Shown here: piece by piece, positions 1-64,000 of the stretch | How positions within the stretch are numbered: the first letter of the stretch is position 1 | Layout of the letters: the number at the start of each line of letters is the position of its first letter | NCBI RefSeq assembly: GCF_000282135.1 | Contig: NZ_AKJW01000015.1 | Location: forward strand, 1-64,000 | DNA length: 64,000 nucleotides | Reading direction: 5' to 3' | DNA from: Herbaspirillum sp. CF444 | GTDB taxonomy: Bacteria > Pseudomonadota > Gammaproteobacteria > Burkholderiales > Burkholderiaceae_D | Made by a program: the position numbers and the translations under genes | Notes under the pieces: model-generated | What the model saw: the letters and a program-made list of their open reading frames with translations, nothing else | Told to the model about the DNA's origin: nothing | Databases searched by the model: none

Positions 1-57
1 GGCGGGCCGCCGCAACCGGATCAACAGCGCAATAGTGCAATAGCGCGGCGGCCCGCC
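1..57. repeat. Inverted repeat upstream of livH
   Basis: Perfect 13-bp inverted repeat (arms 1-13 and 45-57, GGCGGGCCGCCGC and its complement) with a 31-nt loop and no T-run directly after it. It lies just before the livH permease gene. Such hairpins between a binding-protein gene and its permease genes commonly act as partial terminators or mRNA stabilisers; that role is inferred here, and the upstream gene is outside the window. Confidence 0.5.
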
Positions 58-118
58 ATTCGGATTCAATTTTTATCGCAGGTATTTACGGCGCGTAAAT
101 ATCGTTAAGGGGAAATTT

Positions 119-985
119 ATGACTTGGGAAATTTTGGTGCAGACCCTGGCGTCCGGTTTGTTGATCGGACTGATTTATGCGCTCGTAGCGATTGGTCTGA
201 CGTTGATCTTCGGCGTCATGGACATCGTCAATTTCGCGCACGGCGAATTTCTGATGTTCGGCATGTACTCCAGCTTCTGGCTGTTCGCGCTGTATGCGCT
301 GGATCCTATTTTCACCTTGCCGCTGACAGCCTTGTTCCTGTTCGCGCTGGGCACCGTGTTGTACAAGCTGGTGATCCGCAAGATCACCAATGCGCCGATG
401 GTGTCGCAGATATTCACCACCTTCGGGCTGATGATCCTGTTCCGCGGCATCGCGCAGTTTTTCTGGAAGGCCGATTTCCGCACCGTCGAAAACTCGATGG
501 TCGCCGGCCACGTCTCGATCGGCGGCATCCAGATCGGTTCGCCGCAGCTGACCGCCGGCCTCGGCGCGATCATCGTGACCGCCGTGATCTACCTGTTCCT
601 GACGCGCACCAAGCTTGGCGCCGCGCTCGAAGCGACCGCGGCCGACAAGGAAGCGGCGCAGCTCATGGGCATCGATTCGCAAAAAATGTTCGCGCTGGCC
701 TGGGGTGTCGGCGCCGCTTGTGCCGGCGTGGCGGGCGCGTTGCTGTCGACCTTCTTCCCGATCTTTCCGGAAGTCGGCGCCAACTTCATTCTGATCGCTT
801 TCGTCGTGGTTAACCTGGGCGGCTTCGGCAGCGTGGTCGGCGCCTTGATTGCCGGCGTGCTGGTGGGCGTGATCGAAGTGATGGGCGGTCTCTTTCTGGG
901 ACCGCAATACAAGATGGCGATCGTGCTGGTGCTGTTCCTGACGGTGCTGATGTTCCGTCCGCAGGGATTGATGGGCAAGGCCTGA
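119..985 (+). CDS. livH: Branched-chain amino acid/amide ABC transporter permease (LivH type)
   Basis: A 288-aa inner-membrane permease of the LivH family, one of the two channel subunits of a HAAT-type ABC importer. The protein is almost entirely hydrophobic helices, and the family N-terminal signature GLIYALVAIGLTLIFGVMDI is present at about residues 18-37. The length is normal. The ATG at 119 follows AAGGGG with a 6-nt spacer. It heads a tight livH-livM-livG-livF run. The substrate is unknown: family members carry branched-chain amino acids, amides or urea, and the binding protein that would decide is not in the window. Confidence 0.93.
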   Translation: MTWEILVQTLASGLLIGLIYALVAIGLTLIFGVMDIVNFAHGEFLMFGMYSSFWLFALYALDPIFTLPLTALFLFALGTVLYKLVIRKITNAPMVSQIFTTFGLMILFRGIAQFFWKADFRTVENSMVAGHVSIGGIQIGSPQLTAGLGAIIVTAVIYLFLTRTKLGAALEATAADKEAAQLMGIDSQKMFALAWGVGAACAGVAGALLSTFFPIFPEVGANFILIAFVVVNLGGFGSVVGALIAGVLVGVIEVMGGLFLGPQYKMAIVLVLFLTVLMFRPQGLMGKA

Positions 986-1018
986 GCCTGACCACGATAT
1001 TTATTCAGAGAGGATTCC

Positions 1019-2068
1019 ATGCTCAAAACAACTTCCAGCCTGCCGCTGACGCCGGGCGCGTCAACCGGCGGCTTTAACAAGATCCACGCCTTGCTGGTCG
1101 CGCTGCTCGTACTGGCGCTGGCCTTGCCGCTCTATATCACCAGCCCGTCGCATCAGAACCTGGCGATCCTGATTCTGATGGCCGCGCAGATCGGCGTGGC
1201 CTGGAACATCGTCGGCGGCTATGCCGGCCAGGTGTCGCTCGGCCATGTCGCGTTCTACGGCATCGGCGCTTACACCTCGGCGATTTTGTTTTCGATCTAC
1301 GGTATCAATCCATGGATCGCCATGATCGTCGGTGGCGTCATCGCCGCGCTGGTCAGCCTGGTGATCGGGTGGTCCTGCTTCCGCCTCAAGGGCCACTACT
1401 TTGCGATGGCCACGATTGCGGTGGCGGAAATCATCCAGATCGTCTTCACCAACTGGGACTTCGCCGGCGCAGCCGTCGGCCTGACGATACCGATGGGAGA
1501 GGGCGGCTGGGCCAGCATGATCTTTGCCGGCAAGGAGCCGTACTACTACATCGCGCTGGGTCTGCTGCTGCTCACGCTGCTGGCCAATTTCATCATTGAG
1601 CGCAGCTTCCTCGGTTATTACTTCCGCGCCATCAAGGATGAGCCGGATGCAGCGCGCAGCCTCGGTGTAAGCCTCAGCAAGTACAAGCAGATCGCGTTCG
1701 CCGTCAGCAGTTTCTTCACGGCGATGGGCGGCAGCCTGTATGCACAGAAGGAGCTGTACATCGATCCGGCCTCGGTGCTCGGCACCGGCATGTCGATCAA
1801 GATGGCGCTGGTCTCCATCCTCGGCGGCATCGGCACCCTGTTCGGCCCGCTGGTCGGCGCCGGCCTGCTGACCGCCATTGAAGAAGGCACGCGCACCATG
1901 TTCGGCGGCTCCGGCCGCGGCACCGACCTGATCATTTACGCCGCGCTGATCATCGTCATCGCGGTGTATTACCCGAACGGCATCCTCGGCTACATCAAGA
2001 GCACGTTCGCACGCCGCAAAGCGGTCAAGGCGCAAGCTGAAAAAGCGGCAAAGGAGGAGTCCAAATGA
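1019..2068 (+). CDS. livM: Branched-chain amino acid/amide ABC transporter permease (LivM type)
   Basis: A 349-aa inner-membrane permease, partner of the preceding LivH protein. Multiple hydrophobic helices begin near residue 25, and the LivM-type motif GYAGQVSLGHVAFYGIGAYT lies around residues 67-86. The C-terminus is a cytoplasmic Lys/Ala-rich tail. AGAGAGGA sits 4 nt before the ATG. The last codons overlap livG by 4 nt (ATGA), which indicates translational coupling. Confidence 0.93.
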   Translation: MLKTTSSLPLTPGASTGGFNKIHALLVALLVLALALPLYITSPSHQNLAILILMAAQIGVAWNIVGGYAGQVSLGHVAFYGIGAYTSAILFSIYGINPWIAMIVGGVIAALVSLVIGWSCFRLKGHYFAMATIAVAEIIQIVFTNWDFAGAAVGLTIPMGEGGWASMIFAGKEPYYYIALGLLLLTLLANFIIERSFLGYYFRAIKDEPDAARSLGVSLSKYKQIAFAVSSFFTAMGGSLYAQKELYIDPASVLGTGMSIKMALVSILGGIGTLFGPLVGAGLLTAIEEGTRTMFGGSGRGTDLIIYAALIIVIAVYYPNGILGYIKSTFARRKAVKAQAEKAAKEESK

Positions 2069-2778
2069 GTCTGCTACGCGTTGAAAACGTCTACAAGAAG
2101 TTCGGCGGCCTGACCGCCAACCAGGATATCTCCTTCACGGTCCAGGCTGGTGAAATCGTCGGCCTGATCGGCCCCAACGGCGCCGGCAAGACCACCATGT
2201 TCAACTGCATCGCCGGTTACTCGCCGCCGACCACCGGCGACATCTGGCTGGAGGACATGAAGATTTCCGGCATGACGCCGGAGCAGTGCGCCCGCGTCGG
2301 CATCGGCCGCACCTTCCAGGTGGCGCGCACCTTCACCAGCATGACCGCGCTGGAAAACGTCATGGTCGGCGTTTTCCTCAACGAGCGTGGCGTGGGCGCC
2401 GCACGTCGCACCGCGCAAGCGCTGCTGGACTTCGTCAACCTCGGCCGCTTCGCCGACAAGCCGGCCGGCAGCATGACCATCAGCGAACAGCGTCGCCTGG
2501 CAGTGGCGCGCGCGCTGGCGGTCAAGCCGAAGCTGTTGCTGATGGACGAAGTCATGGCCGGTCTCAATCCGACCGAAGTGCGCGAGACCGTCGACGTGGT
2601 GCTGAAAATCCGCGACCAGGGTATTTCCTGCCTGATCGTCGAACACGTGCTGGAAGGCATCATGCCGATCGCCAACCAGATCGTGGTGCTCGATTACGGC
2701 AAGAAGATTGCCGACGGTTCGCCGCAGGACGTATCCAACGATCCGCATGTGATCGCCGCCTATTTGGGAGATGAATGA
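2065..2778 (+). CDS. livG: Branched-chain amino acid/amide ABC transporter ATP-binding protein (LivG type)
   Basis: A 237-aa cytoplasmic ATPase energising the LivHM channel. The Walker A motif GPNGAGKTT is at about residues 36-44. The signature region reads SISEQ-like ([14 protein letters not shown]) rather than LSGGQ, as is common in LivG-type subunits, and Walker B is [11 protein letters not shown]. The protein ends in the usual LivG C-terminus with HVIAAYLG. It overlaps livM and livF by 4 nt each. Confidence 0.93.
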
Positions 2779-3485
2779 TGCTACAGGTGAGAAATCTGCG
2801 AGCCAGCTACGACGGCGTGCTGGCCCTGTCCAAAGTCGATATCGACGTCAAGCCGGGCAGCCTGGTGGCGCTGGTGGGCGGCAACGGCAACGGCAAGTCG
2901 ACCACGCTGCGCGCGATTGCCGGCCTCAATAAAGTCGACGACGGCAGCATCGTGTTCGACAACACCGATATCGGCAAGGTGCCGGCTTTCGACCGTGTCG
3001 GCCTCGGCCTGTCGCTGGTGCCGGAAGGCCGCCGCCTGTTCGGTCGCCTGACCGTGCAGCGCAACCTGGAGCTGGGCGCCTATACGCGCAGCGACAAGCA
3101 CGAGATCGCCGAGTCGATCGAAGACATGTACGCCACCTTCCCCATCATCAAGGAGCGTCGTCACCAGCTGGCCGGCACCATGAGCGGCGGCGAGCAGCAG
3201 ATGCTGGCGATCGCGCGCGGCCTCATGGCCAAGCCGCGCCTGCTGCTGCTGGACGAACCGTCGTGGGGCATCGCGCCCAAGTTCGTGACCAAGGTGCTCG
3301 ACACCATCCAGCAGGTCAACGCCAAAGGCGTGTCGATCCTGCTGGTGGAGCAGAACCTGCACAAGGCGCTGGCGATTGCGCATTACGGCTACGTGATCCA
3401 GACCGGCCGCATCGTGATGCAAGGTACCGGCGACGAGCTGCTGCACAACGAAGACATCAAGAAGGCCTACCTCGGAGGACTGTGA
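2775..3485 (+). CDS. livF: Branched-chain amino acid/amide ABC transporter ATP-binding protein (LivF type)
   Basis: A 236-aa second ATPase of the HAAT transporter. The Walker A motif is GGNGNGKST, the signature is MSGGEQQMLAIARGLM, and Walker B is LLLLDEPSWGIAP (LivF usually has EPSLGLAP, so S-W-G-I is a mild variation). The C-terminus KKAYLGG is typical of LivF. It is translationally coupled to livG and followed after 1 nt by the DUF1445 gene, so all five genes probably share one transcript. Confidence 0.93.
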   Translation: MMLQVRNLRASYDGVLALSKVDIDVKPGSLVALVGGNGNGKSTTLRAIAGLNKVDDGSIVFDNTDIGKVPAFDRVGLGLSLVPEGRRLFGRLTVQRNLELGAYTRSDKHEIAESIEDMYATFPIIKERRHQLAGTMSGGEQQMLAIARGLMAKPRLLLLDEPSWGIAPKFVTKVLDTIQQVNAKGVSILLVEQNLHKALAIAHYGYVIQTGRIVMQGTGDELLHNEDIKKAYLGGL

Positions 3486-3486
3486 G

Positions 3487-4275
3487 ATGAAGATGAACAT
3501 GGCAATTTTCGACGATGCCCTGTCCGCCGCCGACCTGCGCGCGCTATGCCGTAGCGGCGAATTCGACGGACCGACCGCAGGCTACGCCGACAATCACGTG
3601 CAGGCCAACCTGATGATCGTGCCGAAGGAGTATGCCTTCGACTTCCTGCTGTTCTGCCAGCGCAATCCCAAGCCTTGCCCGCTGGTGGAAGTGCTGGAGG
3701 CCGGCGCGGTCGAGCCGCGTACGGCGCCCGGTGCGGATTTGCGCAGCGACCTGCCGGGCTATCGCATCTTTGAGAACGGGGTGATGACCAGGGAAGTCGC
3801 CGACATCAGCGAATATTGGCGCGACGATTTGGTGAGCTTTCTGATCGGCTGCAGTTTCTCTTTCGAGAGCGCGCTGATCGAGGGCGGGATTCCCCTGCGT
3901 CACATCGAGCAGCAGCGCAACGTCGCCATGTACAAGACCAACATGCCATGCGTGCCGGCCGGGCGCTTCACCGGTAACGCGGTGGTCAGCATGCGTCCGG
4001 TCAAGAGCCGCGACGTCTCACGCGCGGTGGAAATCACAGCACGCCTGCCGCAGGTGCACGGTGCGCCGGTGCACATCGGCAATCCGCACGCCATCGGCAT
4101 CGCCGATCTGAGGCATCCCGATTTCGGCGACGCGGTCGAGATCATGGACGACGAGTTGCCAGTGTTCTGGGCCTGCGGCGTGACGCCGCAATACGTCGCC
4201 GAACTGAGCAAGCTGCCGTTCTGCATCACACATGCTCCCGGCAAGATGTTCGTTACCGACCGACTCAACGAATAG
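3487..4275 (+). CDS. DUF1445 family putative hydro-lyase (YcsI/D-glutamate cyclase-like)
   Basis: A 262-aa protein of the DUF1445 family, annotated in many genomes as putative hydro-lyase and related to the N-terminal part of mitochondrial D-glutamate cyclase. Family-like segments include VPKEYAFDFLLFCQRNPKPC near residues 39-58, FLIGCSFSFE near 118-127 and YKTNMPCVP near 148-156. GGAGG lies 7 nt before the ATG, which starts immediately after the livF stop. Co-transcription with the ABC importer suggests it acts on the imported amino acid or amide; the actual reaction is not established. Confidence 0.82.
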   Translation: MKMNMAIFDDALSAADLRALCRSGEFDGPTAGYADNHVQANLMIVPKEYAFDFLLFCQRNPKPCPLVEVLEAGAVEPRTAPGADLRSDLPGYRIFENGVMTREVADISEYWRDDLVSFLIGCSFSFESALIEGGIPLRHIEQQRNVAMYKTNMPCVPAGRFTGNAVVSMRPVKSRDVSRAVEITARLPQVHGAPVHIGNPHAIGIADLRHPDFGDAVEIMDDELPVFWACGVTPQYVAELSKLPFCITHAPGKMFVTDRLNE

Positions 4276-4365
4276 CCATGTAAACACTACCGAAGCGGCG
4301 ACCGCGATCGTGGCCGCTGCAGATCCCCAAGCGACGGGAATGTCCGTCATGAACCAAGGAATTTT

Positions 4366-4968
4366 ATGTTGACGCATAAATCCCTGTTGGAAGCGTACGT
4401 CCATGCAAAAGACAAATGCTGTCCTTCACTGATCCACGACATCTACGAGCCGAATGCCGTGCTCAGCATCTCCACCTCCGCCAATGCGGTGGCTTTTCCG
4501 CCGCTGGTGGTGGGCGCCGAAGGCATCGCACAGACGCTGGTGACGGATTTCGCGACGCGCTTTACGCATTGCCGCACGTACTACGTCTGCGACGACCTGA
4601 AGGTGGACGGCGAGCGCATCGAGCAACTGCCGTGGCTGGTGCTGATGCGGGAAGAAGAGACGGCGTCGCTGCGCATCGGCCGCGGCTATTACAACTGGCA
4701 GACGACGCATCACCCGGAACAGTTGTGGCGCGTCAGCGAAATGCACATCCGCATCGATCACATGATGCTGATCGCGGATGTCGCCGGCGATCTTCTGACG
4801 ACCTTGCATTCCTTCCTGCCGTATCCGTGGCTGCCGCCGCGGGTGCTGGATTCATCGTTCGGCTTCATTGCCGAGAGCAGTCCCGATTTCGCCTTCCTGC
4901 GTGAATTCAGGAGCAACAAATTCGACTTGCCGCGCGAGCGGCTGATGCCTTGCACCTCTCACGCCTGA
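4366..4968 (+). CDS. SnoaL/NTF2-like protein
   Basis: A 200-aa soluble protein that resembles the NTF2/SnoaL cone-fold superfamily: an N-terminal helix (LTHKSLLEAYVHAKDKC), then DIYEPNAVLSIS, a GAEGIAQTLVTDFATRF helix and a beta-rich C-terminal half. There is no signal peptide. AAGGA is 5 nt before the ATG. It follows the liv-DUF1445 genes by 90 nt on the same strand, so it may belong to the same pathway. Its function is unknown; the fold call is from pattern only. Confidence 0.6.
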   Translation: MLTHKSLLEAYVHAKDKCCPSLIHDIYEPNAVLSISTSANAVAFPPLVVGAEGIAQTLVTDFATRFTHCRTYYVCDDLKVDGERIEQLPWLVLMREEETASLRIGRGYYNWQTTHHPEQLWRVSEMHIRIDHMMLIADVAGDLLTTLHSFLPYPWLPPRVLDSSFGFIAESSPDFAFLREFRSNKFDLPRERLMPCTSHA

Positions 4969-5178
4969 GGGCGTACTCGGAGCAAGGGCATCCACAGAAT
5001 GGCGGCGCGCAGCGCAAGAAAAGCGTTGCACGTCCGGCAGTTCTCTTTGACAGCGGCAGGGCAAAAGGCCAATTGCCTTGCCGTTGCCGAAGAGCAGGCG
5101 CGTACCGGCAAGGGGCAGGGCGCGCACAAGCTTTGACCGGTACGCGGTTTTTCGTTTTCATTCAATTGGGGAATCACA

Positions 5179-6255
5179 ATGAAACATAAAGTCTTGGCTG
5201 CGGCAGCTCTTGCCGCCGCCGGCATGTACGGAGCACCGGCGCTGGCGCAGTCTTCCGTAACCATCTACGGGCTGATCGATACCGGCCTCGTGGTCGAAAG
5301 CGGCGGTTCTGCAGGCCACGTCACCAAGCTGACCAGCGGCATCAGCGGCGGTTCGCGCATCGGCTTCAAGGGCACCGAAGATCTGGGCGGCGGCATGTCG
5401 GCGCTGTTCCTGCTCGAAAGCGGCTTCCAGAACGACACCGGCGCATTGGGACAGGGCGGCTTGCTGTTCGGCCGTCAAAGCTATGTCGGCCTGGGCGGCG
5501 GCTTCGGTACGGTGACCGCCGGTCGCCAGTACACGCCGCAATACCTGGTGCTGTCGGCCGTCGATCCTTTCGGCACCGGCTACGCCGGCGATGCTGCAAA
5601 CCTGATGCCGAATACCGGCAACGGCGCCAGCCGCATGGACAACACCGTCAAGTACGCCACGCCGAATTTCGGCGGCGTGACGGCTGAACTGGCTTACGGC
5701 TTCGGCGAAACCGCAGGAAGCACCAAAGCCTCGAGCCAGATCGGTGCAGCGGTCGGCTATGCCAACGGTCCGTTGAATGTTCGCCTGGGTTTCCACGGTC
5801 GCAACAACGATACGACAACCACCGAGACGGGTACGGGCCGCAGCACCTTGCTGGGCGCAACCTATAACTTTGGTCCGGTCAAGTTGCATGCCGCCTACGG
5901 CATCAACAAAGGCCTCAACAGTTCGCCGCTGCGCAATACGGTCAATCAGTACGGTACCGGTGCTGTCGTTGCTTCCACCGACAGCGCGGACATGCTGGTC
6001 GGCGTGACCGTTCCGTTTGGCGCGCAACATACCTTCCTGGCGTCTTACATCCACAAGAACGACAAGACCGCATTGAACCAGGATGCAAATCAGTATGCGC
6101 TGGGCTACCGCTATGCCCTGTCCAAGCGTACTGACCTGTATGCGATGTATGCGCACATCACGAACAAGAACGGCGCGAATTACACCGTGGGCAGTTCGAT
6201 TGAAGCAGGTAGCGGCAACAGTGCCTGGAACGCTGGCATTCGCCATACGTTCTAA
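5179..6255 (+). CDS. Outer-membrane porin, Burkholderia/OmpC-like type
   Basis: A 358-aa general-diffusion porin. It has a signal peptide ending ALAQ (about residues 1-24), then SSVTIYGLIDTGLVVESGG, the usual first strand of betaproteobacterial porins; FKGTEDLGGGMSALFLLESGF follows, and the protein ends in aromatic NAGIRHTF as required for outer-membrane insertion. Alternating Tyr/Gly-rich beta strands fill the rest. The 210-nt upstream gap contains an imperfect hairpin (CGGCAGGGCAA / TTGCCTTGCCG near 5053-5086) but no gene. Confidence 0.93.
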   Translation: MKHKVLAAAALAAAGMYGAPALAQSSVTIYGLIDTGLVVESGGSAGHVTKLTSGISGGSRIGFKGTEDLGGGMSALFLLESGFQNDTGALGQGGLLFGRQSYVGLGGGFGTVTAGRQYTPQYLVLSAVDPFGTGYAGDAANLMPNTGNGASRMDNTVKYATPNFGGVTAELAYGFGETAGSTKASSQIGAAVGYANGPLNVRLGFHGRNNDTTTTETGTGRSTLLGATYNFGPVKLHAAYGINKGLNSSPLRNTVNQYGTGAVVASTDSADMLVGVTVPFGAQHTFLASYIHKNDKTALNQDANQYALGYRYALSKRTDLYAMYAHITNKNGANYTVGSSIEAGSGNSAWNAGIRHTF

Positions 6256-6280
6256 GCGTCCTTCCGGCGACGGGGCGCGG

Positions 6281-6309
6281 GCCGGGTGGCTCCTGGAAAA
6301 ACACCCGGC
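6281..6309 (+). terminator. Possible porin terminator hairpin
   Basis: 8-bp inverted repeat GCCGGGTG / CACCCGGC (6281-6288 and 6302-6309), 26 nt after the porin stop. There is no clear T-run, so it may be a weak terminator or only an mRNA 3'-end stabiliser. Confidence 0.4.
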
Positions 6310-6497
6310 TTGCGGCCTTGTTCTCCGGGCCTGATTGCCGGCGGCTTTGAGATTTGTCGATTGTGGTCGGGCCGGTATCCCGATGGCAGTCGACGGATTC
6401 TTTCTTGAGGGAAGCCGCCGGCCAGGCAGCCGGATTGCGGGCATTGCAACGCGCAGGACTCTGCAAATAAAAATTTGCGAATCGAAGGGAGTGGCAA

Positions 6498-8162
6498 ATG
6501 AAGAAACTGACTCGCCTCAATATTGGACAACGCCTCGGTCTCGGCTTCGGCGTGGTCATCTTGCTGATGCTGGCGCTGACCGTGATCGGCGTATACCGCC
6601 TGAACCAGATCAACGGCAACATCCGCAGCATCGCCAACGATTCTTATCCGCGCACCGTGATGGCGAACACCGTCAAGGGCGCGCTCGACGAAACGGCGCG
6701 CAGCATGCGCAACCTGCTGTTCATGAGCACCGTCGACGAGATCAAGGGCGAGCTGGACGCCATTGCACGCGCCGGCGGCGTCATCGACGAGACGCTCAAA
6801 CGCCTCGCCGGGGACACGACTTCCGCGGAAGGAAAACGCATGCTCGATGCGGTCAATGCCGCGCGAGCGCAGTACACCCCCGTGCTGAATAATTTCCTGG
6901 CGGCGGTCAAGGACGGTCAGGTGGAGCAGGCGCGCGACCTCATCCTGCCGGAGATCGCCCCTTATCAGGCCGCCTACTTCAAGGCGCTGGACAATCTGAT
7001 CGCTTTTCAAGGCCGTGGCATGGAGCAGGCCGGGCAAGAGGCGGAGCATGTCTCCGGCGCCGCCAGCGTGCTGATGATCGCCATGGCGATCATCGCCACC
7101 TTGCTGGCGGTGCTGGTCGGTTATTCGGTCATGCGCAGCATCACGCGTCCGCTCAACGCCGCCATCAACATCGCAGAGCGCGTCGCCGGCGGCGATCTGT
7201 CGGTGCGCGTCGAAAGAACGGCGCAAGACGAAACCGGCAAACTGCTGGCCGCGCTGCAGGACATGCGCGACGGCCTGGTCAGTGCGGTGACGCAGGTGCG
7301 CGACGGCTCCGATGCGATTTCCGTCGCTGCGCGCGAGATCGCCGACGGCAATGCGAATCTGTCGGCGCGCACCGAACTGCAGGCCAGCACGCTGGAGGAA
7401 ACCGCCAGTTCGATGCTGGAGCTGACCGACGCCGTGAACCACAATGCCGACAATGCGCGCCAGGCCAACCAACTGGTGCTCAACGCTTCGCAGGTGGCAA
7501 TGCAGGGCGGCGAAGTGGTGACCCAGGTGGTCAGCACCATGAAGGAAATCAAGGACAGCTCGCGCCAGATCGTCGAGATCATCGGAGTGATCGACGGCAT
7601 CGCCTTCCAGACCAACATCCTGGCGCTGAATGCCGCCGTGGAAGCGGCACGCGCCGGCGAGCAGGGCCGCGGCTTTGCGGTGGTGGCGGCGGAAGTGCGC
7701 GGACTGGCGCAACGCAGCGCCTCGGCGGCGAAGGAAATCGCCGGCCTGATCCAGAATTCGGTCAGGAAAGTCGATGCGGGCAGCGAGCTGGTGGACGCCG
7801 CCGGCAACACCATGCAGGACATCGTGCGCAGCGTGAAACACGTGGCCGACATCATGGTCGAGATTTCGGCCGCCAGCGAAGAGCAGAGCGCCGGCATCCG
7901 CCAGATCAACGACGCCATCGAACAGATCGACGACATGACGCAGCAAAACTCGGCGCTGGTGGAGCAGGCCGCCGCCGCGACGCAAAGCATGCACGACCAG
8001 TCGGTGGCGCTGGGACGGGCGGTGGCGATTTTCAAGATCGATCCGCGCAGCGAGTTGGCGGAGGACGGCAAGGCGCCGGTGGAATTGAAGACGCTGGAGG
8101 TCCCGGAAGGCGACAAGCGTGGATTGCTGCGTATGGCGTCGACGCGTCGCCTGCGCGGCTAA
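6498..8162 (+). CDS. Methyl-accepting chemotaxis protein
   Basis: A 554-aa inner-membrane chemoreceptor. TM1 is at about residues 12-34, a helical periplasmic four-helix-bundle ligand domain runs to about 185, TM2 is near 190-212 and a HAMP domain follows. The signalling domain contains the conserved hairpin [20 protein letters not shown] and [18 protein letters not shown]. There is no C-terminal NWETF-like CheR pentapeptide. The ligand is unknown; placement after a porin and the liv block might hint at a shared nutrient but proves nothing. Confidence 0.92.
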   Translation: MKKLTRLNIGQRLGLGFGVVILLMLALTVIGVYRLNQINGNIRSIANDSYPRTVMANTVKGALDETARSMRNLLFMSTVDEIKGELDAIARAGGVIDETLKRLAGDTTSAEGKRMLDAVNAARAQYTPVLNNFLAAVKDGQVEQARDLILPEIAPYQAAYFKALDNLIAFQGRGMEQAGQEAEHVSGAASVLMIAMAIIATLLAVLVGYSVMRSITRPLNAAINIAERVAGGDLSVRVERTAQDETGKLLAALQDMRDGLVSAVTQVRDGSDAISVAAREIADGNANLSARTELQASTLEETASSMLELTDAVNHNADNARQANQLVLNASQVAMQGGEVVTQVVSTMKEIKDSSRQIVEIIGVIDGIAFQTNILALNAAVEAARAGEQGRGFAVVAAEVRGLAQRSASAAKEIAGLIQNSVRKVDAGSELVDAAGNTMQDIVRSVKHVADIMVEISAASEEQSAGIRQINDAIEQIDDMTQQNSALVEQAAAATQSMHDQSVALGRAVAIFKIDPRSELAEDGKAPVELKTLEVPEGDKRGLLRMASTRRLRG

Positions 8163-8244
8163 TGCCTGCACAGCCGGCGGAACGGGACGCCATGTGCGCA
8201 GTATCGACAATCCATTTTTTAAAAATGCAGATTCAACATCAACT

Positions 8245-8814
8245 ATGCCTACCGACAAAAAAAGCGTGAAGGCCGGCGTGAAGGCCAATTTTGCCCAGCC
8301 AGGCAGTACCCGCAAGGTGCCCATCGTGTCTTCATTGCACCTGGCCTCGGGCAGAAGCAAGGAATTGAGCGAATTCGAATTCGGCATGATCATCGCGAGC
8401 AATGCCTTCAACCGCTGGATAGTGCGTTGCATTTCCGCCGCCGGCATGAAGGACATGACCGCCACCGACGTGCTGGTGCTGCATCACATCAATCACCGTG
8501 CGCGTGAAAAGAAGCTGGCCGACATCGCTTTCATCCTCAACATCGAAGATGCGCACATCGTCAACTACTCGCTCAAGAAGTTGCACGCGCAAGGTCTCGT
8601 CAACACAGAACGGCGCGGCAAGGAAGTGTTGTATTCGACCAATGAGGCAGGACAGGATCTGTGCAAGCGCTACTACGAAATCCGCGAGCGATTGCTGGTG
8701 TCGGGGCTGACCGGCGACGATGCAGAAAGCTTCGAACTGGCGGAACTGGCGCGCTTCCTCCGGATTCTCTCGGGCCTGTATGAACAGGCCGCGCGTTCGG
8801 CGACGTCGATGTAG
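8245..8814 (+). CDS. Winged-helix transcriptional regulator (MarR-like)
   Basis: A 189-aa protein with a winged-helix domain: TATDVLVLHHINHRAREKKL, ADIAFILNIEDAHIVNYSLKK as recognition region, then GLVNTERRGKEVLYSTNEAG as the wing. It resembles the predicted MarR-type HTH proteins of Proteobacteria. The reading frame opens at 8119 inside the MCP gene; the ATG at 8245 is preferred because the extra N-terminal residues are Cys/Arg-rich and look non-coding. Targets are unknown. Confidence 0.72.
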   Translation: MPTDKKSVKAGVKANFAQPGSTRKVPIVSSLHLASGRSKELSEFEFGMIIASNAFNRWIVRCISAAGMKDMTATDVLVLHHINHRAREKKLADIAFILNIEDAHIVNYSLKKLHAQGLVNTERRGKEVLYSTNEAGQDLCKRYYEIRERLLVSGLTGDDAESFELAELARFLRILSGLYEQAARSATSM

Positions 8815-8818
8815 GCAA

Positions 8819-8840
8819 GCGACGCCGATGCCGGCGTCGC
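8819..8840. terminator. Hairpin between convergent genes
   Basis: 9-bp inverted repeat GCGACGCCG / CGGCGTCGC (8819-8827, 8832-8840) with a 4-nt loop between the ends of two convergent genes. A bidirectional terminator role is inferred; there is no T-run. Confidence 0.45.
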
Positions 8841-8842
8841 GG

Positions 8843-10291
8843 TCAGGCTTCGAGGAGTTTCAGGATGCGTCGTCCCAGCGCCTCCATGGTTGCGGCGCTG
8901 TCGATATTGGTGAAGCTCAGCAGCAGCGCCGGCGGCGTCTGATAGCGGACGGCGCGCTGCGACAAGGCATGCACGAACATGCCGTCCTTACGCATGGCTG
9001 CCGCCAGCGCCTTGTCCGAGCGCCTGCCGCGCACGCGCAGGATCAGGTGCATGCCGCCGGGTTGCGGGTCGACGCGCAGGTATGTGCCGAGCAGGCCGTC
9101 CAGTCCGTCGGCGGCGATCTTGCGCCGCTCGCCATAGAGCTTGCGCATGCGCTGCACGTGGCGCGCGAAATGTCCTTCCGCGATGAAATCGCTGACGATG
9201 TTTTGCGTCAGCACCGGGCTGCCGCTGAACATGGTCCGGCCGGCGGCGGCGAAGCGTTCGATTTGCGACTCCGGTACGACCAGGTAGGCCAGGCGGATGC
9301 CGGGAAACAGCACCTTGCTGAACGTACCGGCATACAGCACGCGACCGTCGCGATCTAGGCTCTTGAGCGCCGGCAGGGGGCGGCCGACGTAGCGGTATTC
9401 GCCGTCATAGTCGTCTTCCACGATCCAGGCGTTGGCGCGCGCGGCCCAGTCGAGCAAGGCAAAGCGGCGTTGCAACGACAGCGATACGCACAGCGGACTT
9501 TGGTGCGCCGGCGTGACGATGGCGGCGCGCGCACGCGGCGCTTCCTGCATTCCCAGCGCAACCTGCAGGCCTTCGCCGTCGACCGGTACCGGCACCGGCG
9601 TCATGCCGGCCTGGATCAGGACTTGTCCGGTCGGCTGGTAGCCGGGATCTTCGGTCCAGACTTTGTCGCCCGGTTTGAGCAGCGGGCCGGTAATCAGCTG
9701 CAGCGTCTCGCGATAGCCGGAGGTGACGAACACCTGCTCCGGCGTGCAGGCGACGCCGCGCGACAACTGCAGATAGGTGGCGATCTCCCGGCGCAGCGCC
9801 GCCACGCCTGCCTGAGGCGGGTAGATCATGTCGCCCGGCGCGGTGGCGCGTATCGAGCGCGCCGCCAGCCGCGACCAGATTTTGCGCGGGAAGGCGTCCA
9901 GCGCCGGCAAGCCCATCTGAAACGGCATCGGCATGGATATCGGTGCCGGCGAGTCGGCTGTGGGCGCTGCAACGGTGCGATGGCGCATCGTCGGCGTGGC
10001 ATGCACGCCGGGTTTCAGTCCCAGCGTCACGATCGTGCCGGCTTGCCCGCGCGTCTCGACATAGCCTTCCGCAGTGAGCAGCGAATAGGCGGCTTCAACG
10101 GTGCCGCGGGCGACGCCGAGTTCTTCGGCCAGCGCCCGCGCCGAGGGAATGCGGGCGCCGGGCTTGAGCAAGCGGTCGGCGATGGCGTTGCGGAACCGGG
10201 TGTAAATCTGCCGGTAAAAAGCTTCGCCGACCGATGAATCCAGCGCCAGCAAATCCGGCGGCAATGACGCGCGCAGGGAAGGTTTTATCAT
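8843..10291 (-). CDS. MocR-type regulator: GntR wHTH fused to PLP-dependent aminotransferase domain
   Basis: A 482-aa PdxR/MocR-subfamily regulator. The N-terminal GntR winged helix (about residues 20-90: FRNAIADRLLKPGARIPSAR, ALAEELGVARGTVEAAYSLL) is joined to a fold-type-I aminotransferase domain containing WIVEDDYDGEYRY and the PLP-lysine segment LYAGTFSKVLFPGIRLAYLV. Family members sense PLP or amino compounds and often control neighbouring genes. A 14-bp palindrome overlaps its start codon, facing the divergent GNAT gene, and may be its operator. Confidence 0.92.
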   Translation of the reverse strand: MIKPSLRASLPPDLLALDSSVGEAFYRQIYTRFRNAIADRLLKPGARIPSARALAEELGVARGTVEAAYSLLTAEGYVETRGQAGTIVTLGLKPGVHATPTMRHRTVAAPTADSPAPISMPMPFQMGLPALDAFPRKIWSRLAARSIRATAPGDMIYPPQAGVAALRREIATYLQLSRGVACTPEQVFVTSGYRETLQLITGPLLKPGDKVWTEDPGYQPTGQVLIQAGMTPVPVPVDGEGLQVALGMQEAPRARAAIVTPAHQSPLCVSLSLQRRFALLDWAARANAWIVEDDYDGEYRYVGRPLPALKSLDRDGRVLYAGTFSKVLFPGIRLAYLVVPESQIERFAAAGRTMFSGSPVLTQNIVSDFIAEGHFARHVQRMRKLYGERRKIAADGLDGLLGTYLRVDPQPGGMHLILRVRGRRSDKALAAAMRKDGMFVHALSQRAVRYQTPPALLLSFTNIDSAATMEALGRRILKLLEA

Positions 10292-10303
10292 GGACTAGTC
10301 CAT
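10290..10303. promoter_or_regulatory. Palindromic candidate operator of the MocR regulator
   Basis: Perfect 14-bp palindrome ATGGACTAGTCCAT covering the MocR start codon and lying 80 nt before the divergent GNAT start. GntR-type sites are palindromic and MocR proteins are often autoregulated from the divergent intergenic region. The assignment is inference. Confidence 0.45.
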
Positions 10304-10383
10304 ATGTCGTTTCTTGGATCTGTGCATTATGCCATCGGCTAACTAAGATGCAGGTTCGATCAGCTTTATGGAAAGGAACATTT

Positions 10384-10866
10384 ATGCAACAGAACCGGCA
10401 GGCCATGGAACAGGGCGACGCCGCCTTGCGTCACGCCGACACGCAGGAGACCTTGCGTTCCTGCTACGCGGTGATGAAGCAGCTGCGACCGCACTTGCAG
10501 GGCGAGGAAGATTTTCTCGACCGCATCGCGCGCATGCAGACGCAGAGCTATCGCCTGCTGGCGGCGTGGGACGACGACGGCCAGGCGGTGGCGCTGGCGG
10601 GTTATCGTTTCCAGGAAAATCTGGTCTACGGCAAGTTCCTCTATGTCGACGACCTGGTCACGGCCGAGACCGCGCGCGGCAGCCGCTGGGGCGCGCGCCT
10701 GCTGGATGCGCTGACGGCGGTCGCGGAACACGCCGGTTGCGTGCGGCTGGTGCTGGACACCGGACTGGCCAATGCACTGGCGCAGCGTTTTTATTTCCGA
10801 CAGGGATTGCTGACCAGCTCGATGCGCTTCGGCAAGCCGATTACTCCCGCGACGGCAACAGCCTGA
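10384..10866 (+). CDS. GNAT family N-acetyltransferase
   Basis: A 160-aa GNAT protein. The central strands are AVALAGYRFQENLVYGKFLY and VDDLVTAETARGSRWGARLL; R-G-S-R-W-G-A acts as the acetyl-CoA pyrophosphate loop (R/Q-x-x-G-x-G/A). The C-terminal VRLVLDTGLANALAQRFYFR is the usual GNAT end. The ATG at 10384 with AAAGGA upstream is chosen over the longer frame from 10234, which lies within the divergent promoter. The substrate is unknown; divergence from the MocR gene suggests control by it. Confidence 0.82.
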   Translation: MQQNRQAMEQGDAALRHADTQETLRSCYAVMKQLRPHLQGEEDFLDRIARMQTQSYRLLAAWDDDGQAVALAGYRFQENLVYGKFLYVDDLVTAETARGSRWGARLLDALTAVAEHAGCVRLVLDTGLANALAQRFYFRQGLLTSSMRFGKPITPATATA

Positions 10867-10903
10867 GAGCGGTCTCCATCAATATTGCGAAGAAGGAAGT
10901 TTC

Positions 10904-11533
10904 ATGAAACTGTTTCACGTCGACGCCAGCGCCAAGCGCGAATGGTCCAATTCGCGCGCGCTGTCGCGTCACTTCATCGACTTGTTGAAGGCGCACAAGC
11001 CTGAGCTGGAAGTCGACTATCTCGACGTCAGCGTCGACACGCCGGCGCACGTCGACGAACTCTTCACCATCGCCACCTACACGCCCGAAGCGCAGCGCAC
11101 GCCGGCCATGCAGCAGGCGCTGGAAGCATCCGATGCACTGTGCGCGCGGCTGCTGGCGGCGGACGCCTATGTGTTCGCCATGCCGATGTACAACTTTTCG
11201 ATGCCGTCGTCCTTCAAGGCCTTCATCGACAACATCGTGCGCACTAATCTGACGTACAAGATCGGCGAGGACGGCAGCTACGTCGGGAAGATGGCGGACA
11301 AGGCGCTGTTCATCACCACGCGCGGCGCCGATCTGCGACCGGGCAAACCATTGGGCGGGATGGATGCGCTGACGCCGGCATTGCGCGCGGCGTTCGGTTT
11401 CCTCGGCGTGGCCGCGCCGACCTTCGTCGATGCGCAGCCGTTGACGTTCAGCGCCGCGGAAGAGCGCGAAGCGGCGCTGGTGCGAGCAAAAACTGAGCTG
11501 GCGGCGATCGCCGGCCGGTGGGTCGGCACCTGA
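10904..11533 (+). CDS. azoR: FMN-dependent NADH-azoreductase (AzoR family)
   Basis: A 209-aa flavodoxin-like NAD(P)H:quinone/azo reductase. The N-terminal MKLFHVDASAKREWSNSRAL gives the phosphate-binding loop, and MPMYNFSMPSSFKAFIDNIV is the FMN contact characteristic of AzoR; FITTRGADLRPG follows. A good GAAGGA site precedes the ATG, 37 nt after the GNAT stop, so the two may be co-transcribed. In vivo it more likely detoxifies quinones than azo dyes. Confidence 0.88.
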   Translation: MKLFHVDASAKREWSNSRALSRHFIDLLKAHKPELEVDYLDVSVDTPAHVDELFTIATYTPEAQRTPAMQQALEASDALCARLLAADAYVFAMPMYNFSMPSSFKAFIDNIVRTNLTYKIGEDGSYVGKMADKALFITTRGADLRPGKPLGGMDALTPALRAAFGFLGVAAPTFVDAQPLTFSAAEEREAALVRAKTELAAIAGRWVGT

Positions 11534-11721
11534 GGAAGTCGGCGGATGTCCCGGTCTTGAGCCATCGAGGTCGGTTTGCGTCTTTTCAAAGAGCAAGTTC
11601 GCCAAGGAGGTTGCAAGTCCAGCAACAACATCCGGCCGCGACTTTCATATTTACAATAAAATTTTGGTCTGGGAGAAAATGACGCCATAATTCGCCTGAT
11701 AGCCTGATTAATTGCAGAAAA

Positions 11722-12969
11722 ATGAGCCGCCTGAAAAAAATAAAAGTCGAACAACTTGAACTGGGAATGTACTTCTGCGGTTTCGAAGCTTCCTGGATCG
11801 ACCATCCTTTTTGGAGAAATCGTTTCCTCCTGAAAGATGCGGCTCATTTGCAGCAGGCGCGCGCCAGCGGGATTTCGCATTGCTGGATCGATATCGACCA
11901 GGGCAAGGATATCGTCGAAGAGGCGGTTGAGGACGAAGAAACCGCGCCCTCGACCGAGGTGGAAGTGGCGAATGCGGCAGAAGAGGCGGCGCCGGTCGTC
12001 GTTGAGGCAGATCCTTTTTTTGCCGAGCTGGAGCAGGCGCGCATGCTGTGCGAAAGCGCCAAGGACACCACCAAGGCCATGTTCAGCGATGTCCGTCTGG
12101 GCAAGGTTCTCGACATGGACCGCTGCCTGCACCTGGTCGCCCAGGTCACGGCATCGATCTTGCGCGACAGCAGCGCACTGACAAGCATCGTGCGCCTGAA
12201 GATCGCCGACGATTACACCTACATGCATTCCGTCGCCGTCTGCACGCTGATGGTGGCGCTGGGACGCACGCTGGGAATGGACGAGGTCGCCTGCAAGGAG
12301 GCCGGGCTGGCGGGGTTGTTGCATGACGTCGGCAAGGCCTTCATCCCGGTGGAGATTTTGCACAAGCCGGGCGGCCTGACGCCGGCGGAGTTCGAGGTCG
12401 TCAAGCGCCACACCGTTCTCGGCTACGACCATCTGGTCAAGAACTCCAACATCCCTGACTACGCCACCGACGTGTGCAGGCACCACCACGAAAAAGTGGA
12501 CGGCAGCGGTTATCCGGACGGCCTGAGCGGAGCCGGGATTGCACTGCTCGCGCGCATGACCAGTATTTGCGACGTCTACGACGCGGTAACGTCGGAAAGG
12601 CCCTACAAAAAAGGCTGGGATCCTGCCGAGACGCTCACCCGAATGGCGACGTGGACCGGCCACTTCGACAAGACCATTCTCTCTGCCTTCGTCAAGATGC
12701 TCGGCATTTATCCGATCGGTTCTTTGCTGAAAATGGAGTCTGGACGACTGGGTCTGGTAATCCGGCAGAGTTCGGTGGCGTTGACCAAGCCGGTCGTGAA
12801 GGCGTTCCGCTATACCAGCGAGGGCGAGATCACCGACACCGAGGTGATCGATCTTTCCAGTCCCGACGCGACGGACAGCATCCGTCAGCGCGGCGGCGAA
12901 GAGTGGCTTAAATACAATGGGCTGGACAAACTGTGGATGCAGAGGACGCCGCAGCCTCAACCTCAATAA
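11722..12969 (+). CDS. HD-GYP domain c-di-GMP phosphodiesterase with DUF3391
   Basis: A 415-aa soluble protein: an N-terminal DUF3391 region (KIKVEQLELGMYFCGFEASW), an acidic linker near residues 65-100, then HD-GYP. Metal-binding motif H201-D202 (LLHDVGK), the H254-H255-H256-E stretch and G263-Y264-P265 are all present, so hydrolysis of c-di-GMP to GMP is expected. No receiver domain or membrane segment is seen. It could influence motility together with the nearby chemoreceptors. Confidence 0.9.
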   Translation: MSRLKKIKVEQLELGMYFCGFEASWIDHPFWRNRFLLKDAAHLQQARASGISHCWIDIDQGKDIVEEAVEDEETAPSTEVEVANAAEEAAPVVVEADPFFAELEQARMLCESAKDTTKAMFSDVRLGKVLDMDRCLHLVAQVTASILRDSSALTSIVRLKIADDYTYMHSVAVCTLMVALGRTLGMDEVACKEAGLAGLLHDVGKAFIPVEILHKPGGLTPAEFEVVKRHTVLGYDHLVKNSNIPDYATDVCRHHHEKVDGSGYPDGLSGAGIALLARMTSICDVYDAVTSERPYKKGWDPAETLTRMATWTGHFDKTILSAFVKMLGIYPIGSLLKMESGRLGLVIRQSSVALTKPVVKAFRYTSEGEITDTEVIDLSSPDATDSIRQRGGEEWLKYNGLDKLWMQRTPQPQPQ

Positions 12970-13029
12970 CGACGACCGGGAAATCCGGACGCAAGTTTAG
13001 TCAATCAACACTTTCACGACATACAGACA

Positions 13030-14667
13030 TTACTCCGGCAGAGCGTGGACTCGGGGAGTGATGTCGACTGTACGTCGAGACGTTGGAAAAGCTTGCGTCG
13101 ATTCTGCAATGCCGCGGCTATCGAGTTTGAAGACGCTGACTACTTCCGTTAATCTGCCTGCCTGATGCTGCAAAGACTGGGCTGCCGCTGCAGCTTCTTC
13201 AACCAAGGCCGCGTTTTGCTGTGTGACCTCGTCCATTTGCGTGATGGCTTTATTGATTTGTTCAATGCCATCACTTTGTTCCTGGCTTGCGGAGCTGATC
13301 TCTCCGACGATATCCGTAACACGTTTGACGCTGTTGACGACGTCGCTCATTGTATTGCCGGCCTCTTCGACCAACTTGCTGCCGAGGTCGACCTGCGCCA
13401 CCGAACTGTCGATAAGAGCCTTGATTTCCTTTGCCGCCGCCGCCGAACGTTGTGCCAGGTTGCGCACTTCTGAAGCAACCACCGCAAAGCCTCGCCCTTG
13501 TTCGCCGGCACGGGCAGCTTCCACTGCTGCGTTCAAGGCAAGGATATTGGTTTGGAATGCAATGCCGTCAATGACGCTGATAATGTCCGCGATCTGCCGG
13601 GAAGAGCCGTTGATTGAGCCCATGGTGTCGACGACCTTGCCGACCACAATACCGCCGGCGATGGCGACTTCAGAGGCAGAGACAGCCAGCTGATTGGCTT
13701 GACGCGCATTATCCGCATTTTGTTTCACGGTTGACGTCAATTCCTCCATGGCGGATGCGGTTTCTTCCAGCGATCCGGCCTGTTGCTCGGTACGGCTGGA
13801 AAGATCCAGATTCCCGGAAGCTATCTCGCCGGAAGCCGTGGAAATGGTTTCCGTGCCTGTTCGCACTTGACTGACGATATTGAGCAAGCTGTCGTTCATC
13901 TCTTTCAGTGACCGCATCAACTCGCCGGTCTCATCTCGACTGCCGGGTCGAATTTGTGCAGTCAGATCACCCGCAGCGACTTGCTTTGCCACGCCAACGG
14001 CTACCGTCAAAGGCGTCGCAATGGCGCGGGCAACGAATACGGCAAGCATGAATCCTGCCGCCAGCGCTCCGATTAATATTCCAACGATCCATATTCTCGC
14101 GTTGAGGAAGGTCGCGTTGGCATCGCGTAACGAGGTATCGCTACCGTCGGCGTTGACTTTGGTCAGCTTATCGAAATCGCGCAGCAGTTCAAAATAGACG
14201 TTGTTTGATGCACCTAAAAATATCTTCTTGGCGTCATCAACTTTTTTTGCATAAATCAGGTTGACGATCTTTCCATGTTCTGCAAGAAGAACCGCCATCC
14301 TTTTTTGCACCTCGGGATAAAGCGCGCGCTCTTCAGGTTCGGATATCTGGGTTTCGTACAGCTTGAGGGCTGCGTTGAGGTCCTTCACAACTTCTTCGGT
14401 CCTTTTGCCCAGCGTATCGATGGCAGCCTGATCTTCATCGTATAGCGCCATTTGCGATTCGTTGCTGCGCAAGCGTGCAAGGAGGAGCTTGATGTCGCCA
14501 AGCGTCTTGATGCTGGGAAGCCAATTGGTCGCCATTTCCGTCGAGGCGTCGTTGACTTTTTGAAGTTGCACGATGGAAAAAATCCCCAGGATTGCTGTTA
14601 ATAGCAACACGCAGCTAAACGACAGCAACAGCTTTTTTGCGATCTTGAGATTAAAGAACCACTTCAT
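13030..14667 (-). CDS. Methyl-accepting chemotaxis protein (4HB type)
   Basis: A 545-aa chemoreceptor: TM1 at about residues 11-33, a four-helix-bundle periplasmic domain ([20 protein letters not shown]), TM2 near 193-215 ([20 protein letters not shown]), HAMP, and a signalling domain with [20 protein letters not shown]. There is no NWETF-like tail. It is a second receptor in this window, only moderately similar to the first in its sensor part, so probably has a different ligand. It converges on the HD-GYP gene. Confidence 0.92.
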
Positions 14668-14878
14668 TATTTCTCCCTGTGAAGATCATCGATCACTGTA
14701 AAAACTTGCAGCACCCCAAACATCTGAGCGAACCATATCTGTTCGCAGGAAACTTGGCGTAACAAGAAGTTTCGTTTTTTAACGACTTTTATTGCTAACC
14801 ACATCCCTGTCAAACGCGCTCAGGGCGAAGCCAACGTACAGAGTTGTCGAGATGGGGCAGGAGTTGTTCGAGTGCTAC

Positions 14879-14893
14879 ACTAACGTCGTTAGT
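14879..14893. promoter_or_regulatory. TetR-family operator upstream of tetR-like gene
   Basis: 15-bp palindrome ACTAACG-T-CGTTAGT, ending 23 nt before the regulator start. Its core CTAAC-GTC-GTTAG (14880-14892) recurs in variant form twice in the promoter of the SDR/SIP operon, which supports it being the binding site of the adjacent TetR protein (autoregulation). Confidence 0.6.
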
Positions 14894-14916
14894 TAAAACT
14901 TCAACGAGAAAATCTT

Positions 14917-15549
14917 ATGGGAATCCAGCGTGATCAAGTCATTGCCACCGCGTTGTCCCTGCTGGAAAAAGACGGTCTTGAAGGCCTGAGCATGCGCAAG
15001 TTGGCTCAGGCTTTGCAGATTCAGGCGCCGTCACTGTACTGGCATTTCGACAGCAAGCAGGCCCTGATCGATGGCATGGCAGATGCGCTGGTTCAAGATG
15101 TCGCGCGGGACATCGCGTCCACCCAGGACTGGGATGCGACCCTTCGGCAAGTGGCCGGCGAGCTTCGTCAGGCCTTGCGGGCGCACAGGGACGGGGCGCG
15201 TGTTTTTGCCGGGACCTATGTGGTGACGGACAATGTGATGCGCACGGGCGAGGCCATGATTGGTGCTTGCGTCCAGGCCGGCGCGGACACGGCCCTGGCC
15301 ACTACCACGGCTTTCAGCGTGCTGTACTACGTCCTGGGCTTGGTGATGGAAGAACAGGCGCTCGGCCCGGAAGGGGGCATTGACATCGCCGCGCGGAAAG
15401 CCGCTTTCGTGACGCTGGCCAAGGAAAAGTATCCGCAGAGTCTGGCGGCGCGTGACGTGATGTTCGATACCGACTTCGACGCGAGATTTGCGACGGGACT
15501 GGAATTGCTCGTGGCCGGACTGAAGTCGAAGTTGCGTGGAGCTGGGTAG
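14917..15549 (+). CDS. TetR family repressor (tetracycline-repressor-like C-terminus)
   Basis: A 210-aa repressor. The N-terminal HTH (IATALSLLEKDGLEGLSMRK, LAQALQIQAPSLYWHFDSKQ, ALIDGMADAL) closely follows the pattern of true TetR proteins. The C-terminal half is helical and would hold the effector pocket. No tetracycline efflux gene is adjacent; the nearest candidates for control are its own promoter and the convergent SDR-SIP operon, based on shared operator-like sequences. The effector is unknown. Confidence 0.88.
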   Translation: MGIQRDQVIATALSLLEKDGLEGLSMRKLAQALQIQAPSLYWHFDSKQALIDGMADALVQDVARDIASTQDWDATLRQVAGELRQALRAHRDGARVFAGTYVVTDNVMRTGEAMIGACVQAGADTALATTTAFSVLYYVLGLVMEEQALGPEGGIDIAARKAAFVTLAKEKYPQSLAARDVMFDTDFDARFATGLELLVAGLKSKLRGAG

Positions 15550-15612
15550 TCTGCCCGGCTGGACCCGGCCGATGATGGCGATATCGCTGCGTCGTCCTCC
15601 GGCGCGAGCGCA

Positions 15613-16401
15613 TCAGTCGAGTCCCTTCCGGCCAGGCGCCCAATGCACCTTGGCGACGATCCGGTTCGAGAGTACGTTGAGCGTCTTCAGTTGGCGTCGC
15701 ATGCGTTGGATGAATGCACTGCGACCGGTGAGGACAAACGCGCAGTCTTGTGCCGCCCACGCACGCAGGTGCGAGTCCGCCTGGACCAGGTGGGCATCGT
15801 CGGGTGCGCGCGACAGCAATGCAACGGCCTCCAATCCGAGCGCTTGCAGGACCTGTTCGGCTTCTTCGACCGAGGCGACCTCGAACACATGGCGAGGCGC
15901 CACAGCACCTCCTGCATGCAGCGCCGCCTCCCGCAAGGAAACCGCCTGGCCGAACGAGGTCTCATCGCCCAGCAACACCAGCGGTGCGGGCAAGGAGGCC
16001 AGCGTCAAGGCGTTGCGTGGGCCGAACACCTGACACGTATCGCCGGAGGCCACCGTGTCGCCCCACCTGCCGCCAGGGCCGGCATCGTCGTGCGTATAGA
16101 CGAGAATCGACGCGGTGCCGCGTGACTGGTCCCAGCGAACAGGGGTGTAGGTGCGGGAGGTCAGGCCCTGGCCCACCAGAATCTGGAGCTTCTGGCCGCA
16201 TGTGAAAGCGGCTGTCTTGAAGGCATCGCTGTGCAGTTCGAGCAAGCGAAAGCGATGGGACAGCGGTTGTACCGACGTGACGGTAGCGCTGTGCATGAAC
16301 CAACGGATCAGCGTTCTGGCAACCGGACCTGCCGTCACGGCCGACGCAGTGCGCCGGCTCGCCGACACAAGGTCATCGATATCGACATCACGTTCATGCA
16401 T
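15613..16401 (-). CDS. Siderophore-interacting FAD-binding reductase
   Basis: A 262-aa SIP-family protein (YqjH/ViuB type), a cytoplasmic reductase releasing iron from ferric siderophores. The FAD-binding motif RTYTPVRW is around residues 75-82, and GPGGRWGDTVASGD and the C-terminal FVLTGRSAFIQRMRRQLK are typical. ATG at 16401 is chosen; the frame continues upstream to 16473 and would overlap the SDR gene, which is less likely. It lies 29 nt after the SDR stop, probably in the same transcript. Confidence 0.85.
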   Translation of the reverse strand: MHERDVDIDDLVSASRRTASAVTAGPVARTLIRWFMHSATVTSVQPLSHRFRLLELHSDAFKTAAFTCGQKLQILVGQGLTSRTYTPVRWDQSRGTASILVYTHDDAGPGGRWGDTVASGDTCQVFGPRNALTLASLPAPLVLLGDETSFGQAVSLREAALHAGGAVAPRHVFEVASVEEAEQVLQALGLEAVALLSRAPDDAHLVQADSHLRAWAAQDCAFVLTGRSAFIQRMRRQLKTLNVLSNRIVAKVHWAPGRKGLD

Positions 16402-16430
16402 GGGAGTAGGCTCCGATCGAGAATTCAACG

Positions 16431-17258
16431 TCAGGCTGCCATGTTCTGGGCGGCGCAGGATACTTCCTCCCACTGCTTCCAGACAGCCACCCGGTCGGCA
16501 TAGGTGCGTGCCGCGATGTCGACGGCATTGGCCCCGAGCAGGATGCGCAACGGCGGTTCCTTCGCATCAACCACCTCCAGAATGGCCCCGGCAGTGGCCG
16601 CGGGATCGCCCAAGGTCCGATTGCCCATCGCAGCGGCAAGTTGGGTACGCAGACCGGCATAGGCTTCCAGCTTGCTGGTGTGTTGCGCGGAACTGCCGCG
16701 CCAGTCGGTGTCGTAGCCGGCGGGTTCGATCAGCGTCACCTTGATGCCGAAATCCGCGACCTCTTTGGACAGCGTCTCGCATAATCCTTCGAGCGCCCAT
16801 TTGGACGCGCAGTACACACTGGCGGTCGGGAAGGTCGTGATGGCGCCGATGCTGGATACCGTCAGGATGTGCCCCGCGCCTTGTGCACGCAAGATCGGCA
16901 ACGCCGCCTGCATTCCCCAAAGGGCGCCGAAGAAGTTCGTTTCCAGTTGCGCGCGCGCCTGCGCCTCCGTGGTTTCTTCCAGCGTGCCGACCAGCCCGTA
17001 ACCGGCATTGTTAATCACTACGTCCAACCGGCCGAAATGGCGATGCGCTTGGGCGACAGCGGCAAAGACGGCATCACGATCCGTCACGTCCAGCGCCAGG
17101 GTCAGCACGCGATCGCCGTAAGTCGCGCCAAGGTCGCGCAGATTGTCCAGGGTTCGCGCGGTTGCGACGACCTTGTCGCCACGCTGTAACGCGGCTTGCG
17201 CCCAGGTGCGGCCAAAGCCGCGTGAAGCACCGGTGATGAACCAAATTTTTGCAGTCAT
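16431..17258 (-). CDS. Short-chain dehydrogenase/reductase (SDR)
   Basis: A 275-aa classical SDR oxidoreductase. The NAD(P) motif is TGASRGFGRTWA at about residues 9-20, NNAGYGLVG follows, the catalytic Ser is in TVSSIGAIT and the catalytic Tyr/Lys are in VYCASKWALEG. The TGxSxGxG pattern with R favours NADP. The ATG at 17258 is used; a TTG further upstream extends the frame into the leader. It is the first gene of a two-gene operon with the SIP reductase, driven by a perfect consensus promoter. The substrate is unknown. Confidence 0.88.
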   Translation of the reverse strand: MTAKIWFITGASRGFGRTWAQAALQRGDKVVATARTLDNLRDLGATYGDRVLTLALDVTDRDAVFAAVAQAHRHFGRLDVVINNAGYGLVGTLEETTEAQARAQLETNFFGALWGMQAALPILRAQGAGHILTVSSIGAITTFPTASVYCASKWALEGLCETLSKEVADFGIKVTLIEPAGYDTDWRGSSAQHTSKLEAYAGLRTQLAAAMGNRTLGDPAATAGAILEVVDAKEPPLRILLGANAVDIAARTYADRVAVWKQWEEVSCAAQNMAA

Positions 17259-17360
17259 GGGTATTCGAGCCTTGTACGGGCCGACTGGGTCGGCAGGTTG
17301 ATAAGCCAGTGATCGGGAGAAGACGGTTGCTGACAATGACGCGGTATTTGAAAGTCAAAC

Positions 17361-17411
17361 CTAACACTGGTAGTCTTTTGCGAATTATAGACTTACAGTG
17401 TTAGGTGTCAA
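17361..17411 (-). promoter_or_regulatory. Consensus sigma70 promoter with two operator-like sites for the SDR-SIP operon
   Basis: On the minus strand TTGACA (17406-17411) and TATAAT (17384-17389) are separated by 16 nt, a perfect consensus pair. Two pseudo-palindromes overlap it: CTTACAGTGTTAG (17392-17404) in the spacer and CTAACACTGGTAG (17361-17373) just past the expected start. They form an 11-bp inverted repeat with each other and match the CTAAC-N3-GTTAG palindrome before the TetR gene. Strong promoter under tight repression is inferred. Confidence 0.7.
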
Positions 17412-17520
17412 GACCTCGCTGCGGGAGCTTGGGCCCTGGCGCCCCCGATCCGCGTGGTGAGCGCAGGTCATTGTTGCTTCCCGAGCATCGTTGACAGCAA
17501 AATAAATTCCTGGATAAGTA

Positions 17521-17550
17521 TTGACTTAGTAATTTCTAAGATATATCTTA
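17521..17550 (+). promoter_or_regulatory. padR promoter with 14-bp palindromic operator
   Basis: TTGACT (17521-17526) and TATCTT (17544-17549) with 17-nt spacing form a plausible promoter. The perfect palindrome TAAGATATATCTTA (17537-17550) covers the -10 element; a CTTAG/CTAAG inverted repeat overlaps just upstream. AT-rich palindromes are typical PadR operators, so autoregulation is likely. Confidence 0.6.
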
Positions 17551-17579
17551 TAAAACGTCTTAACCAAGAAAGGAACATC

Positions 17580-18161
17580 ATGTTCGGACGTTTTATCGGT
17601 GGCCACCACGGCCCCACGCATCATCGCCATGAACGAGCGCATCACGGCGGCGGATTGTTTGACGAAGGCGGCCGCGGTCGCGGCGGCAGGGAAGGCGGAC
17701 GCGGTCCGCGCATGTTCGAGCAGGGCAGCCTGCGTCTGGTGATTCTGCATTTGCTGCAGGACAAGCCTCGTCACGGCTATGAAGTCATCAAAGCCATCGA
17801 GGTGCTGGTCGGCGGCGATTACAGCCCGAGCCCGGGTGTGATCTACCCGACGCTGACGTTGCTGGAAGAACTGGGATATGCCGCGGTGGAAGCGGAAAAC
17901 GGCGGCAAGAAGCTGTATCGCGTGACTGCGGAAGGCGTGGATTTTCTGGACCAGAACAAGGAAGCGCTGGACGTCGTGCTGCAGCGTCTGGAAATCAAGC
18001 AGCGCGCCAGCGGCACCGACGCGCCGGAACTGCGCCGCGCTATCCAGAATTTCAAAATGGCATTGCACACGCGACTGGGCAAGGGCGAACTCGACCAGCA
18101 GCAATTGCACGCGATCATCGACATCATCGACCGCGCCGCCGTCGCCATCGAACGCGCCTGA
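17580..18161 (+). CDS. PadR family regulator with His-rich N-terminus (YqjI-like)
   Basis: A 193-aa PadR protein. Residues 1-25 carry seven histidines (positions 9,10,14,15,17,21,22), followed by a Gly/Arg-rich linker and the PadR winged helix (LVILHLLQDKPRHGYEVIKA, PGVIYPTLTLLEELGY). This architecture matches E. coli YqjI, a nickel-responsive PadR repressor of the siderophore reductase gene yqjH; a YqjH-type gene lies 1.2 kb away. Metal sensing is therefore a reasonable inference but not shown. AGGAAC lies close before the ATG. Confidence 0.88.
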   Translation: MFGRFIGGHHGPTHHRHERAHHGGGLFDEGGRGRGGREGGRGPRMFEQGSLRLVILHLLQDKPRHGYEVIKAIEVLVGGDYSPSPGVIYPTLTLLEELGYAAVEAENGGKKLYRVTAEGVDFLDQNKEALDVVLQRLEIKQRASGTDAPELRRAIQNFKMALHTRLGKGELDQQQLHAIIDIIDRAAVAIERA

Positions 18162-18192
18162 TCCATTCATTGACGAAACGAAAGGAGCAGCA

Positions 18193-18504
18193 ATGAGAGA
18201 ACATCGTTATCGCATCACCATGGAACATCTGGCCACGACCTCGGAAAGCCAGACGCAGCATGCGCCGCTGCAATTTGAAACCGGCAATCACGACGATATT
18301 TTCCACATCGTCGACAGGCTCGCGAGCAAGAATCAGTTTGACGCCGACACCAGCGCCTCGCTGGCGGTAGGGCTCAAACTGTTCGCCGAAGTCATGCTGA
18401 AAAACCGCAAGCATCCCTTGTTTGAAGACATCCAACTGCCGTTGCGCGACTTCATCGGCAAACTCAAAGCGCTGCCGGCGACAGGCGACGCATCGTCGCA
18501 ATAA
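18193..18504 (+). CDS. DUF3861 family protein
   Basis: A 103-aa cytoplasmic protein. Segments YRITMEHLATTSESQ, LQFETGNHDDIFHIVDRL and SASLAVGLKLFAEVMLKN match the DUF3861 family pattern. AAAGGAG lies 5 nt before the ATG; the gene is 31 nt after padR, so it is probably in the same operon and under the same palindrome. No function is known; the pairing with a PadR regulator suggests it is part of that regulon. Confidence 0.75.
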   Translation: MREHRYRITMEHLATTSESQTQHAPLQFETGNHDDIFHIVDRLASKNQFDADTSASLAVGLKLFAEVMLKNRKHPLFEDIQLPLRDFIGKLKALPATGDASSQ

Positions 18505-18578
18505 ACCGACGCCATGTCGTTACAGAGGACACACCCAGTCATGCAGCCAGGCCGTGTTCTGTCGTCGAATACGTCCGA

Positions 18579-20024
18579 TCAGGACCGTTCCGGCGCAATC
18601 ATTTCTGCATAGTCATACAGCGCGCCGAGGATTTCCTCGCCGCGCTCATCCACGCTTTCGGACAACTGGTCGATCTGTTCGAACAGCGCGTCCAGAGTGC
18701 GCGCCCCGCCTTCGCCGTCGAACAGGCGCGCGGCGCGATGGGCTTCCCAGCGTTGCGTTTCTTCTGCCGACAGCGTGTCGGGGAAGTTGCGCGCGCGATA
18801 GCGGAACAGCAATTCTTCCAGCCTGACATCGTCGAACGTGATGCGCGTCTGCGCCGCTTGTGCCAATTGTTGCGGCGACAGCGCGCGCAATTGCGTCAGC
18901 TGGCGGCGGTCGTTGTTGCCGACGAAGCCGCCGTACAAATCTTCGTCCACGTCCGGCGCGGCTTCCTTGGGACGCTGGAACACCTTGGCCCAGACCGCGC
19001 CCATTTCGGGCAAGGCTGCCGCGGCGGCAGCGTTTTGCAACGCGGCGTCGATGTCGAGACCGAACTCGGCGGCGCGCGCCGCAGTGAGCGTTTTCAGGCT
19101 GGAGATCACCATCGGCGACTTGTTCAGGTGGATGGTCTTGACCGGCAGGCGCGAGACGCCTTCGGGCAGGTCGTCGGTCTTGCTGAACATGCGCGTGCGG
19201 ATCGTGTCGACGTCCAGTCCGGTCAGTTCGCCGGGATCGCGGCTCAGGTCCCAGGCGATGATTTCGTTCTTGTTGGTCGGATGCGTGCCCAGCGGCCACA
19301 TCACGGCGAGGCAACCCTGCGCGGCGGGGAACATGCCGGACACATGCAGGAAGGGCTTGGGTGTCGGCAAACCGATTTCGGCGGCGACGCGGTCTTTCTT
19401 GTGCAGGGCCAGACAGAAGTCGAACAGGCGCGGCTGCTTTTCCTTGATCAGGCGCGCAAAGGCGATGGTCGCTCGCACATCGGACAATGCATCGTGGGCT
19501 GCTTCGTGGGCAATGCCGTTTTGCTTGGTCAGATGTTCGAGTTTGAAGCTGGGCGTGACGCCGTCTTCCTTCTTCGGCCACGCGATGCCTTCGGGACGCA
19601 AGGCATAGGTGGTGCGCACCACGTCCAGCAGATCCCAGCGGCCGCAATTGTTTTGCCACTCGCGCGCATACGGATCGATCAGGTTGCGCCAGAACATGAA
19701 GCGCGTGATCTCGTCGTCGAAGCGGATTGTGTTGTAGCCGACGCCGATGGTGCCGGGTTCTGACATGGCCTGTTCGATCTGCGCGGCGAACTGGTATTCG
19801 GGGATGCCGCGTTCAAGACAGTCTTGCGGCGTGATGTGGGTGATCAGGCAGGACTGCGGATCGGGCACGAAATCCGGCGCCGGTTTGCAGTAGATCATGA
19901 TCGGGTCGCCGATCTCGTTGAGTTCGGCATCGGTGCGGATCGCGGCGAACTGCGCCGGGCGATCGCGGCGCGCCTGGGCGCCGAAGGTTTCGTAGTCATG
20001 CCAGAGGAAGGTGTGATTGGACAT
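18579..20024 (-). CDS. sbcB: Exodeoxyribonuclease I
   Basis: A 481-aa 3'-5' single-strand DNA exonuclease of the DnaQ-like DEDD superfamily. The Exo I motif is HDYETFGAQARRDRPAQFAA near residues 8-27, GYNTIRFDDEITRF is the second motif and HDALSDVRATIAFARLI the third. The SH3-like and C-terminal helical domains follow. ATG at 20024 is selected because the 93 residues upstream in frame are non-conserved low-complexity sequence. Confidence 0.93.
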   Translation of the reverse strand: MSNHTFLWHDYETFGAQARRDRPAQFAAIRTDAELNEIGDPIMIYCKPAPDFVPDPQSCLITHITPQDCLERGIPEYQFAAQIEQAMSEPGTIGVGYNTIRFDDEITRFMFWRNLIDPYAREWQNNCGRWDLLDVVRTTYALRPEGIAWPKKEDGVTPSFKLEHLTKQNGIAHEAAHDALSDVRATIAFARLIKEKQPRLFDFCLALHKKDRVAAEIGLPTPKPFLHVSGMFPAAQGCLAVMWPLGTHPTNKNEIIAWDLSRDPGELTGLDVDTIRTRMFSKTDDLPEGVSRLPVKTIHLNKSPMVISSLKTLTAARAAEFGLDIDAALQNAAAAAALPEMGAVWAKVFQRPKEAAPDVDEDLYGGFVGNNDRRQLTQLRALSPQQLAQAAQTRITFDDVRLEELLFRYRARNFPDTLSAEETQRWEAHRAARLFDGEGGARTLDALFEQIDQLSESVDERGEEILGALYDYAEMIAPERS

Positions 20025-20172
20025 CGTGACAGTGAAGAGTCGGTGATTGCTGAGCAATGGGTGATGAGCGGCGAGGCGCGGCCGAAGCCGGCCGGGACAC
20101 CGCGATTTTAACCGACGATCGCCGTCACGCGAAGATTGCTGCCGATCGCGTGGCGATTCTGGATGATGAGTT

Positions 20173-20733
20173 CTACTGAACGATGCGTCGTTCGTTCTTG
20201 CTGAGGATCGCCTGCAGGTTCTTTTGCAGGTCGCCCTGATGCATGCCGCTGTTGGCGCTGCCGCCGCCGTATTCGATGTTGTCGATGACCCAGCCGCGCG
20301 CATCGCGTGCGAGCACGACGCGGTCGACCGACTTGAACGGCGATTGCAGTTTGGCGTCGCTGTAGATCACTTCGACCGAGCAGGTGCTGTTGTTTTCCTT
20401 GACCTCGCAGCCGAGCACGCGATAGGTCGAGGCGCCTTTGGGATGCGTGGTGAACAGGTCGCCGTCGACCAGCGGCGGGGCCTGATTATCGGTCTGCGCC
20501 AGATGCGCTTCTTCGGCCACCGAGACGTCCTTGAGCAGGTCGAACAAGGGTACCGACAAGAAGTGGCGGAAGGTGATCAGCTCTTTGAGCGATAGCGCGC
20601 CGACAGGGCGGTTGGATTGATGGGTCTGGTAGAAACTGTTGACCAGGTCCTTGGCCTCTTGTTCGCGGCTGGCGCTGCAGCCTGCAATCAGCAGGCTTGC
20701 TGCAAGGATCAGAATATTGCCGAATTGCTTCAC
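20173..20733 (-). CDS. Lipoprotein, possibly DUF3828 (paralogue of the next gene)
   Basis: A 186-aa predicted lipoprotein: the signal peptide VKQFGNILILAASLLIAGCS has a lipobox with the modified Cys at about residue 19. A GTG start at 20733 is preferred over the ATG at 20829, because GGGGAG lies 9-10 nt before it and the longer version would put a charged 30-residue tail before the signal peptide. It shares PPLVDGDLFT and overall layout with the protein at 21138-21683. The role is unknown; it is probably periplasmic. Confidence 0.7.
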   Translation of the reverse strand: MKQFGNILILAASLLIAGCSASREQEAKDLVNSFYQTHQSNRPVGALSLKELITFRHFLSVPLFDLLKDVSVAEEAHLAQTDNQAPPLVDGDLFTTHPKGASTYRVLGCEVKENNSTCSVEVIYSDAKLQSPFKSVDRVVLARDARGWVIDNIEYGGGSANSGMHQGDLQKNLQAILSKNERRIVQ

Positions 20734-21137
20734 GATCTTTTTCTCCCCGGCCTGGTCGTCTTCGTCGTTGGCGGCGGCGTTGCCGTGATGACCGACGACG
20801 CGGATGTCTGTCCGGATAACCAGGTCCATTGTTTGCTTGTTTTATTGTCGTATTGTCATGGTGTCGATGTCTTCGGATTGCAGATTGCCATGAGGAAATA
20901 CATCCGACATGATAAATCAACCGCGATCAAACTGCTCTGGTCATCGCGCGCCCGGATTGCAGCGTCCGTCTGTTGCGGTATCTATCCTACCTCAGCGCGT
21001 CGGCGCTGCCGACAGGGAGATTATCGGAAGAAGTTGCGGATTTCTTCAACGCATTTCTCCAATATGTTCAGCTGTGTCTTCGCTGAGGGAACGCGATGTA
21101 TCGTCGCCGGCCGCGAAGGCGGTCCGGCGATCGGGAG
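20734..21137. other. 404-nt intergenic region
   Basis: Region between two paralogous lipoprotein genes, both on the minus strand. I see no convincing gene, RNA or terminator here; the only open frames are short or are the implausible upstream extension of the 20173 gene to 20829. It should contain the promoter of that gene, but no clear -35/-10 pair stood out. Confidence 0.5.
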
Positions 21138-21683
21138 TCAGTTGTAGTCCTGCACGATGCTGCCCAGCGTGTCGGTCAGGTATTCGCGTTGAGAAGACTG
21201 GCCGCTGCCAAGAAACTCGATGTCGTCGATGCGCCATTGATTGTTCTCCTTGATCAGCAACAACTTGTCCTTCCAGTTTTCGTCGCCGCCGCCATTAGCG
21301 CCGGCGTGGCGGAATTTCACCTGGCAGGAGGCGCGGTTGTCTTCGCTCTCGCAACTATCCACCTTGAACGAGGTGGCGCCTTCGAACAGCGACGTGAACA
21401 GGTCGCCGTCCACCAGCGGTGGCACCGGTTGTTCGGCGGCGGCGTGATATTTGACTTCGGTTTCCGACGCCTTGCTCAGCAAGGCGAACAGCGCCTGCGA
21501 GAGGAAGGGTTGCAGTTGCTTGAGTTCGTCGGCATTGGGAATGCCGGGCGTGTGCGTCTTCAGGTGCTGTTGGTAAAACCCGGAAATCACCTGCTCCTGC
21601 AAGTGCGTATCGTCCGGCGGCTCGCTGCAGGCCGTCGCACAGGCGACGATGAACAACGCGGCGATGCGGGTAAAAATCTTCAT
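21138..21683 (-). CDS. Lipoprotein, possibly DUF3828
   Basis: A 181-aa predicted lipoprotein with signal peptide MKIFTRIAALFIVACATACS and lipobox Cys at residue 19. The mature part contains QVISGFYQQHLKTHTPG, PPLVDGDLFTSLFEGATSF, paired cysteines (DSCESEDNRASC) and a C-terminal WRIDDIEFLG. The paralogue at 20173-20733 conserves the same segments, including the cysteine pair (GCEVKENNSTC) and WVIDNIEYGG, so the pair arose by duplication. Function is unknown. Confidence 0.72.
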   Translation of the reverse strand: MKIFTRIAALFIVACATACSEPPDDTHLQEQVISGFYQQHLKTHTPGIPNADELKQLQPFLSQALFALLSKASETEVKYHAAAEQPVPPLVDGDLFTSLFEGATSFKVDSCESEDNRASCQVKFRHAGANGGGDENWKDKLLLIKENNQWRIDDIEFLGSGQSSQREYLTDTLGSIVQDYN

Positions 21684-21819
21684 GCAATAAGGTCCGGGTA
21701 AATCAGTGATGAGAGTTCGCGATGATGTACATGCCGGGATGCGTCAATGGCAACTGCAACGCCGGGTCATGTCAGAGTAGCCCACGCATAATGCGTTCCC
21801 GCATGTTGCCGTATGGGAT

Positions 21820-21856
21820 CGTCATTGCGGCAGGATGATGACCTGCTGCAATGACG
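21820..21856. repeat. 15-bp inverted repeat near the 3' end of the ABM-domain gene
   Basis: Arms CGTCATTGCGGCAGG (21820-21834) and CCTGCTGCAATGACG (21842-21856), one mismatch, 7-nt loop. It lies 96 nt past the stop of the minus-strand ABM gene and between it and the lipoprotein promoter. It may be a factor-dependent terminator hairpin; no T-run is present. Confidence 0.4.
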
Positions 21857-21951
21857 GGATTGTGACAACAGCAAATGCGGCGCCGGAGCGGTTGCGCTCT
21901 ATCGATCGAGTGCAACCAGACGGCGATATTCTCTCGATCTTGCTGCTATTT

Positions 21952-22254
21952 TTATGTCGATTCGGTCAACAGGGCAAAGTGTTCGACATGCGGCGCGCTG
22001 GCGAAGAAGGGGCCGACGATGCCGCGCCATTCGGTGAAGGCCGGCGATTCGCGGAAATCGACGGTGTGGTTTTCCAGCGTCGCCCAGTACACCATCAACA
22101 GATAACGTTCCGGCGCTTCCACGCCTTTTTGCACCTTGTGACCGAGATAACCCTTGGCCTTGGAAATGGTCTGCGCGATGCCGCGCTGGATGGCTTCGTC
22201 GAATTCAGCTTGTTTGCCTGGTTGAATGCGGATGTCGGCAAGTTCCAGAATCAT
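21952..22254 (-). CDS. Antibiotic biosynthesis monooxygenase (ABM) domain protein
   Basis: A 100-aa single ABM-domain protein (dimeric alpha/beta barrel fold): MILELADIRIQPGKQAEFDE, AIQRGIAQTISKAKGYLGHK, RYLLMVYWATLENHTVDFRE and FTEWRGIVGPFF are in the expected order. Homologues include small quinol or heme monooxygenases and many uncharacterised stress proteins. The start at 22254 is chosen because upstream in-frame sequence is non-coding in character. It is divergent from the membrane protein gene at 22478. Confidence 0.8.
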   Translation of the reverse strand: MILELADIRIQPGKQAEFDEAIQRGIAQTISKAKGYLGHKVQKGVEAPERYLLMVYWATLENHTVDFRESPAFTEWRGIVGPFFASAPHVEHFALLTEST

Positions 22255-22477
22255 TGTTGTCTCCGTAGGGATGGAAAAGCGGGTCTCGATTATTGCATTT
22301 TCCCGCCGGCATTGCGTGACTCGTCCCGCCCCGTCGCGCATGCCGCATGAAAAGCCTTCAAGCCGGACCTGTACTTTATTGTGCAAATGACTATGCTGAA
22401 AGCAGAGGGGCCTGCACCGCCGGTCCTGGCTTTCCCATGTCGCGGCGGTTGGTGGCGCCTTGCTCAAGGAGGCGATC

Positions 22478-22996
22478 ATGTTAGGCAGACAAAGGCTGTA
22501 CTTCATGCTGCCGGATATTTCCAGTGCGCGCAGCATGCTCGATGAACTCTTGCTGGCGCGCATCGAAATCCGGCGCATTCATTTCTGGGCGCGCGACGGC
22601 GACTTGCCGGACGACATGCCCGATGCGACTTTCTTCCACAAGACCGACCTCACGCACGGCGCCGAAATGGGACTGCTGGCCGGCGGCCTGATGGGCCTGG
22701 CGGGCGGTTTGTGGCTGGTGTTGTTTCCGCCCGAGTGGGTGCAGCTCAACATGTTTGCCGTGCTGGTCACCACCGTCGTCGGTGCGGTGCTGGGCAGTTG
22801 GATGTCGGGCATGGCGGCGGCTGCGATTCCCAATTCGCGGCTGAAAAACTTTCATGCGGATATTGCAGCCGGCAAGGTGTTGTTGCTGGTCGACGTGCCG
22901 TTCAAGCGCATTGAGGCGATTGAGGAGCTGATTGCCAGCCGCCATCCCGAAGCCAGCTTCAAGGGTATCGAGCCGCATATTCCGGTTTTCCCCTGA
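22478..22996 (+). CDS. Membrane protein with DUF1269-like layout
   Basis: A 172-aa protein with two hydrophobic helices near residues 65-85 and 92-118 (GLLAGGLMGLAGGLWLVLF and FAVLVTTVVGAVLGSWMSGM), flanked by cytoplasmic alpha/beta segments (MLPDISSARSMLDELLLAR; VLLLVDVPFKRIEAIEELI). This resembles DUF1269-type proteins where a glycine-rich membrane hairpin is inserted in a ferredoxin-like domain. AAGGAGG lies before ATG 22478, so the upstream ATG at 22460 is rejected. Function is unknown. Confidence 0.7.
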   Translation: MLGRQRLYFMLPDISSARSMLDELLLARIEIRRIHFWARDGDLPDDMPDATFFHKTDLTHGAEMGLLAGGLMGLAGGLWLVLFPPEWVQLNMFAVLVTTVVGAVLGSWMSGMAAAAIPNSRLKNFHADIAAGKVLLLVDVPFKRIEAIEELIASRHPEASFKGIEPHIPVFP

Positions 22997-23329
22997 CAGA
23001 GGTTCACGTCAGCCGGCGCACCGCTTTGCCGGTGCGCTTTTTTTTATCGCTGATCGGATGCCGGTGCGCGCCGATGGCGATTGTCGGCGCATGCCAAATT
23101 GGGGCAGGCGATGCCCCATGCCGGCAAATCTGCACCGCGAAAAAGCAGCGCCGGCGGTATCCGTAAATTTTTTATCCATTTCGGTCGTTTCCACCTTGCA
23201 GGCAATTGTTATTTTTGCCGCCTCTCAATACACTAGCTCCCGGTCATCCAATAACAAGGCGTGCCGCCGTCTATTCGATTCATGAGATTTGTCAGGCGGC
23301 GCGTTCCAATAACATCCGGAAGGAAACTC
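22997..23329. other. Intergenic region before the uracil/xanthine permease
   Basis: 333 nt without a gene. It holds the terminator at 23016-23045 and then the leader of the permease gene, in which GCCGCC (about 23263-23268) can pair with GGCGGC about 30 nt downstream (about 23296-23301). I could not match this leader to a known purine or pyrimidine riboswitch; no further structure was recognised. Confidence 0.5.
23016..23045 (+). terminator. Rho-independent terminator
   Basis: GCGCACCG (23016-23023), 6-nt loop, CGGTGCGC (23030-23037), then eight T. It ends the 22478-22996 transcript. Confidence 0.88.
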
Positions 23330-24625
23330 ATGGCAGGTTCTTATTTTCCACAGTGGCGCGTACGCAGCAGCACCTCCGACGGACAAGGTCAGGTCATCGC
23401 AACCGATGAACGCTTGCCGATGCCGCAGACCGTCGCCATGGGTGTGCAGCATGTGGTGGCGATGTTCGGTTCGACCGTGCTGGCGCCGTTGCTGATGGGT
23501 TTCGATCCCAATCTGGCGATCCTGATGTCGGGTGTCGGCACCTTGTTGTTCTTCCTGCTGGTGGGCGGCCGCGTGCCGAGCTACCTGGGTTCCAGTTTCG
23601 CCTTCATCGGTCTGGTGATTGCCGTCACCGGCTATGCGGGACATGGCCCCAACATCAATCTCGGCGTCGCGCTGGGCGGCATCGTCGCGTGCGGGGTGGT
23701 GTACACGCTGATCGGTTTCCTCGTCGGCGCCATCGGCACGCGCTGGATCGAGAGCCTGATGCCGCCGGTGGTCACCGGCTCGGTGGTCGCGGTGATCGGC
23801 CTGAATCTGGCGCCGATCGCGGTCAAGGGCGTGACCGGCAATAACTTCGATGCATGGATGGCGCTGGGCACGGTGTTGTGCGTCGGCCTGGTGGCGGTGT
23901 TCACGCGCGGCATGGTGCAGCGCCTGCTGATCCTGATCGGCTTGCTGCTGGCCTATGTGATTTACGCGATCCTGACCAACGGCGCCGGCCTGGGCAAACC
24001 GATTGATTTCAGCAGCGTCGCCAATGCCGCCTGGTTCGGCATTCCGACGTTTGCGACGCCGGTGTTCAAGATGGAGGCGATGGCCTTGCTGGCGCCGGTC
24101 GCCGTCATCCTGGTGGCGGAGAATCTCGGCCACATCAAGGCGGTCAGCGCCATGACCGGCCAGAATCTCGACAAGTACATGGGACGCGCCTTCATCGGCG
24201 ACGGCCTGGCGACGATATTGTCGGGCAGCGTCGGCGGCACGGGCGTGACGACTTATGCGGAAAACATCGGTGTCATGGCGGTCACCAAGATCTACTCGAC
24301 GCTGGTGTTCGTGGTGGCGGCGGTGATTGCGATCGTGCTGGGCTTTTCGCCCAAGTTCGGCGCGGTGATCCTGACGATTCCCGGCGCGGTGCTGGGCGGC
24401 GTGTCGATCGTGGTGTTCGGCCTGATCACCGTGTCCGGCGCGCGCATCTGGGTGGAGAACAAGGTCGACTTTTCCAACAACACCAACCTGATCGTGGCGG
24501 CGGTGACGCTGGTGCTGGGCGCGGGCGACTTCACGCTGAAGCTGGGCGGTTTCGCCCTGGGCGGCATCGGTACCGCCACCTTCGGCGCGATCATTTTGTA
24601 CGCGTTGTTGAAAAAGCGGGGCTGA
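23330..24625 (+). CDS. uraA: Uracil/xanthine permease (NCS2 family)
   Basis: A 431-aa inner-membrane nucleobase:cation symporter of the NCS2 (UraA/XanP) family. GVQHVVAMFGSTVLAPLLMG at about residues 39-58 is the family signature, VPSYLGSSFAFIG follows, and ILVAENLGHIKAVSAMTGQN carries the conserved Glu of TM8. About 14 helices are expected. Start ATG 23330 has GGAAGGAAAC just before it. UraA versus xanthine permease cannot be settled by eye. Confidence 0.88.
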   Translation: MAGSYFPQWRVRSSTSDGQGQVIATDERLPMPQTVAMGVQHVVAMFGSTVLAPLLMGFDPNLAILMSGVGTLLFFLLVGGRVPSYLGSSFAFIGLVIAVTGYAGHGPNINLGVALGGIVACGVVYTLIGFLVGAIGTRWIESLMPPVVTGSVVAVIGLNLAPIAVKGVTGNNFDAWMALGTVLCVGLVAVFTRGMVQRLLILIGLLLAYVIYAILTNGAGLGKPIDFSSVANAAWFGIPTFATPVFKMEAMALLAPVAVILVAENLGHIKAVSAMTGQNLDKYMGRAFIGDGLATILSGSVGGTGVTTYAENIGVMAVTKIYSTLVFVVAAVIAIVLGFSPKFGAVILTIPGAVLGGVSIVVFGLITVSGARIWVENKVDFSNNTNLIVAAVTLVLGAGDFTLKLGGFALGGIGTATFGAIILYALLKKRG

Positions 24626-24643
24626 TGACATCCTGTGGTCATA

Positions 24644-24669
24644 AAAACGCGGCCTAATGGTCGCGTTTT
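24644..24669 (+). terminator. Rho-independent terminator after the permease
   Basis: AAAACGCGGCC (24644-24654), loop TAAT, GGTCGCGTTTT (24659-24669), one G-U pair. The flanking A and T runs make it potentially bidirectional. Confidence 0.8.
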
Positions 24670-24852
24670 CATGTTATTCATGTTGCTCAAGGGAATTTTG
24701 TCAGATTTCCATTGAGCAATTTTTATCGACTTACTATACTCATGCGTTGCAGTCGCATTGCATCTGATCGGACCCGGGAAGGGGACTGGCGATGCGTAGT
24801 GGCGATTGCGGCAATGTCGGCCGCCATTACTCAAAAAACAGGAATACGCCGT

Positions 24853-25089
24853 ATGAATACCGTTCTCAAACACTCCCTCGCACTGCTGTGTATCGCCGCG
24901 CCGTTGCTGTCCGGCTGCGACGCCTTTGCCGGCAAGAAGGACTACGCCTATTTCCGCCAGCATATCGATGAGGCCAAGTCGGTTTCCGACCAGTGCCAGA
25001 TGAACGGCACCTCCGGCATGGAGAAGGATCAGATTGCACAATGCGGTGCGGCACGCGACGCCTACGCCAATCGCAACTACAATTATTGA
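24853..25089 (+). CDS. Small lipoprotein, EexN-like
   Basis: A 78-aa lipoprotein: signal peptide with lipobox LLSGC (Cys about residue 22), then a short mature region with YFRQHIDEAKSVSDQCQMNG and QIAQCGAARDAYANRN. The spacing of the two cysteines, the H-x-D/E-E motif and the terminal A-R-x-A resemble EexN-family lipoproteins, which include plasmid entry-exclusion proteins and many chromosomal relatives of unknown role. No conjugation genes are nearby, so exclusion is not implied. Confidence 0.62.
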   Translation: MNTVLKHSLALLCIAAPLLSGCDAFAGKKDYAYFRQHIDEAKSVSDQCQMNGTSGMEKDQIAQCGAARDAYANRNYNY

Positions 25090-25214
25090 TGCTGTTGTGA
25101 CATCGGAAACCGGCAGGCGGTCTGCAGGTGACGGTCGGTCTGCAGGCGATTTGTCACAAAATTGTCAAAGTCGATCGGTAAAATCCGGCGTTTCCTTGTG
25201 GAGTACGCTGCGCC

Positions 25215-26228
25215 ATGCATAATCCCCCAGAAACGCCTCAAGCCTTACATCTGCTCTACGAGCCTGCGGGGTTTATCTGTGCATTTCGTTTCGACGAAGG
25301 ACGCGCCACGCCTTTGAAATGGCATGAAATCCTGGCCAACAAGGTCGCTTCTCCCGCGTTCAGTTGGCTGCACGTCAAGACCGCCGACGTCAAGGTGCGC
25401 CACTGGATGGAAAACAGCGACGAGATTCCCGAGCATATCGCGGAATTTCTTGTGAGCAGCGATACCCATCCCTGCCTGCACACCACCGCCAACGGCGCCT
25501 ACGGCACGCTGGCCGATCTCAAGATGGAAATCGGCGACACCGGCACCGAAAAGGGCGCGCTGCATTTTTTCCTCGACGGCAACCGCCTGCTGACCTTGCG
25601 CACGCAACCGCTGTGTTCGACCAACATGCTGCGCCAGAAGGTGCTCGACGGCGCGCTGTTCGACAACCCGATGGAATTGTTCGCCGAGTTGCTGCGCTGC
25701 CTGGCGGACGGCTTCGATGCGCGCGTCGCCTCGCTCAACGACAAGGTGGACGACATCGAAGAGTCGGTGCTGTCCGATCGTCGACCGGAAGACCGTGCCG
25801 AGCTTAGTGCAATCCGTCGTCAGTTGGCGGAATTGCGACGCCACATCACGCCGGAGCGGCGCCTGCTGAGCCAGCTCAATCGCCTGCGTCCGGCCTGGGT
25901 GCCGACCGCCGCGCTGGAGGAACTCAACCACGCGCTCGATGAACTCAATGAGTTGCACCTGACCCTGGAAGCGCTGTACGAACGCGCCAAACTGCTGCAG
26001 GAAGAAATCGCTTCGCAGATGTCGGAGCAGATGAACCGCAACCTGATGGCCTTGTCGATTCTGACCGCGTTGCTGATGCCTGCCACGCTGGTGTCGGGTA
26101 TCTTCGGGATGAACGTAGCCGGCTTGCCGGGGTTGCATGACGAAGCCTCGTTCACCATGGTGATGTGGGTGATGATCGGCCTCGGCGCAGCCACGGTCGG
26201 TTTGCTGAAGTGGCTGAAGATCTGGTGA
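25215..26228 (+). CDS. CorA-family divalent cation transporter (ZntB-like)
   Basis: A 337-aa CorA/ZntB family inner-membrane protein. A large cytoplasmic domain with long helices (RVASLNDKVDDIEESVLSDR; EELNHALDELNELHLTLEAL) precedes two C-terminal TM helices joined by the GMN motif (FGMNVAGLPGL). The N-terminal GFICAFRFDEG and lack of an acidic pore loop suit ZntB-type zinc transport better than magnesium CorA, but the distinction is tentative. It pentamerises in the family. Confidence 0.85.
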   Translation: MHNPPETPQALHLLYEPAGFICAFRFDEGRATPLKWHEILANKVASPAFSWLHVKTADVKVRHWMENSDEIPEHIAEFLVSSDTHPCLHTTANGAYGTLADLKMEIGDTGTEKGALHFFLDGNRLLTLRTQPLCSTNMLRQKVLDGALFDNPMELFAELLRCLADGFDARVASLNDKVDDIEESVLSDRRPEDRAELSAIRRQLAELRRHITPERRLLSQLNRLRPAWVPTAALEELNHALDELNELHLTLEALYERAKLLQEEIASQMSEQMNRNLMALSILTALLMPATLVSGIFGMNVAGLPGLHDEASFTMVMWVMIGLGAATVGLLKWLKIW

Positions 26229-26341
26229 TCACCAGTCGTTTCTAGGAGTCATACTGACGCCACGTCGGAGAGGCGCACAAAGCGTTGTGGCGCGCTTTGT
26301 GCAGTCGTCAGACGACAGGTTGTCGGTCGACGATACCCGGA

Positions 26342-26746
26342 TCAGCAATTTCCCTTTTTCGCCTGCCCCGGTGGGCAATGATAGCGCGGTCCGTCGTCAC
26401 GATCGTCGTTGTCATGTTCGCGATGTCGTTCTTCACCCCGGCGCCAGCCACCGCGATGCAGTTCCCATCCACGTGGCCCTTCACGCCATTCGGGGCGGTC
26501 GTATTCATAGCCGCGGCGCATGCGTTCCCAGTGTCCCTGCACCCATACATGGCGATACCCATCCCAGTTCCAGTATCCGGGTGCCCATATATAACCACCG
26601 CGTGGCGGAGGAGGGGCTTCATAGCGTGGCGCAGGTGGAGGTACGCCGATATTGATGGCGACGCTGACTTGTGCCGCAACCGGGCCGGACAAGAGTGCCG
26701 TGAGGCAGCCGAGGACGAGTGCGGAAGCGTAGAAAAAGCGTTTCAT
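26342..26746 (-). CDS. Secreted YXWXGXW-repeat protein
   Basis: A 134-aa exported protein: signal peptide MKRFFYASALVLGCLTALLS...VAAQ, a Pro-rich spacer (PPPAPRYEAPPPP) and the paired aromatic repeat GYIWAPGYWNWDGYRHVWVQ / GHWE typical of the YXWXGXW family, then an Arg/Asp/His-rich tail. Proteins of this kind are common in Burkholderiales and usually of unknown function. ATG 26746 is used; upstream in-frame sequence lacks coding character. Confidence 0.8.
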   Translation of the reverse strand: MKRFFYASALVLGCLTALLSGPVAAQVSVAINIGVPPPAPRYEAPPPPRGGYIWAPGYWNWDGYRHVWVQGHWERMRRGYEYDRPEWREGPRGWELHRGGWRRGEERHREHDNDDRDDGPRYHCPPGQAKKGNC

Positions 26747-26917
26747 CTGGTGACCTTTTTTCGATTCTGGGAGAGTCGCACTATACAGAGAATTTTTCGT
26801 TCGCCAACGGATGATGCATTTGATTACATTTGAAATTGCTTCTTCCTCAAGCAGATTTTGCTGAGGCATCAGCGGAAACAAGCATGCTCATTTTAGCTCC
26901 GGAGCAGGTCCACCCAT

Positions 26918-26954
26918 CAAAAAAAATCCTTCCGCAAATAATGACGGAAGGATT
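26918..26954 (-). terminator. Rho-independent terminator of the DUF1993 gene
   Basis: 10-bp inverted repeat AATCCTTCCG / CGGAAGGATT (26925-26934, 26945-26954). Read on the minus strand it is followed by an eight-T run, 60 nt past the DUF1993 stop. Confidence 0.85.
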
Positions 26955-27016
26955 CTCGATATTCCACACTCCATTCGAAGGCCCGACGTAAACAGCGGGC
27001 GCTTTCTGCTGAAAGA

Positions 27017-27526
27017 TCAGTACGTGCCGATGTAATCGCCCTTGCCGATTTCCACGCCGTTGTGGCGGAAGATGTCGTAAGCGGTGGTGACGTGGAAGAA
27101 GAAATGTTGCACGCCGTAGTGCAGCAGGTAGGCTTCGCCGGTGAAACGCTTTTCTTTCGGCGTACCGGGACGCAGCACGATCTCGCGGCCTGCGGCGCCT
27201 TCGAATTGTTCCGGCTTGAGGCCGTCGATGAAGGCGATGGTCTTGTCCAGGCGCGCCTGGAGGTCGGCGAAGCTGGCTTCGTTGTCTTCGTACGGCGGCA
27301 CTTCCACATTGGCCAGACGCGCAGGCACGCCCTTGGCGAAGTCGGCGGCGATTTGCACCTGACGGGTCAGGTTCAGCATGTCCGGGAACAGGCGGGCCTT
27401 GAGGAAAACATCGGCGTCGATGCTTTTGGCGGTGGCGTGCGCTTCCGCCTTTTTGAGGATGTCCTTGAGCGCGTTCAGTGCTTGCTTGAAAACGGGGACG
27501 GACGCAGCGTAGTAAGAGATGGTCAT
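27017..27526 (-). CDS. DUF1993 family protein
   Basis: A 169-aa cytoplasmic helical protein. TISYYAASVPVFKQALNALK at the N-terminus, ARLFPDMLNLTRQVQIAADF in the middle and LLHYGVQHFFFHVTTAYDIF with GDYIG at the C-terminus are the DUF1993 pattern, which belongs to the DinB/YfiT-like four-helix-bundle class. Conserved His residues could bind metal; the function is unknown. It may be in one transcript with the small membrane protein gene upstream (27596-27919). Confidence 0.85.
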   Translation of the reverse strand: MTISYYAASVPVFKQALNALKDILKKAEAHATAKSIDADVFLKARLFPDMLNLTRQVQIAADFAKGVPARLANVEVPPYEDNEASFADLQARLDKTIAFIDGLKPEQFEGAAGREIVLRPGTPKEKRFTGEAYLLHYGVQHFFFHVTTAYDIFRHNGVEIGKGDYIGTY

Positions 27527-27595
27527 GATTTTCCTTTGGTGTATTTCCGGTATGCGCGTGGCGCGCGTACGCAGGTGAGGCAGTCGTGCTTTGAA

Positions 27596-27919
27596 TTATG
27601 AATATTTCTGGAATTCGCTTTTTTGAAATTCAATTTCTAGCGGTCGGAATTTGGAGTACAGCCACAGGCCGCAGGCGAACAGCGTGCCGAGGAAGCCGGT
27701 GAAGATCAGCGCCAGCATGATGCCGACGAAAGGCGAGGCGATCAGTCCCATCAGACCGGTCAGATGCTGGCCGTTCCAGACGATGGTTTCGGCGCCGAAG
27801 AAGGCGAACAGGCCCATCAGGATGGAGATCGGCACCATCGAGAAACCCGAGGCGATCGCCAGGATCTTGTAGACCGTGCCGAAGGAGAAGCGCTTGATTT
27901 CCATTGTTTCAAACATCAT
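27596..27919 (-). CDS. Small membrane protein
   Basis: A 107-aa protein with three probable hydrophobic helices (ILAIASGFSMVPISILMGLF; LTGLMGLIASPFVGIMLALI; FTGFLGTLFACGLWLYSKF) and a charged C-terminus. No family was recognised. Two adjacent ATG codons (27919 and 27916) are possible starts. It precedes the DUF1993 gene by 69 nt on the same strand. Confidence 0.65.
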   Translation of the reverse strand: MMFETMEIKRFSFGTVYKILAIASGFSMVPISILMGLFAFFGAETIVWNGQHLTGLMGLIASPFVGIMLALIFTGFLGTLFACGLWLYSKFRPLEIEFQKSEFQKYS

Positions 27920-27991
27920 TGACCCGCATAAAAATGCCGGCGCTGTATATGCAGTGATGCAGTGCCGGCGTGAAGAACATGGATGGAAGTA

Positions 27992-29746
<1,755 letters not shown>

Positions 29747-29971
29747 GGATGCTTTGTGGGAGGCATATTTTATATAGACGGACATTTTACCGCAGCGCGC
29801 CAACATTGAATGGGTTTCCCGGCGGCTATGGAGGCAGGCGGCGGGACGATTCGTCCAAATTGCAGTGGAAATAATTGATTACACCTGATACGGATGGGAA
29901 TTACCTCGTCTTTCGCTTTGCGCGCAAGCTGTGCTTCATCGTCAGATTTTGACAAATCCAGGGAGAACGTC

Positions 29972-30100
29972 ATGAAGAAACTCATCAAACTCGCCATCGC
30001 CGGCGTGCTTGTCGCCACCACCTTGTCTGCCTGCATTGTCGTGCCGGTCGGACCGCCGCATGGCGGCTATTATCGCCATGATCCCTACTATGGACGTTAA
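29972..30100 (+). CDS. 42-aa lipoprotein
   Basis: A very short lipoprotein: MKKLIKLAIAGVLVATTLSA then Cys at residue 21, a VVPVGPPHGG stretch and a Tyr/His/Arg tail (YYRHDPYYGR). GGGAGAA lies 8-10 nt before the ATG. Similar tiny lipoproteins with a Pro/Gly/Tyr tail are widespread in Burkholderiales. It is followed after 55 nt by the interrupted gene at 30156, so they may share a transcript. Confidence 0.7.
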   Translation: MKKLIKLAIAGVLVATTLSACIVVPVGPPHGGYYRHDPYYGR

Positions 30101-30155
30101 CCGCAACGCTACGGCATGGAAGTAATACAGCAAGTTATTCACAAGGGAGTCCATA

Positions 30156-30620
30156 ATGAAAACGAACATGAAAAAAATACTCACGGCGCTAGCCATCACT
30201 ACATCGGCGTTTGCCGCTGTTGCGGCGCATGCCGACGAACCCGGTCGCCATCCTTTCTATGCGCATGCCAAGGCAGATCTGGATCAGGCCCGATGGCTGA
30301 TCGATCATCGTCCCGGCGATAACTGGCAAATGGGGCGCAGCGAGCAGGCTGCCCTGCGCGAAATCGATCTGGCTGAGCGTGATGTAATGTAACTGGGCCT
30401 GGACGTGGGCAAGGACATGTTCCGCCCTGAACGCGCCGATGTGCATCCTGACCGCCGCGGCCGCCTGCACGATGCTGTGGCGACGCTGGAGAAGGCGCAT
30501 CAGGATCTGGCGCATGAAGAAGACGATCCACGCGTGCGCGGCTTGCAGCGCGATGCCTTGCGTCATGTCGACGTTGCCTTGCACGCGACCAGAGAGGCCA
30601 TTCGCGACGCCGGTTACTAA
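30156..30620 (+). pseudogene. Secreted helical-repeat protein interrupted by an in-frame TAA
   Basis: A signal peptide (MKTNMKKILTALAITTSAFA...AHA) is followed by HPFYAHAKADLDQARWLIDH and REIDLAERDVM, then TAA at 30390-30392. The same frame continues without other stops to 30620, encoding LGLDVGKDMFRPERADVHPD, LHDAVATLEKAHQDLAHEED and LRHVDVALHATREAIRDAGY. The two halves look like repeats of one helical motif (A-x-x-L-x-x-A ... I/V-D-x-A), so the stop sits inside a once-continuous gene of about 154 codons. A single C-to-T change (CAA to TAA) would explain it; sequencing error is also possible. Function is unknown. Confidence 0.65.
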
Positions 30621-30635
30621 GCGTTCGCTGTGAAG

Positions 30636-30680
30636 ATGCCCGCCGGTTGATGATTGACTATCGGCCGGCGGGCATTTTTC
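30636..30680 (+). terminator. Rho-independent terminator
   Basis: ATGCCCGCCGG (30636-30646) and CCGGCGGGCAT (30665-30675), 18-nt loop, then TTTTTC. It ends the 30156-30620 unit. Confidence 0.8.
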
Positions 30681-30802
30681 TTTTCCGAACATCGCCTCTG
30701 AACGGCATTTCGTCCTGAACCCGGAGCGTTTCGTCGCATTCCGCTTGGTGTGTAGAGCGGGACCGGCGACACTGGCCTCCTGTTTTCATCCGGAGGATAG
30801 TC

Positions 30803-31267
30803 ATGTCACCCAGTCTGCTCAAGACCTTGCACCTGCTCGGCGTTGTTCTCTTTCTCGGCAACATCATCGTCACCGCATTTTGGAAAATCATGGCCGATCG
30901 CACGCGCGATCTGGCCGTGATCCGTTTCGCCGTGCGCACGACCAACTGGGCCGACGTGGTGTTTACATTCGGCGGCATCTTGGTGTTGGGGGCTGCGGGC
31001 CATGCGATGGTGGCGTTGGAAGACGGCTTGACGCCATCCGGCTGGCTGCGCTGGGCCTATGGCCTGTTCGCCGTCACCGGTTTGCTGTGGGTTGGCATCC
31101 TGATTCCGGTGCAAAGGGCGCAGGCGCGTTTGCTGCATCCCTTGCCGCGCGAAGCGGAGATCCCGGCGCGTTATTGGCGGCTGGCGGCGATCTGGGCCGT
31201 GGCCGGCTCGGTGGCGACTTTGTTGCCGCTGGCGATTCTGTATCTGATGACGGTCAAGCCGATATGA
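30803..31267 (+). CDS. DUF2269 family membrane protein
   Basis: A 154-aa inner-membrane protein with four helices: LLKTLHLLGVVLFLGNIIVT, WADVVFTFGGILVLGAAGHA, WAYGLFAVTGLLWVGILIPV and AAIWAVAGSVATLLPLAILY. The KxLHLLGVVLFLGN start and conserved histidine/tryptophan positions are those of DUF2269 (predicted integral membrane protein). A GGAGG motif lies 7 nt before the ATG. Function is unknown. It converges on the LytTR regulator gene. Confidence 0.8.
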   Translation: MSPSLLKTLHLLGVVLFLGNIIVTAFWKIMADRTRDLAVIRFAVRTTNWADVVFTFGGILVLGAAGHAMVALEDGLTPSGWLRWAYGLFAVTGLLWVGILIPVQRAQARLLHPLPREAEIPARYWRLAAIWAVAGSVATLLPLAILYLMTVKPI

Positions 31268-31276
31268 CCTCCATGC

Positions 31277-32092
31277 CTACATTTGTTTGAACAAATGCGT
31301 GAAGAGGCGGCTGACGGCCAGCGTTTCCGGACGCGAGCGCAGCCGCAGCGACAATTTTCCGGCTTCGTCGCGCTGCGCCGATTGCACCTGCGCGATACGC
31401 ACGATGGTGCCGCGATGGATTTGCCAGAAGACGTCGGGATCCAGCTGCGGAATCAGCTCCTTGAGGCTGGTGCGGATCAGCGATTCGCTGTCGGCGGTGA
31501 CGACGTTGACGTACTTGTCGGTGGCCTCGAAATAAATCACTTCTTCGATCGGAATCAGCTTGATCTGATTGCCGACGGCTGCGCGTATCATGCGCAGTCG
31601 CTCCTGCGCTGCGGGCGCCGGCGCGAGGGTTGGTGCGATGCCGCGCAACTGTTGCAGCACGCGTTCCAGTTCGCTCCCGGGGTTGCCGGACTTGCCGCTT
31701 CGGTCCAGCCGGGCTTGCAGGCGTTCCACGGTTTTCGCCAGCCGTTCGTCGTTGGCGGGCTTGAGTACATAATCGATGGCGGCGTGTTCGAAAGCTTGCA
31801 CGGCGTAGTCGTCGTAAGCCGTGACGAACACCAGCAGCGGAAACGGACGCTGTTCCGGCCATTCTTCCGCCAGTTCGCGCGCCGCTTCCAATCCGCTTTT
31901 ACCGGGCATTTTGATGTCGAGGAAAACGACGTCCGGTTGCGTCGCCAGCGCATGCTCCACCGCTTCGATGCCGTTGGCGGCGAAGCCGACGATCTCCAGT
32001 TCTGGCCACAGGCGTTGCAGGCTGGCGGACAAGGCCGTCGCCAGCAGGACTTCGTCTTCGGCAATCAGGGCGCGGGCTGGGAGTGAGGTCAT
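31277..32092 (-). CDS. LytTR response regulator
   Basis: A 271-aa response regulator. The receiver domain has the acidic pair E12/D13 and phosphoacceptor Asp59 (VVFLDIKMPGKSG) and the conserved FVTAYDDYAVQAFEHAAIDY; the C-terminal LytTR DNA-binding domain (LIPIEEVIYFEATDKYVNVV, FWQIHRGTIVRIAQV) contacts DNA through beta strands. It lies 15 nt after the sensor kinase and forms a LytS/LytR- or AlgZ/AlgR-type pair with it. Targets are unknown. Confidence 0.92.
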   Translation of the reverse strand: MTSLPARALIAEDEVLLATALSASLQRLWPELEIVGFAANGIEAVEHALATQPDVVFLDIKMPGKSGLEAARELAEEWPEQRPFPLLVFVTAYDDYAVQAFEHAAIDYVLKPANDERLAKTVERLQARLDRSGKSGNPGSELERVLQQLRGIAPTLAPAPAAQERLRMIRAAVGNQIKLIPIEEVIYFEATDKYVNVVTADSESLIRTSLKELIPQLDPDVFWQIHRGTIVRIAQVQSAQRDEAGKLSLRLRSRPETLAVSRLFTHLFKQM

Positions 32093-32107
32093 CGCGGATG
32101 GTCTTGA

Positions 32108-33202
32108 TTATCGGGTTGGATCGGGATACAGCGCAGCCATGGGAATGGTGATCTGCGCTACGGCGCCTTCGGGGATATTGTGCGTGAGCGTCAATTCCGC
32201 CAGCGGGCCGTACAGGGCGTCGAGGCGGGCGCGGATATTTTCCAGGCCGAGATGGGTGCTGTCGGGTTTGTTGTAGCTGGTGGAGGTATTGAGTCCCATG
32301 CCGGTGTCGAACACGCTCACGATCAGCATGCCGTCATGGACGGTCACGCGCACGGTGCAGTCGCCGCCTTCCACCTTGGGTTCGAGACCGTGGCGAATGG
32401 CGTTCTCGACCAGCGGTTGCAGCAGCATCGGCGCGATCGGCGTGGGCCTGAGTTCATCCGGCAGCTGCAGGCTGTAGGTCAGGCGCAGCCCCATGCGCAG
32501 CGACATCAGGCCGAGATAGGCCTTGGTCAGTTCGAACTCCTGCCCCATCGTGGTCTGGGCGCTGCGCGAGGTCGACAACGTGGCGCGCAGGTAGTGGATC
32601 AGTTGGTCCAGCATTTGCTGGGCGCGGATGGGTTCGGTGGAAATCAGGGTTTGCAGCGTCGCCAGCGTGTTGAACAGCATGTGTGGTTCGATCTGCGCCT
32701 GCAGCATTTGCAGCTGCGCCTGGACGGCTTGTTTTTCGATGACGACGTTGCGGGCTTCCAGCGCCGCCATTTTTTCGCGATTCCAGTAAAACAGCGTGGC
32801 GCCGACGCAGACCAGCAGGATCAGGACGATGACGCCGATGGTGTTGTTGGCCTGGCCCAGCGCGAGTAATTCAACCGGTCGTCCGATCAGGGTGCCGGCG
32901 ATCACGTTGCCGATGAAAAAGGACAACGGCGCGAAAATCAACAGCATGAGGAAGAAGCCGGGCTTGTTCGGTTCATCCTTGCCCCATAACAAAATACGGC
33001 CGCAGTCGATCAGCATCATGGCGGTGGTGCCGATGCACATCGAGAACACCAGATTCTCCACAAAGCCGGCACCGATGCGCATGAGGTAAGTGACCACCAC
33101 TGCGCACAACAGGTTGATGACCATGGTCGGCACCAGGCTGCGTAGCAGTTCCGGTGCGATGAGGGGTAAGCGTGAAGCGATGGTTGTTGCGTTCGTGGTC
33201 AT
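32108..33202 (-). CDS. LytS/AlgZ-type sensor histidine kinase
   Basis: A 364-aa membrane kinase: four hydrophobic segments at about residues 23-43, 49-70, 83-105 and 121-140, then a coiled coil and the His_kinase domain with phosphoacceptor His174 (QAQIEPHMLFNTLATLQTLI), and an ATPase domain with LVENAIRHGLEP and VFDTGMGLNTS. ATG 33202 overlaps the stop of the 2TM gene by 4 nt (ATGA), showing translational coupling. There is no large sensor domain, so the stimulus is likely read in the membrane. Confidence 0.9.
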   Translation of the reverse strand: MTTNATTIASRLPLIAPELLRSLVPTMVINLLCAVVVTYLMRIGAGFVENLVFSMCIGTTAMMLIDCGRILLWGKDEPNKPGFFLMLLIFAPLSFFIGNVIAGTLIGRPVELLALGQANNTIGVIVLILLVCVGATLFYWNREKMAALEARNVVIEKQAVQAQLQMLQAQIEPHMLFNTLATLQTLISTEPIRAQQMLDQLIHYLRATLSTSRSAQTTMGQEFELTKAYLGLMSLRMGLRLTYSLQLPDELRPTPIAPMLLQPLVENAIRHGLEPKVEGGDCTVRVTVHDGMLIVSVFDTGMGLNTSTSYNKPDSTHLGLENIRARLDALYGPLAELTLTHNIPEGAVAQITIPMAALYPDPTR

Positions 33203-33480
33203 TGCCGGTGATTTTTCAATTCCTGTTCGATCATGCGTTGTTTCCATGCCGGAGGTACCTGCATGAATACTTTCAAGCCGTGAAATAGTAACCCGATTCC
33301 CCATCCCAGTAACGGCGCCGCCGCCCAGAACGGCTTGTGCGTCTGCAGCAGGTTCAGTGTGATCAGGCCGGCGTTGACGATGAGGTAGACGCCGAGATGG
33401 GAGAAGAAACGAAGCTTGCGCTCGATGCGCCGGGTGGCGTTGAGCAGGGCCGAATCGGACGATGGCAGGGAAGTGGACAT
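33199..33480 (-). CDS. 2TM domain protein, coupled to the LytS-type kinase
   Basis: A 93-aa protein with the 2TM-domain pattern: RRIERKLRFFSHLGVYLIVN, then two helices (HLGVYLIVNAGLITLNLLQ; AAPLLGWGIGLLFHGLKVF) and a basic tail. Such small proteins frequently sit next to LytTR kinases or regulators. Its stop overlaps the kinase start by 4 nt, so the three genes 2TM-kinase-regulator form one operon and the 2TM protein may be an accessory sensor. ATG 33480 is used. Confidence 0.8.
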   Translation of the reverse strand: MSTSLPSSDSALLNATRRIERKLRFFSHLGVYLIVNAGLITLNLLQTHKPFWAAAPLLGWGIGLLFHGLKVFMQVPPAWKQRMIEQELKNHRQ

Positions 33481-33638
33481 GACGGTTTCCTCGTTGCGGG
33501 TATGGCGGCATGATGTATCACCCGCTTTGGCGGCGACAGCAGTTTGCGACGAAGCGTCAACATCGGCGGACGAAGTGCTGCCAAGTTGTGCGCCTCGGCA
33601 TAGAATGGCGGCAATAAATTTTTTGTCCGGAGAAAAAC

Positions 33639-34400
33639 ATGTGGCCTTACCCGAAAGTTGCAGCACATCGCGGCGGCGGCACGCTGGCGCCGGAAAATAC
33701 GCTGGCGGCGTTTCGCTGCGGCATGGAATACGGTTTCAGGGCGGTCGAATTCGACGTCATGCTGACCAGCGACGAGCAGGCCATCCTGATGCACGACGCC
33801 TCGTTCGGCCGCACCTTGCCGGGCGAGGGCAAGATCGCGGAGCACACGCTGCAGGATTTGCAGAAACTCGACGCCGGTGGTTGGCACAGCCCGAAATATG
33901 CCGGCGAGCCGGTCTGCACGTTGGCGCAGGTGCTGGAGTTCTGCCGCGGCAACGGCATCTGGATGAATATCGAAATCAAGCCTGCCGGCGACGCCTATGC
34001 GGTGCGCACCGGCGAAGTTGCCGGAGAAGCAGTCGCGCGTTTCTTTGCCGACGAAATCGCCGCGCATGTGCCGGGGCGGAACGACCGCAGCCTGCCGCTG
34101 TTTTCGTCGTTCTCTTTCGATGCGCTGATGGCGGCCAAACGGAGCGCGCCGGGGATTCCGCGCGGCTTCCTGGTCGACCGGATTCCCGTTGACTGGGAAC
34201 AGCGTTTGCAGGCGCTGGATGCGGTGGCGCTGCATACCAGCCACAAGAATTTGACGCCGGAACTGGCGCAGGCGGTCAAACAGGCGGGATATGGTTTATT
34301 CTGCTACACCGTCAACGAACCGGCGCGCGCGGAAGAAATTCTGGGCTGGGGCGTGGACGGATTTTGTACCGACCGTATCGACCTGATCGGCCCGGCATAA
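33639..34400 (+). CDS. ugpQ: Glycerophosphodiester phosphodiesterase
   Basis: A 253-aa GDPD family enzyme that hydrolyses glycerophosphodiesters to glycerol 3-phosphate and an alcohol. The active-site motif is AHRGGGTLAPENTLAAFRCG (residues about 7-26; catalytic H, metal-ligand E), VEFDVMLTSDEQAILMHD carries the E-x-D and catalytic His, and WMNIEIKPAG has the third metal ligand. There is no signal peptide, so it is cytoplasmic like UgpQ. Confidence 0.92.
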   Translation: MWPYPKVAAHRGGGTLAPENTLAAFRCGMEYGFRAVEFDVMLTSDEQAILMHDASFGRTLPGEGKIAEHTLQDLQKLDAGGWHSPKYAGEPVCTLAQVLEFCRGNGIWMNIEIKPAGDAYAVRTGEVAGEAVARFFADEIAAHVPGRNDRSLPLFSSFSFDALMAAKRSAPGIPRGFLVDRIPVDWEQRLQALDAVALHTSHKNLTPELAQAVKQAGYGLFCYTVNEPARAEEILGWGVDGFCTDRIDLIGPA

Positions 34401-34445
34401 AAAAGAAAAACGGTAAAAACGAAAAACAGAGGGAAGCAAGGAATC

Positions 34446-34964
34446 ATGAAAATCAAGGGCATGCTCCGCATGCTGGCGGCCACGGCGGCCATCGCCATTG
34501 CGATCACCGGCAACGCCGGCGCACAGCAGGGAAATCAGGGAAGCGGCCAGCAAAAATACACCGATGACGCCATCGTCCGTGATCTGAAGGCCGGCAAGCT
34601 GACCGTGCGCGAAGCGCAAATCCTGCAGGACAGGCGTGATCGCGCGGAGGCAAAAACAACGCCCAAGGCGACTGCTCCCGCAGATGCCTCGAAATCGATC
34701 GCAAAGAAGGCGCATGCCGCCAAACCGGTAAAACCGGGTAAAGCCGTCAAGAAAAAAAGCAAGGCGCCCGTCAAGCATCTGACCAGCCCGCATGCTAAAC
34801 ATGGTCAGCATGCGCCGAAAGGCAAGGCGGCTGCCAAGCCGCATCACGCGGCAGCGGTGAAGGAAGAACCGGGTAAGGCAAGCGGGCCGGCAAAGAAGAA
34901 AGACAAGACTGCCACCAAGAAGCCGGAGCCAGTCCGCAAAACTGCGGTGAAATACATCAGGTAA
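34446..34964 (+). CDS. Secreted Lys/Ala-rich protein
   Basis: A 172-aa protein: signal peptide ending NAGAQQ (about residues 1-27), a short ordered part (YTDDAIVRDLKAGKLTVREA), then about 100 residues of Lys/Ala/Pro/His-rich low complexity resembling histone H1-like tails (KPVKPGKAVKKKSKAPVKHL). No family was recognised. The ordered segment might be a small helical hairpin. It is expected in the periplasm or envelope; nucleic-acid or polyanion binding is only a guess. Confidence 0.65.
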   Translation: MKIKGMLRMLAATAAIAIAITGNAGAQQGNQGSGQQKYTDDAIVRDLKAGKLTVREAQILQDRRDRAEAKTTPKATAPADASKSIAKKAHAAKPVKPGKAVKKKSKAPVKHLTSPHAKHGQHAPKGKAAAKPHHAAAVKEEPGKASGPAKKKDKTATKKPEPVRKTAVKYIR

Positions 34965-35139
34965 TTCCTGAATAGACGGAGCCTGCGCAACGCTTAAAAT
35001 GTGTCAACGCGAATCGAAAGCACAGCGTTAAACACGCACAGGTGGTCGTATGTCAGAACGGATTCGCCGAAATGACGTGGCGAATTCTGGATAACAAATC
35101 GTCAGCGCACTTGTGATGAACCAACTTAAGAGGAAAAAG

Positions 35140-35364
35140 ATGAAACTGAATAAATTACTGGCAGCAGTCCTGGTCGCCGCTTTCGCAATGCCTGTCCTGG
35201 CTCAGAACGTTCCTGCAGCAGCCCCGGCGGCTCCGGCTGCAAGCGCACCGGCAGCAGCGCCGGCAGCAAAGCCTGCCAAGCACAAGAAACACGCCAAAAA
35301 GCACAAAAAGCACAAGAAACACGCCAAGAAGAGCAAGAACGGCAAGCTGTATCAAGGCGCCTGA
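35140..35364 (+). CDS. Small secreted Ala/Pro then His/Lys-rich protein
   Basis: A 74-aa protein: signal peptide MKLNKLLAAVLVAAFAMPVL-AQ, an Ala/Pro block (AAAPAAPAASAPAAAPAAKP), a strongly basic KHKK repeat (about residues 44-66) and KLYQGA at the end. ATG 35140 follows AGAGGAAAAAG; an earlier in-frame ATG (35113) would add nine residues. Its stop directly precedes the structured RNA region. Its function is unknown; the His-rich cluster could bind metal. Confidence 0.65.
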   Translation: MKLNKLLAAVLVAAFAMPVLAQNVPAAAPAAPAASAPAAAPAAKPAKHKKHAKKHKKHKKHAKKSKNGKLYQGA

Positions 35365-35374
35365 TTTACCGGAG

Positions 35375-35494
35375 GGGGTTTTAGCCACGCAAGCCGTGAT
35401 GGGGCCAGGTCGGAAAGCAACGAGACCGGTCTGATTCAGATTGCAGGTTGACATCACCATTAACCCGTTTGGAGCGATCCGAACGGGTTTTTTT
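35375..35494 (+). ncRNA. Candidate structured small RNA upstream of alaS
   Basis: After the stop of the KHKK-rich gene the sequence can form a CACG/CGTG hairpin (35386-35398), then GGCCAGGTC / GACCGGTC (35403-35431) with a 12-nt loop GGAAAGCAACGA, and finally the strong terminator at 35462-35494. There is no coding frame. This layout suggests a ~120-nt RNA, either a 3'-UTR-derived sRNA of the upstream gene or an independent transcript. It is not 4.5S RNA, since the conserved SRP loop is missing. Confidence 0.5.
35462..35494 (+). terminator. Strong rho-independent terminator
   Basis: AACCCGTTTGGA (35462-35473), tetraloop GCGA, TCCGAACGGGTT (35478-35489), one G-U pair, then a seven-T run ending 35494. 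It isolates alaS from the upstream unit. Confidence 0.93.
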
Positions 35495-35627
35495 GCGTCC
35501 GTATTTGCGTTTGCACATGGAGACATGCGGCAGGCGCGCCGCAGACCATGATTGTGATAGGGCTTATCACGTATAATCATCGGTTCGCAACATCTTTCTT
35601 GCACCGTTTTCTTTACAGTCCTCGAAC

Positions 35628-38252
<2,625 letters not shown>

Positions 38253-38269
38253 CCGACCAGGCAGCATCC

Positions 38270-38821
38270 GTGAGCGACTTCAAGTTCTGTCCCGTCTGCG
38301 CCGCATCGCTGGTCATGCGGGCGGACGAACAAGAGGCGGGCAAGCTGCGGCTTGCCTGTCCCGACGGTCACTGGACGCATTGGGACAACCCTCTGCCAGT
38401 GCTGGCGGGCCTGGTCGAGATCGACGGCAGGATGTTGCTGGCGCGCAATGCGGCGTGGGCGGAAGGCCGGTTTGCCTTGATCACCGGCTTCATGGAGCGG
38501 GACGAAACGCCGGAGCAAGGCATCGCGCGAGAAATCAAAGAAGAAACCAATCTCGATGCCAACCAAATCACCCTGATCGGCGTTTACGAGTTCATGCGCA
38601 AGAATGAATTGATCATTGCGTATCACGTCAAGGCGACGGGCGAGATCAAGCTGTCTCCGGAATTGCTGGAGTACCGCCTGGTGGCGCCGCCGGACTTGCG
38701 ACCCTGGCCTGCAGGGACGGGATACGCGGTGGCGGACTGGATGCGGCGTCATGATTTGCCGGTGCAGTTTGTCGAATTTGCAGGTTCATCCACTCCGCTA
38801 GTTTCCCCTGCACAACATTAG
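38270..38821 (+). CDS. Nudix hydrolase with zinc ribbon (NudC-like)
   Basis: A 183-aa hydrolase of nucleotide derivatives. The N-terminal half-ribbon CPVC (about residues 7-10) and CPDGHWTHWDNPLPV precede the Nudix box GFMERDETPEQGIAREIKEE (G-x5-E-x7-REUxEE), all catalytic glutamates intact. It starts with GTG at 38270, 17 nt after alaS, probably co-transcribed. The ribbon plus box resembles NADH pyrophosphatase-like proteins, but the length and missing NudC tail mean the substrate is open. Confidence 0.85.
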   Translation: MSDFKFCPVCAASLVMRADEQEAGKLRLACPDGHWTHWDNPLPVLAGLVEIDGRMLLARNAAWAEGRFALITGFMERDETPEQGIAREIKEETNLDANQITLIGVYEFMRKNELIIAYHVKATGEIKLSPELLEYRLVAPPDLRPWPAGTGYAVADWMRRHDLPVQFVEFAGSSTPLVSPAQH

Positions 38822-38916
38822 TGCACGAAATACAACAGAGTATGTTGCGACGCACCAACGCGGTTCATGTTGGGGTAGAATTCTCGAACGATCACTAGGA
38901 ATTTTTGATTCACAGT

Positions 38917-39150
38917 ATGGTTATTGAATTTCACAGAGAGTTGGATGCGCGGGGCCTGAATTGTCCGCTGCCGATACTGAAAACCAAGAAGGCATTGGCG
39001 GATATGTCGAGCGGCCAGGTATTGCGCGTGACGGCCACGGACACCGGTTCGGTGCGGGACTTCCAGGCTTTTGCCAAGCAGACGGGCAACGATTTGCTGT
39101 CGCAATCGCAAGAGAATCAGGAATTCATTTTCTTCATGAAGCGTAAATGA
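38917..39150 (+). CDS. TusA/SirA family sulfur-carrier-like protein
   Basis: A 77-aa protein with ELDARGLNCPLPILKTKKAL (the CPxP motif with the active Cys at about residue 15), followed by VLRVTATDTGSVRDFQAFAK and a C-terminal FIFFMKRK strand. TusA-family proteins relay persulfide sulfur to tRNA thiolation or other acceptors. Start is uncertain: ATG 38917, or TTG 38905 which lies 4 nt after AGGA. The gene stands alone between the Nudix gene and a terminator. Confidence 0.85.
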   Translation: MVIEFHRELDARGLNCPLPILKTKKALADMSSGQVLRVTATDTGSVRDFQAFAKQTGNDLLSQSQENQEFIFFMKRK

Positions 39151-39220
39151 TTTACGCATTTTTCATGACCTGCTTCTGATCTGTTCCTGATCAGTTTGTA
39201 CGCAAGGACCCGGATATAAA

Positions 39221-39246
39221 AAAACGCCCGCTGATGCGGGCGTTTT
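39221..39246. terminator. Bidirectional terminator
   Basis: Perfect 11-bp arms AAAACGCCCGC / GCGGGCGTTTT (39221-39231, 39236-39246), loop TGAT, flanked by A-run and T-run. It sits between the convergent TusA-like and glutamate-synthase-like genes. Confidence 0.9.
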
Positions 39247-39316
39247 ATATTGGTGCGTCCCTTGTCTCTCGTTGTTTCCATTCGATGCATGAACATCCGC
39301 GCATCGCATATCTTGT

Positions 39317-40927
39317 TCAATGAAAGCGGCTGCCGATTTCCGGATGGAAACTCTCGGCGCGCGCGATCGGCCAATATTTTTCGTAGACCTGATAGCGGTA
39401 ATTGCCGGTGATCAGGTCGCCGGGTTCCAGATACTTGAGCATCTCCGACAGCAACTGAATTTCGTGATCGTTGATGCGATGGACGATGTGGAAAGCGCGC
39501 AGCGCCGAGGTATGCGGCAAGCCGGCAGCCTGCACCAGTTCCTGCAATGCATGCAGCGTGCTTCGATGGAAGCGGTATACGCGCTCCGCCTTGTCAGGCA
39601 CCACCAGTGCGCGGGCGCGCGTGGCATTTTGTGTCGCCACGCCGGTCGGGCAGCGATCGGTGTGGCAGCTTTGCGATTGTATGCAGCCCAGCGCAAACAT
39701 GAAGCCGCGCGCCGAGTTGCACCAGTCGGCGCCGATGGCCAGCGTGCGTGCAACGTCGAAGGCGGTGATGATCTTGCCGCTGGCGCCGATCTTGACGCGA
39801 TCGCGCATGCCGATGCCGGTCAGCGTGTTGTGCACCATCAGCAAACCTTCCTGCAGCGGCATGCCGACGTGGTCGACGAACTCCAGCGGCGCTGCGCCGG
39901 TACCGCCTTCGGAGCCGTCGACGGTGATGAAGTCGGGCACGATATTGGTTTCCAGCATGGCCTTGGCGATGCCGAAAAATTCCCATGGATGGCCGACGCA
40001 GAGTTTGATGCCGGTGGGTTTGCCACCGGACAGCGTGCGCAGCTTCTCGATGAATTGCAGCAAGCCGATCGGCGTCGAGAACGATGAATGCACCGCCGGC
40101 GAAATGCAATCGATGCCCATCGGGATGCCGCGCGTGGCGGAAATTTCGGGCGTGATCTTGGCCGCCGGCAGCACGCCGCCATGGCCCGGCTTGGCGCCTT
40201 GCGACAGCTTTACTTCAATCATCTTCACTTGCGGCGCATTGGCTTGCACGGCAAATTTCTCTTCGTCGAAGCTGCCGTCCGGATGGCGGCAACCGAAGTA
40301 ACCCGAGGCGATCTGCCACACCAGATCGCCGCCGAATTCGCGGTGGTAGGCGGAGATCGATCCTTCGCCGGTGTCGTGTGCGAAGTTGCCTTTCTTGGCG
40401 CCCTGGTTGAGCGCGCGGATGGCGTTGGCCGACAGCGAACCGAAGCTCATCGCCGAGACGTTGAAGACCGACATCGAGTAAGGCTGGGCGCGGCCTTCGC
40501 CGACGACGACACGGAAGTCGTGGCTGGCAATTTTGGTCGGCGACAGCGAGTGGCCGATCCATTCGTAGCCGGCGACTTTGACATCCAGTTCGGTGCCGAA
40601 AGGGCGGCTGTCGACGTCGGCCTTGGCGCGTTGATAGACCACGCTGCGCTTTTTGCGCGTGAACGGCGCGCCGTCGTTTTCGCCCTCAAAAAAGTATTGG
40701 CGGATTTCCGGACGTATCGATTCGAACATGAAGCGGAAATGGCCCATCAGCGGGTAATTGCGCAAGACCGCGTGACGTCGCTGGACGACGTCGCGTATGC
40801 CGATGATGCTGAACGCCAGCGGTACGACGGCCCACCACCAGCTCACCATATGTCCCGACGCGAGGATAGTCAGCACCAGCGTCAGAAAAATCACGAACCA
40901 CAAAACCAGGTAACGAGTTGCCCACAT
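39317..40927 (-). CDS. FMN-binding glutamate synthase-like protein
   Basis: A 536-aa protein: two N-terminal hydrophobic helices (about residues 5-42), then a glutamate-synthase central/FMN TIM-barrel domain (FNVSAMSFGSLSANAIRALN; IEVKLSQGAKPGHGGVLPA; FITVDGSEGGTGAAPLEFVD) with the cysteine cluster CIQSQSCHTDRCPTG that in GltB ligates a 3Fe-4S cluster. The glutaminase domain is absent, so it is not a complete glutamate synthase. This membrane-anchored family is common in Proteobacteria; the reaction is unproven. Confidence 0.9.
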   Translation of the reverse strand: MWATRYLVLWFVIFLTLVLTILASGHMVSWWWAVVPLAFSIIGIRDVVQRRHAVLRNYPLMGHFRFMFESIRPEIRQYFFEGENDGAPFTRKKRSVVYQRAKADVDSRPFGTELDVKVAGYEWIGHSLSPTKIASHDFRVVVGEGRAQPYSMSVFNVSAMSFGSLSANAIRALNQGAKKGNFAHDTGEGSISAYHREFGGDLVWQIASGYFGCRHPDGSFDEEKFAVQANAPQVKMIEVKLSQGAKPGHGGVLPAAKITPEISATRGIPMGIDCISPAVHSSFSTPIGLLQFIEKLRTLSGGKPTGIKLCVGHPWEFFGIAKAMLETNIVPDFITVDGSEGGTGAAPLEFVDHVGMPLQEGLLMVHNTLTGIGMRDRVKIGASGKIITAFDVARTLAIGADWCNSARGFMFALGCIQSQSCHTDRCPTGVATQNATRARALVVPDKAERVYRFHRSTLHALQELVQAAGLPHTSALRAFHIVHRINDHEIQLLSEMLKYLEPGDLITGNYRYQVYEKYWPIARAESFHPEIGSRFH

Positions 40928-41416
40928 ACCAGCATCCTTTTTGTTGTTTGTCAGGCGGTGTTGCGATTCTACTGCTGCCGTTGTCCGGCGATAGGGCGAA
41001 AAGAGTGGTTTTTATTTTAATTGCAGGGGATTCAAATGTGCACTGAATTGGTGCGATGAGAGGGCCTGAATGGCTTCTTCGCTACCAGCGTTGCGCACCA
41101 GCTGCAATAAAAGAAATCACCACAAAATAGCACTCGCACCGTGTTAGCCCGCCTGCGGCAATTCCTTCTGCGAATCGCATTTGATAACGGCGCTCCTTAA
41201 ATACGGTTTCTCCTCTGGCAGGCCATCCTCGTTGAGATTCTGGATAAGTGGCATGGCTTGTGCTTATACAAAGTCAATTGTTCAACAATTATTTACTTAT
41301 TGTTGAACAATGTGTATTGTTCGTTCCAACACGTGATTCGCATGCGTGGTTAGAACAGACTGCCAGGCAGTACACATGAGTTTGTCGTATCTACCCTTAA
41401 CGTATTGGAGACCGAA
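40928..41416. other. 489-nt intergenic region with GntR-type operators
   Basis: No gene is visible. The left two thirds show nothing I can identify. The right part contains the paired palindromes at 41276-41311, roughly 105-140 nt before the binding-protein start, and should hold the promoters of the two divergent transcripts. Confidence 0.5.
41276..41311 (+). promoter_or_regulatory. Paired FadR/GntR-type operators
   Basis: Two odd palindromes: AATTGTT-C-AACAATT (41276-41290) and ATTGTT-G-AACAAT (41299-41311), centres 22 bp apart, i.e. about two helical turns. Both contain TTGT-N3-ACAA, matching the FadR-subfamily pattern TNGTNNNACNA. The GntR/FCD regulator at 43975 in the same cluster is the natural candidate protein. 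Confidence 0.65.
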
Positions 41417-42313
41417 ATGAATGCAATCCCCAACGTAACACCGGCAACATCGTTCATCCGGAATAGTGTGGTGACGCTCTTGCGTAATATTGTGCTGGCG
41501 GCGATCGTCGCAAGTGTCGGCGTCCAGACATCCACAGCGTCTGCAGCAACAGCCGCGCCTATTATTACCCCTGGCGTATTGACTGTTGGTGCCGATTTGA
41601 CCTACCCACCCTATGACTATTTTCAGGGGGATCAGCCAGTTGGCTTTGACCCTGCATTCATGAAGCGTCTTGCGGGTCACCTTGGTTTGACGGTTCGGTT
41701 TTTGGACACGCGTTTTGCAAATCTGATCTTGGGCGTGAATGCGCGGCGTTTCGACGTGATTGCTTCTGCGCTTTATGTCACCCCCGAGCGTGCCAAGCAA
41801 CTTGACTACCTTCCGTACCTGAAAACGGGCGGCTCTTTGATGACGTTGCAAGACAGCGACTTCAAGCCACAGACGCCGGAAGATCTATGCGGTAAAAAAA
41901 TCAGTTCCATCAAAGGAGCCTCATGGATCCCGCGTCTGCGCGAGGTCTCGCAACAATATTGCATACCGGGCGGCAAGGCTGCGATTGACGTTCGCGAGTT
42001 TGAAACTTCTCCAGGTGCGGCCCAGGCAGTGCTTGCACACGCCGTCGACGCGCAGTTCGAAGACTCTGCCGTAGCAAAAATGACAGTTAACAAGATGGCC
42101 GATCGCTTGCGTATCAGTTCTACCGAGCCTCTGTATCCGGTGGTGATCGGCTTGGGCGTCGTCAAAGGCAACAAAGAATTGCTGACGATTTTGCAAACTG
42201 CTTTCGAATCGATGCAAAAGTCGGGGGAATATAAAGCTTTGCTGAACGAATACAACGTCAAGGAACCTAGCGCGCAAGACATCTCGCGAGCGCTTGGCAA
42301 CACCGCGAAATAA
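41417..42313 (+). CDS. Amino-acid-type ABC transporter substrate-binding protein
   Basis: A 298-aa periplasmic binding protein (SBP_bac_3 family). The N-terminal hydrophobic stretch NIVLAAIVASVGVQTSTASA acts as an unusually late signal peptide (about residues 24-45, preceded by a ~20-residue leader). The mature domain shows GVLTVGADLTYPPYDYFQGD, GFDPAFMKRLAGHLGLTVRF and FDVIASALYVTPERAKQLDY. GGAG lies 6 nt before ATG 41417. It pairs with the fused permease-ATPase that follows. The ligand is unknown. Confidence 0.9.
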   Translation: MNAIPNVTPATSFIRNSVVTLLRNIVLAAIVASVGVQTSTASAATAAPIITPGVLTVGADLTYPPYDYFQGDQPVGFDPAFMKRLAGHLGLTVRFLDTRFANLILGVNARRFDVIASALYVTPERAKQLDYLPYLKTGGSLMTLQDSDFKPQTPEDLCGKKISSIKGASWIPRLREVSQQYCIPGGKAAIDVREFETSPGAAQAVLAHAVDAQFEDSAVAKMTVNKMADRLRISSTEPLYPVVIGLGVVKGNKELLTILQTAFESMQKSGEYKALLNEYNVKEPSAQDISRALGNTAK

Positions 42314-42415
42314 TGTCCGATAAAGAGTGATGCAGGGCGCCGCCGGGCTGATCGGTGATCAGTCCGCACGCTTCGGATATCACTGGCTGGTATGTATGTG
42401 CAGCAAGGGATCGAT

Positions 42416-43933
42416 ATGATATTTGACTGGCAATACGCGGCGTCGCTGCTGATCGATGCGGCCTTCTGGAAGGCTGTTTTAGTAGTCATCGAGCTTAGTC
42501 TTGCAACCTGGCTAATCGGCATCGTGCTGGGATTTTTTCTGGCGCTGGGTAAGCAATCTCAACTGGGCCCGGTGCGTGTTGCATGCACCACCTACATCTG
42601 GTTTTTCAGAAGCCTGCCGTTACTGGTGCTTTTGATTTTTGTCTATAACTTGCCGCAGGTGTATCCGGCTTCAAGTGTTGCGCTATCGGATCCTTTCTGG
42701 GCTGGACTGTTGGCGCTGTCGCTCAGCGAATCTGCTTATATTGCGGAAATCCACCGCGGTGGATTGCTGTCGATTCCCAAGGGGCAGATAGAAGCCGGCA
42801 AGGCGCTCGGCATTCAGTACGCGGGTCTGCAACGATTGATCGTGATGCCGCAGGCGTTCCGGATTGCCTTGCCGTCCTTGGCAAACGAATATGTCACCAT
42901 CGTCAAGTTGACGTCGCTTGTGTCGGTGATTTCCTTGGCAGAAATTCTTCTGGTCGGGGAGCGTCTCTATACGCAGAATTTTTTGGTCCTTGAAACCATG
43001 CTGGCGGTGGCTTTCTATTACATCTTGATTGTTACTGTTTTCGGCTATGGCTTGAAAGCTATTGAACGACGCCTTGACGTAACTTTGCGTACCGTCGCCG
43101 CGTTGCTTCCTGCGACGGAGAGGAGCCCGTCTCCGGTCGCATCAGTCGCGAACGCCGCAGCAAAGTTCGCGCCGGAAATCATCCTGGAAGCGACCGGTGT
43201 CAAAAAGCGCTATGGCAGTCATGAAGTATTGAAGGGAATCGATCTGGCGGTGCACGCCGGCGAAGTCGTAGCGATCATTGGTCCCTCGGGTTCCGGCAAG
43301 ACTTCGCTGATACGGACCGTCAATGGCATGGAAACGCTGGATGATGGGGAGATAAGGGTCCGAGGGCACAGTTTTCTCTGGGCGCCTACTGGTCCAAAGG
43401 GAAAGGTTTCGCACCGATTGCATATGCAGGGCATCCTCGATATCGGCATGGTATTTCAGAATTTCAACTTGTTTCCACACCAAACCGTACTCCAGAACAT
43501 CGTGCTTGCACCACGCTATCACCGGCGTGCAAAGCGCGCTGAGCTGGTCCAGGCCGGGATGGAAATGTTGCAGAAGGTAGGTCTTGCCGAACATGCGAAT
43601 AAATACCCGCATCAACTTTCCGGCGGCCAGCAGCAACGGGTTGCAATTGCTCGGGCTTTGGCGATGAAACCGTCCATTATGCTGTTTGATGAGCCGACTT
43701 CGGCTCTCGACCCGGAATTGGTCAGTGAAGTACTAAAAGTGATCGAAGCGCTTGCCGAAGAGGGCATGACGATGGTGATCGTCACCCATGAAATCAACTT
43801 CGCGTTTCGCATATCCGATCGCATCGTCTTCATGGAAAATGGTGTGATCGCATGTGAAGGTCCGCCGCAGGACGTCATGGCCAAGGCGGCAGGATCGCGC
43901 ATAGAAGGCTTTATCAAAGATGCGCGCATGTAG
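42416..43933 (+). CDS. Fused amino-acid ABC transporter permease-ATPase
   Basis: A 505-aa fusion of two normally separate subunits. Residues about 1-225 form a HisM-type permease (helices from residue 10, EAA loop EAGKALGIQYAGLQRLIVMP), residues about 225-255 a linker, and about 258-505 a polar-amino-acid ATPase with Walker A GPSGSGKTS (289-297), LSGGQQQRVAIARAL, Walker B IMLFDEPTSALDP and switch VTHE. Two copies would make a full transporter. There is no stop or frameshift between the halves. ATG 42416 has AAGGGA upstream; an in-frame 42392 start is possible. Confidence 0.92.
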   Translation: MIFDWQYAASLLIDAAFWKAVLVVIELSLATWLIGIVLGFFLALGKQSQLGPVRVACTTYIWFFRSLPLLVLLIFVYNLPQVYPASSVALSDPFWAGLLALSLSESAYIAEIHRGGLLSIPKGQIEAGKALGIQYAGLQRLIVMPQAFRIALPSLANEYVTIVKLTSLVSVISLAEILLVGERLYTQNFLVLETMLAVAFYYILIVTVFGYGLKAIERRLDVTLRTVAALLPATERSPSPVASVANAAAKFAPEIILEATGVKKRYGSHEVLKGIDLAVHAGEVVAIIGPSGSGKTSLIRTVNGMETLDDGEIRVRGHSFLWAPTGPKGKVSHRLHMQGILDIGMVFQNFNLFPHQTVLQNIVLAPRYHRRAKRAELVQAGMEMLQKVGLAEHANKYPHQLSGGQQQRVAIARALAMKPSIMLFDEPTSALDPELVSEVLKVIEALAEEGMTMVIVTHEINFAFRISDRIVFMENGVIACEGPPQDVMAKAAGSRIEGFIKDARM

Positions 43934-43974
43934 TGATGACGTAGTATTTGAACCCGTATTTTTGTGAATGAAAA

Positions 43975-44619
43975 ATGGAAATCAACGAAATCGAGCTCTC
44001 CGCCACAGATAAAATCGCCGCGCAAATCCGCGACGATATCATGCAGGGCAAGCTAGTCCCCGGTGTGGCATTGATCGAAGCCGAACTGACCCTCGCCTAC
44101 AGCGTCTCGCGCAATACATTGCGAGAAGCAATGCGCCAAGTGTGCCGCGAAGGGTTGGCGCTGCACATCCGCCATCGCGGGGTTGTGGTGCGTACTTTAT
44201 CGCGCCAGGACGTACGCGATATTTACCGAGTTCGCAGGACGCTTGAATTGCAAGCCCTGTCAGGAGGAGAACTTATCTCGGCGGCCTCCTTGGATGCCAT
44301 GCAAGGTTCGGTGAGTGCATCAGAGGCGGCTGCGGCGCGGCAAGACTGGCGCAGCGTCGGCACGCATAGTCTCTTGTTTCATCAGCACATCGTGCATTTG
44401 CTCGGCAGCCCCTCGTTCGATGCGTTTTTCAAGACCATTCTGGCGCAATTGCGGTTGATATTTGCCTCCGCGCCGGATGAGGAGCGCTTTCAACAGCCCT
44501 GGATCGCCATGGATCGTGCAATTTTGCAATTGCTGGAGCAAGGGAGGCAGGCACAGGCGCAGGCGGCTTTAGCTGATTATTTGAGAGCATCGGAGCAAGC
44601 GATGCTCGACTATGTTTGA
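43975..44619 (+). CDS. GntR family regulator with FCD domain
   Basis: A 214-aa FadR-subfamily regulator. N-terminal winged helix (DKIAAQIRDDIMQGKLVPGV, LTLAYSVSRNTLREAMRQVC) and C-terminal all-helical FCD domain (DIYRVRRTLELQAL; THSLLFHQHIVHLLGSPSFD, with metal-binding type His residues). It lies 41 nt after the transporter gene and is inferred to bind the paired palindromes at 41276-41311, with a small molecule related to the transported substrate as effector. Confidence 0.9.
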   Translation: MEINEIELSATDKIAAQIRDDIMQGKLVPGVALIEAELTLAYSVSRNTLREAMRQVCREGLALHIRHRGVVVRTLSRQDVRDIYRVRRTLELQALSGGELISAASLDAMQGSVSASEAAAARQDWRSVGTHSLLFHQHIVHLLGSPSFDAFFKTILAQLRLIFASAPDEERFQQPWIAMDRAILQLLEQGRQAQAQAALADYLRASEQAMLDYV

Positions 44620-44744
44620 GTTCCCTCGATTTTCCTTCAGCATTTTTCACTTCCCGAAGAACGCATCAGGCTCGCGGTCAACCACCGCGGTGGGTCATTG
44701 GCGTCGAAGTTCAACGGGAATAACCAATGAGGAGTTTAAGCAGC

Positions 44745-45599
44745 ATGTCAAATTATCCAGCCGCCTACCAGGTAACGAAAGGGTCGGTACTCAACGTCGA
44801 TAAAGATTTTTACGGCAAGATCGCCGCGGACCAGGGACGGCGCACTTTGGTTGACGCTATTGTGATCCCGATTCGCTCAGGAAAAGCCTGGACCGTACCC
44901 GCCGGCCATGTGTTCCGGATCGTCGCAATCGACGGACCGCAAGTAGCGGATTTCAATATGTGGAACTTGCACAACCCACGCGAACGGATGTGGGCTTCCC
45001 GCACCCGCCAGTTACAGCAAGCGCATGTCAGCACGTTTGACCGAATCTGGTCGACTCTCCCCTATCTGCGTCCCATGGTCACGATCACGGACGACAGTTT
45101 GGCCGATTACGGCATCGATGAAGATGGCGGCCGGGTTCACGATTTATTGGGTACCCGTTGCGACCCGTATGTGAATCGCATGCTCACCGGTGAGGATTTT
45201 CATTTTCATTGCCACTCGAATCTGACTCGGGCGGTGGCGCCATATGGCTTGACGGAGTTCGATGTACACGATGTGCTGAATGTGTTTCAAGTTACCGGTC
45301 TGAACGATGACGACCAGTACTTCATGAAAGCATGCCCGGCAAAGCAGGGTGATTATCTGGAATTTTTTGCTGAAATTGATTTGCTGTGCGCATTATCGAC
45401 CTGCCCGGGCGGCGACTTGTCCTTGCCGATGTGGGGGCCGGATGCGCAGGACCCTCTGGAAGTATGCAGGCCGTTGGGAGTGGAAATTTATAAGCTCGAT
45501 CCGGCGTTGCTGGAGCAATGGCGTTCACCGGAGGTCGCTGCTTACAAGGGCGGGCATGGCATGACGCTTGAACAACCTCATTGGTACAGAGGTGAGTAG
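44745..45599 (+). CDS. DUF1989 / urea carboxylase-associated family protein
   Basis: A 284-aa protein of the DUF1989 family. Conserved parts are GKAWTVPAGHVFRIVAIDGP, VADFNMWNLHNPRERMWASR, TRCDPYVNRMLTGEDFHFHC and DYLEFFAEIDLLCALSTCPG-GD near the C-terminus, with His/Cys residues that could form a metal site. Relatives are encoded beside urea carboxylase or amino-acid importers, but no urea carboxylase is present here. The frame also has an ATG at 44727, inside the GAGGAG that probably serves as ribosome binding site. Confidence 0.88.
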   Translation: MSNYPAAYQVTKGSVLNVDKDFYGKIAADQGRRTLVDAIVIPIRSGKAWTVPAGHVFRIVAIDGPQVADFNMWNLHNPRERMWASRTRQLQQAHVSTFDRIWSTLPYLRPMVTITDDSLADYGIDEDGGRVHDLLGTRCDPYVNRMLTGEDFHFHCHSNLTRAVAPYGLTEFDVHDVLNVFQVTGLNDDDQYFMKACPAKQGDYLEFFAEIDLLCALSTCPGGDLSLPMWGPDAQDPLEVCRPLGVEIYKLDPALLEQWRSPEVAAYKGGHGMTLEQPHWYRGE

Positions 45600-45696
45600 C
45601 AAATCTTGGGCGGGAGTAAATCGGTTTCACCTCTCATTAGGCATGCCTCGTTTCCCGGGCCATGATTTTCGCCTATTGGCATGTTTTCAGCTTGAA

Positions 45697-45721
45697 GTGC
45701 CAGAAAATCAATTTCTGGCAC
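45697..45721. repeat. Perfect hairpin before the GGDEF-EAL gene
   Basis: 10-bp arms GTGCCAGAAA / TTTCTGGCAC (45697-45706, 45712-45721), 5-nt loop, no T-run. It lies in the 267-nt gap between the DUF1989 gene and the c-di-GMP gene; it could be a terminator remnant or an operator. Confidence 0.4.
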
Positions 45722-45866
45722 GATTCGTGCTAATTCTCGTTGGCAAGCTTTGGCTTTTCACGGTCTAAAGCGGACCCGCCAAATCAGGCGTTATTGTCGC
45801 CCGTTCTTCTTCCTTTTATTTTCCTGGTTGTTGCCGTCAGGCATAGATTGCGTAAGCCCCGTTTAT

Positions 45867-48002
45867 ATGAAGATTGTCGCTTCCTCGATTCCGCCTGACC
45901 ATGCCGCCGCAATTACTTCCATCGCCAGGCCGCCGCGTCTGCTGGAGACACTGCTGGCGAATCTGGACGGCATGGTTTATCGCTGCCGCGACGATCAGGA
46001 ATGGACGATGGAATTCGTCAGCGAAGGCTGTCTGGAGCTGACCGGCTACCAGCCGCAGGACTTGCTGTTCAATCACCGGGTTTCTTACGACAGCATTACC
46101 CATCCCGAAGACCGCGACGCGGTGCGGAAAACCATACAAACCTGCCTGCTCGCGAAAAAGCGTTTTGAAATGGAGTACCGCATCATCCGCGCCGACGGTG
46201 AAGTGCGCTGGGTGTGGGAGCGCGGCGTCGGGATTTACACCGCCGCCGGGGCGCTGGATGCGCTGGAAGGCTATGTGCAGGACGTGACGGCGCGCAAAGA
46301 GGCCGATCAGGCTTTGCTGGAAGCGGAGCGGCGCTATCGCAGCATCTTCGAAAACGCCATCGAAGGCGTGTTCCAATCGACGCCGGACGGCAGCTATATT
46401 GCGGTCAATCCGGCGCTGGCACGCATTTACGGCTACAAGTCGCCGGAAGACCTCATCGTCAGCCTGCGCGACATCAAGCATCAGCTCTACGTCGAGCCGG
46501 AGCGCCGCACCGAATTCATGAAGATGATGGAACAGTTCAACTCGGTGTCGAATTTCGAATCGCGCGTGTATCGCCGCGACGGCGAGATCATCTGGATTTC
46601 GGAAAACGCCCGCGCCGTGCATGACGACGCCGGCACGCTGATGTTTTATGAAGGCACGGTGGAGGCCATCACCGAGCGCAAATTGTACGAGGCCGAAATT
46701 CGCCATCAGGCCACGCATGACGCGCTGACCGGTTTGCCCAACCGCACGATGCTACACAACCATCTGCAGCGCGCGGTGCAGAATTCCCGACAGAAAGGCT
46801 CGCTGACGGCCGTGGTGTTCGTCGACCTCGATCAGTTCAAGTTCATCAACGATAGCCTCGGTCATCAGGTCGGCGACGAATTGCTCAAGACGGTGGCGCA
46901 GCGCCTGGTGTCGTGCGTGCGCGAAACCGACATGGTGGCGCGGCAAGGCGGCGACGAGTTCGTGCTGGTGCTGCAGAACCAGCCCGACGAAAGCAACATC
47001 ACCGAAGTCCTGCAGCGCATCCTGACCGCGGTGGCGCGACCGTGGGTGGTGGGGGATCGCGAATTCCACATTACCTGCAGCATCGGCGTGAGCCGTTGCC
47101 CGACCGACGGCCGCGATGTCGAAACCCTGCTCAAGAACGCCGATTCGGCCATGTACAAAGCCAAGGAACTGGGGCGCAACAACTTCCAGTACTTCGCCGG
47201 CTGGATGGATGCGCAGGTCAGCAACCGGCTGGAGATGCTGGTGAGCCTGCGGCGCGCGCTCGACCGCGATGAATTCAAGCTGCATTACCAACCCAAGATC
47301 AGCCTGGCCAGCGGACGCATCATCGGTGCCGAGGCGTTGATCCGGTGGGTCACGCCCGATCAGGGCATGGTGTCGCCGGATCGTTTCATTCCCTTTGCCG
47401 AAGAAGCCGGCCTGATTGTGCCGATCGGCGAATGGGTGTTGCGCACGGCTTGCGCGCAAAACAAGATCTGGCAGGATGCCGGACTGGCGCCGATTCCGGT
47501 GGCGGTGAATTTGTCGCCGCGGCAACTCGATCAGAACCTGCCGGAATTCGTGCGCCAGGTGTTGCTCGAAAGCGGTCTCGCCGCCGCCTGGCTGGAGTTG
47601 GAGATTACCGAAAACGTGGTCATGCGCGACGCCGAAAAGACCGTTGCCACCCTGAATGCGCTCAAGCGCCTGGGTTTGCAGGTCTCGGTGGACGACTTCG
47701 GCACCGGTTACTCCAGCCTGAGCTACCTGCGCCGTTTTCCGGTGGATGCTTTGAAGATCGACAAGTCCTTCGTGCGCGATATCGCACGCGATGCGGACAG
47801 CGCCGCGATCGTCAAGGCGGTGATTTCGCTCGGTCACATCCTGAACCTGCGCGTGATCGCCGAAGGCGTGGAAGATCAGGAGCAATACGACTTCCTGCTG
47901 GAAAACGGCTGCGACGAAGTGCAGGGTTACCTGCTTGGCAAGCCGATGCCGGTGGAAGACTTCACCCGCCGTCTCGAGCTGGAAAAGCAGGATATGTCGT
48001 GA
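45867..48002 (+). CDS. PAS-PAS-GGDEF-EAL c-di-GMP signalling protein
   Basis: A 711-aa cytoplasmic protein: two PAS domains (about residues 30-145 and 155-275; second starts RYRSIFENAIEGVFQSTPDG), a GGDEF domain with intact G361-G362-D363-E364-F365, and an EAL domain with E489-A490-L491 and DDFGTG at 609-614. Both synthase and phosphodiesterase motifs look catalytically complete, so net activity cannot be predicted. ATG 45867 is preferred to an in-frame TTG at 45750. Confidence 0.92.
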   Translation: MKIVASSIPPDHAAAITSIARPPRLLETLLANLDGMVYRCRDDQEWTMEFVSEGCLELTGYQPQDLLFNHRVSYDSITHPEDRDAVRKTIQTCLLAKKRFEMEYRIIRADGEVRWVWERGVGIYTAAGALDALEGYVQDVTARKEADQALLEAERRYRSIFENAIEGVFQSTPDGSYIAVNPALARIYGYKSPEDLIVSLRDIKHQLYVEPERRTEFMKMMEQFNSVSNFESRVYRRDGEIIWISENARAVHDDAGTLMFYEGTVEAITERKLYEAEIRHQATHDALTGLPNRTMLHNHLQRAVQNSRQKGSLTAVVFVDLDQFKFINDSLGHQVGDELLKTVAQRLVSCVRETDMVARQGGDEFVLVLQNQPDESNITEVLQRILTAVARPWVVGDREFHITCSIGVSRCPTDGRDVETLLKNADSAMYKAKELGRNNFQYFAGWMDAQVSNRLEMLVSLRRALDRDEFKLHYQPKISLASGRIIGAEALIRWVTPDQGMVSPDRFIPFAEEAGLIVPIGEWVLRTACAQNKIWQDAGLAPIPVAVNLSPRQLDQNLPEFVRQVLLESGLAAAWLELEITENVVMRDAEKTVATLNALKRLGLQVSVDDFGTGYSSLSYLRRFPVDALKIDKSFVRDIARDADSAAIVKAVISLGHILNLRVIAEGVEDQEQYDFLLENGCDEVQGYLLGKPMPVEDFTRRLELEKQDMS

Positions 48003-48031
48003 TGCGGCCGTGATGCGGCCGTGATGCAGCC
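47999..48031 (+). repeat. Three tandem 11-bp repeats at the end of the EAL gene
   Basis: GTGATGCGGCC occurs twice, followed by GTGATGCAGCC, starting in the last codon of the GGDEF-EAL gene and including its TGA. Slippage here could move the stop, but the protein C-terminus would change only slightly. Confidence 0.7.
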
Positions 48032-48464
48032 GGGCTGTCCACCGGCCAAGAATGCCCGTGGGCGTGTCTGGCAGGCGACAGCGTGTAAATAATGTATGAC
48101 GCTTGCAACGAAGCGACATTCCTCCGGGGCTTTGTGCTAAACTCCGCGCAGTATATTTTGCATTTTGCCTGCGGACACCCGAAAACTCAGCTCGGCGCCG
48201 CTTGCAAGGTCGAAAGTTGAAATGGTGCGAGAATCTGGGAACTCAAGATTCTGTGTTCGCAACCAAGCCTTATTTTCCCGCTCATCTTCAACCTCCTATA
48301 AACGAGCGCCGGGAAGCAGCACCAACAGCATCAAAGCAGTATTCAGGCTCAAGAGCCTGACAGCACCGTTGGCGCTGTGATGAAACTCAACCCGTGCAGC
48401 CAGGCTTCGCTTCGTATTGGTCAAGCCTCTAAACTTTTGTTAAACAGTCGCACAAGAGTCGTAC
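48032..48464. other. Intergenic region before scpB
   Basis: About 430 nt with no convincing gene. Short frames (for example 48103-48360) lack a ribosome binding site and look random. The scpB promoter should lie here; no clear consensus pair or terminator was recognised. Confidence 0.5.
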
Positions 48465-49421
48465 ATGAATACTATTGAGGCCAAGAAAGTCCTCGAAACA
48501 GCATTGCTATGTGCTCACGAGCCATTATCAATCAACGATTTGAAGAAGCTTTATGTATCCGGTGAGGATGTCGAAAGCGAAATAACGTCGGATGTCATCC
48601 GGCAGATGCTGGAAGAGTTGCGCGAAGACTGGATTGACAAGGGTGTTGAAGTTGTCAGTTTGTCGACAGGCTGGCGCTTCCAGAGTCGGGCCGAGATGAA
48701 GGTGTATCTGGATCGTCTGAATCCGGAAAAGCCGCCGAAGTACACCCGTGCAACCCTGGAAACACTTGCCATCATCGCGTATCGCCAGCCGGTAACGCGC
48801 GGCGACATCGAAGAAATTCGCGGTGTCACCGTCAGTTCGCAAACCGTGCGCCTGCTGGAAGATCGCGGCTGGATCGAGGCCATCGGCCATCGAGACGTAC
48901 CGGGGCGTCCGGCTCTGTTTGCCACGACCAAGCGTTTCCTGGACGACCTCGGGTTGACCTCGCTGGATCAGTTGCCGCCGCTGCGCACGGTCACCAAGGA
49001 AGGCGTCGTCGATCCGGGCGCATTGCTTGAGTTGCAAGCGCTGGAAGCAGGGATGCAGGCCAGTCTGATTGCCGAAGGCGAGGCCGCTGAAAGCGATGCT
49101 GCCGAGCCGGGTGCAGACGGGCAAGCTGCTGAAAATACGGAGTCCGTTGAACTTGCCGGCGCCGAAAGCGCCATAGCAACAATCGACGGCGATGTTGACG
49201 GCGCAGTTGCCGTCAGCACGGAAACAAATACGGAAGAAATTCCCGGGGAAGACATCGAGAACAACGTGGATGCGATTGCACCAAGCGTTGCCAACTACGA
49301 AGAAGTGCAGGCCGAAAGCCCTGCTGCTGAAGAAATTCACACCAAGGACCCTGCCTCCGGCCATGCAAGTGATGCCGCGCCCGGTCTGAATAACCACGAT
49401 TCAAATAATGAAACCATCTAG
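48465..49421 (+). CDS. scpB: Segregation and condensation protein B
   Basis: A 318-aa ScpB, a kleisin-associated subunit of the SMC-ScpAB complex that organises chromosomes. Tandem winged helices cover about residues 1-185 ([40 protein letters not shown]; [38 protein letters not shown]). Residues about 200-318 form an acidic Glu/Asp/Ala-rich tail, longer than in most ScpB. The 3' end overlaps rluB by 14 nt. scpA is not in the window. Confidence 0.93.
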
Positions 49422-51366
49422 TTCCAACGATGAGAAGCAGGTAGACCTTTTCGGTGCTGCCGCCGACAACGCCGATACAGCTGCAGCCAAGCCGGCTGCA
49501 CGCAAGCGGGCCAAAAAGCTGGTGGCTGAAGAGCCGGTTGCCGAAGCTGCGCCGGTCAAGAAGGCTGCCGTCAAAAAGACGGTGACGAAAAAGGCTGCTG
49601 CCGAGAAGGCTGTGGCCGATGTTGCTGCGCCAGTGGCGGTTGCGGCTGATGCCGCACCGGCAAGCGAAGCCGTTGCGCCGAAGAAACGTGCCACCCGCGT
49701 CAAGAAACCGGCGGCCGACGCTGCGGTTGAATCGGCGCCGGCGGCTGTCGTTGCTGCTGCGCCGGAGGCGCCGAAAGTCATCGTCACCATCGGCGAAGAA
49801 GTCACTGCCGCCCCCGTTTTGCTGGACGCTCCCGCCGACAATGCGCGCACCAAGCCGGCTCGCCGTGGCGTACGCGGTCCGCGCGCCTTGCGTAACAACC
49901 GCGCAGCGCAACGCGCGGCGGAAAGCGGCGAAGCTGCTCCGGTCAATACGCCTGCTGCCGATGCGGTTGCGTCTCATGGTGCCGGCGACGCCAATGCACC
50001 GATTCCCGTCGCCGATCAGGCGATGGCGGAATCGCGCCGTGACGGTCAGGGCCAGGATCGCAATCGTCAGCAAAAGGGCAAGAAGCCTTTCGCCAAGGGC
50101 GGCAAGCCGAAGGCGCCGCAATTGGGTTTGCGCGCGCATGACGCCGGCGATGACATTTTTTCGTTCGTCACTTCCGATGCCTATGACAAGGAAGACGGCG
50201 CCAAGGGCGGCGCCCGCAACGGACATCAGCTGCGCGGCAAGAATGGTCGCCGCGATCTGACCTCCGAAGACGACGCGCCCAAACTGCATAAAGTACTGGC
50301 CGATTCCGGTCTCGGTTCGCGCCGCGACATGGAAGAGCTGATCGTGGCCGGCCGCGTGTCGGTCAACGGCGAGCCTGCGCACATCGGTCAGCGTATTCTG
50401 CCGACCGATCAAGTGCGCATCAACGGCAAGTTGCTGCAACGCAAAGTCAGCAAGAAGCCGCCGCGCGTGCTGGTCTATCACAAGCCGGCCGGTGAAATCG
50501 TCAGTCATAACGATCCGGAAGGCCGTCCGTCCGTGTTTGACCGCCTGCCGAACATGAAGGCGGCGAAATGGCTGGCCGTCGGCCGTCTCGACTTCAATAC
50601 CGAAGGTCTGTTGTTGTTTACGACCTCCGGCGACCTCGCCAACCGCCTGATGCATCCGCGCTACAACATCGAGCGTGAATACGCCGTGCGTACGTTGGGC
50701 GAACTGGAGCAGGGCATGCGCCAGAAGCTGTTGCACGGAGTCGAGCTGGATGACGGCATGGCGCAATTCTCCAAGATTGCCGACGGCGGCGGCGAAGGCG
50801 TCAACAAATGGTATCGCGTGACGATCGGCGAAGGCCGCAATCGTGAAGTGCGCCGCATGTTTGAAGCGATCGGTCTGACCGTGTCGCGTCTGATCCGTAC
50901 CCGCTACGGCATGATGATGTTGCCGCAAGGTCTCAAGCGCGGTCGCTGGGAAGAATTGGAAGAAAACGCCGTGCGCGGCATGCTGGCCGCTTGCGGCCTG
51001 GAAAAGGTCGGCGGCGATGCCCCGGCCGGCAACGGCAAGGGGCGCGGCAACGGCAATGCGAATGGCAATAATGGCAACAGCAACGGCCAGCCGCGCAGCA
51101 ACGCCAACGCCAATCCCATGCAGCAGAAAGGTCCGCGTCGCGAGCCGTGGCAAGGGCAGGGTCAGGGACCGCGCCAGGGTCATGGGCAAGGCCAAGGCCA
51201 GGGCGGTCGTGGGCAGCCGAACAAGCCGCGTCAGCCGGATCCTTTGCAGACCGCATTGGGCTTCCCGGACGCCGGTCAGCGTCGCCACAACCGTCCGCAA
51301 CGCAGCGGCGGCATGGCCGGGCAGGGCATGGGCGCAGGCGGCATGCCGCGTCGTCGGCGCGGGTAA
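49408..51366 (+). CDS. rluB: 23S rRNA pseudouridine synthase B with long low-complexity tails
   Basis: A 652-aa RluB family enzyme, expected to make pseudouridine 2605 in 23S rRNA. The catalytic core is about residues 290-530: S4 domain ([20 protein letters not shown]), [20 protein letters not shown], and [20 protein letters not shown] with the catalytic Asp. It is preceded by ~285 residues of Ala/Lys-rich sequence and followed by a Gly/Asn/Gln/Arg-rich tail of ~120 residues. Such tails are frequent in Burkholderiales RluB and may help RNA binding. Confidence 0.92.
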
Positions 51367-51414
51367 GTCTTTGATTGCTCGGGAATTTCTTTTGTGAAAC
51401 ATCGGGCGGTCTGG

Positions 51415-51449
51415 GGTATGTCCGGCAATCTTGAATTGCCGGACATACC
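51415..51449. repeat. 15-bp perfect inverted repeat after rluB
   Basis: Arms GGTATGTCCGGCAAT and ATTGCCGGACATACC (51415-51429, 51435-51449), 5-nt loop, no T-run. It lies 48 nt after the rluB stop and overlaps the -35 element of the rimP-leader promoter, so transcription through the hairpin and promoter use could interfere. Confidence 0.6.
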
Positions 51450-51464
51450 GTAATCGGTTATAAT
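51436..51464 (+). promoter_or_regulatory. Sigma70 promoter of the rimP-nusA-infB leader
   Basis: TTGCCG (51436-51441), 17-nt spacer, perfect TATAAT (51459-51464). The expected start is near 51471. It is the clearest promoter upstream of rimP. Confidence 0.75.
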
Positions 51465-51470
51465 GCGCAA

Positions 51471-51564
51471 GTTAACGGGGTAATTCACGGCAAATAATGC
51501 ATCGTGAAACTGCTTGCAGTTGAATAAACGATAAGAACGATGGGCAGATGCCCATTTTTTTTTT
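51471..51564 (+). ncRNA. rimP-operon leader: attenuator or small RNA
   Basis: Between the promoter and rimP the transcript could form TTCACG/CGTGAA (51484-51489, 51503-51508), AACTGC/GCAGTT (51508-51513, 51516-51521) and the terminator ATGGGC-AGAT-GCCCAT with ten T (51540-51564). The first two hairpins share a base at 51508. There is no coding frame with a start site. This gives a ~94-nt terminated RNA and suggests control of rimP-nusA-infB by read-through, which is plausible because NusA itself affects termination; alternatively it is an independent sRNA. Confidence 0.5.
51540..51564 (+). terminator. Terminator inside the rimP leader
   Basis: 6-bp stem ATGGGC/GCCCAT, AGAT loop, ten consecutive T. 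It lies 54 nt before the rimP TTG start, so the operon must be transcribed through it or from another promoter. Confidence 0.75.
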
Positions 51565-51618
51565 GCTGAACAAATTGACGTGACTACGTCAAAAGAAAAG
51601 AAGCGCGGAGAGATTTCC

Positions 51619-53666
<2,048 letters not shown>

Positions 53667-53716
53667 GCTTCCGCGTACCCACATCATCTGCCGAGCCACA
53701 TAGAAAAGAGGACTGA

Positions 53717-56590
53717 ATGGCAAGTAACAACGTAGCCCAATTTGCCACCGAGCTGAAAATGCCGGCGGATTTGCTACTGACCCAGCTGCGATCTGCCGGA
53801 GTTGAAAAAAGCTCCGAGTCCGATCCTTTGTCAAAAGAAGACAAGGACCGCCTGCTGGAGCACTTGCGCCGCGTGCGCGGAGCAGCTCCGGAAGGCGAAA
53901 AGAAGAAAATCACGCTGACCCGTAAAGAAACGACTGAAATCAAGCAAGCCGATTCCACCGGCAAGTCGCGCACGATTCAAGTGGAAGTGCGCAAGAAGCG
54001 CACCTTCATCAAGCGCGATGAACCTGCTGCGGAAGAAGTCGCGGCTGCTCCGGCCGTTGCCCCTGCAACCGATCCGGCGGAAGTCGAGCGTCGTGCTGAA
54101 GAAGCGCGTCGTCACGCTGAGCTGATCGCCCGTCAGGAAGCCGACTTGCGTGAAAAGCAAGAACGTCTGGCGCAACTCGAGGCTGAAAAGATCCAGCAAG
54201 CCAAGGCGGCAGAACTGGAAGCGCAAAAAGCCGAACAGGAAGCCAAACAAGCTGCTGAAGAAGAAGCACGTCAGGCTGCTGCGGAAGCGGCTGAAAAAGC
54301 CAAGACCAGCGCCGGTACGCCTGCGCCTGCCAAGGCTGCGGAAGATACTGCCGCGGAAGAGAAGAAGCGCGCTGCCGCCGAAGAAGCCAAGAAGAAGGTT
54401 GCTCAGGTCGCCAAGGAAGCCACTGAACGTGCTGCCGCTGCCGAGCGTGCCCGCAAGGCGGTGGAGGACGAAGTTGCACAGATCAAGGCCATGATGAATG
54501 CGCCGCGCCGCGTGGTGAAGGCTCCCGAGCCCGCGCCGGCGCCTGCTGCGACCAAGACATCCGAAGGCACCTTGCACAAGCCGGCCGATAAAAAGCCTGG
54601 CGAGAAGAAGGACGACAAGAAGGCGCCGGTCGCCGTCGACAAGAAGTCGATCAAGTCGGCCAACGTTTCATCGACCTGGCAAGACGACGCCGCCAAGAAG
54701 CGCGGCACCGGCATGAAGACGCGCGGCAACACCGGTACCGGTGGCCGCGACGGCTGGCGTGCAGGTCCGAAGGGCCGCCGCAATTCGCATCACGACGACC
54801 ACGAAAGCAATTTCCAGGCGCCGACCGAAGCGGTCATCAAGGACGTGCACGTTCCGGAAACCATCACTGTCGCCGAAATCGCGCACAAGATGTCAGTCAA
54901 GGCTTCCGAAGTCATCAAGCATCTGATGAAGCTGGGCCAGATGGTCACCATCAACCAGGTGCTGGATCAGGAAACCGCCATGATCGTGGTGGAAGAAATG
55001 GGCCACCGCGCGCATCCCGCCAAGCTGGACGATCCTGAGGCATTGCTGGAAGAGGGCGCCGAACATCCTGACGCCGAACTGTTGCCGCGCGCACCGGTCG
55101 TGACCGTCATGGGTCACGTCGACCACGGTAAAACCTCGCTGCTGGATTACATCCGCCGCGCCAAGGTTGCCTCCGGCGAAGCCGGCGGCATTACCCAGCA
55201 TATCGGCGCATACCACGTGGAAACACCGCGCGGCATGATCACTTTCCTCGACACCCCGGGCCACGAAGCGTTTACCGCGATGCGTGCCCGCGGCGCCAAG
55301 GCGACCGACATCGTTATTCTGGTGGTGGCGGCCGACGACGGCGTGATGCCGCAGACCAAGGAAGCGATCGCTCACGCGAAGGCCGGCGGCGTGCCGCTGG
55401 TCGTGGCGATCAACAAGATCGACAAGCAGGGCGCCAATCTGGATCGCGTCAAGCAGGAACTGGTTGCCGAAGGCGTCGTGCCGGAAGAATACGGCGGCGA
55501 GTCGCCATTCATCTCCGTGTCTGCCAAGACCGGCGAGGGCATCGACTCCCTGCTGGAAAACGTCTTGCTGCAAGCCGAAGTGCTGGAACTGAAAGCCGCC
55601 ATCGACGTCCCGGCCAAGGGCCTGGTCATCGAAGCCAAGCTCGACAAGGGGCGCGGTCCGGTGGCAACGATTCTGGTGCAGTCCGGTACCCTGAAGCGCG
55701 GCGACGTCGTGCTGGCCGGTTCGGCCTACGGTCGCGTTCGCGCGATGCTGGACGAAAGCGGCAAGAGCATTACCGAAGCCGGTCCGTCCATCCCTGTTGA
55801 AATCCAGGGCTTGACCGAAGTGCCGAGCGCCGGTGAAGAAGTACTGGTCATGACGGATGAGCGCAAGGCGCGCGAAATCGGTCTGTTCCGCCAAGGCAAG
55901 TTCCGCGACGTCAAGCTGGCCAAGCAGCAGGCCGCGAAGCTGGAAAACATGTTCGAACAGATGGCCGAAGGCGAGGTCAAGAACCTGCCGATGATCATCA
56001 AGACCGACGTGCAAGGTTCGCAAGAAGCGCTGGTGCAATCGCTGCAAAAACTGTCCAACGCCGAAGTGCGTGTTCAGGTGGTGCATGCGGCGGTCGGTGG
56101 TATTTCCGAGAACGACGTCAACCTCGCGGTGGCATCGAAGGCGGTCATCATCGGCTTCAACACCCGTGCCGACGCATCCGCCCGCAAGCTGGCCGAAGCC
56201 AACGGCGTCGACATCCGTTACTACAACATCATTTACGATGCGGTGGACGAAGTGAAGGCGGCGATGTCGGGCATGCTGGCGCCGGAGAAGCGCGAACAGG
56301 CCCTGGGTCTGGTCGAGATTCGCCAGGTGTTCGTGGTCAGCAAGGTCGGTTCGATCGCCGGTTGCTACGTGCTCGAAGGTCTGGTCAAGCGCGGTTCCTC
56401 GGTGCGCCTGTTGCGCAACAACGTGGTGCTGTGGACCGGCGAACTGGATTCGCTCAAGCGCTTCAAGGACGACGTCAAGGAAGTCAAATCGGGCTTCGAG
56501 TGCGGTCTGTCGTTGAAGAACTACAACGATATCCAGGAAGGCGATCAACTGGAGATTTTCGAAGTACAGGAAGTCGCGCGTACTTTGTAA
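53717..56590 (+). CDS. infB: Translation initiation factor IF-2
   Basis: A 957-aa GTPase that delivers fMet-tRNA to the ribosome. The N-terminal IF2_N helix ([20 protein letters not shown]) is followed by a ~320-residue Ala/Glu/Lys coiled, basic linker, a second IF2_N motif and the G domain ([42 protein letters not shown]). Domains II-IV end in [13 protein letters not shown]. It lies 50 nt after nusA with an AGAGGAC site. Confidence 0.97.
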
Positions 56591-56609
56591 TTCTCTCAGT
56601 CGTCACGAG

Positions 56610-56645
56610 GGCGGGTGTCTGCGCTGCAAACACCCGCCTTGTTTC
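56610..56645 (+). terminator. Hairpin between infB and rbfA
   Basis: 9-bp arms GGCGGGTGT / ACACCCGCC (56610-56618, 56630-56638) followed by TTGTTTC. It is likely a partial terminator or processing site separating infB from rbfA-truB. Confidence 0.6.
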
Positions 56646-56713
56646 ATTCAATAGCATCACAGAATTTTTATGCCGTCCCGCTTGGGCGAGACGGCCGAGG
56701 TCAGTTTCCCAGC

Positions 56714-57103
56714 ATGGCAAAACACAGCAAATCCATTCCAGGGCGCGGTCTGCGCGTCGCCGATCAGATTCAGCGCGATCTGTCGGAAATCATCGCATTC
56801 GAGTTGAAAGACCCGCGTGTGGGGATGGTCACGATCACCGAAGTGCAAGTGACGCCGGACTATGCGCATGCCAAGATTTTCTTCACGACGCTGAAGGACG
56901 ACAAACAGGCCATCCAGGACACGCTGACCGGTTTGTCCAAGGCGTCGGGTTTCCTGCGCGGCCAGCTGGGCCGTCGTCTGACGATCCATACGCTGCCTGA
57001 TTTACATTTTGTGCACGATAACTCGACCGTGCGCGGCATTGAAATGTCGCGCCTGATCGACGAGGCCAATGCCACGCGCGCCAAGGATGCCGACGAAAAC
57101 TGA
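56714..57103 (+). CDS. rbfA: Ribosome-binding factor A
   Basis: A 129-aa KH-fold protein needed for 16S rRNA 5'-end maturation. [51 protein letters not shown] and [20 protein letters not shown] are the family blocks. ATG 56714 is chosen; the frame upstream to 56615 is the infB-rbfA spacer. The position between infB and truB is the conserved arrangement. Confidence 0.95.
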
Positions 57104-57139
57104 GTTTTCCACGATGGCCTGATGCTTCAGATTTGAGGC

Positions 57140-58138
57140 ATGCCATCGCCGCATCGATTGACGATTTCTCCGGATTTGACACTCATGGCGCATTCTTCGC
57201 CTTCGCAACCCCGCCCTCCCAAAATTCCGCGCGTGCCCGTACACGGCGTGCTGCTGCTGGACAAACCGGTGGGCTGGTCGAGCAACGACGCATTGATCAA
57301 GGCCAAGCGGCTGCTCAACGCGCTCAAGGCCGGACATACGGGTACGCTTGATCCGTTTGCGACCGGTTTGCTGCCGCTGTGTTTCGGCGAGGCCACCAAG
57401 TTTTCGCAGGATTTGCTGGAAGCGGACAAGACGTACGAAGCCGTTGTCCATCTCGGCATCGTTACCAATACCGGCGACACCGAAGGTGAGGTGCTGAGTA
57501 CCAAACCGGTTGATGTCAGCCTGGCGCAGATCGAATCGGCGTTGCAACAGTTTCGCGGCGAGATTTCACAAGTGCCGCCCATGCATTCCGCGCTCAAGCG
57601 CGACGGCAAGCCCTTGTACGAATATGCGCGCGCCGGCATCACGTTGGAACGCGAAGCGCGCAAGGTAAGGATTCATCAGTTGGAACTGCTGGGCTACGAA
57701 GCGCCGTTCTTGCGAATTCGCGTGATGTGCAGTAAGGGCACCTATATCCGCGTGCTTGGCGAAGATATCGGCGCATTGCTCGGTTGCGGCGCCCATCTGA
57801 ATCAGTTGCGGCGCACCGGTGTCGGCGCGTTGACCCTGGAGGGCAGCGTGACGCTCGACCAGTTCATCGCGCTGGAAGACGGCCAGCGCACGCAAGCCTT
57901 GCTGCCGGTGGACGGTTTGCTGACGACTTTTCCGGCGGTGATGCTGACGGATGTGCTGACCGAGCGTTTTTTGCACGGGCAGCGTCTGGCGCTTGGCAAG
58001 GAAGGTATCGCATTGCCCGCAGAATCAGGCCGGGCACGGGTTTATCAGGAAAGCAGCGGGCGCCTTCTGGGCACCGGGCTGATGCAGGAATTCGGCATCC
58101 TGGCGCCGGAACGGCTGATTTCGACGGTGTCGAACTAG
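57140..58138 (+). CDS. truB: tRNA pseudouridine(55) synthase TruB
   Basis: A 332-aa enzyme forming pseudouridine 55 in tRNA. GVLLLDKPVGWSSNDALIKA, KAGHTGTLDPFATGLLPLCF (catalytic Asp), KTYEAVVHLGIVTNTGDTEG and the C-terminal CSKGTYIRVLGEDIGALLGC with the PUA-like extension are all present. Two starts are possible (ATG 57140 or ATG 57185), and neither has a strong ribosome binding site; the shorter gives 317 aa and is closer to where conservation begins. Confidence 0.95.
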   Translation: MPSPHRLTISPDLTLMAHSSPSQPRPPKIPRVPVHGVLLLDKPVGWSSNDALIKAKRLLNALKAGHTGTLDPFATGLLPLCFGEATKFSQDLLEADKTYEAVVHLGIVTNTGDTEGEVLSTKPVDVSLAQIESALQQFRGEISQVPPMHSALKRDGKPLYEYARAGITLEREARKVRIHQLELLGYEAPFLRIRVMCSKGTYIRVLGEDIGALLGCGAHLNQLRRTGVGALTLEGSVTLDQFIALEDGQRTQALLPVDGLLTTFPAVMLTDVLTERFLHGQRLALGKEGIALPAESGRARVYQESSGRLLGTGLMQEFGILAPERLISTVSN

Positions 58139-58236
58139 CGGTTTGTAGCAGCAGTAATTGCGGTACTCGCCAGTTGGAATGAAAGTACAGCAACTCTTTG
58201 AAATTATTAGGCTTTTTAAGTTCGTGCGTCGCAACA

Positions 58237-58245
58237 TGCTATAAT
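58237..58245 (+). promoter_or_regulatory. Extended -10 promoter of typA
   Basis: TGCTATAAT, i.e. TGn followed by a perfect TATAAT, 41 nt before the typA ATG; no good -35 is present, as is usual for extended -10 promoters. Confidence 0.65.
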
Positions 58246-58285
58246 GCGCGCCTCTCAGGATTCGGCAGACCAAACTAACTCAATC

Positions 58286-60121
58286 ATGTCAAACAATAAA
58301 CGCGCTATTCGCAACATCGCCATCATCGCCCACGTTGACCATGGCAAAACCACCCTCGTCGACCAACTGCTGCGTCAGTCGGGTACTTTCCGCGAGAACC
58401 AGCAGGTTGATGCCCGCGTGATGGATTCGAACGATATCGAAAAAGAACGCGGCATCACCATTCTGTCGAAGAACTGTGCCGTGGAATACAAGGGCACCCA
58501 CATCAACATCGTCGATACCCCGGGCCACGCCGACTTCGGTGGTGAAGTGGAGCGCGTGCTGTCGATGGTCGACAGCGTGCTGTTGCTGGTGGATGCGCAA
58601 GAAGGTCCGATGCCGCAAACGCGTTTCGTGACGCGCAAGGCGCTGGCACTGGGTCTGAAGCCTATCGTCGTGGTCAACAAGATCGACCGCGAAAACGCCG
58701 ATCCGCAAAAGGCCGTCAACGCCACCTTCGAACTGTTCGACAAGCTCGGCGCAACCGACGAGCAACTGGATTTCCCAATCGTCTACGCCTCGGGTTTCAA
58801 GGGTTACGCCGGTCTGGAAGACACCGTCCGCGACGGCAACATGGAGCCGCTGTTCGACGCGATCCTGGAACACGTTCCTGCGCGTGAAGATGACCCGGAC
58901 GGTCCGCTGCAACTGCAAATCACTTCGCTGGAATATTCGTCCTACGTCGGCAAGATCGGCGTCGGCCGTATCCTGCGCGGTCGCGTGCGCGGCCTGCAAG
59001 ACGTGGTCTGGATGAACGGTCCCGACGACAAGCCGACCAAGGCGCGCATCAACCAGGTGTTGACCTTCCGCGGCCTGGAACGCGTGCAGGTTGAAGAAGC
59101 GCTGGCCGGCGACATCGTCCTGATCAACGGCATCGAAGAAATCAGCATCGGTTCCACCATCTGTGCACCGGACGCGCCTGAAGGCCTGCCGATGCTCAAG
59201 ATCGACGAACCGACCCTGACCATGAACTTCATGGTCAACAGCTCGCCGCTGGCCGGCCGCGAAGGCAAGTTCGTGACTACGCGTCAGATCCGCGACCGTC
59301 TGGATCGCGAACTGAAGTCCAACATGGCGCTACGCGTCGTGCAGGCGGAAAACGACGACTCGACCTACGAAGTGTCGGGCCGCGGCGAATTGCATCTGAC
59401 CATTCTGATCGAAAACATGCGTCGCGAAGGCTACGAGCTGGCCGTGTCGCGTCCACGCGTGGTGTTCAAGATGGTTGATGGCGTGCGCCACGAGCCGTAT
59501 GAAAACCTGACCGTCGACGTCGAAGAAACCAGCCAGGGCGGCGTCATGGAAGAACTCGGTCGCCGTCGCGGCGATCTGCAAAACATGGAACCGGACGGCA
59601 AGGGTCGCGTCCGTCTGGAATACCGTATTCCTGCTCGCGGCCTGATCGGCTTCCAGGGCGAATTCATGACGCTGACGCGCGGCACCGGCTTGATGAGCCA
59701 CGTGTTCGACGACTACGCGCCGGTGGACAACAGCAAGGGTGAACTCGGCGGCCGTCGCAACGGCGTGCTGATTTCGCAAGACGACGGCGCTGCCGTTGCT
59801 TACGCGATCTGGAAACTGCAAGACCGCGGCCGCATGTTCGTGAGCCACAACGATCCGGTCTACGAAGGCATGATCATCGGTATCCACTCGCGCGACAACG
59901 ATCTGGTCGTCAACCCGATCAAGGGCAAGCAGTTGACCAACGTCCGTTCGTCGGGTACCGACGAAGCCGTGCGCCTGGTGCCGCCGATCGAAATGTCGCT
60001 GGAATACGCGGTTGAATTCATCGACGACGACGAACTGGTTGAAGTCACGCCGAAGAGCATTCGCCTGCGCAAGCGTTTCCTGAAGGAGCATGAGCGTAAA
60101 AAGGCATCCCGCGACGCGTAA
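58286..60121 (+). CDS. typA: Ribosome-associated translational GTPase TypA/BipA
   Basis: A 611-aa GTPase that binds 70S ribosomes under stress and aids 50S assembly. The P-loop region is [20 protein letters not shown], the switch I segment [17 protein letters not shown], and G3/G4 are [14 protein letters not shown] and NKIDR. The C-terminal [20 protein letters not shown] and [20 protein letters not shown] are TypA-specific. ATG 58286 is used. It is followed by a ~600-nt region with terminators and then the dusA remnant. Confidence 0.97.
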
Positions 60122-60327
60122 GATAAGCGGCGTGGCAGTCTGGGCGCAGTTTGCTGCAGCCTGGCCTAGGCTGGAAGGGCGGAGAGAGGGCATCTGGGCA
60201 GTTTGCGAAGTGCTGATATTTGTTTTGTGAATACCTGATATCAGCACAAAAAAGCAGACATTCATGATGCAGTGCCATATAGTTGCACCTGTCTCCTCCA
60301 ATTTCCTCCTAAAGAATTGGATTTAAG

Positions 60328-60359
60328 CCCGCAACCGCAAGGTGAGCGGGTTTTTTTTT
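60328..60359 (+). terminator. Rho-independent terminator after typA
   Basis: Stem CCCGC-ACC / GGT-GCGGG (60328-60350) with GCAA loop and a nine-T run to 60359. Confidence 0.8.
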
Positions 60360-60578
60360 GCCTCGATGGTTTTTATGGCAATCTCTTGCGGGCAGGCGCT
60401 TACGGCGCCATTCTCGAATTGCTGTTGTAGAAAAGTGATGTCATTTGCCTACAGTTTCTGCCGGATTTTTATCCGAGCACCGAAATTGTGCGATGCGAAA
60501 TGACTAATGCTGGTTTGTGGTGCAGAATCACCCCCGCAGTATAAAAATCCTATCTCTCAAGAGGATAGAGGGGACACC

Positions 60579-60608
60579 AGCCCGCAACGTGCAAGCGTTG
60601 CGGGCTTT
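60579..60608 (+). terminator. Hairpin/terminator before dusA
   Basis: Perfect 11-bp arms AGCCCGCAACG / CGTTGCGGGCT (60579-60589, 60596-60606), short T-run interrupted by C. Confidence 0.7.
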
Positions 60609-60718
60609 CTATTTGTAACTCGCCTGCAGGCCTCTCGCTAGGGGCCTCAAGCAAGTTCGACAATGAATATGGTGTGTAGCTTCCCGGCATGATGCTGGGA
60701 TCTCATTAGGAAAAGTGC

Positions 60719-60784
60719 ATGTCTTACGGACCGAGAACAATCAGCGTAGCGCCTATGACGGACTGGACTGAATTAGCTCTGTAA
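60719..60784 (+). pseudogene. dusA: 5' remnant of dusA at a prophage attachment site
   Basis: A 21-codon frame beginning MSYGPRTISVAPMTDWT, with AGGA 7 nt before the ATG, ends in ELAL-TAA. The segment ISVAPMTDWT matches the N-terminus of tRNA-dihydrouridine synthase A (typically VAPMMDWTDRHCR). The match stops abruptly at codon 17 and phage-like sequence follows. The dusA 5' end is a known integration target of tyrosine-integrase prophages; the reconstituted dusA and the integrase are expected at the other end, outside the window. Confidence 0.72.
60746..60772 (+). mobile_element. Probable attL core in dusA; left end of prophage
   Basis: The bases coding VAPMTDWTE (60746-60772) are where host dusA identity ends, so the crossover (att core) should lie within or just after them. 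Everything to the right up to the window end (60785-64000) is interpreted as prophage: small unique genes, PrtN-like regulator, holin-like genes and endolysin, with more AT-rich composition than the left flank up to about 62.6 kb. The exact core needs the other junction. Confidence 0.6.
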
Positions 60785-60948
60785 TCCTTTTAAAATAAGA
60801 TTTTTTAGATGTGATTGTCCATTTTTTGTCCAATTCTCTCTGCGCTATTGTCTGTTAGCTGAGGTCAAAGCCCTCTGCTTCGCTGCGATCGAGGGAGGCC
60901 GGTAGGGTAAAATCTCCATAGTCAAATAACTAAGAATGTTGGGGAACA

Positions 60949-61554
60949 GTGCGCCAATCGGAGAGTCAAAATTTAGAAGCCGCGAGGGTGAAATATGCTG
61001 CGATCAGGGCGACTACACAAACTTACGTTGAGGAAGAGTGGTTAGCGGAGCAACGTGAACGCATAGTGGTGACAGCTTTAAATTCTGACGCTCAGTCCCA
61101 TTTTGATAGGTACTGGCGCAATCATCCCCAGCGCTTGGTTTCTTTTGATTGGTTCGGGAGCATTAAGAAGACTTTGGACAATAGCCATCCGCGTCGCTTA
61201 GAGTTTGCTTTCTGGAAGAATAAGATTTTGTGCGGTCTGGTTGTTGGTCGTATATCCAAAGGCGGTCAGTGGCTCTCTGTGACGCATATTGAAGGATATC
61301 CGGATGCATCGCACCCACTCAAAGGAAAAATTATTGCTTTAGCACTATTTGCTGCTGACGTTTATTCCGTAGCAACAAAAAGTGAGGCTAGAGGATTCCA
61401 GCCACGTGTTCGCCTGTTGGATCCGGTGCCACAGGTCATAGCGGCGTATCAGAATCTAGGTTATAGTGACGTCGTCGTTACAAAAAAGCTTCGTTACATG
61501 ACGAAGCCTTATATCGCAGGAGTTCATCATGAAGACACAACACGCAAAAGTTGA
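60949..61554 (+). CDS. GNAT-like protein, prophage cargo
   Basis: A 201-aa protein starting with GTG (GGGGA just upstream). The C-terminal part resembles a GNAT fold: LEFAFWKNKILCGLVVGRIS, GQWLSVTHIEGYPDASHPLK, then VRLLDPVPQVIAAYQNLGYS as the last strand/helix. The acetyl-CoA pyrophosphate loop R/Q-x-x-G-x-G/A is degenerate (H-P-L-K-G-K), so activity is uncertain. It overlaps the next gene by 26 nt. Codon use and composition are more AT-rich than the chromosome to the left, fitting a transferred phage gene. Confidence 0.65.
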   Translation: MRQSESQNLEAARVKYAAIRATTQTYVEEEWLAEQRERIVVTALNSDAQSHFDRYWRNHPQRLVSFDWFGSIKKTLDNSHPRRLEFAFWKNKILCGLVVGRISKGGQWLSVTHIEGYPDASHPLKGKIIALALFAADVYSVATKSEARGFQPRVRLLDPVPQVIAAYQNLGYSDVVVTKKLRYMTKPYIAGVHHEDTTRKS

Positions 61555-61702
61555 TAGCGGTCCTCGCAAGCTCGCAGGTAATCCTACGACCGCAGCTGTG
61601 GAAGAACTGCGCCGTCGATTCGAGCAAGCAAAAGGTGTCTCTTCATTGAAAGATTTGCTCACGGTAAAGTACGACGGTCCGGAAGTTTCGGGTAAAAATT
61701 AA
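61529..61702 (+). CDS. 57-aa protein overlapping the GNAT-like gene
   Basis: A 57-residue protein, basic N-terminus (MKTQHAKVDSGPRKLAGNPT), a central helix (AVEELRRRFEQAKGVSSLKD) and a short acidic tail. AGGAG lies 6 nt before the ATG at 61529, inside the end of the GNAT-like gene, so it is a genuine translated overlap rather than a shadow. No family was recognised and no DNA-binding motif seen. Its coupling to the upstream gene suggests a functional pair, for example toxin and partner. Confidence 0.6.
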   Translation: MKTQHAKVDSGPRKLAGNPTTAAVEELRRRFEQAKGVSSLKDLLTVKYDGPEVSGKN

Positions 61703-61720
61703 ACGATAATAGTATTAAAA

Positions 61721-61748
61721 AAAGAGCCTCGATTTTCGAGGCTTTTTT
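61721..61748. terminator. Bidirectional terminator in the prophage end
   Basis: AGCCTCGA / TCGAGGCT (61725-61732, 61736-61743), T-rich loop, T-run on the plus strand and, read the other way, a seven-T run. It serves the convergent GNAT-like unit and the PrtN-like gene. Confidence 0.9.
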
Positions 61749-61770
61749 ATTTCCTGCTCTTTCAACGGAG

Positions 61771-62010
61771 TCAAGGTCTGGGCGGTTTGTGAAGCGCTCT
61801 AGCTCGTTCCCGTTGCATGTCAAGGTACTCCCCTACATCCCTAACGTCGGCGACACGGTTGCGCCCCTCTTTGCGAGTTGGTATGGGGAATGCCCCTGCC
61901 GATAGAAGATTGTGTGCGGTTCCGCGCACGACGCCAATCTCGTCACATACTTCTTCGCGCTTCATCGTCAGTCGCTCGTACTTCATTGCGAGGAAAACCG
62001 CTGCTTTCAT
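61771..62010 (-). CDS. PrtN/AlpA-like DNA-binding protein
   Basis: A 79-aa predicted regulator (MKAAVFLAMKYERLTMKREE, VCDEIGVVRGTAHNLLSAGA, FPIPTRKEGRNRVADVRDVG, EYLDMQRERARAL). The order 'FL..Y - vC...g - a.n....G.fPiPt.k - v.DvaeyLd..R' is like the pyocin activator PrtN family, which switches on lysis/late genes of prophages and pyocins. In-frame ATG 62025 is five codons upstream. Its location next to the lysis genes agrees with that role, but the family call is by pattern. Confidence 0.6.
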   Translation of the reverse strand: MKAAVFLAMKYERLTMKREEVCDEIGVVRGTAHNLLSAGAFPIPTRKEGRNRVADVRDVGEYLDMQRERARALHKPPRP

Positions 62011-62044
62011 ATATTTTCGCCACACTCGACGCAGTCACGTTCAA

Positions 62045-62077
62045 AGCCCTGATGAAGAAATTCATCGGGGCTTTTTT
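62045..62077 (+). terminator. Rho-independent terminator
   Basis: AGCCCTGATGAA / TTCATCGGGGCT (62045-62056, 62061-62072), GAAA loop, six T. On the plus strand it ends nothing obvious upstream, so it probably insulates the next gene from read-through. Confidence 0.85.
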
Positions 62078-62101
62078 ATACCCGTTCGTATGTTAAGGGC
62101 T

Positions 62102-62110
62102 TGCTATATT
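62102..62110 (+). promoter_or_regulatory. Extended -10 promoter of the 155-aa gene
   Basis: TGCTATATT, an extended -10 element, 32 nt before ATG 62142 and directly after the terminator at 62045-62077. Confidence 0.5.
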
Positions 62111-62141
62111 GGATGCCCTTCAACAAGAACAAGGTGGGTAT

Positions 62142-62609
62142 ATGGATCCAAATGAAATAGGGCAGGCGGTTAGCTTCTTAAATGCTGTCAAAGAAGTCAC
62201 GGCGATTGCGGCACGTTTCAAAGCGCTGTTGGAGACAGCTCCTAAGGCGGAGGCCAACGGCACTGCCAATCGTTTTGAGAGTTTTCAGCTCACGAACGGT
62301 ACGTTCGCCACGGATTTCTTGCTGCAAACAGAGTTCGGCAAGATTGCCGCAGCGTTTGGGCTGGTGAACCATGACAAGGAAATTTACGGTGCATATCAGT
62401 TCTCGTTGGCCGTACTCCCGGATGCGACTGCACCTGAGGAGATAAAATGGGTCAAACTTTCAACGTTGTTCTTTGATAAATTTGGGAACACCGCAAGACC
62501 AGCGCCGTGCGATAGCATCGCGCTCGGCGAGGACGATCCGTCAACCTTCAAGCGCCATTTCTTTGGTAGCTTGATATTGGCTGCTTCGGAAGCTCTGCCA
62601 GTTGCTTGA
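62142..62609 (+). CDS. Unknown 155-aa prophage protein (moron-like)
   Basis: A soluble 155-residue protein of unknown family: MDPNEIGQAVSFLNAVKEVT, FESFQLTNGTFATDFLLQTE, FGKIAAAFGLVNHDKEIYGA. No signal peptide or membrane segment. AAGGTGGGT precedes ATG 62142. The gene has its own extended -10 promoter and is flanked by terminators on both sides (62045-62077 and 62672-62704), the hallmark layout of a phage moron. Such genes often give the lysogen a trait such as exclusion or virulence, but nothing specific can be claimed. Confidence 0.6.
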   Translation: MDPNEIGQAVSFLNAVKEVTAIAARFKALLETAPKAEANGTANRFESFQLTNGTFATDFLLQTEFGKIAAAFGLVNHDKEIYGAYQFSLAVLPDATAPEEIKWVKLSTLFFDKFGNTARPAPCDSIALGEDDPSTFKRHFFGSLILAASEALPVA

Positions 62610-62671
62610 CGCTTCTAAGAATCAGACGGTGTAAATGACTGCACCGTCACATTCTTGTGCGTGTCATCTGA

Positions 62672-62704
62672 AAGCCCTGTGCCAGTAATGGCCAGGGCTT
62701 TTTT
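62672..62704 (+). terminator. Rho-independent terminator after the 155-aa gene
   Basis: Nested stems AAGCCCTG / CAGGGCTT (62672-62679, 62693-62700) and GCCA / TGGC around GTAA, followed by six T. Confidence 0.9.
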
Positions 62705-62722
62705 GTTTACTTCCTGGTTTCC

Positions 62723-62929
62723 ATGATGGCGGGATACCTCACATCGCCGGAACTGATGCGTATGGCGGCAATTCACGATCGCAGTGTGGCGTCACTGATC
62801 GCTGCGACGTTGGTGGTGACGATCCTGAATAAGGGGATTGACTGGGCCGGCAACATGAATTTTGCCGATTTCATTATCAACCTCGGCTCGATGCTGAGCC
62901 GGATGAAAGGAACCAAGAAAGATGAATGA
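62723..62929 (+). CDS. Small phage membrane protein, holin-like
   Basis: A 68-aa protein with one hydrophobic helix (SVASLIAATLVVTILNKGID) and a basic, short C-terminus (MLSRMKGTKKDE). Position immediately before a 3-TM protein and an endolysin suggests a holin or holin accessory. Its stop overlaps the next start (8 nt). Starts at 62723 or 62726; the ribosome binding site is poor. Confidence 0.55.
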   Translation: MMAGYLTSPELMRMAAIHDRSVASLIAATLVVTILNKGIDWAGNMNFADFIINLGSMLSRMKGTKKDE

Positions 62930-63305
62930 GCTTATCCATCCGTACATCGACCTGCAGCGCGTGCTGCTGATCGCTCAGCTGGTCATTTCGCTGCTTGTGG
63001 TCGGCCGGCTGATGTTCTATCGCAAGAAACACGCACGGCATAAGGTCCATATGTCGGTCGTCGCGTACTTGCTTCTGGTGGCCTATGGCTGGACGGCCAT
63101 TCGTATCTTGACGGGCGAATATCTTTCGCCCGTTGACTGGTCCGATTTGGCAGTCAATGCCGCCGTGCTGTTGGCAGTCTTCTATGCCAAGGGCAATATC
63201 GCCCGCTTCCTCATGACGGCGCCCGGCGCGCGGTACAAGGTGAGGGTCTCCGGGCAGTTCCCGCCGCAACGCAATCCAAGTGTTTCAAAGGAGACGAAAC
63301 TATGA
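62922..63305 (+). CDS. Putative 3-TM phage holin
   Basis: A 127-aa protein with three predicted helices (LLIAQLVISLLVVGRLMFY; VVAYLLLVAYGWTAIRILTG; LAVNAAVLLAVFYAKGNIAR) and a charged C-terminus. Encoded just before an endolysin and overlapping it by 4 nt (ATGA), as is typical of a holin that releases endolysin across the inner membrane. Sequence family not recognised with certainty. Confidence 0.68.
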   Translation: MNELIHPYIDLQRVLLIAQLVISLLVVGRLMFYRKKHARHKVHMSVVAYLLLVAYGWTAIRILTGEYLSPVDWSDLAVNAAVLLAVFYAKGNIARFLMTAPGARYKVRVSGQFPPQRNPSVSKETKL

Positions 63306-64000
63306 ACGTGCAGCAACTGCAAGCCATCATGCCCGCCGCCAAGCGGGCATTGTTGTTTTTGGAGCCGTTGAACGCCGCCATGCAGGAGTTCGGCATTCTG
63401 GCGCCGCTTCACCAGGCGATGTTCATTCCGCAGATCGCGGTGGAAACAAGCCAACTGGCCAGGCTCGATGAAAACCTCAGCTACAGCGCGGACGGCCTGG
63501 CCAACACATGGCCGAGTCGCTACGCGCAAAAGGATGGTGCCGGCAACTACGTCAAGGTCACGCCGCCGGCTGCAGCGTCCGACCTGCCAACGCGGCCGTG
63601 CAATGCTCCCAACGACCTAGCTAAATGCCTCGACCGTAACGCAGTAGCGATCGCCAACAATGTCTACGCCAATCGCGGCGGCAATGGGGACGAGGCCAGC
63701 GGCGACGGCTGGATGTTCCGTGGCGCCGGCGGCTTCATGTGCACATTTCATGATGGCCATGCGCAATGTGCTGCTTACTTCGGAATTCCGCTGCACCAGG
63801 TTGGCGACTGGTTGCGCACGCCTGAGGGCGCGATGCGGTCTGCAGGTTGGTACTGGAACGTGAACGGCATGGCTAAGTTTGCCGACGCTGGCGATTTCGA
63901 CGGCGTCTGCGATGTCCTCAATATCGGCCGCAAAACTCAGAAGGTCGGCGATGCCATCGGTTATGCGGCTCGCCTCACACATTACAACCTCGCTCGTCAA
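63302..64000 (+). CDS. GH19 chitinase-like endolysin (partial, runs off window)
   Basis: 233 codons open to the window edge without a stop. The GH19 lysozyme-like fold is shown by AMFIPQIAVETSQLARLDEN (catalytic Glu in the ETxx segment, second Glu in ENLSYS), SADGLANTWPSRY, GWMFRGAGGFMCTFHDGHAQ and MRSAGWYWNVNGMAKFADAG. In usual members the third segment reads FRGRG-x-IQLTG; here it is FRGAGGFMCTF, a clear deviation. It cleaves peptidoglycan for host lysis. Start ATG overlaps the holin stop. Confidence 0.82.
   Translation, partial: MNVQQLQAIMPAAKRALLFLEPLNAAMQEFGILAPLHQAMFIPQIAVETSQLARLDENLSYSADGLANTWPSRYAQKDGAGNYVKVTPPAAASDLPTRPCNAPNDLAKCLDRNAVAIANNVYANRGGNGDEASGDGWMFRGAGGFMCTFHDGHAQCAAYFGIPLHQVGDWLRTPEGAMRSAGWYWNVNGMAKFADAGDFDGVCDVLNIGRKTQKVGDAIGYAARLTHYNLARQ

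What the first reader, a model, noticed from the sequence alone, without database searches (positions are those of the whole stretch)
60719..60784. Prophage integrated in the 5' end of dusA, leaving a 21-codon remnant
The short frame MSYGPRTISVAPMTDWT matches the start of DusA and then ends abruptly, directly followed by lysis-type phage genes. dusA 5' ends are recognised integration sites of a class of tyrosine-integrase prophages and islands. The orientation predicts an integrase and a restored dusA at the far end of the element, beyond 64000.
Basis: partly seen in the sequence, partly recalled or inferred. Interest (0 to 1): 0.72.

Follow-up and report, generated by a model that had tools for sequence, protein, structure and literature searches.

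The report
Phage remnant lodged in dusA gene
The finding is real but of a known kind: a phage-derived element entered the start of the tRNA-modifying gene dusA, left the original start behind and gave the gene a new one, and has since shrunk to a small remnant with probable anti-phage genes.

Summary
Confirmed. Window 60719-60784 is the native 5' end of dusA, cut off by an integrated element; past the window the same contig holds an integrase and a complete dusA with an element-supplied 5' end. Two same-genus empty sites align to both flanks with a 26-bp overlap, giving att cores at 60746-60771 and contig 69425-69450, which match at 20 of 26 positions. The element is 8,679 bp.

It belongs to the known dusA-specific elements (Farrugia et al. 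2015, PMC4482086) but is not an intact prophage. A 32.8-kb tailed prophage at the same site in G011 has the same end order; here head, tail and packaging genes are missing. The integrase frame lacks its usual start and has an in-frame stop near its N-terminus, and its att pair is the most diverged of six, so it is probably immobile. Cargo includes a candidate DUF262+HEPN anti-phage pair.

By-product: tandem 11-bp-period words, probable integrase arm sites, lie at fixed distances from the core in 17 of 24 loci, and the word follows the integrase tree.

The parts
60719..60784 (+). Native dusA 5' remnant, 21 codons; about the first 13 codons are host sequence, the rest element sequence
   Evidence: Colinear with the empty site in G016 and G009; joined flanks read the same as G016 DusA over 37 residues
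60746..60771 (+). attL core, 26 bp, imperfect repeat of attR (attR core at contig 69425-69450, beyond the window)
   Evidence: Overlap of the two flank alignments in G016, 5011-5036, and in G009, 6345-6370; 20/26 identical to contig 69425-69450
60816..60832 (+). Probable arm-type integrase sites of attL: TGTCCA twice, 11 bp apart (the attR counterpart is at contig 69287-69303, beyond the window)
   Evidence: The pattern occurs twice in L005, once per end; 200 shuffles gave mean 0.00; similar position in relatives
60949..61554 (+). Unknown protein, 201 aa
   Evidence: phrog_4350 E 5e-6; no Pfam match; 4 other genomes of 294 in the family have a weak match
61529..61702 (+). Unknown small frame, 57 aa
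   Evidence: ORF list only; no PHROGs or Pfam match
61771..62025 (-). Excisionase-like protein, 84 aa, probable RdfN-type directionality factor
   Evidence: phrog_1300 excisionase E 4e-7; 69-73% identical to genes of G004, G011, G013, G145, the G011 match containing one stop; those of G004, G011 and G013 coincide with PF11112 hits below its cut-off
62142..62609 (+). Unknown protein, 155 aa
   Evidence: No match in PHROGs, PADLOC, NCBIfam or Pfam
62723..62929 (+). Probable holin, 68 aa
   Evidence: phrog_198 E 3e-4; Phage_holin_8 below cut-off
62922..63305 (+). Holin, Phage_holin_3_7
   Evidence: PF05449 E 7.6e-19
63302..64000 (+). Endolysin, 236 aa, runs on to contig 64012. The further genes of the element lie beyond the window and are listed with contig coordinates in the full report.
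   Evidence: phrog_181 E 3.9e-58; for the rest of the contig

Best explanation
A temperate phage with a dusA-specific tyrosine integrase recombined its attP with a 26-bp core in the 5' end of dusA. The native start was left upstream as the 21-codon remnant, and the phage's attP arm gave the body of dusA a new 5' end starting at GTG. The element later lost its head, tail and packaging genes. What is left is 8,679 bp: both att ends with arm-type sites, an excisionase-like gene, the lysis cassette, DUF2806 and a DUF262+HEPN pair, and an integrase gene with a damaged N-terminus. It is probably locked in place. Shown by sequence: both junctions, the empty site, the family of the integrase, the absence of recognisable structural genes, the integrase lesion. 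Inferred: that the ancestor was a full phage like the one in G011, that the element no longer excises, that the pair acts in defence, that DusA is still made.
For: Integrase and complete dusA on the same contig. Empty sites in G016 and G009, each with a 26-bp overlap of the flanks; joined flanks give G016's DusA start exactly over 37 residues. dusA lies beside the integrase in 21 of 22 examined loci with integrases of at least 45% identity and in 8 of 8 confirmed hits from genome contigs. Both ends carry the same arm word. G011's 32.8-kb element at the same site has terminase, portal, protease, tape measure, baseplate and tail fibre (8 of 10 scanned frames matched), an excisionase-like gene near attL and lysis genes near the integrase. 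The 25 phage rows listed (of 284 records) include BcepMigl, BcepIL02, DC1 and H66, which Farrugia et al. name as carriers. The integrase N-terminus has a stop here and none in that stretch in the 33 others compared.
Against: The cores agree at only 20 of 26 positions with no exact run over 5 bp, where the other five pairs have 23-25 of 26 and runs of 13-23: attL may have drifted, or the two ends may have different origins. The rest of the integrase still looks constrained: dN/dS 0.06-0.13 in the four comparisons that could be computed, against 0.05-0.07 among G004, G011 and G013, with saturated dS. The 84-aa protein gave no PF11112 (RdfN domain) match in this genome. The deletion is inferred from a relative with different cargo, not from a direct ancestor.
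Confidence: 0.85

Rival explanations
1. Composite: attL and attR come from two successive dusA islands of the same class, and the DNA between them was lost by deletion, so the 8.7-kb unit was never one element.
For: Core identity is the lowest of six pairs. Stacked islands with extra dusA starts exist at this locus in G145 and G374 and tandem islands in Vibrio (PMC8409611, passage).
Against: Both ends carry the same TGTCCA arm word, and the excisionase-like gene and the integrase are both nearest to those of G145, G011, G013 and G004. No third dusA start was found between the ends (pattern search).
Confidence: 0.15
2. A compact mobile element, possibly a phage satellite, that still excises and spreads with a helper phage.
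For: Both att ends, an excisionase-like gene and an integrase frame with catalytic motifs are present; G296 carries an 11.6-kb element with well-matched cores at the same site.
Against: Integrase N-terminus is damaged; cores mismatch; no capsid, packaging or replication family was matched in the scans; no Terminase_6N match in the genome (that one family only); no relative of its DUF262 protein confirmed in IMG/VR.
Confidence: 0.1
3. Partial duplication of dusA or a chance short frame, unrelated to a mobile element.
For: A partial tandem copy of dusA exists in G008.
Against: Here the upstream copy stops at the att core, and 20 genomes of the genus have typA and dusA less than 1 kb apart, while an integrase-led unit lies between them here.
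Confidence: 0.01

Closest known systems
dusA-specific genomic islands and prophages with dusA-associated integrases (Farrugia et al. 2015, PMC4482086)
   Same: Integrase gene 5' to 5' with dusA, imperfect att repeats in the 5' end of dusA, new dusA 5' end from the element, native 5' end at the far boundary.
   Different: 8.7 kb against a mean of 42.6 kb (range 4.8-184.8 kb in 94 islands); damaged integrase N-terminus. The words 'arm', 'arm-type' and 'IHF' do not occur in that paper's main text.
dusA-specific integrative elements of Vibrio, IMEVchUSA3 (PMC8409611)
   Same: Integrase and directionality factor lie on opposite sides of attP; [quoted passage not shown]
   Different: Those are IncC-mobilizable islands; this one has phage lysis genes, and no conjugation family was matched in the scans.
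   Same: Same site, same end order, integrase 72% and excisionase-like protein 71% identical.
   Different: Has head, tail and packaging genes; cargo beside the integrase is a DNA methylase, a protein without a match and a PIN_8 protein.
PD-T4-2 anti-phage system (DUF262 plus HEPN; Vassallo et al. 2022, PMC9519451, passages only)
   Same: Two adjacent genes, DUF262 and HEPN; PD-T4-2_A E 3.5e-53.
   Different: PADLOC's NsnA scores higher (4.1e-66); the HEPN protein has no PADLOC match.
'Grounded' prophages (PMC6379469, seen only as a search listing)
   Same: By its title, prophages that no longer leave the chromosome.
   Different: Not read; no point-by-point comparison was made.

Membership tests
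dusA-specific integrative elements (Farrugia et al. 2015) | dusA-associated tyrosine integrase whose 5' end adjoins the 5' end of dusA | tested here: met
   Divergent, 125 bp from the integrase frame to the GTG; relatives of the integrase sit beside dusA in 21 of 22 examined loci at 45% identity or more
dusA-specific integrative elements (Farrugia et al. 2015) | Imperfect attL/attR repeat of about 21-28 bp in the 5' end of dusA | tested here: met
   26 bp, 20 of 26 identical
dusA-specific integrative elements (Farrugia et al. 2015) | Element supplies a new dusA 5' end; the native 5' end marks the other boundary | tested here: met
dusA-specific integrative elements (Farrugia et al. 2015) | Catalytic motifs of tyrosine recombinases | tested here: met
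   AMRL, HDLRH, GHKDW, ARYT present in order; which residues are catalytic is recalled
dusA-specific integrative elements (Farrugia et al. 2015) | PrtN/RdfN homologue (60 of 94 islands in that paper) | tested here: inconclusive
   84-aa protein matches PHROG excisionases; homologues in G004, G011 and G013 match PF11112 at E 0.0015-0.004, below cut-off; no match in this genome at E 0.01
dusA-specific integrative elements (Farrugia et al. 2015) | Excises as a circle | not testable with these tools
   Needs PCR; integrase N-terminus and cores argue against it
Complete temperate prophage | Head, tail and packaging genes | tested here: not met
   None matched between the att cores; present in G011
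PD-T4-2 defence system | DUF262 protein plus HEPN partner of the system's own families | tested here: inconclusive
   First protein matches PD-T4-2_A but NsnA better; partner matches HEPN in Pfam, no PADLOC model
PD-T4-2 defence system | Protects against phage | not testable with these tools
   No experiment

The most novel reading that the evidence does not exclude
The element is a grounded island: a dusA phage reduced to its two ends and its cargo, fixed in the chromosome by loss of a working integrase and a drifted attL, and kept because its DUF262+HEPN pair (and perhaps DUF2806) protects the host. In addition, dusA integrases form a natural series in which the core is held nearly constant by dusA while each integrase clade has its own 11-bp-period arm word, so arm recognition could be read off by comparing N-terminal domains with words.
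Probability: 0.25. Interest if true: 0.45.

Novelty: new member of a known kind. Interest (0 to 1): 0.28.

Why it matters
It settles one element's borders at base level and corrects 'prophage' to 'remnant'. The series of dusA integrases with one shared core and several arm words may not be described: one search found no paper in the held library with dusA, arm-type and integrase together, and the two main papers do not use 'arm-type'; subscription papers are mostly not covered. It is a ready data set for asking how tyrosine integrases choose arm sites. The cargo adds a candidate anti-phage pair at a site that in this genus also holds a restriction-modification enzyme (G013) and a DNA methylase with a PIN_8 protein (G011).

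Tried and rejected
Exact direct repeat: the att pair was not among the 20 of 34 families that the repeat finder showed; alignment to empty sites revealed it. tRNA target: none in the window or in L005. Defence genes as a rule for small dusA elements: 10 of the larger frames of G012, Collimonas and G296 gave no PADLOC match, so I make no such rule. DUF262 relatives in IMG/VR: none confirmed of 6 pattern matches. HEPN homologues: 2 other genomes of 294. First 201-aa gene in phages: no match. DUF2806 in print: 2 papers, listing only. NsnA in print: the 8 listed of 436 papers concern other things, by title. dN/dS for relaxed selection: saturated, inconclusive. The query 'p111' was in the wrong frame (5 stops) and nothing was drawn from it. 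The G374 att sites were left out of the pair comparison because the pairing is ambiguous. The arm-like pattern in G017 beside a terminator-like stretch is unresolved.

Full report
Observation. The window is bases 1-64000 of contig C15 (72,760 bases) of a 5.6-Mb genome. At 60719 a 21-codon frame begins that reads as the start of DusA. A complete dusA lies on the same contig at 69341-70405, and between them are an integrase and phage-type genes. The only other strong Dus match in the genome is on C89; it is 28% identical to this DusA. Two further weak matches lie on C58.

Parts beyond the window, in contig coordinates (the numbering continues that of the window): endolysin to 64012; Rz 64058-64633 (+) with a possible nested Rz1 at 64302-64547; DUF2806 protein 64558-65601 (-), PF10987 E 1.8e-44; HEPN protein 66239-66931 (-), PF18735 E 5.3e-15; DUF262/GmrSD_N protein 66928-68022 (-), PF03235 E 8.7e-31; integrase 68229-69215 (-), PF00589 E 9.4e-21; arm-type repeats 69287-69303; dusA 69341-70405 (+), PF01207 E 4.5e-82, with the attR core at 69425-69450.

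Which side is native. In G016 and G009, same-genus genomes with dusA right after typA, the region from the typA end through dusA is uninterrupted. Window 60100-60771 aligns to it at 87-88%, and the contig from 69425 onward at 91-92%. The two alignments overlap by 26 bases in each genome: 5011-5036 in G016, 6345-6370 in G009. So the remnant is the host's own dusA start, and the start now attached to dusA came with the element: the 27 bases before the core match G016 at 26 of 27 on the left side, but the 27 bases before the right core match the host start at only 12 of 27. Joining the flanks gives 37 residues identical to G016's DusA. The element is 8,679 bp from core to core. Its G+C is 0.507, against 0.596 for typA and 0.608 for the stretch after attR.

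Census of the site in the genus, 34 genomes. Twenty are empty, with typA less than 1 kb upstream of dusA. Five carry dusA-adjacent integrase sequence: G000, G004, G011 and G013 over nearly the whole length, and G012 truncated. Six have a wider gap without an integrase match: G002, G014, G017, G029, G030 (2.9-13.3 kb) and G032 (no typA within the stretch fetched). Three cannot be read because the contig ends: G001, G022, G028.

The integrase. Of 392 family genomes, 37 have a match at E 1e-40 or better, this one included. That call lists 40 places; I examined the 30 that came with loci. In 23 of the 30, dusA lies beside the integrase: 21 of 22 at 45% identity or more, 2 of 8 below that. The exception among the 22 (G374) lies beside a dusA start left within stacked islands. 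The 18 weaker genus matches (L041-L058) have dusA beside them once, in G012. Eight of eight confirmed loci from genome contigs have dusA beside it. In phage records, 284 match; the 25 listed are 36-39% identical and include BcepMigl, BcepIL02, DC1 and H66, which Farrugia et al. name. Compared with 33 other integrases, the frame here lacks the first 16 residues: the usual start position does not hold a common start codon, and an in-frame stop lies in that stretch, while none of the 33 others has a stop there. Of those others, G157 has a stop further in, and G012 and Collimonas silvisoli have short frames; L065 runs off its contig. The catalytic motifs remain here. dN/dS is 0.06-0.13 in the four comparisons that could be computed (two could not), slightly above the 0.05-0.07 among G004, G011 and G013, with saturated dS. 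So the damage is recent, or a shortened protein still has some function; I cannot separate these.

The att sites. Core identity is 20/26 here against 23/26 (G011), 24/26 (G013), 23/26 (G012), 25/26 (G145) and 25/26 (G296); the longest exact run is 5 here and 13-23 in the others. Because tyrosine recombinases need matching overlap sequence (recalled), this argues against efficient excision. In the outer arms, TGTCCA occurs twice, 11 bp apart, once at each end of this element: 2 matches in 16.8 kb, none in 200 shuffles. In six elements whose two ends I compared (G000, G011, G013, G012, G145, G296), the same word is recognisable in both arms, at about +70/+81 and -138/-127 from the reference codon for the five TGTCCA elements. 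It is not perfect: in G012 the attR arm has one copy, in G011 one attL copy deviates, and in G000 one attL copy is weaker. I then took 26 loci, nearly all with the integrase beside dusA, and looked for an exact 7-mer repeated at 10-12 bp in the strip -150 to -90. Two (L091, L098) had no recognisable core and were dropped; 17 of the other 24 have such a repeat and 7 do not, against 0.22 expected from mononucleotide shuffles, which do not allow for relatedness. The word differs by clade (GTCCA, GTAGCA, GATG, CCGTA, GTGGCA and others). On a tree of 22 integrases (the 26 without L048, L066, L091, L098) the words need 8 changes, where 7 is the minimum and shuffles average 15.1, none of 200 as low; GATG and GTAGCA are not single clades on that tree. 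I assigned the words by eye, some to loci that failed the exact-repeat test, and near-copies raise such clustering. The reading as integrase arm sites is inference.

What the element is. Order: attL, 201-aa and 57-aa unknown genes, excisionase-like gene, unknown gene, two holins, endolysin, Rz, DUF2806, HEPN, DUF262, integrase, attR. G011 carries a 32.8-kb element at the same site with a native-type dusA start at attL, an excisionase-like gene 1.6 kb in, then frames that match terminase, portal, protease, tape measure, baseplate and tail fibre (10 of 37 predicted frames scanned, 8 matched), then lysis genes, cargo and integrase. G013's 32.9-kb element has the same kind of ends. Of five of its proteins scanned with PADLOC and Pfam, three match restriction or candidate defence models (one of them, PDC-S02, over part of its length), one is a ShlB-type secretion protein and one has no match; PHROGs was not run on it. 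The likeliest history here is loss of the middle of a G011-like phage. A composite of two islands is the main rival, since islands stack at dusA in G145 and G374 and in Vibrio (passage).

Effect on dusA. The only ATG, GTG or TTG in frame before the core in the occupied gene is the GTG at 69341. It puts 26 codons before the conserved SVAPM, against 8 in the native gene. A GTG at the same distance is present in G011, G013, G012, G004, G145, G157 and Collimonas. In Vibrio an element of this family was shown to give dusA a new promoter and an altered N-terminus, with lower expression (PMC8409611, passages). For this strain expression is inferred.

Cargo. The DUF262 protein matches PADLOC NsnA (4.1e-66) and PD-T4-2_A (3.5e-53) and carries VDGVQR, close to the (I/V)DGQQR motif described in PMC10952713 (passage). 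Its neighbour is a HEPN protein with RNQVAH. PD-T4-2 is listed with DUF262 and with HEPN in that review. The HEPN protein is rare: 3 of 294 family genomes, this one included. PADLOC gave nothing for HEPN or DUF2806. Defence is a prediction.

Literature seen. Farrugia et al. 2015 (PMC4482086): parts 1-4 of 7 of the text and term searches. PMC8409611: passages. PMC10952713 and PMC9519451: passages. Others in listings only.

Verdict. The finding is right in observation and in its main reading. It is a new member of a known kind, in a decayed state.

Noticed in passing
60290-60359 (+): Betaproteobacteria toxic small RNA, RF02278, 53.2 bits against a gathering score of 50, between typA and the dusA remnant.
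   Followed up: partly
about 60480-60612: A second intergenic block, ending in a terminator-like hairpin, is nearly unchanged in G016 and G009 while the region as a whole is 87-88% alike; candidate small RNA, no Rfam match at E 0.1.
   Followed up: no
L005:14589-14692 (-) and L005:5650-5756 (+): Rfam matches below the gathering score: V_AS9 (40.8 of 50 bits, antisense within ribBA) and STnc430 (32.4 of 47 bits, inside the element); probably chance.
   Followed up: no
G145 C1:4348000-4407999 (L115-L117) and G374 C26:13000-32999 (L122): Stacked dusA islands: two integrases in each, with one (G145) and two (G374) extra dusA starts besides the full gene.
   Followed up: partly
G002, G014, G017, G029, G030, G032 (L074, L075, L081, L082, L085, L083): typA-dusA gaps of 2.9 kb or more (for G032 no typA in the stretch) without an integrase match; possible old islands that lost the integrase.
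   Followed up: no
G008 C707 (L088:2744-4073): A partial dusA copy of 76 codons lies just upstream of the full gene, with a near-identical leader; a real tandem duplication or an assembly fault in an 820-contig genome.
   Followed up: no
strips -150 to -90 from the dusA core, 24 loci: Clade-specific 11-bp-period repeats at fixed distance from the dusA core in 17 of 24.
   Followed up: partly
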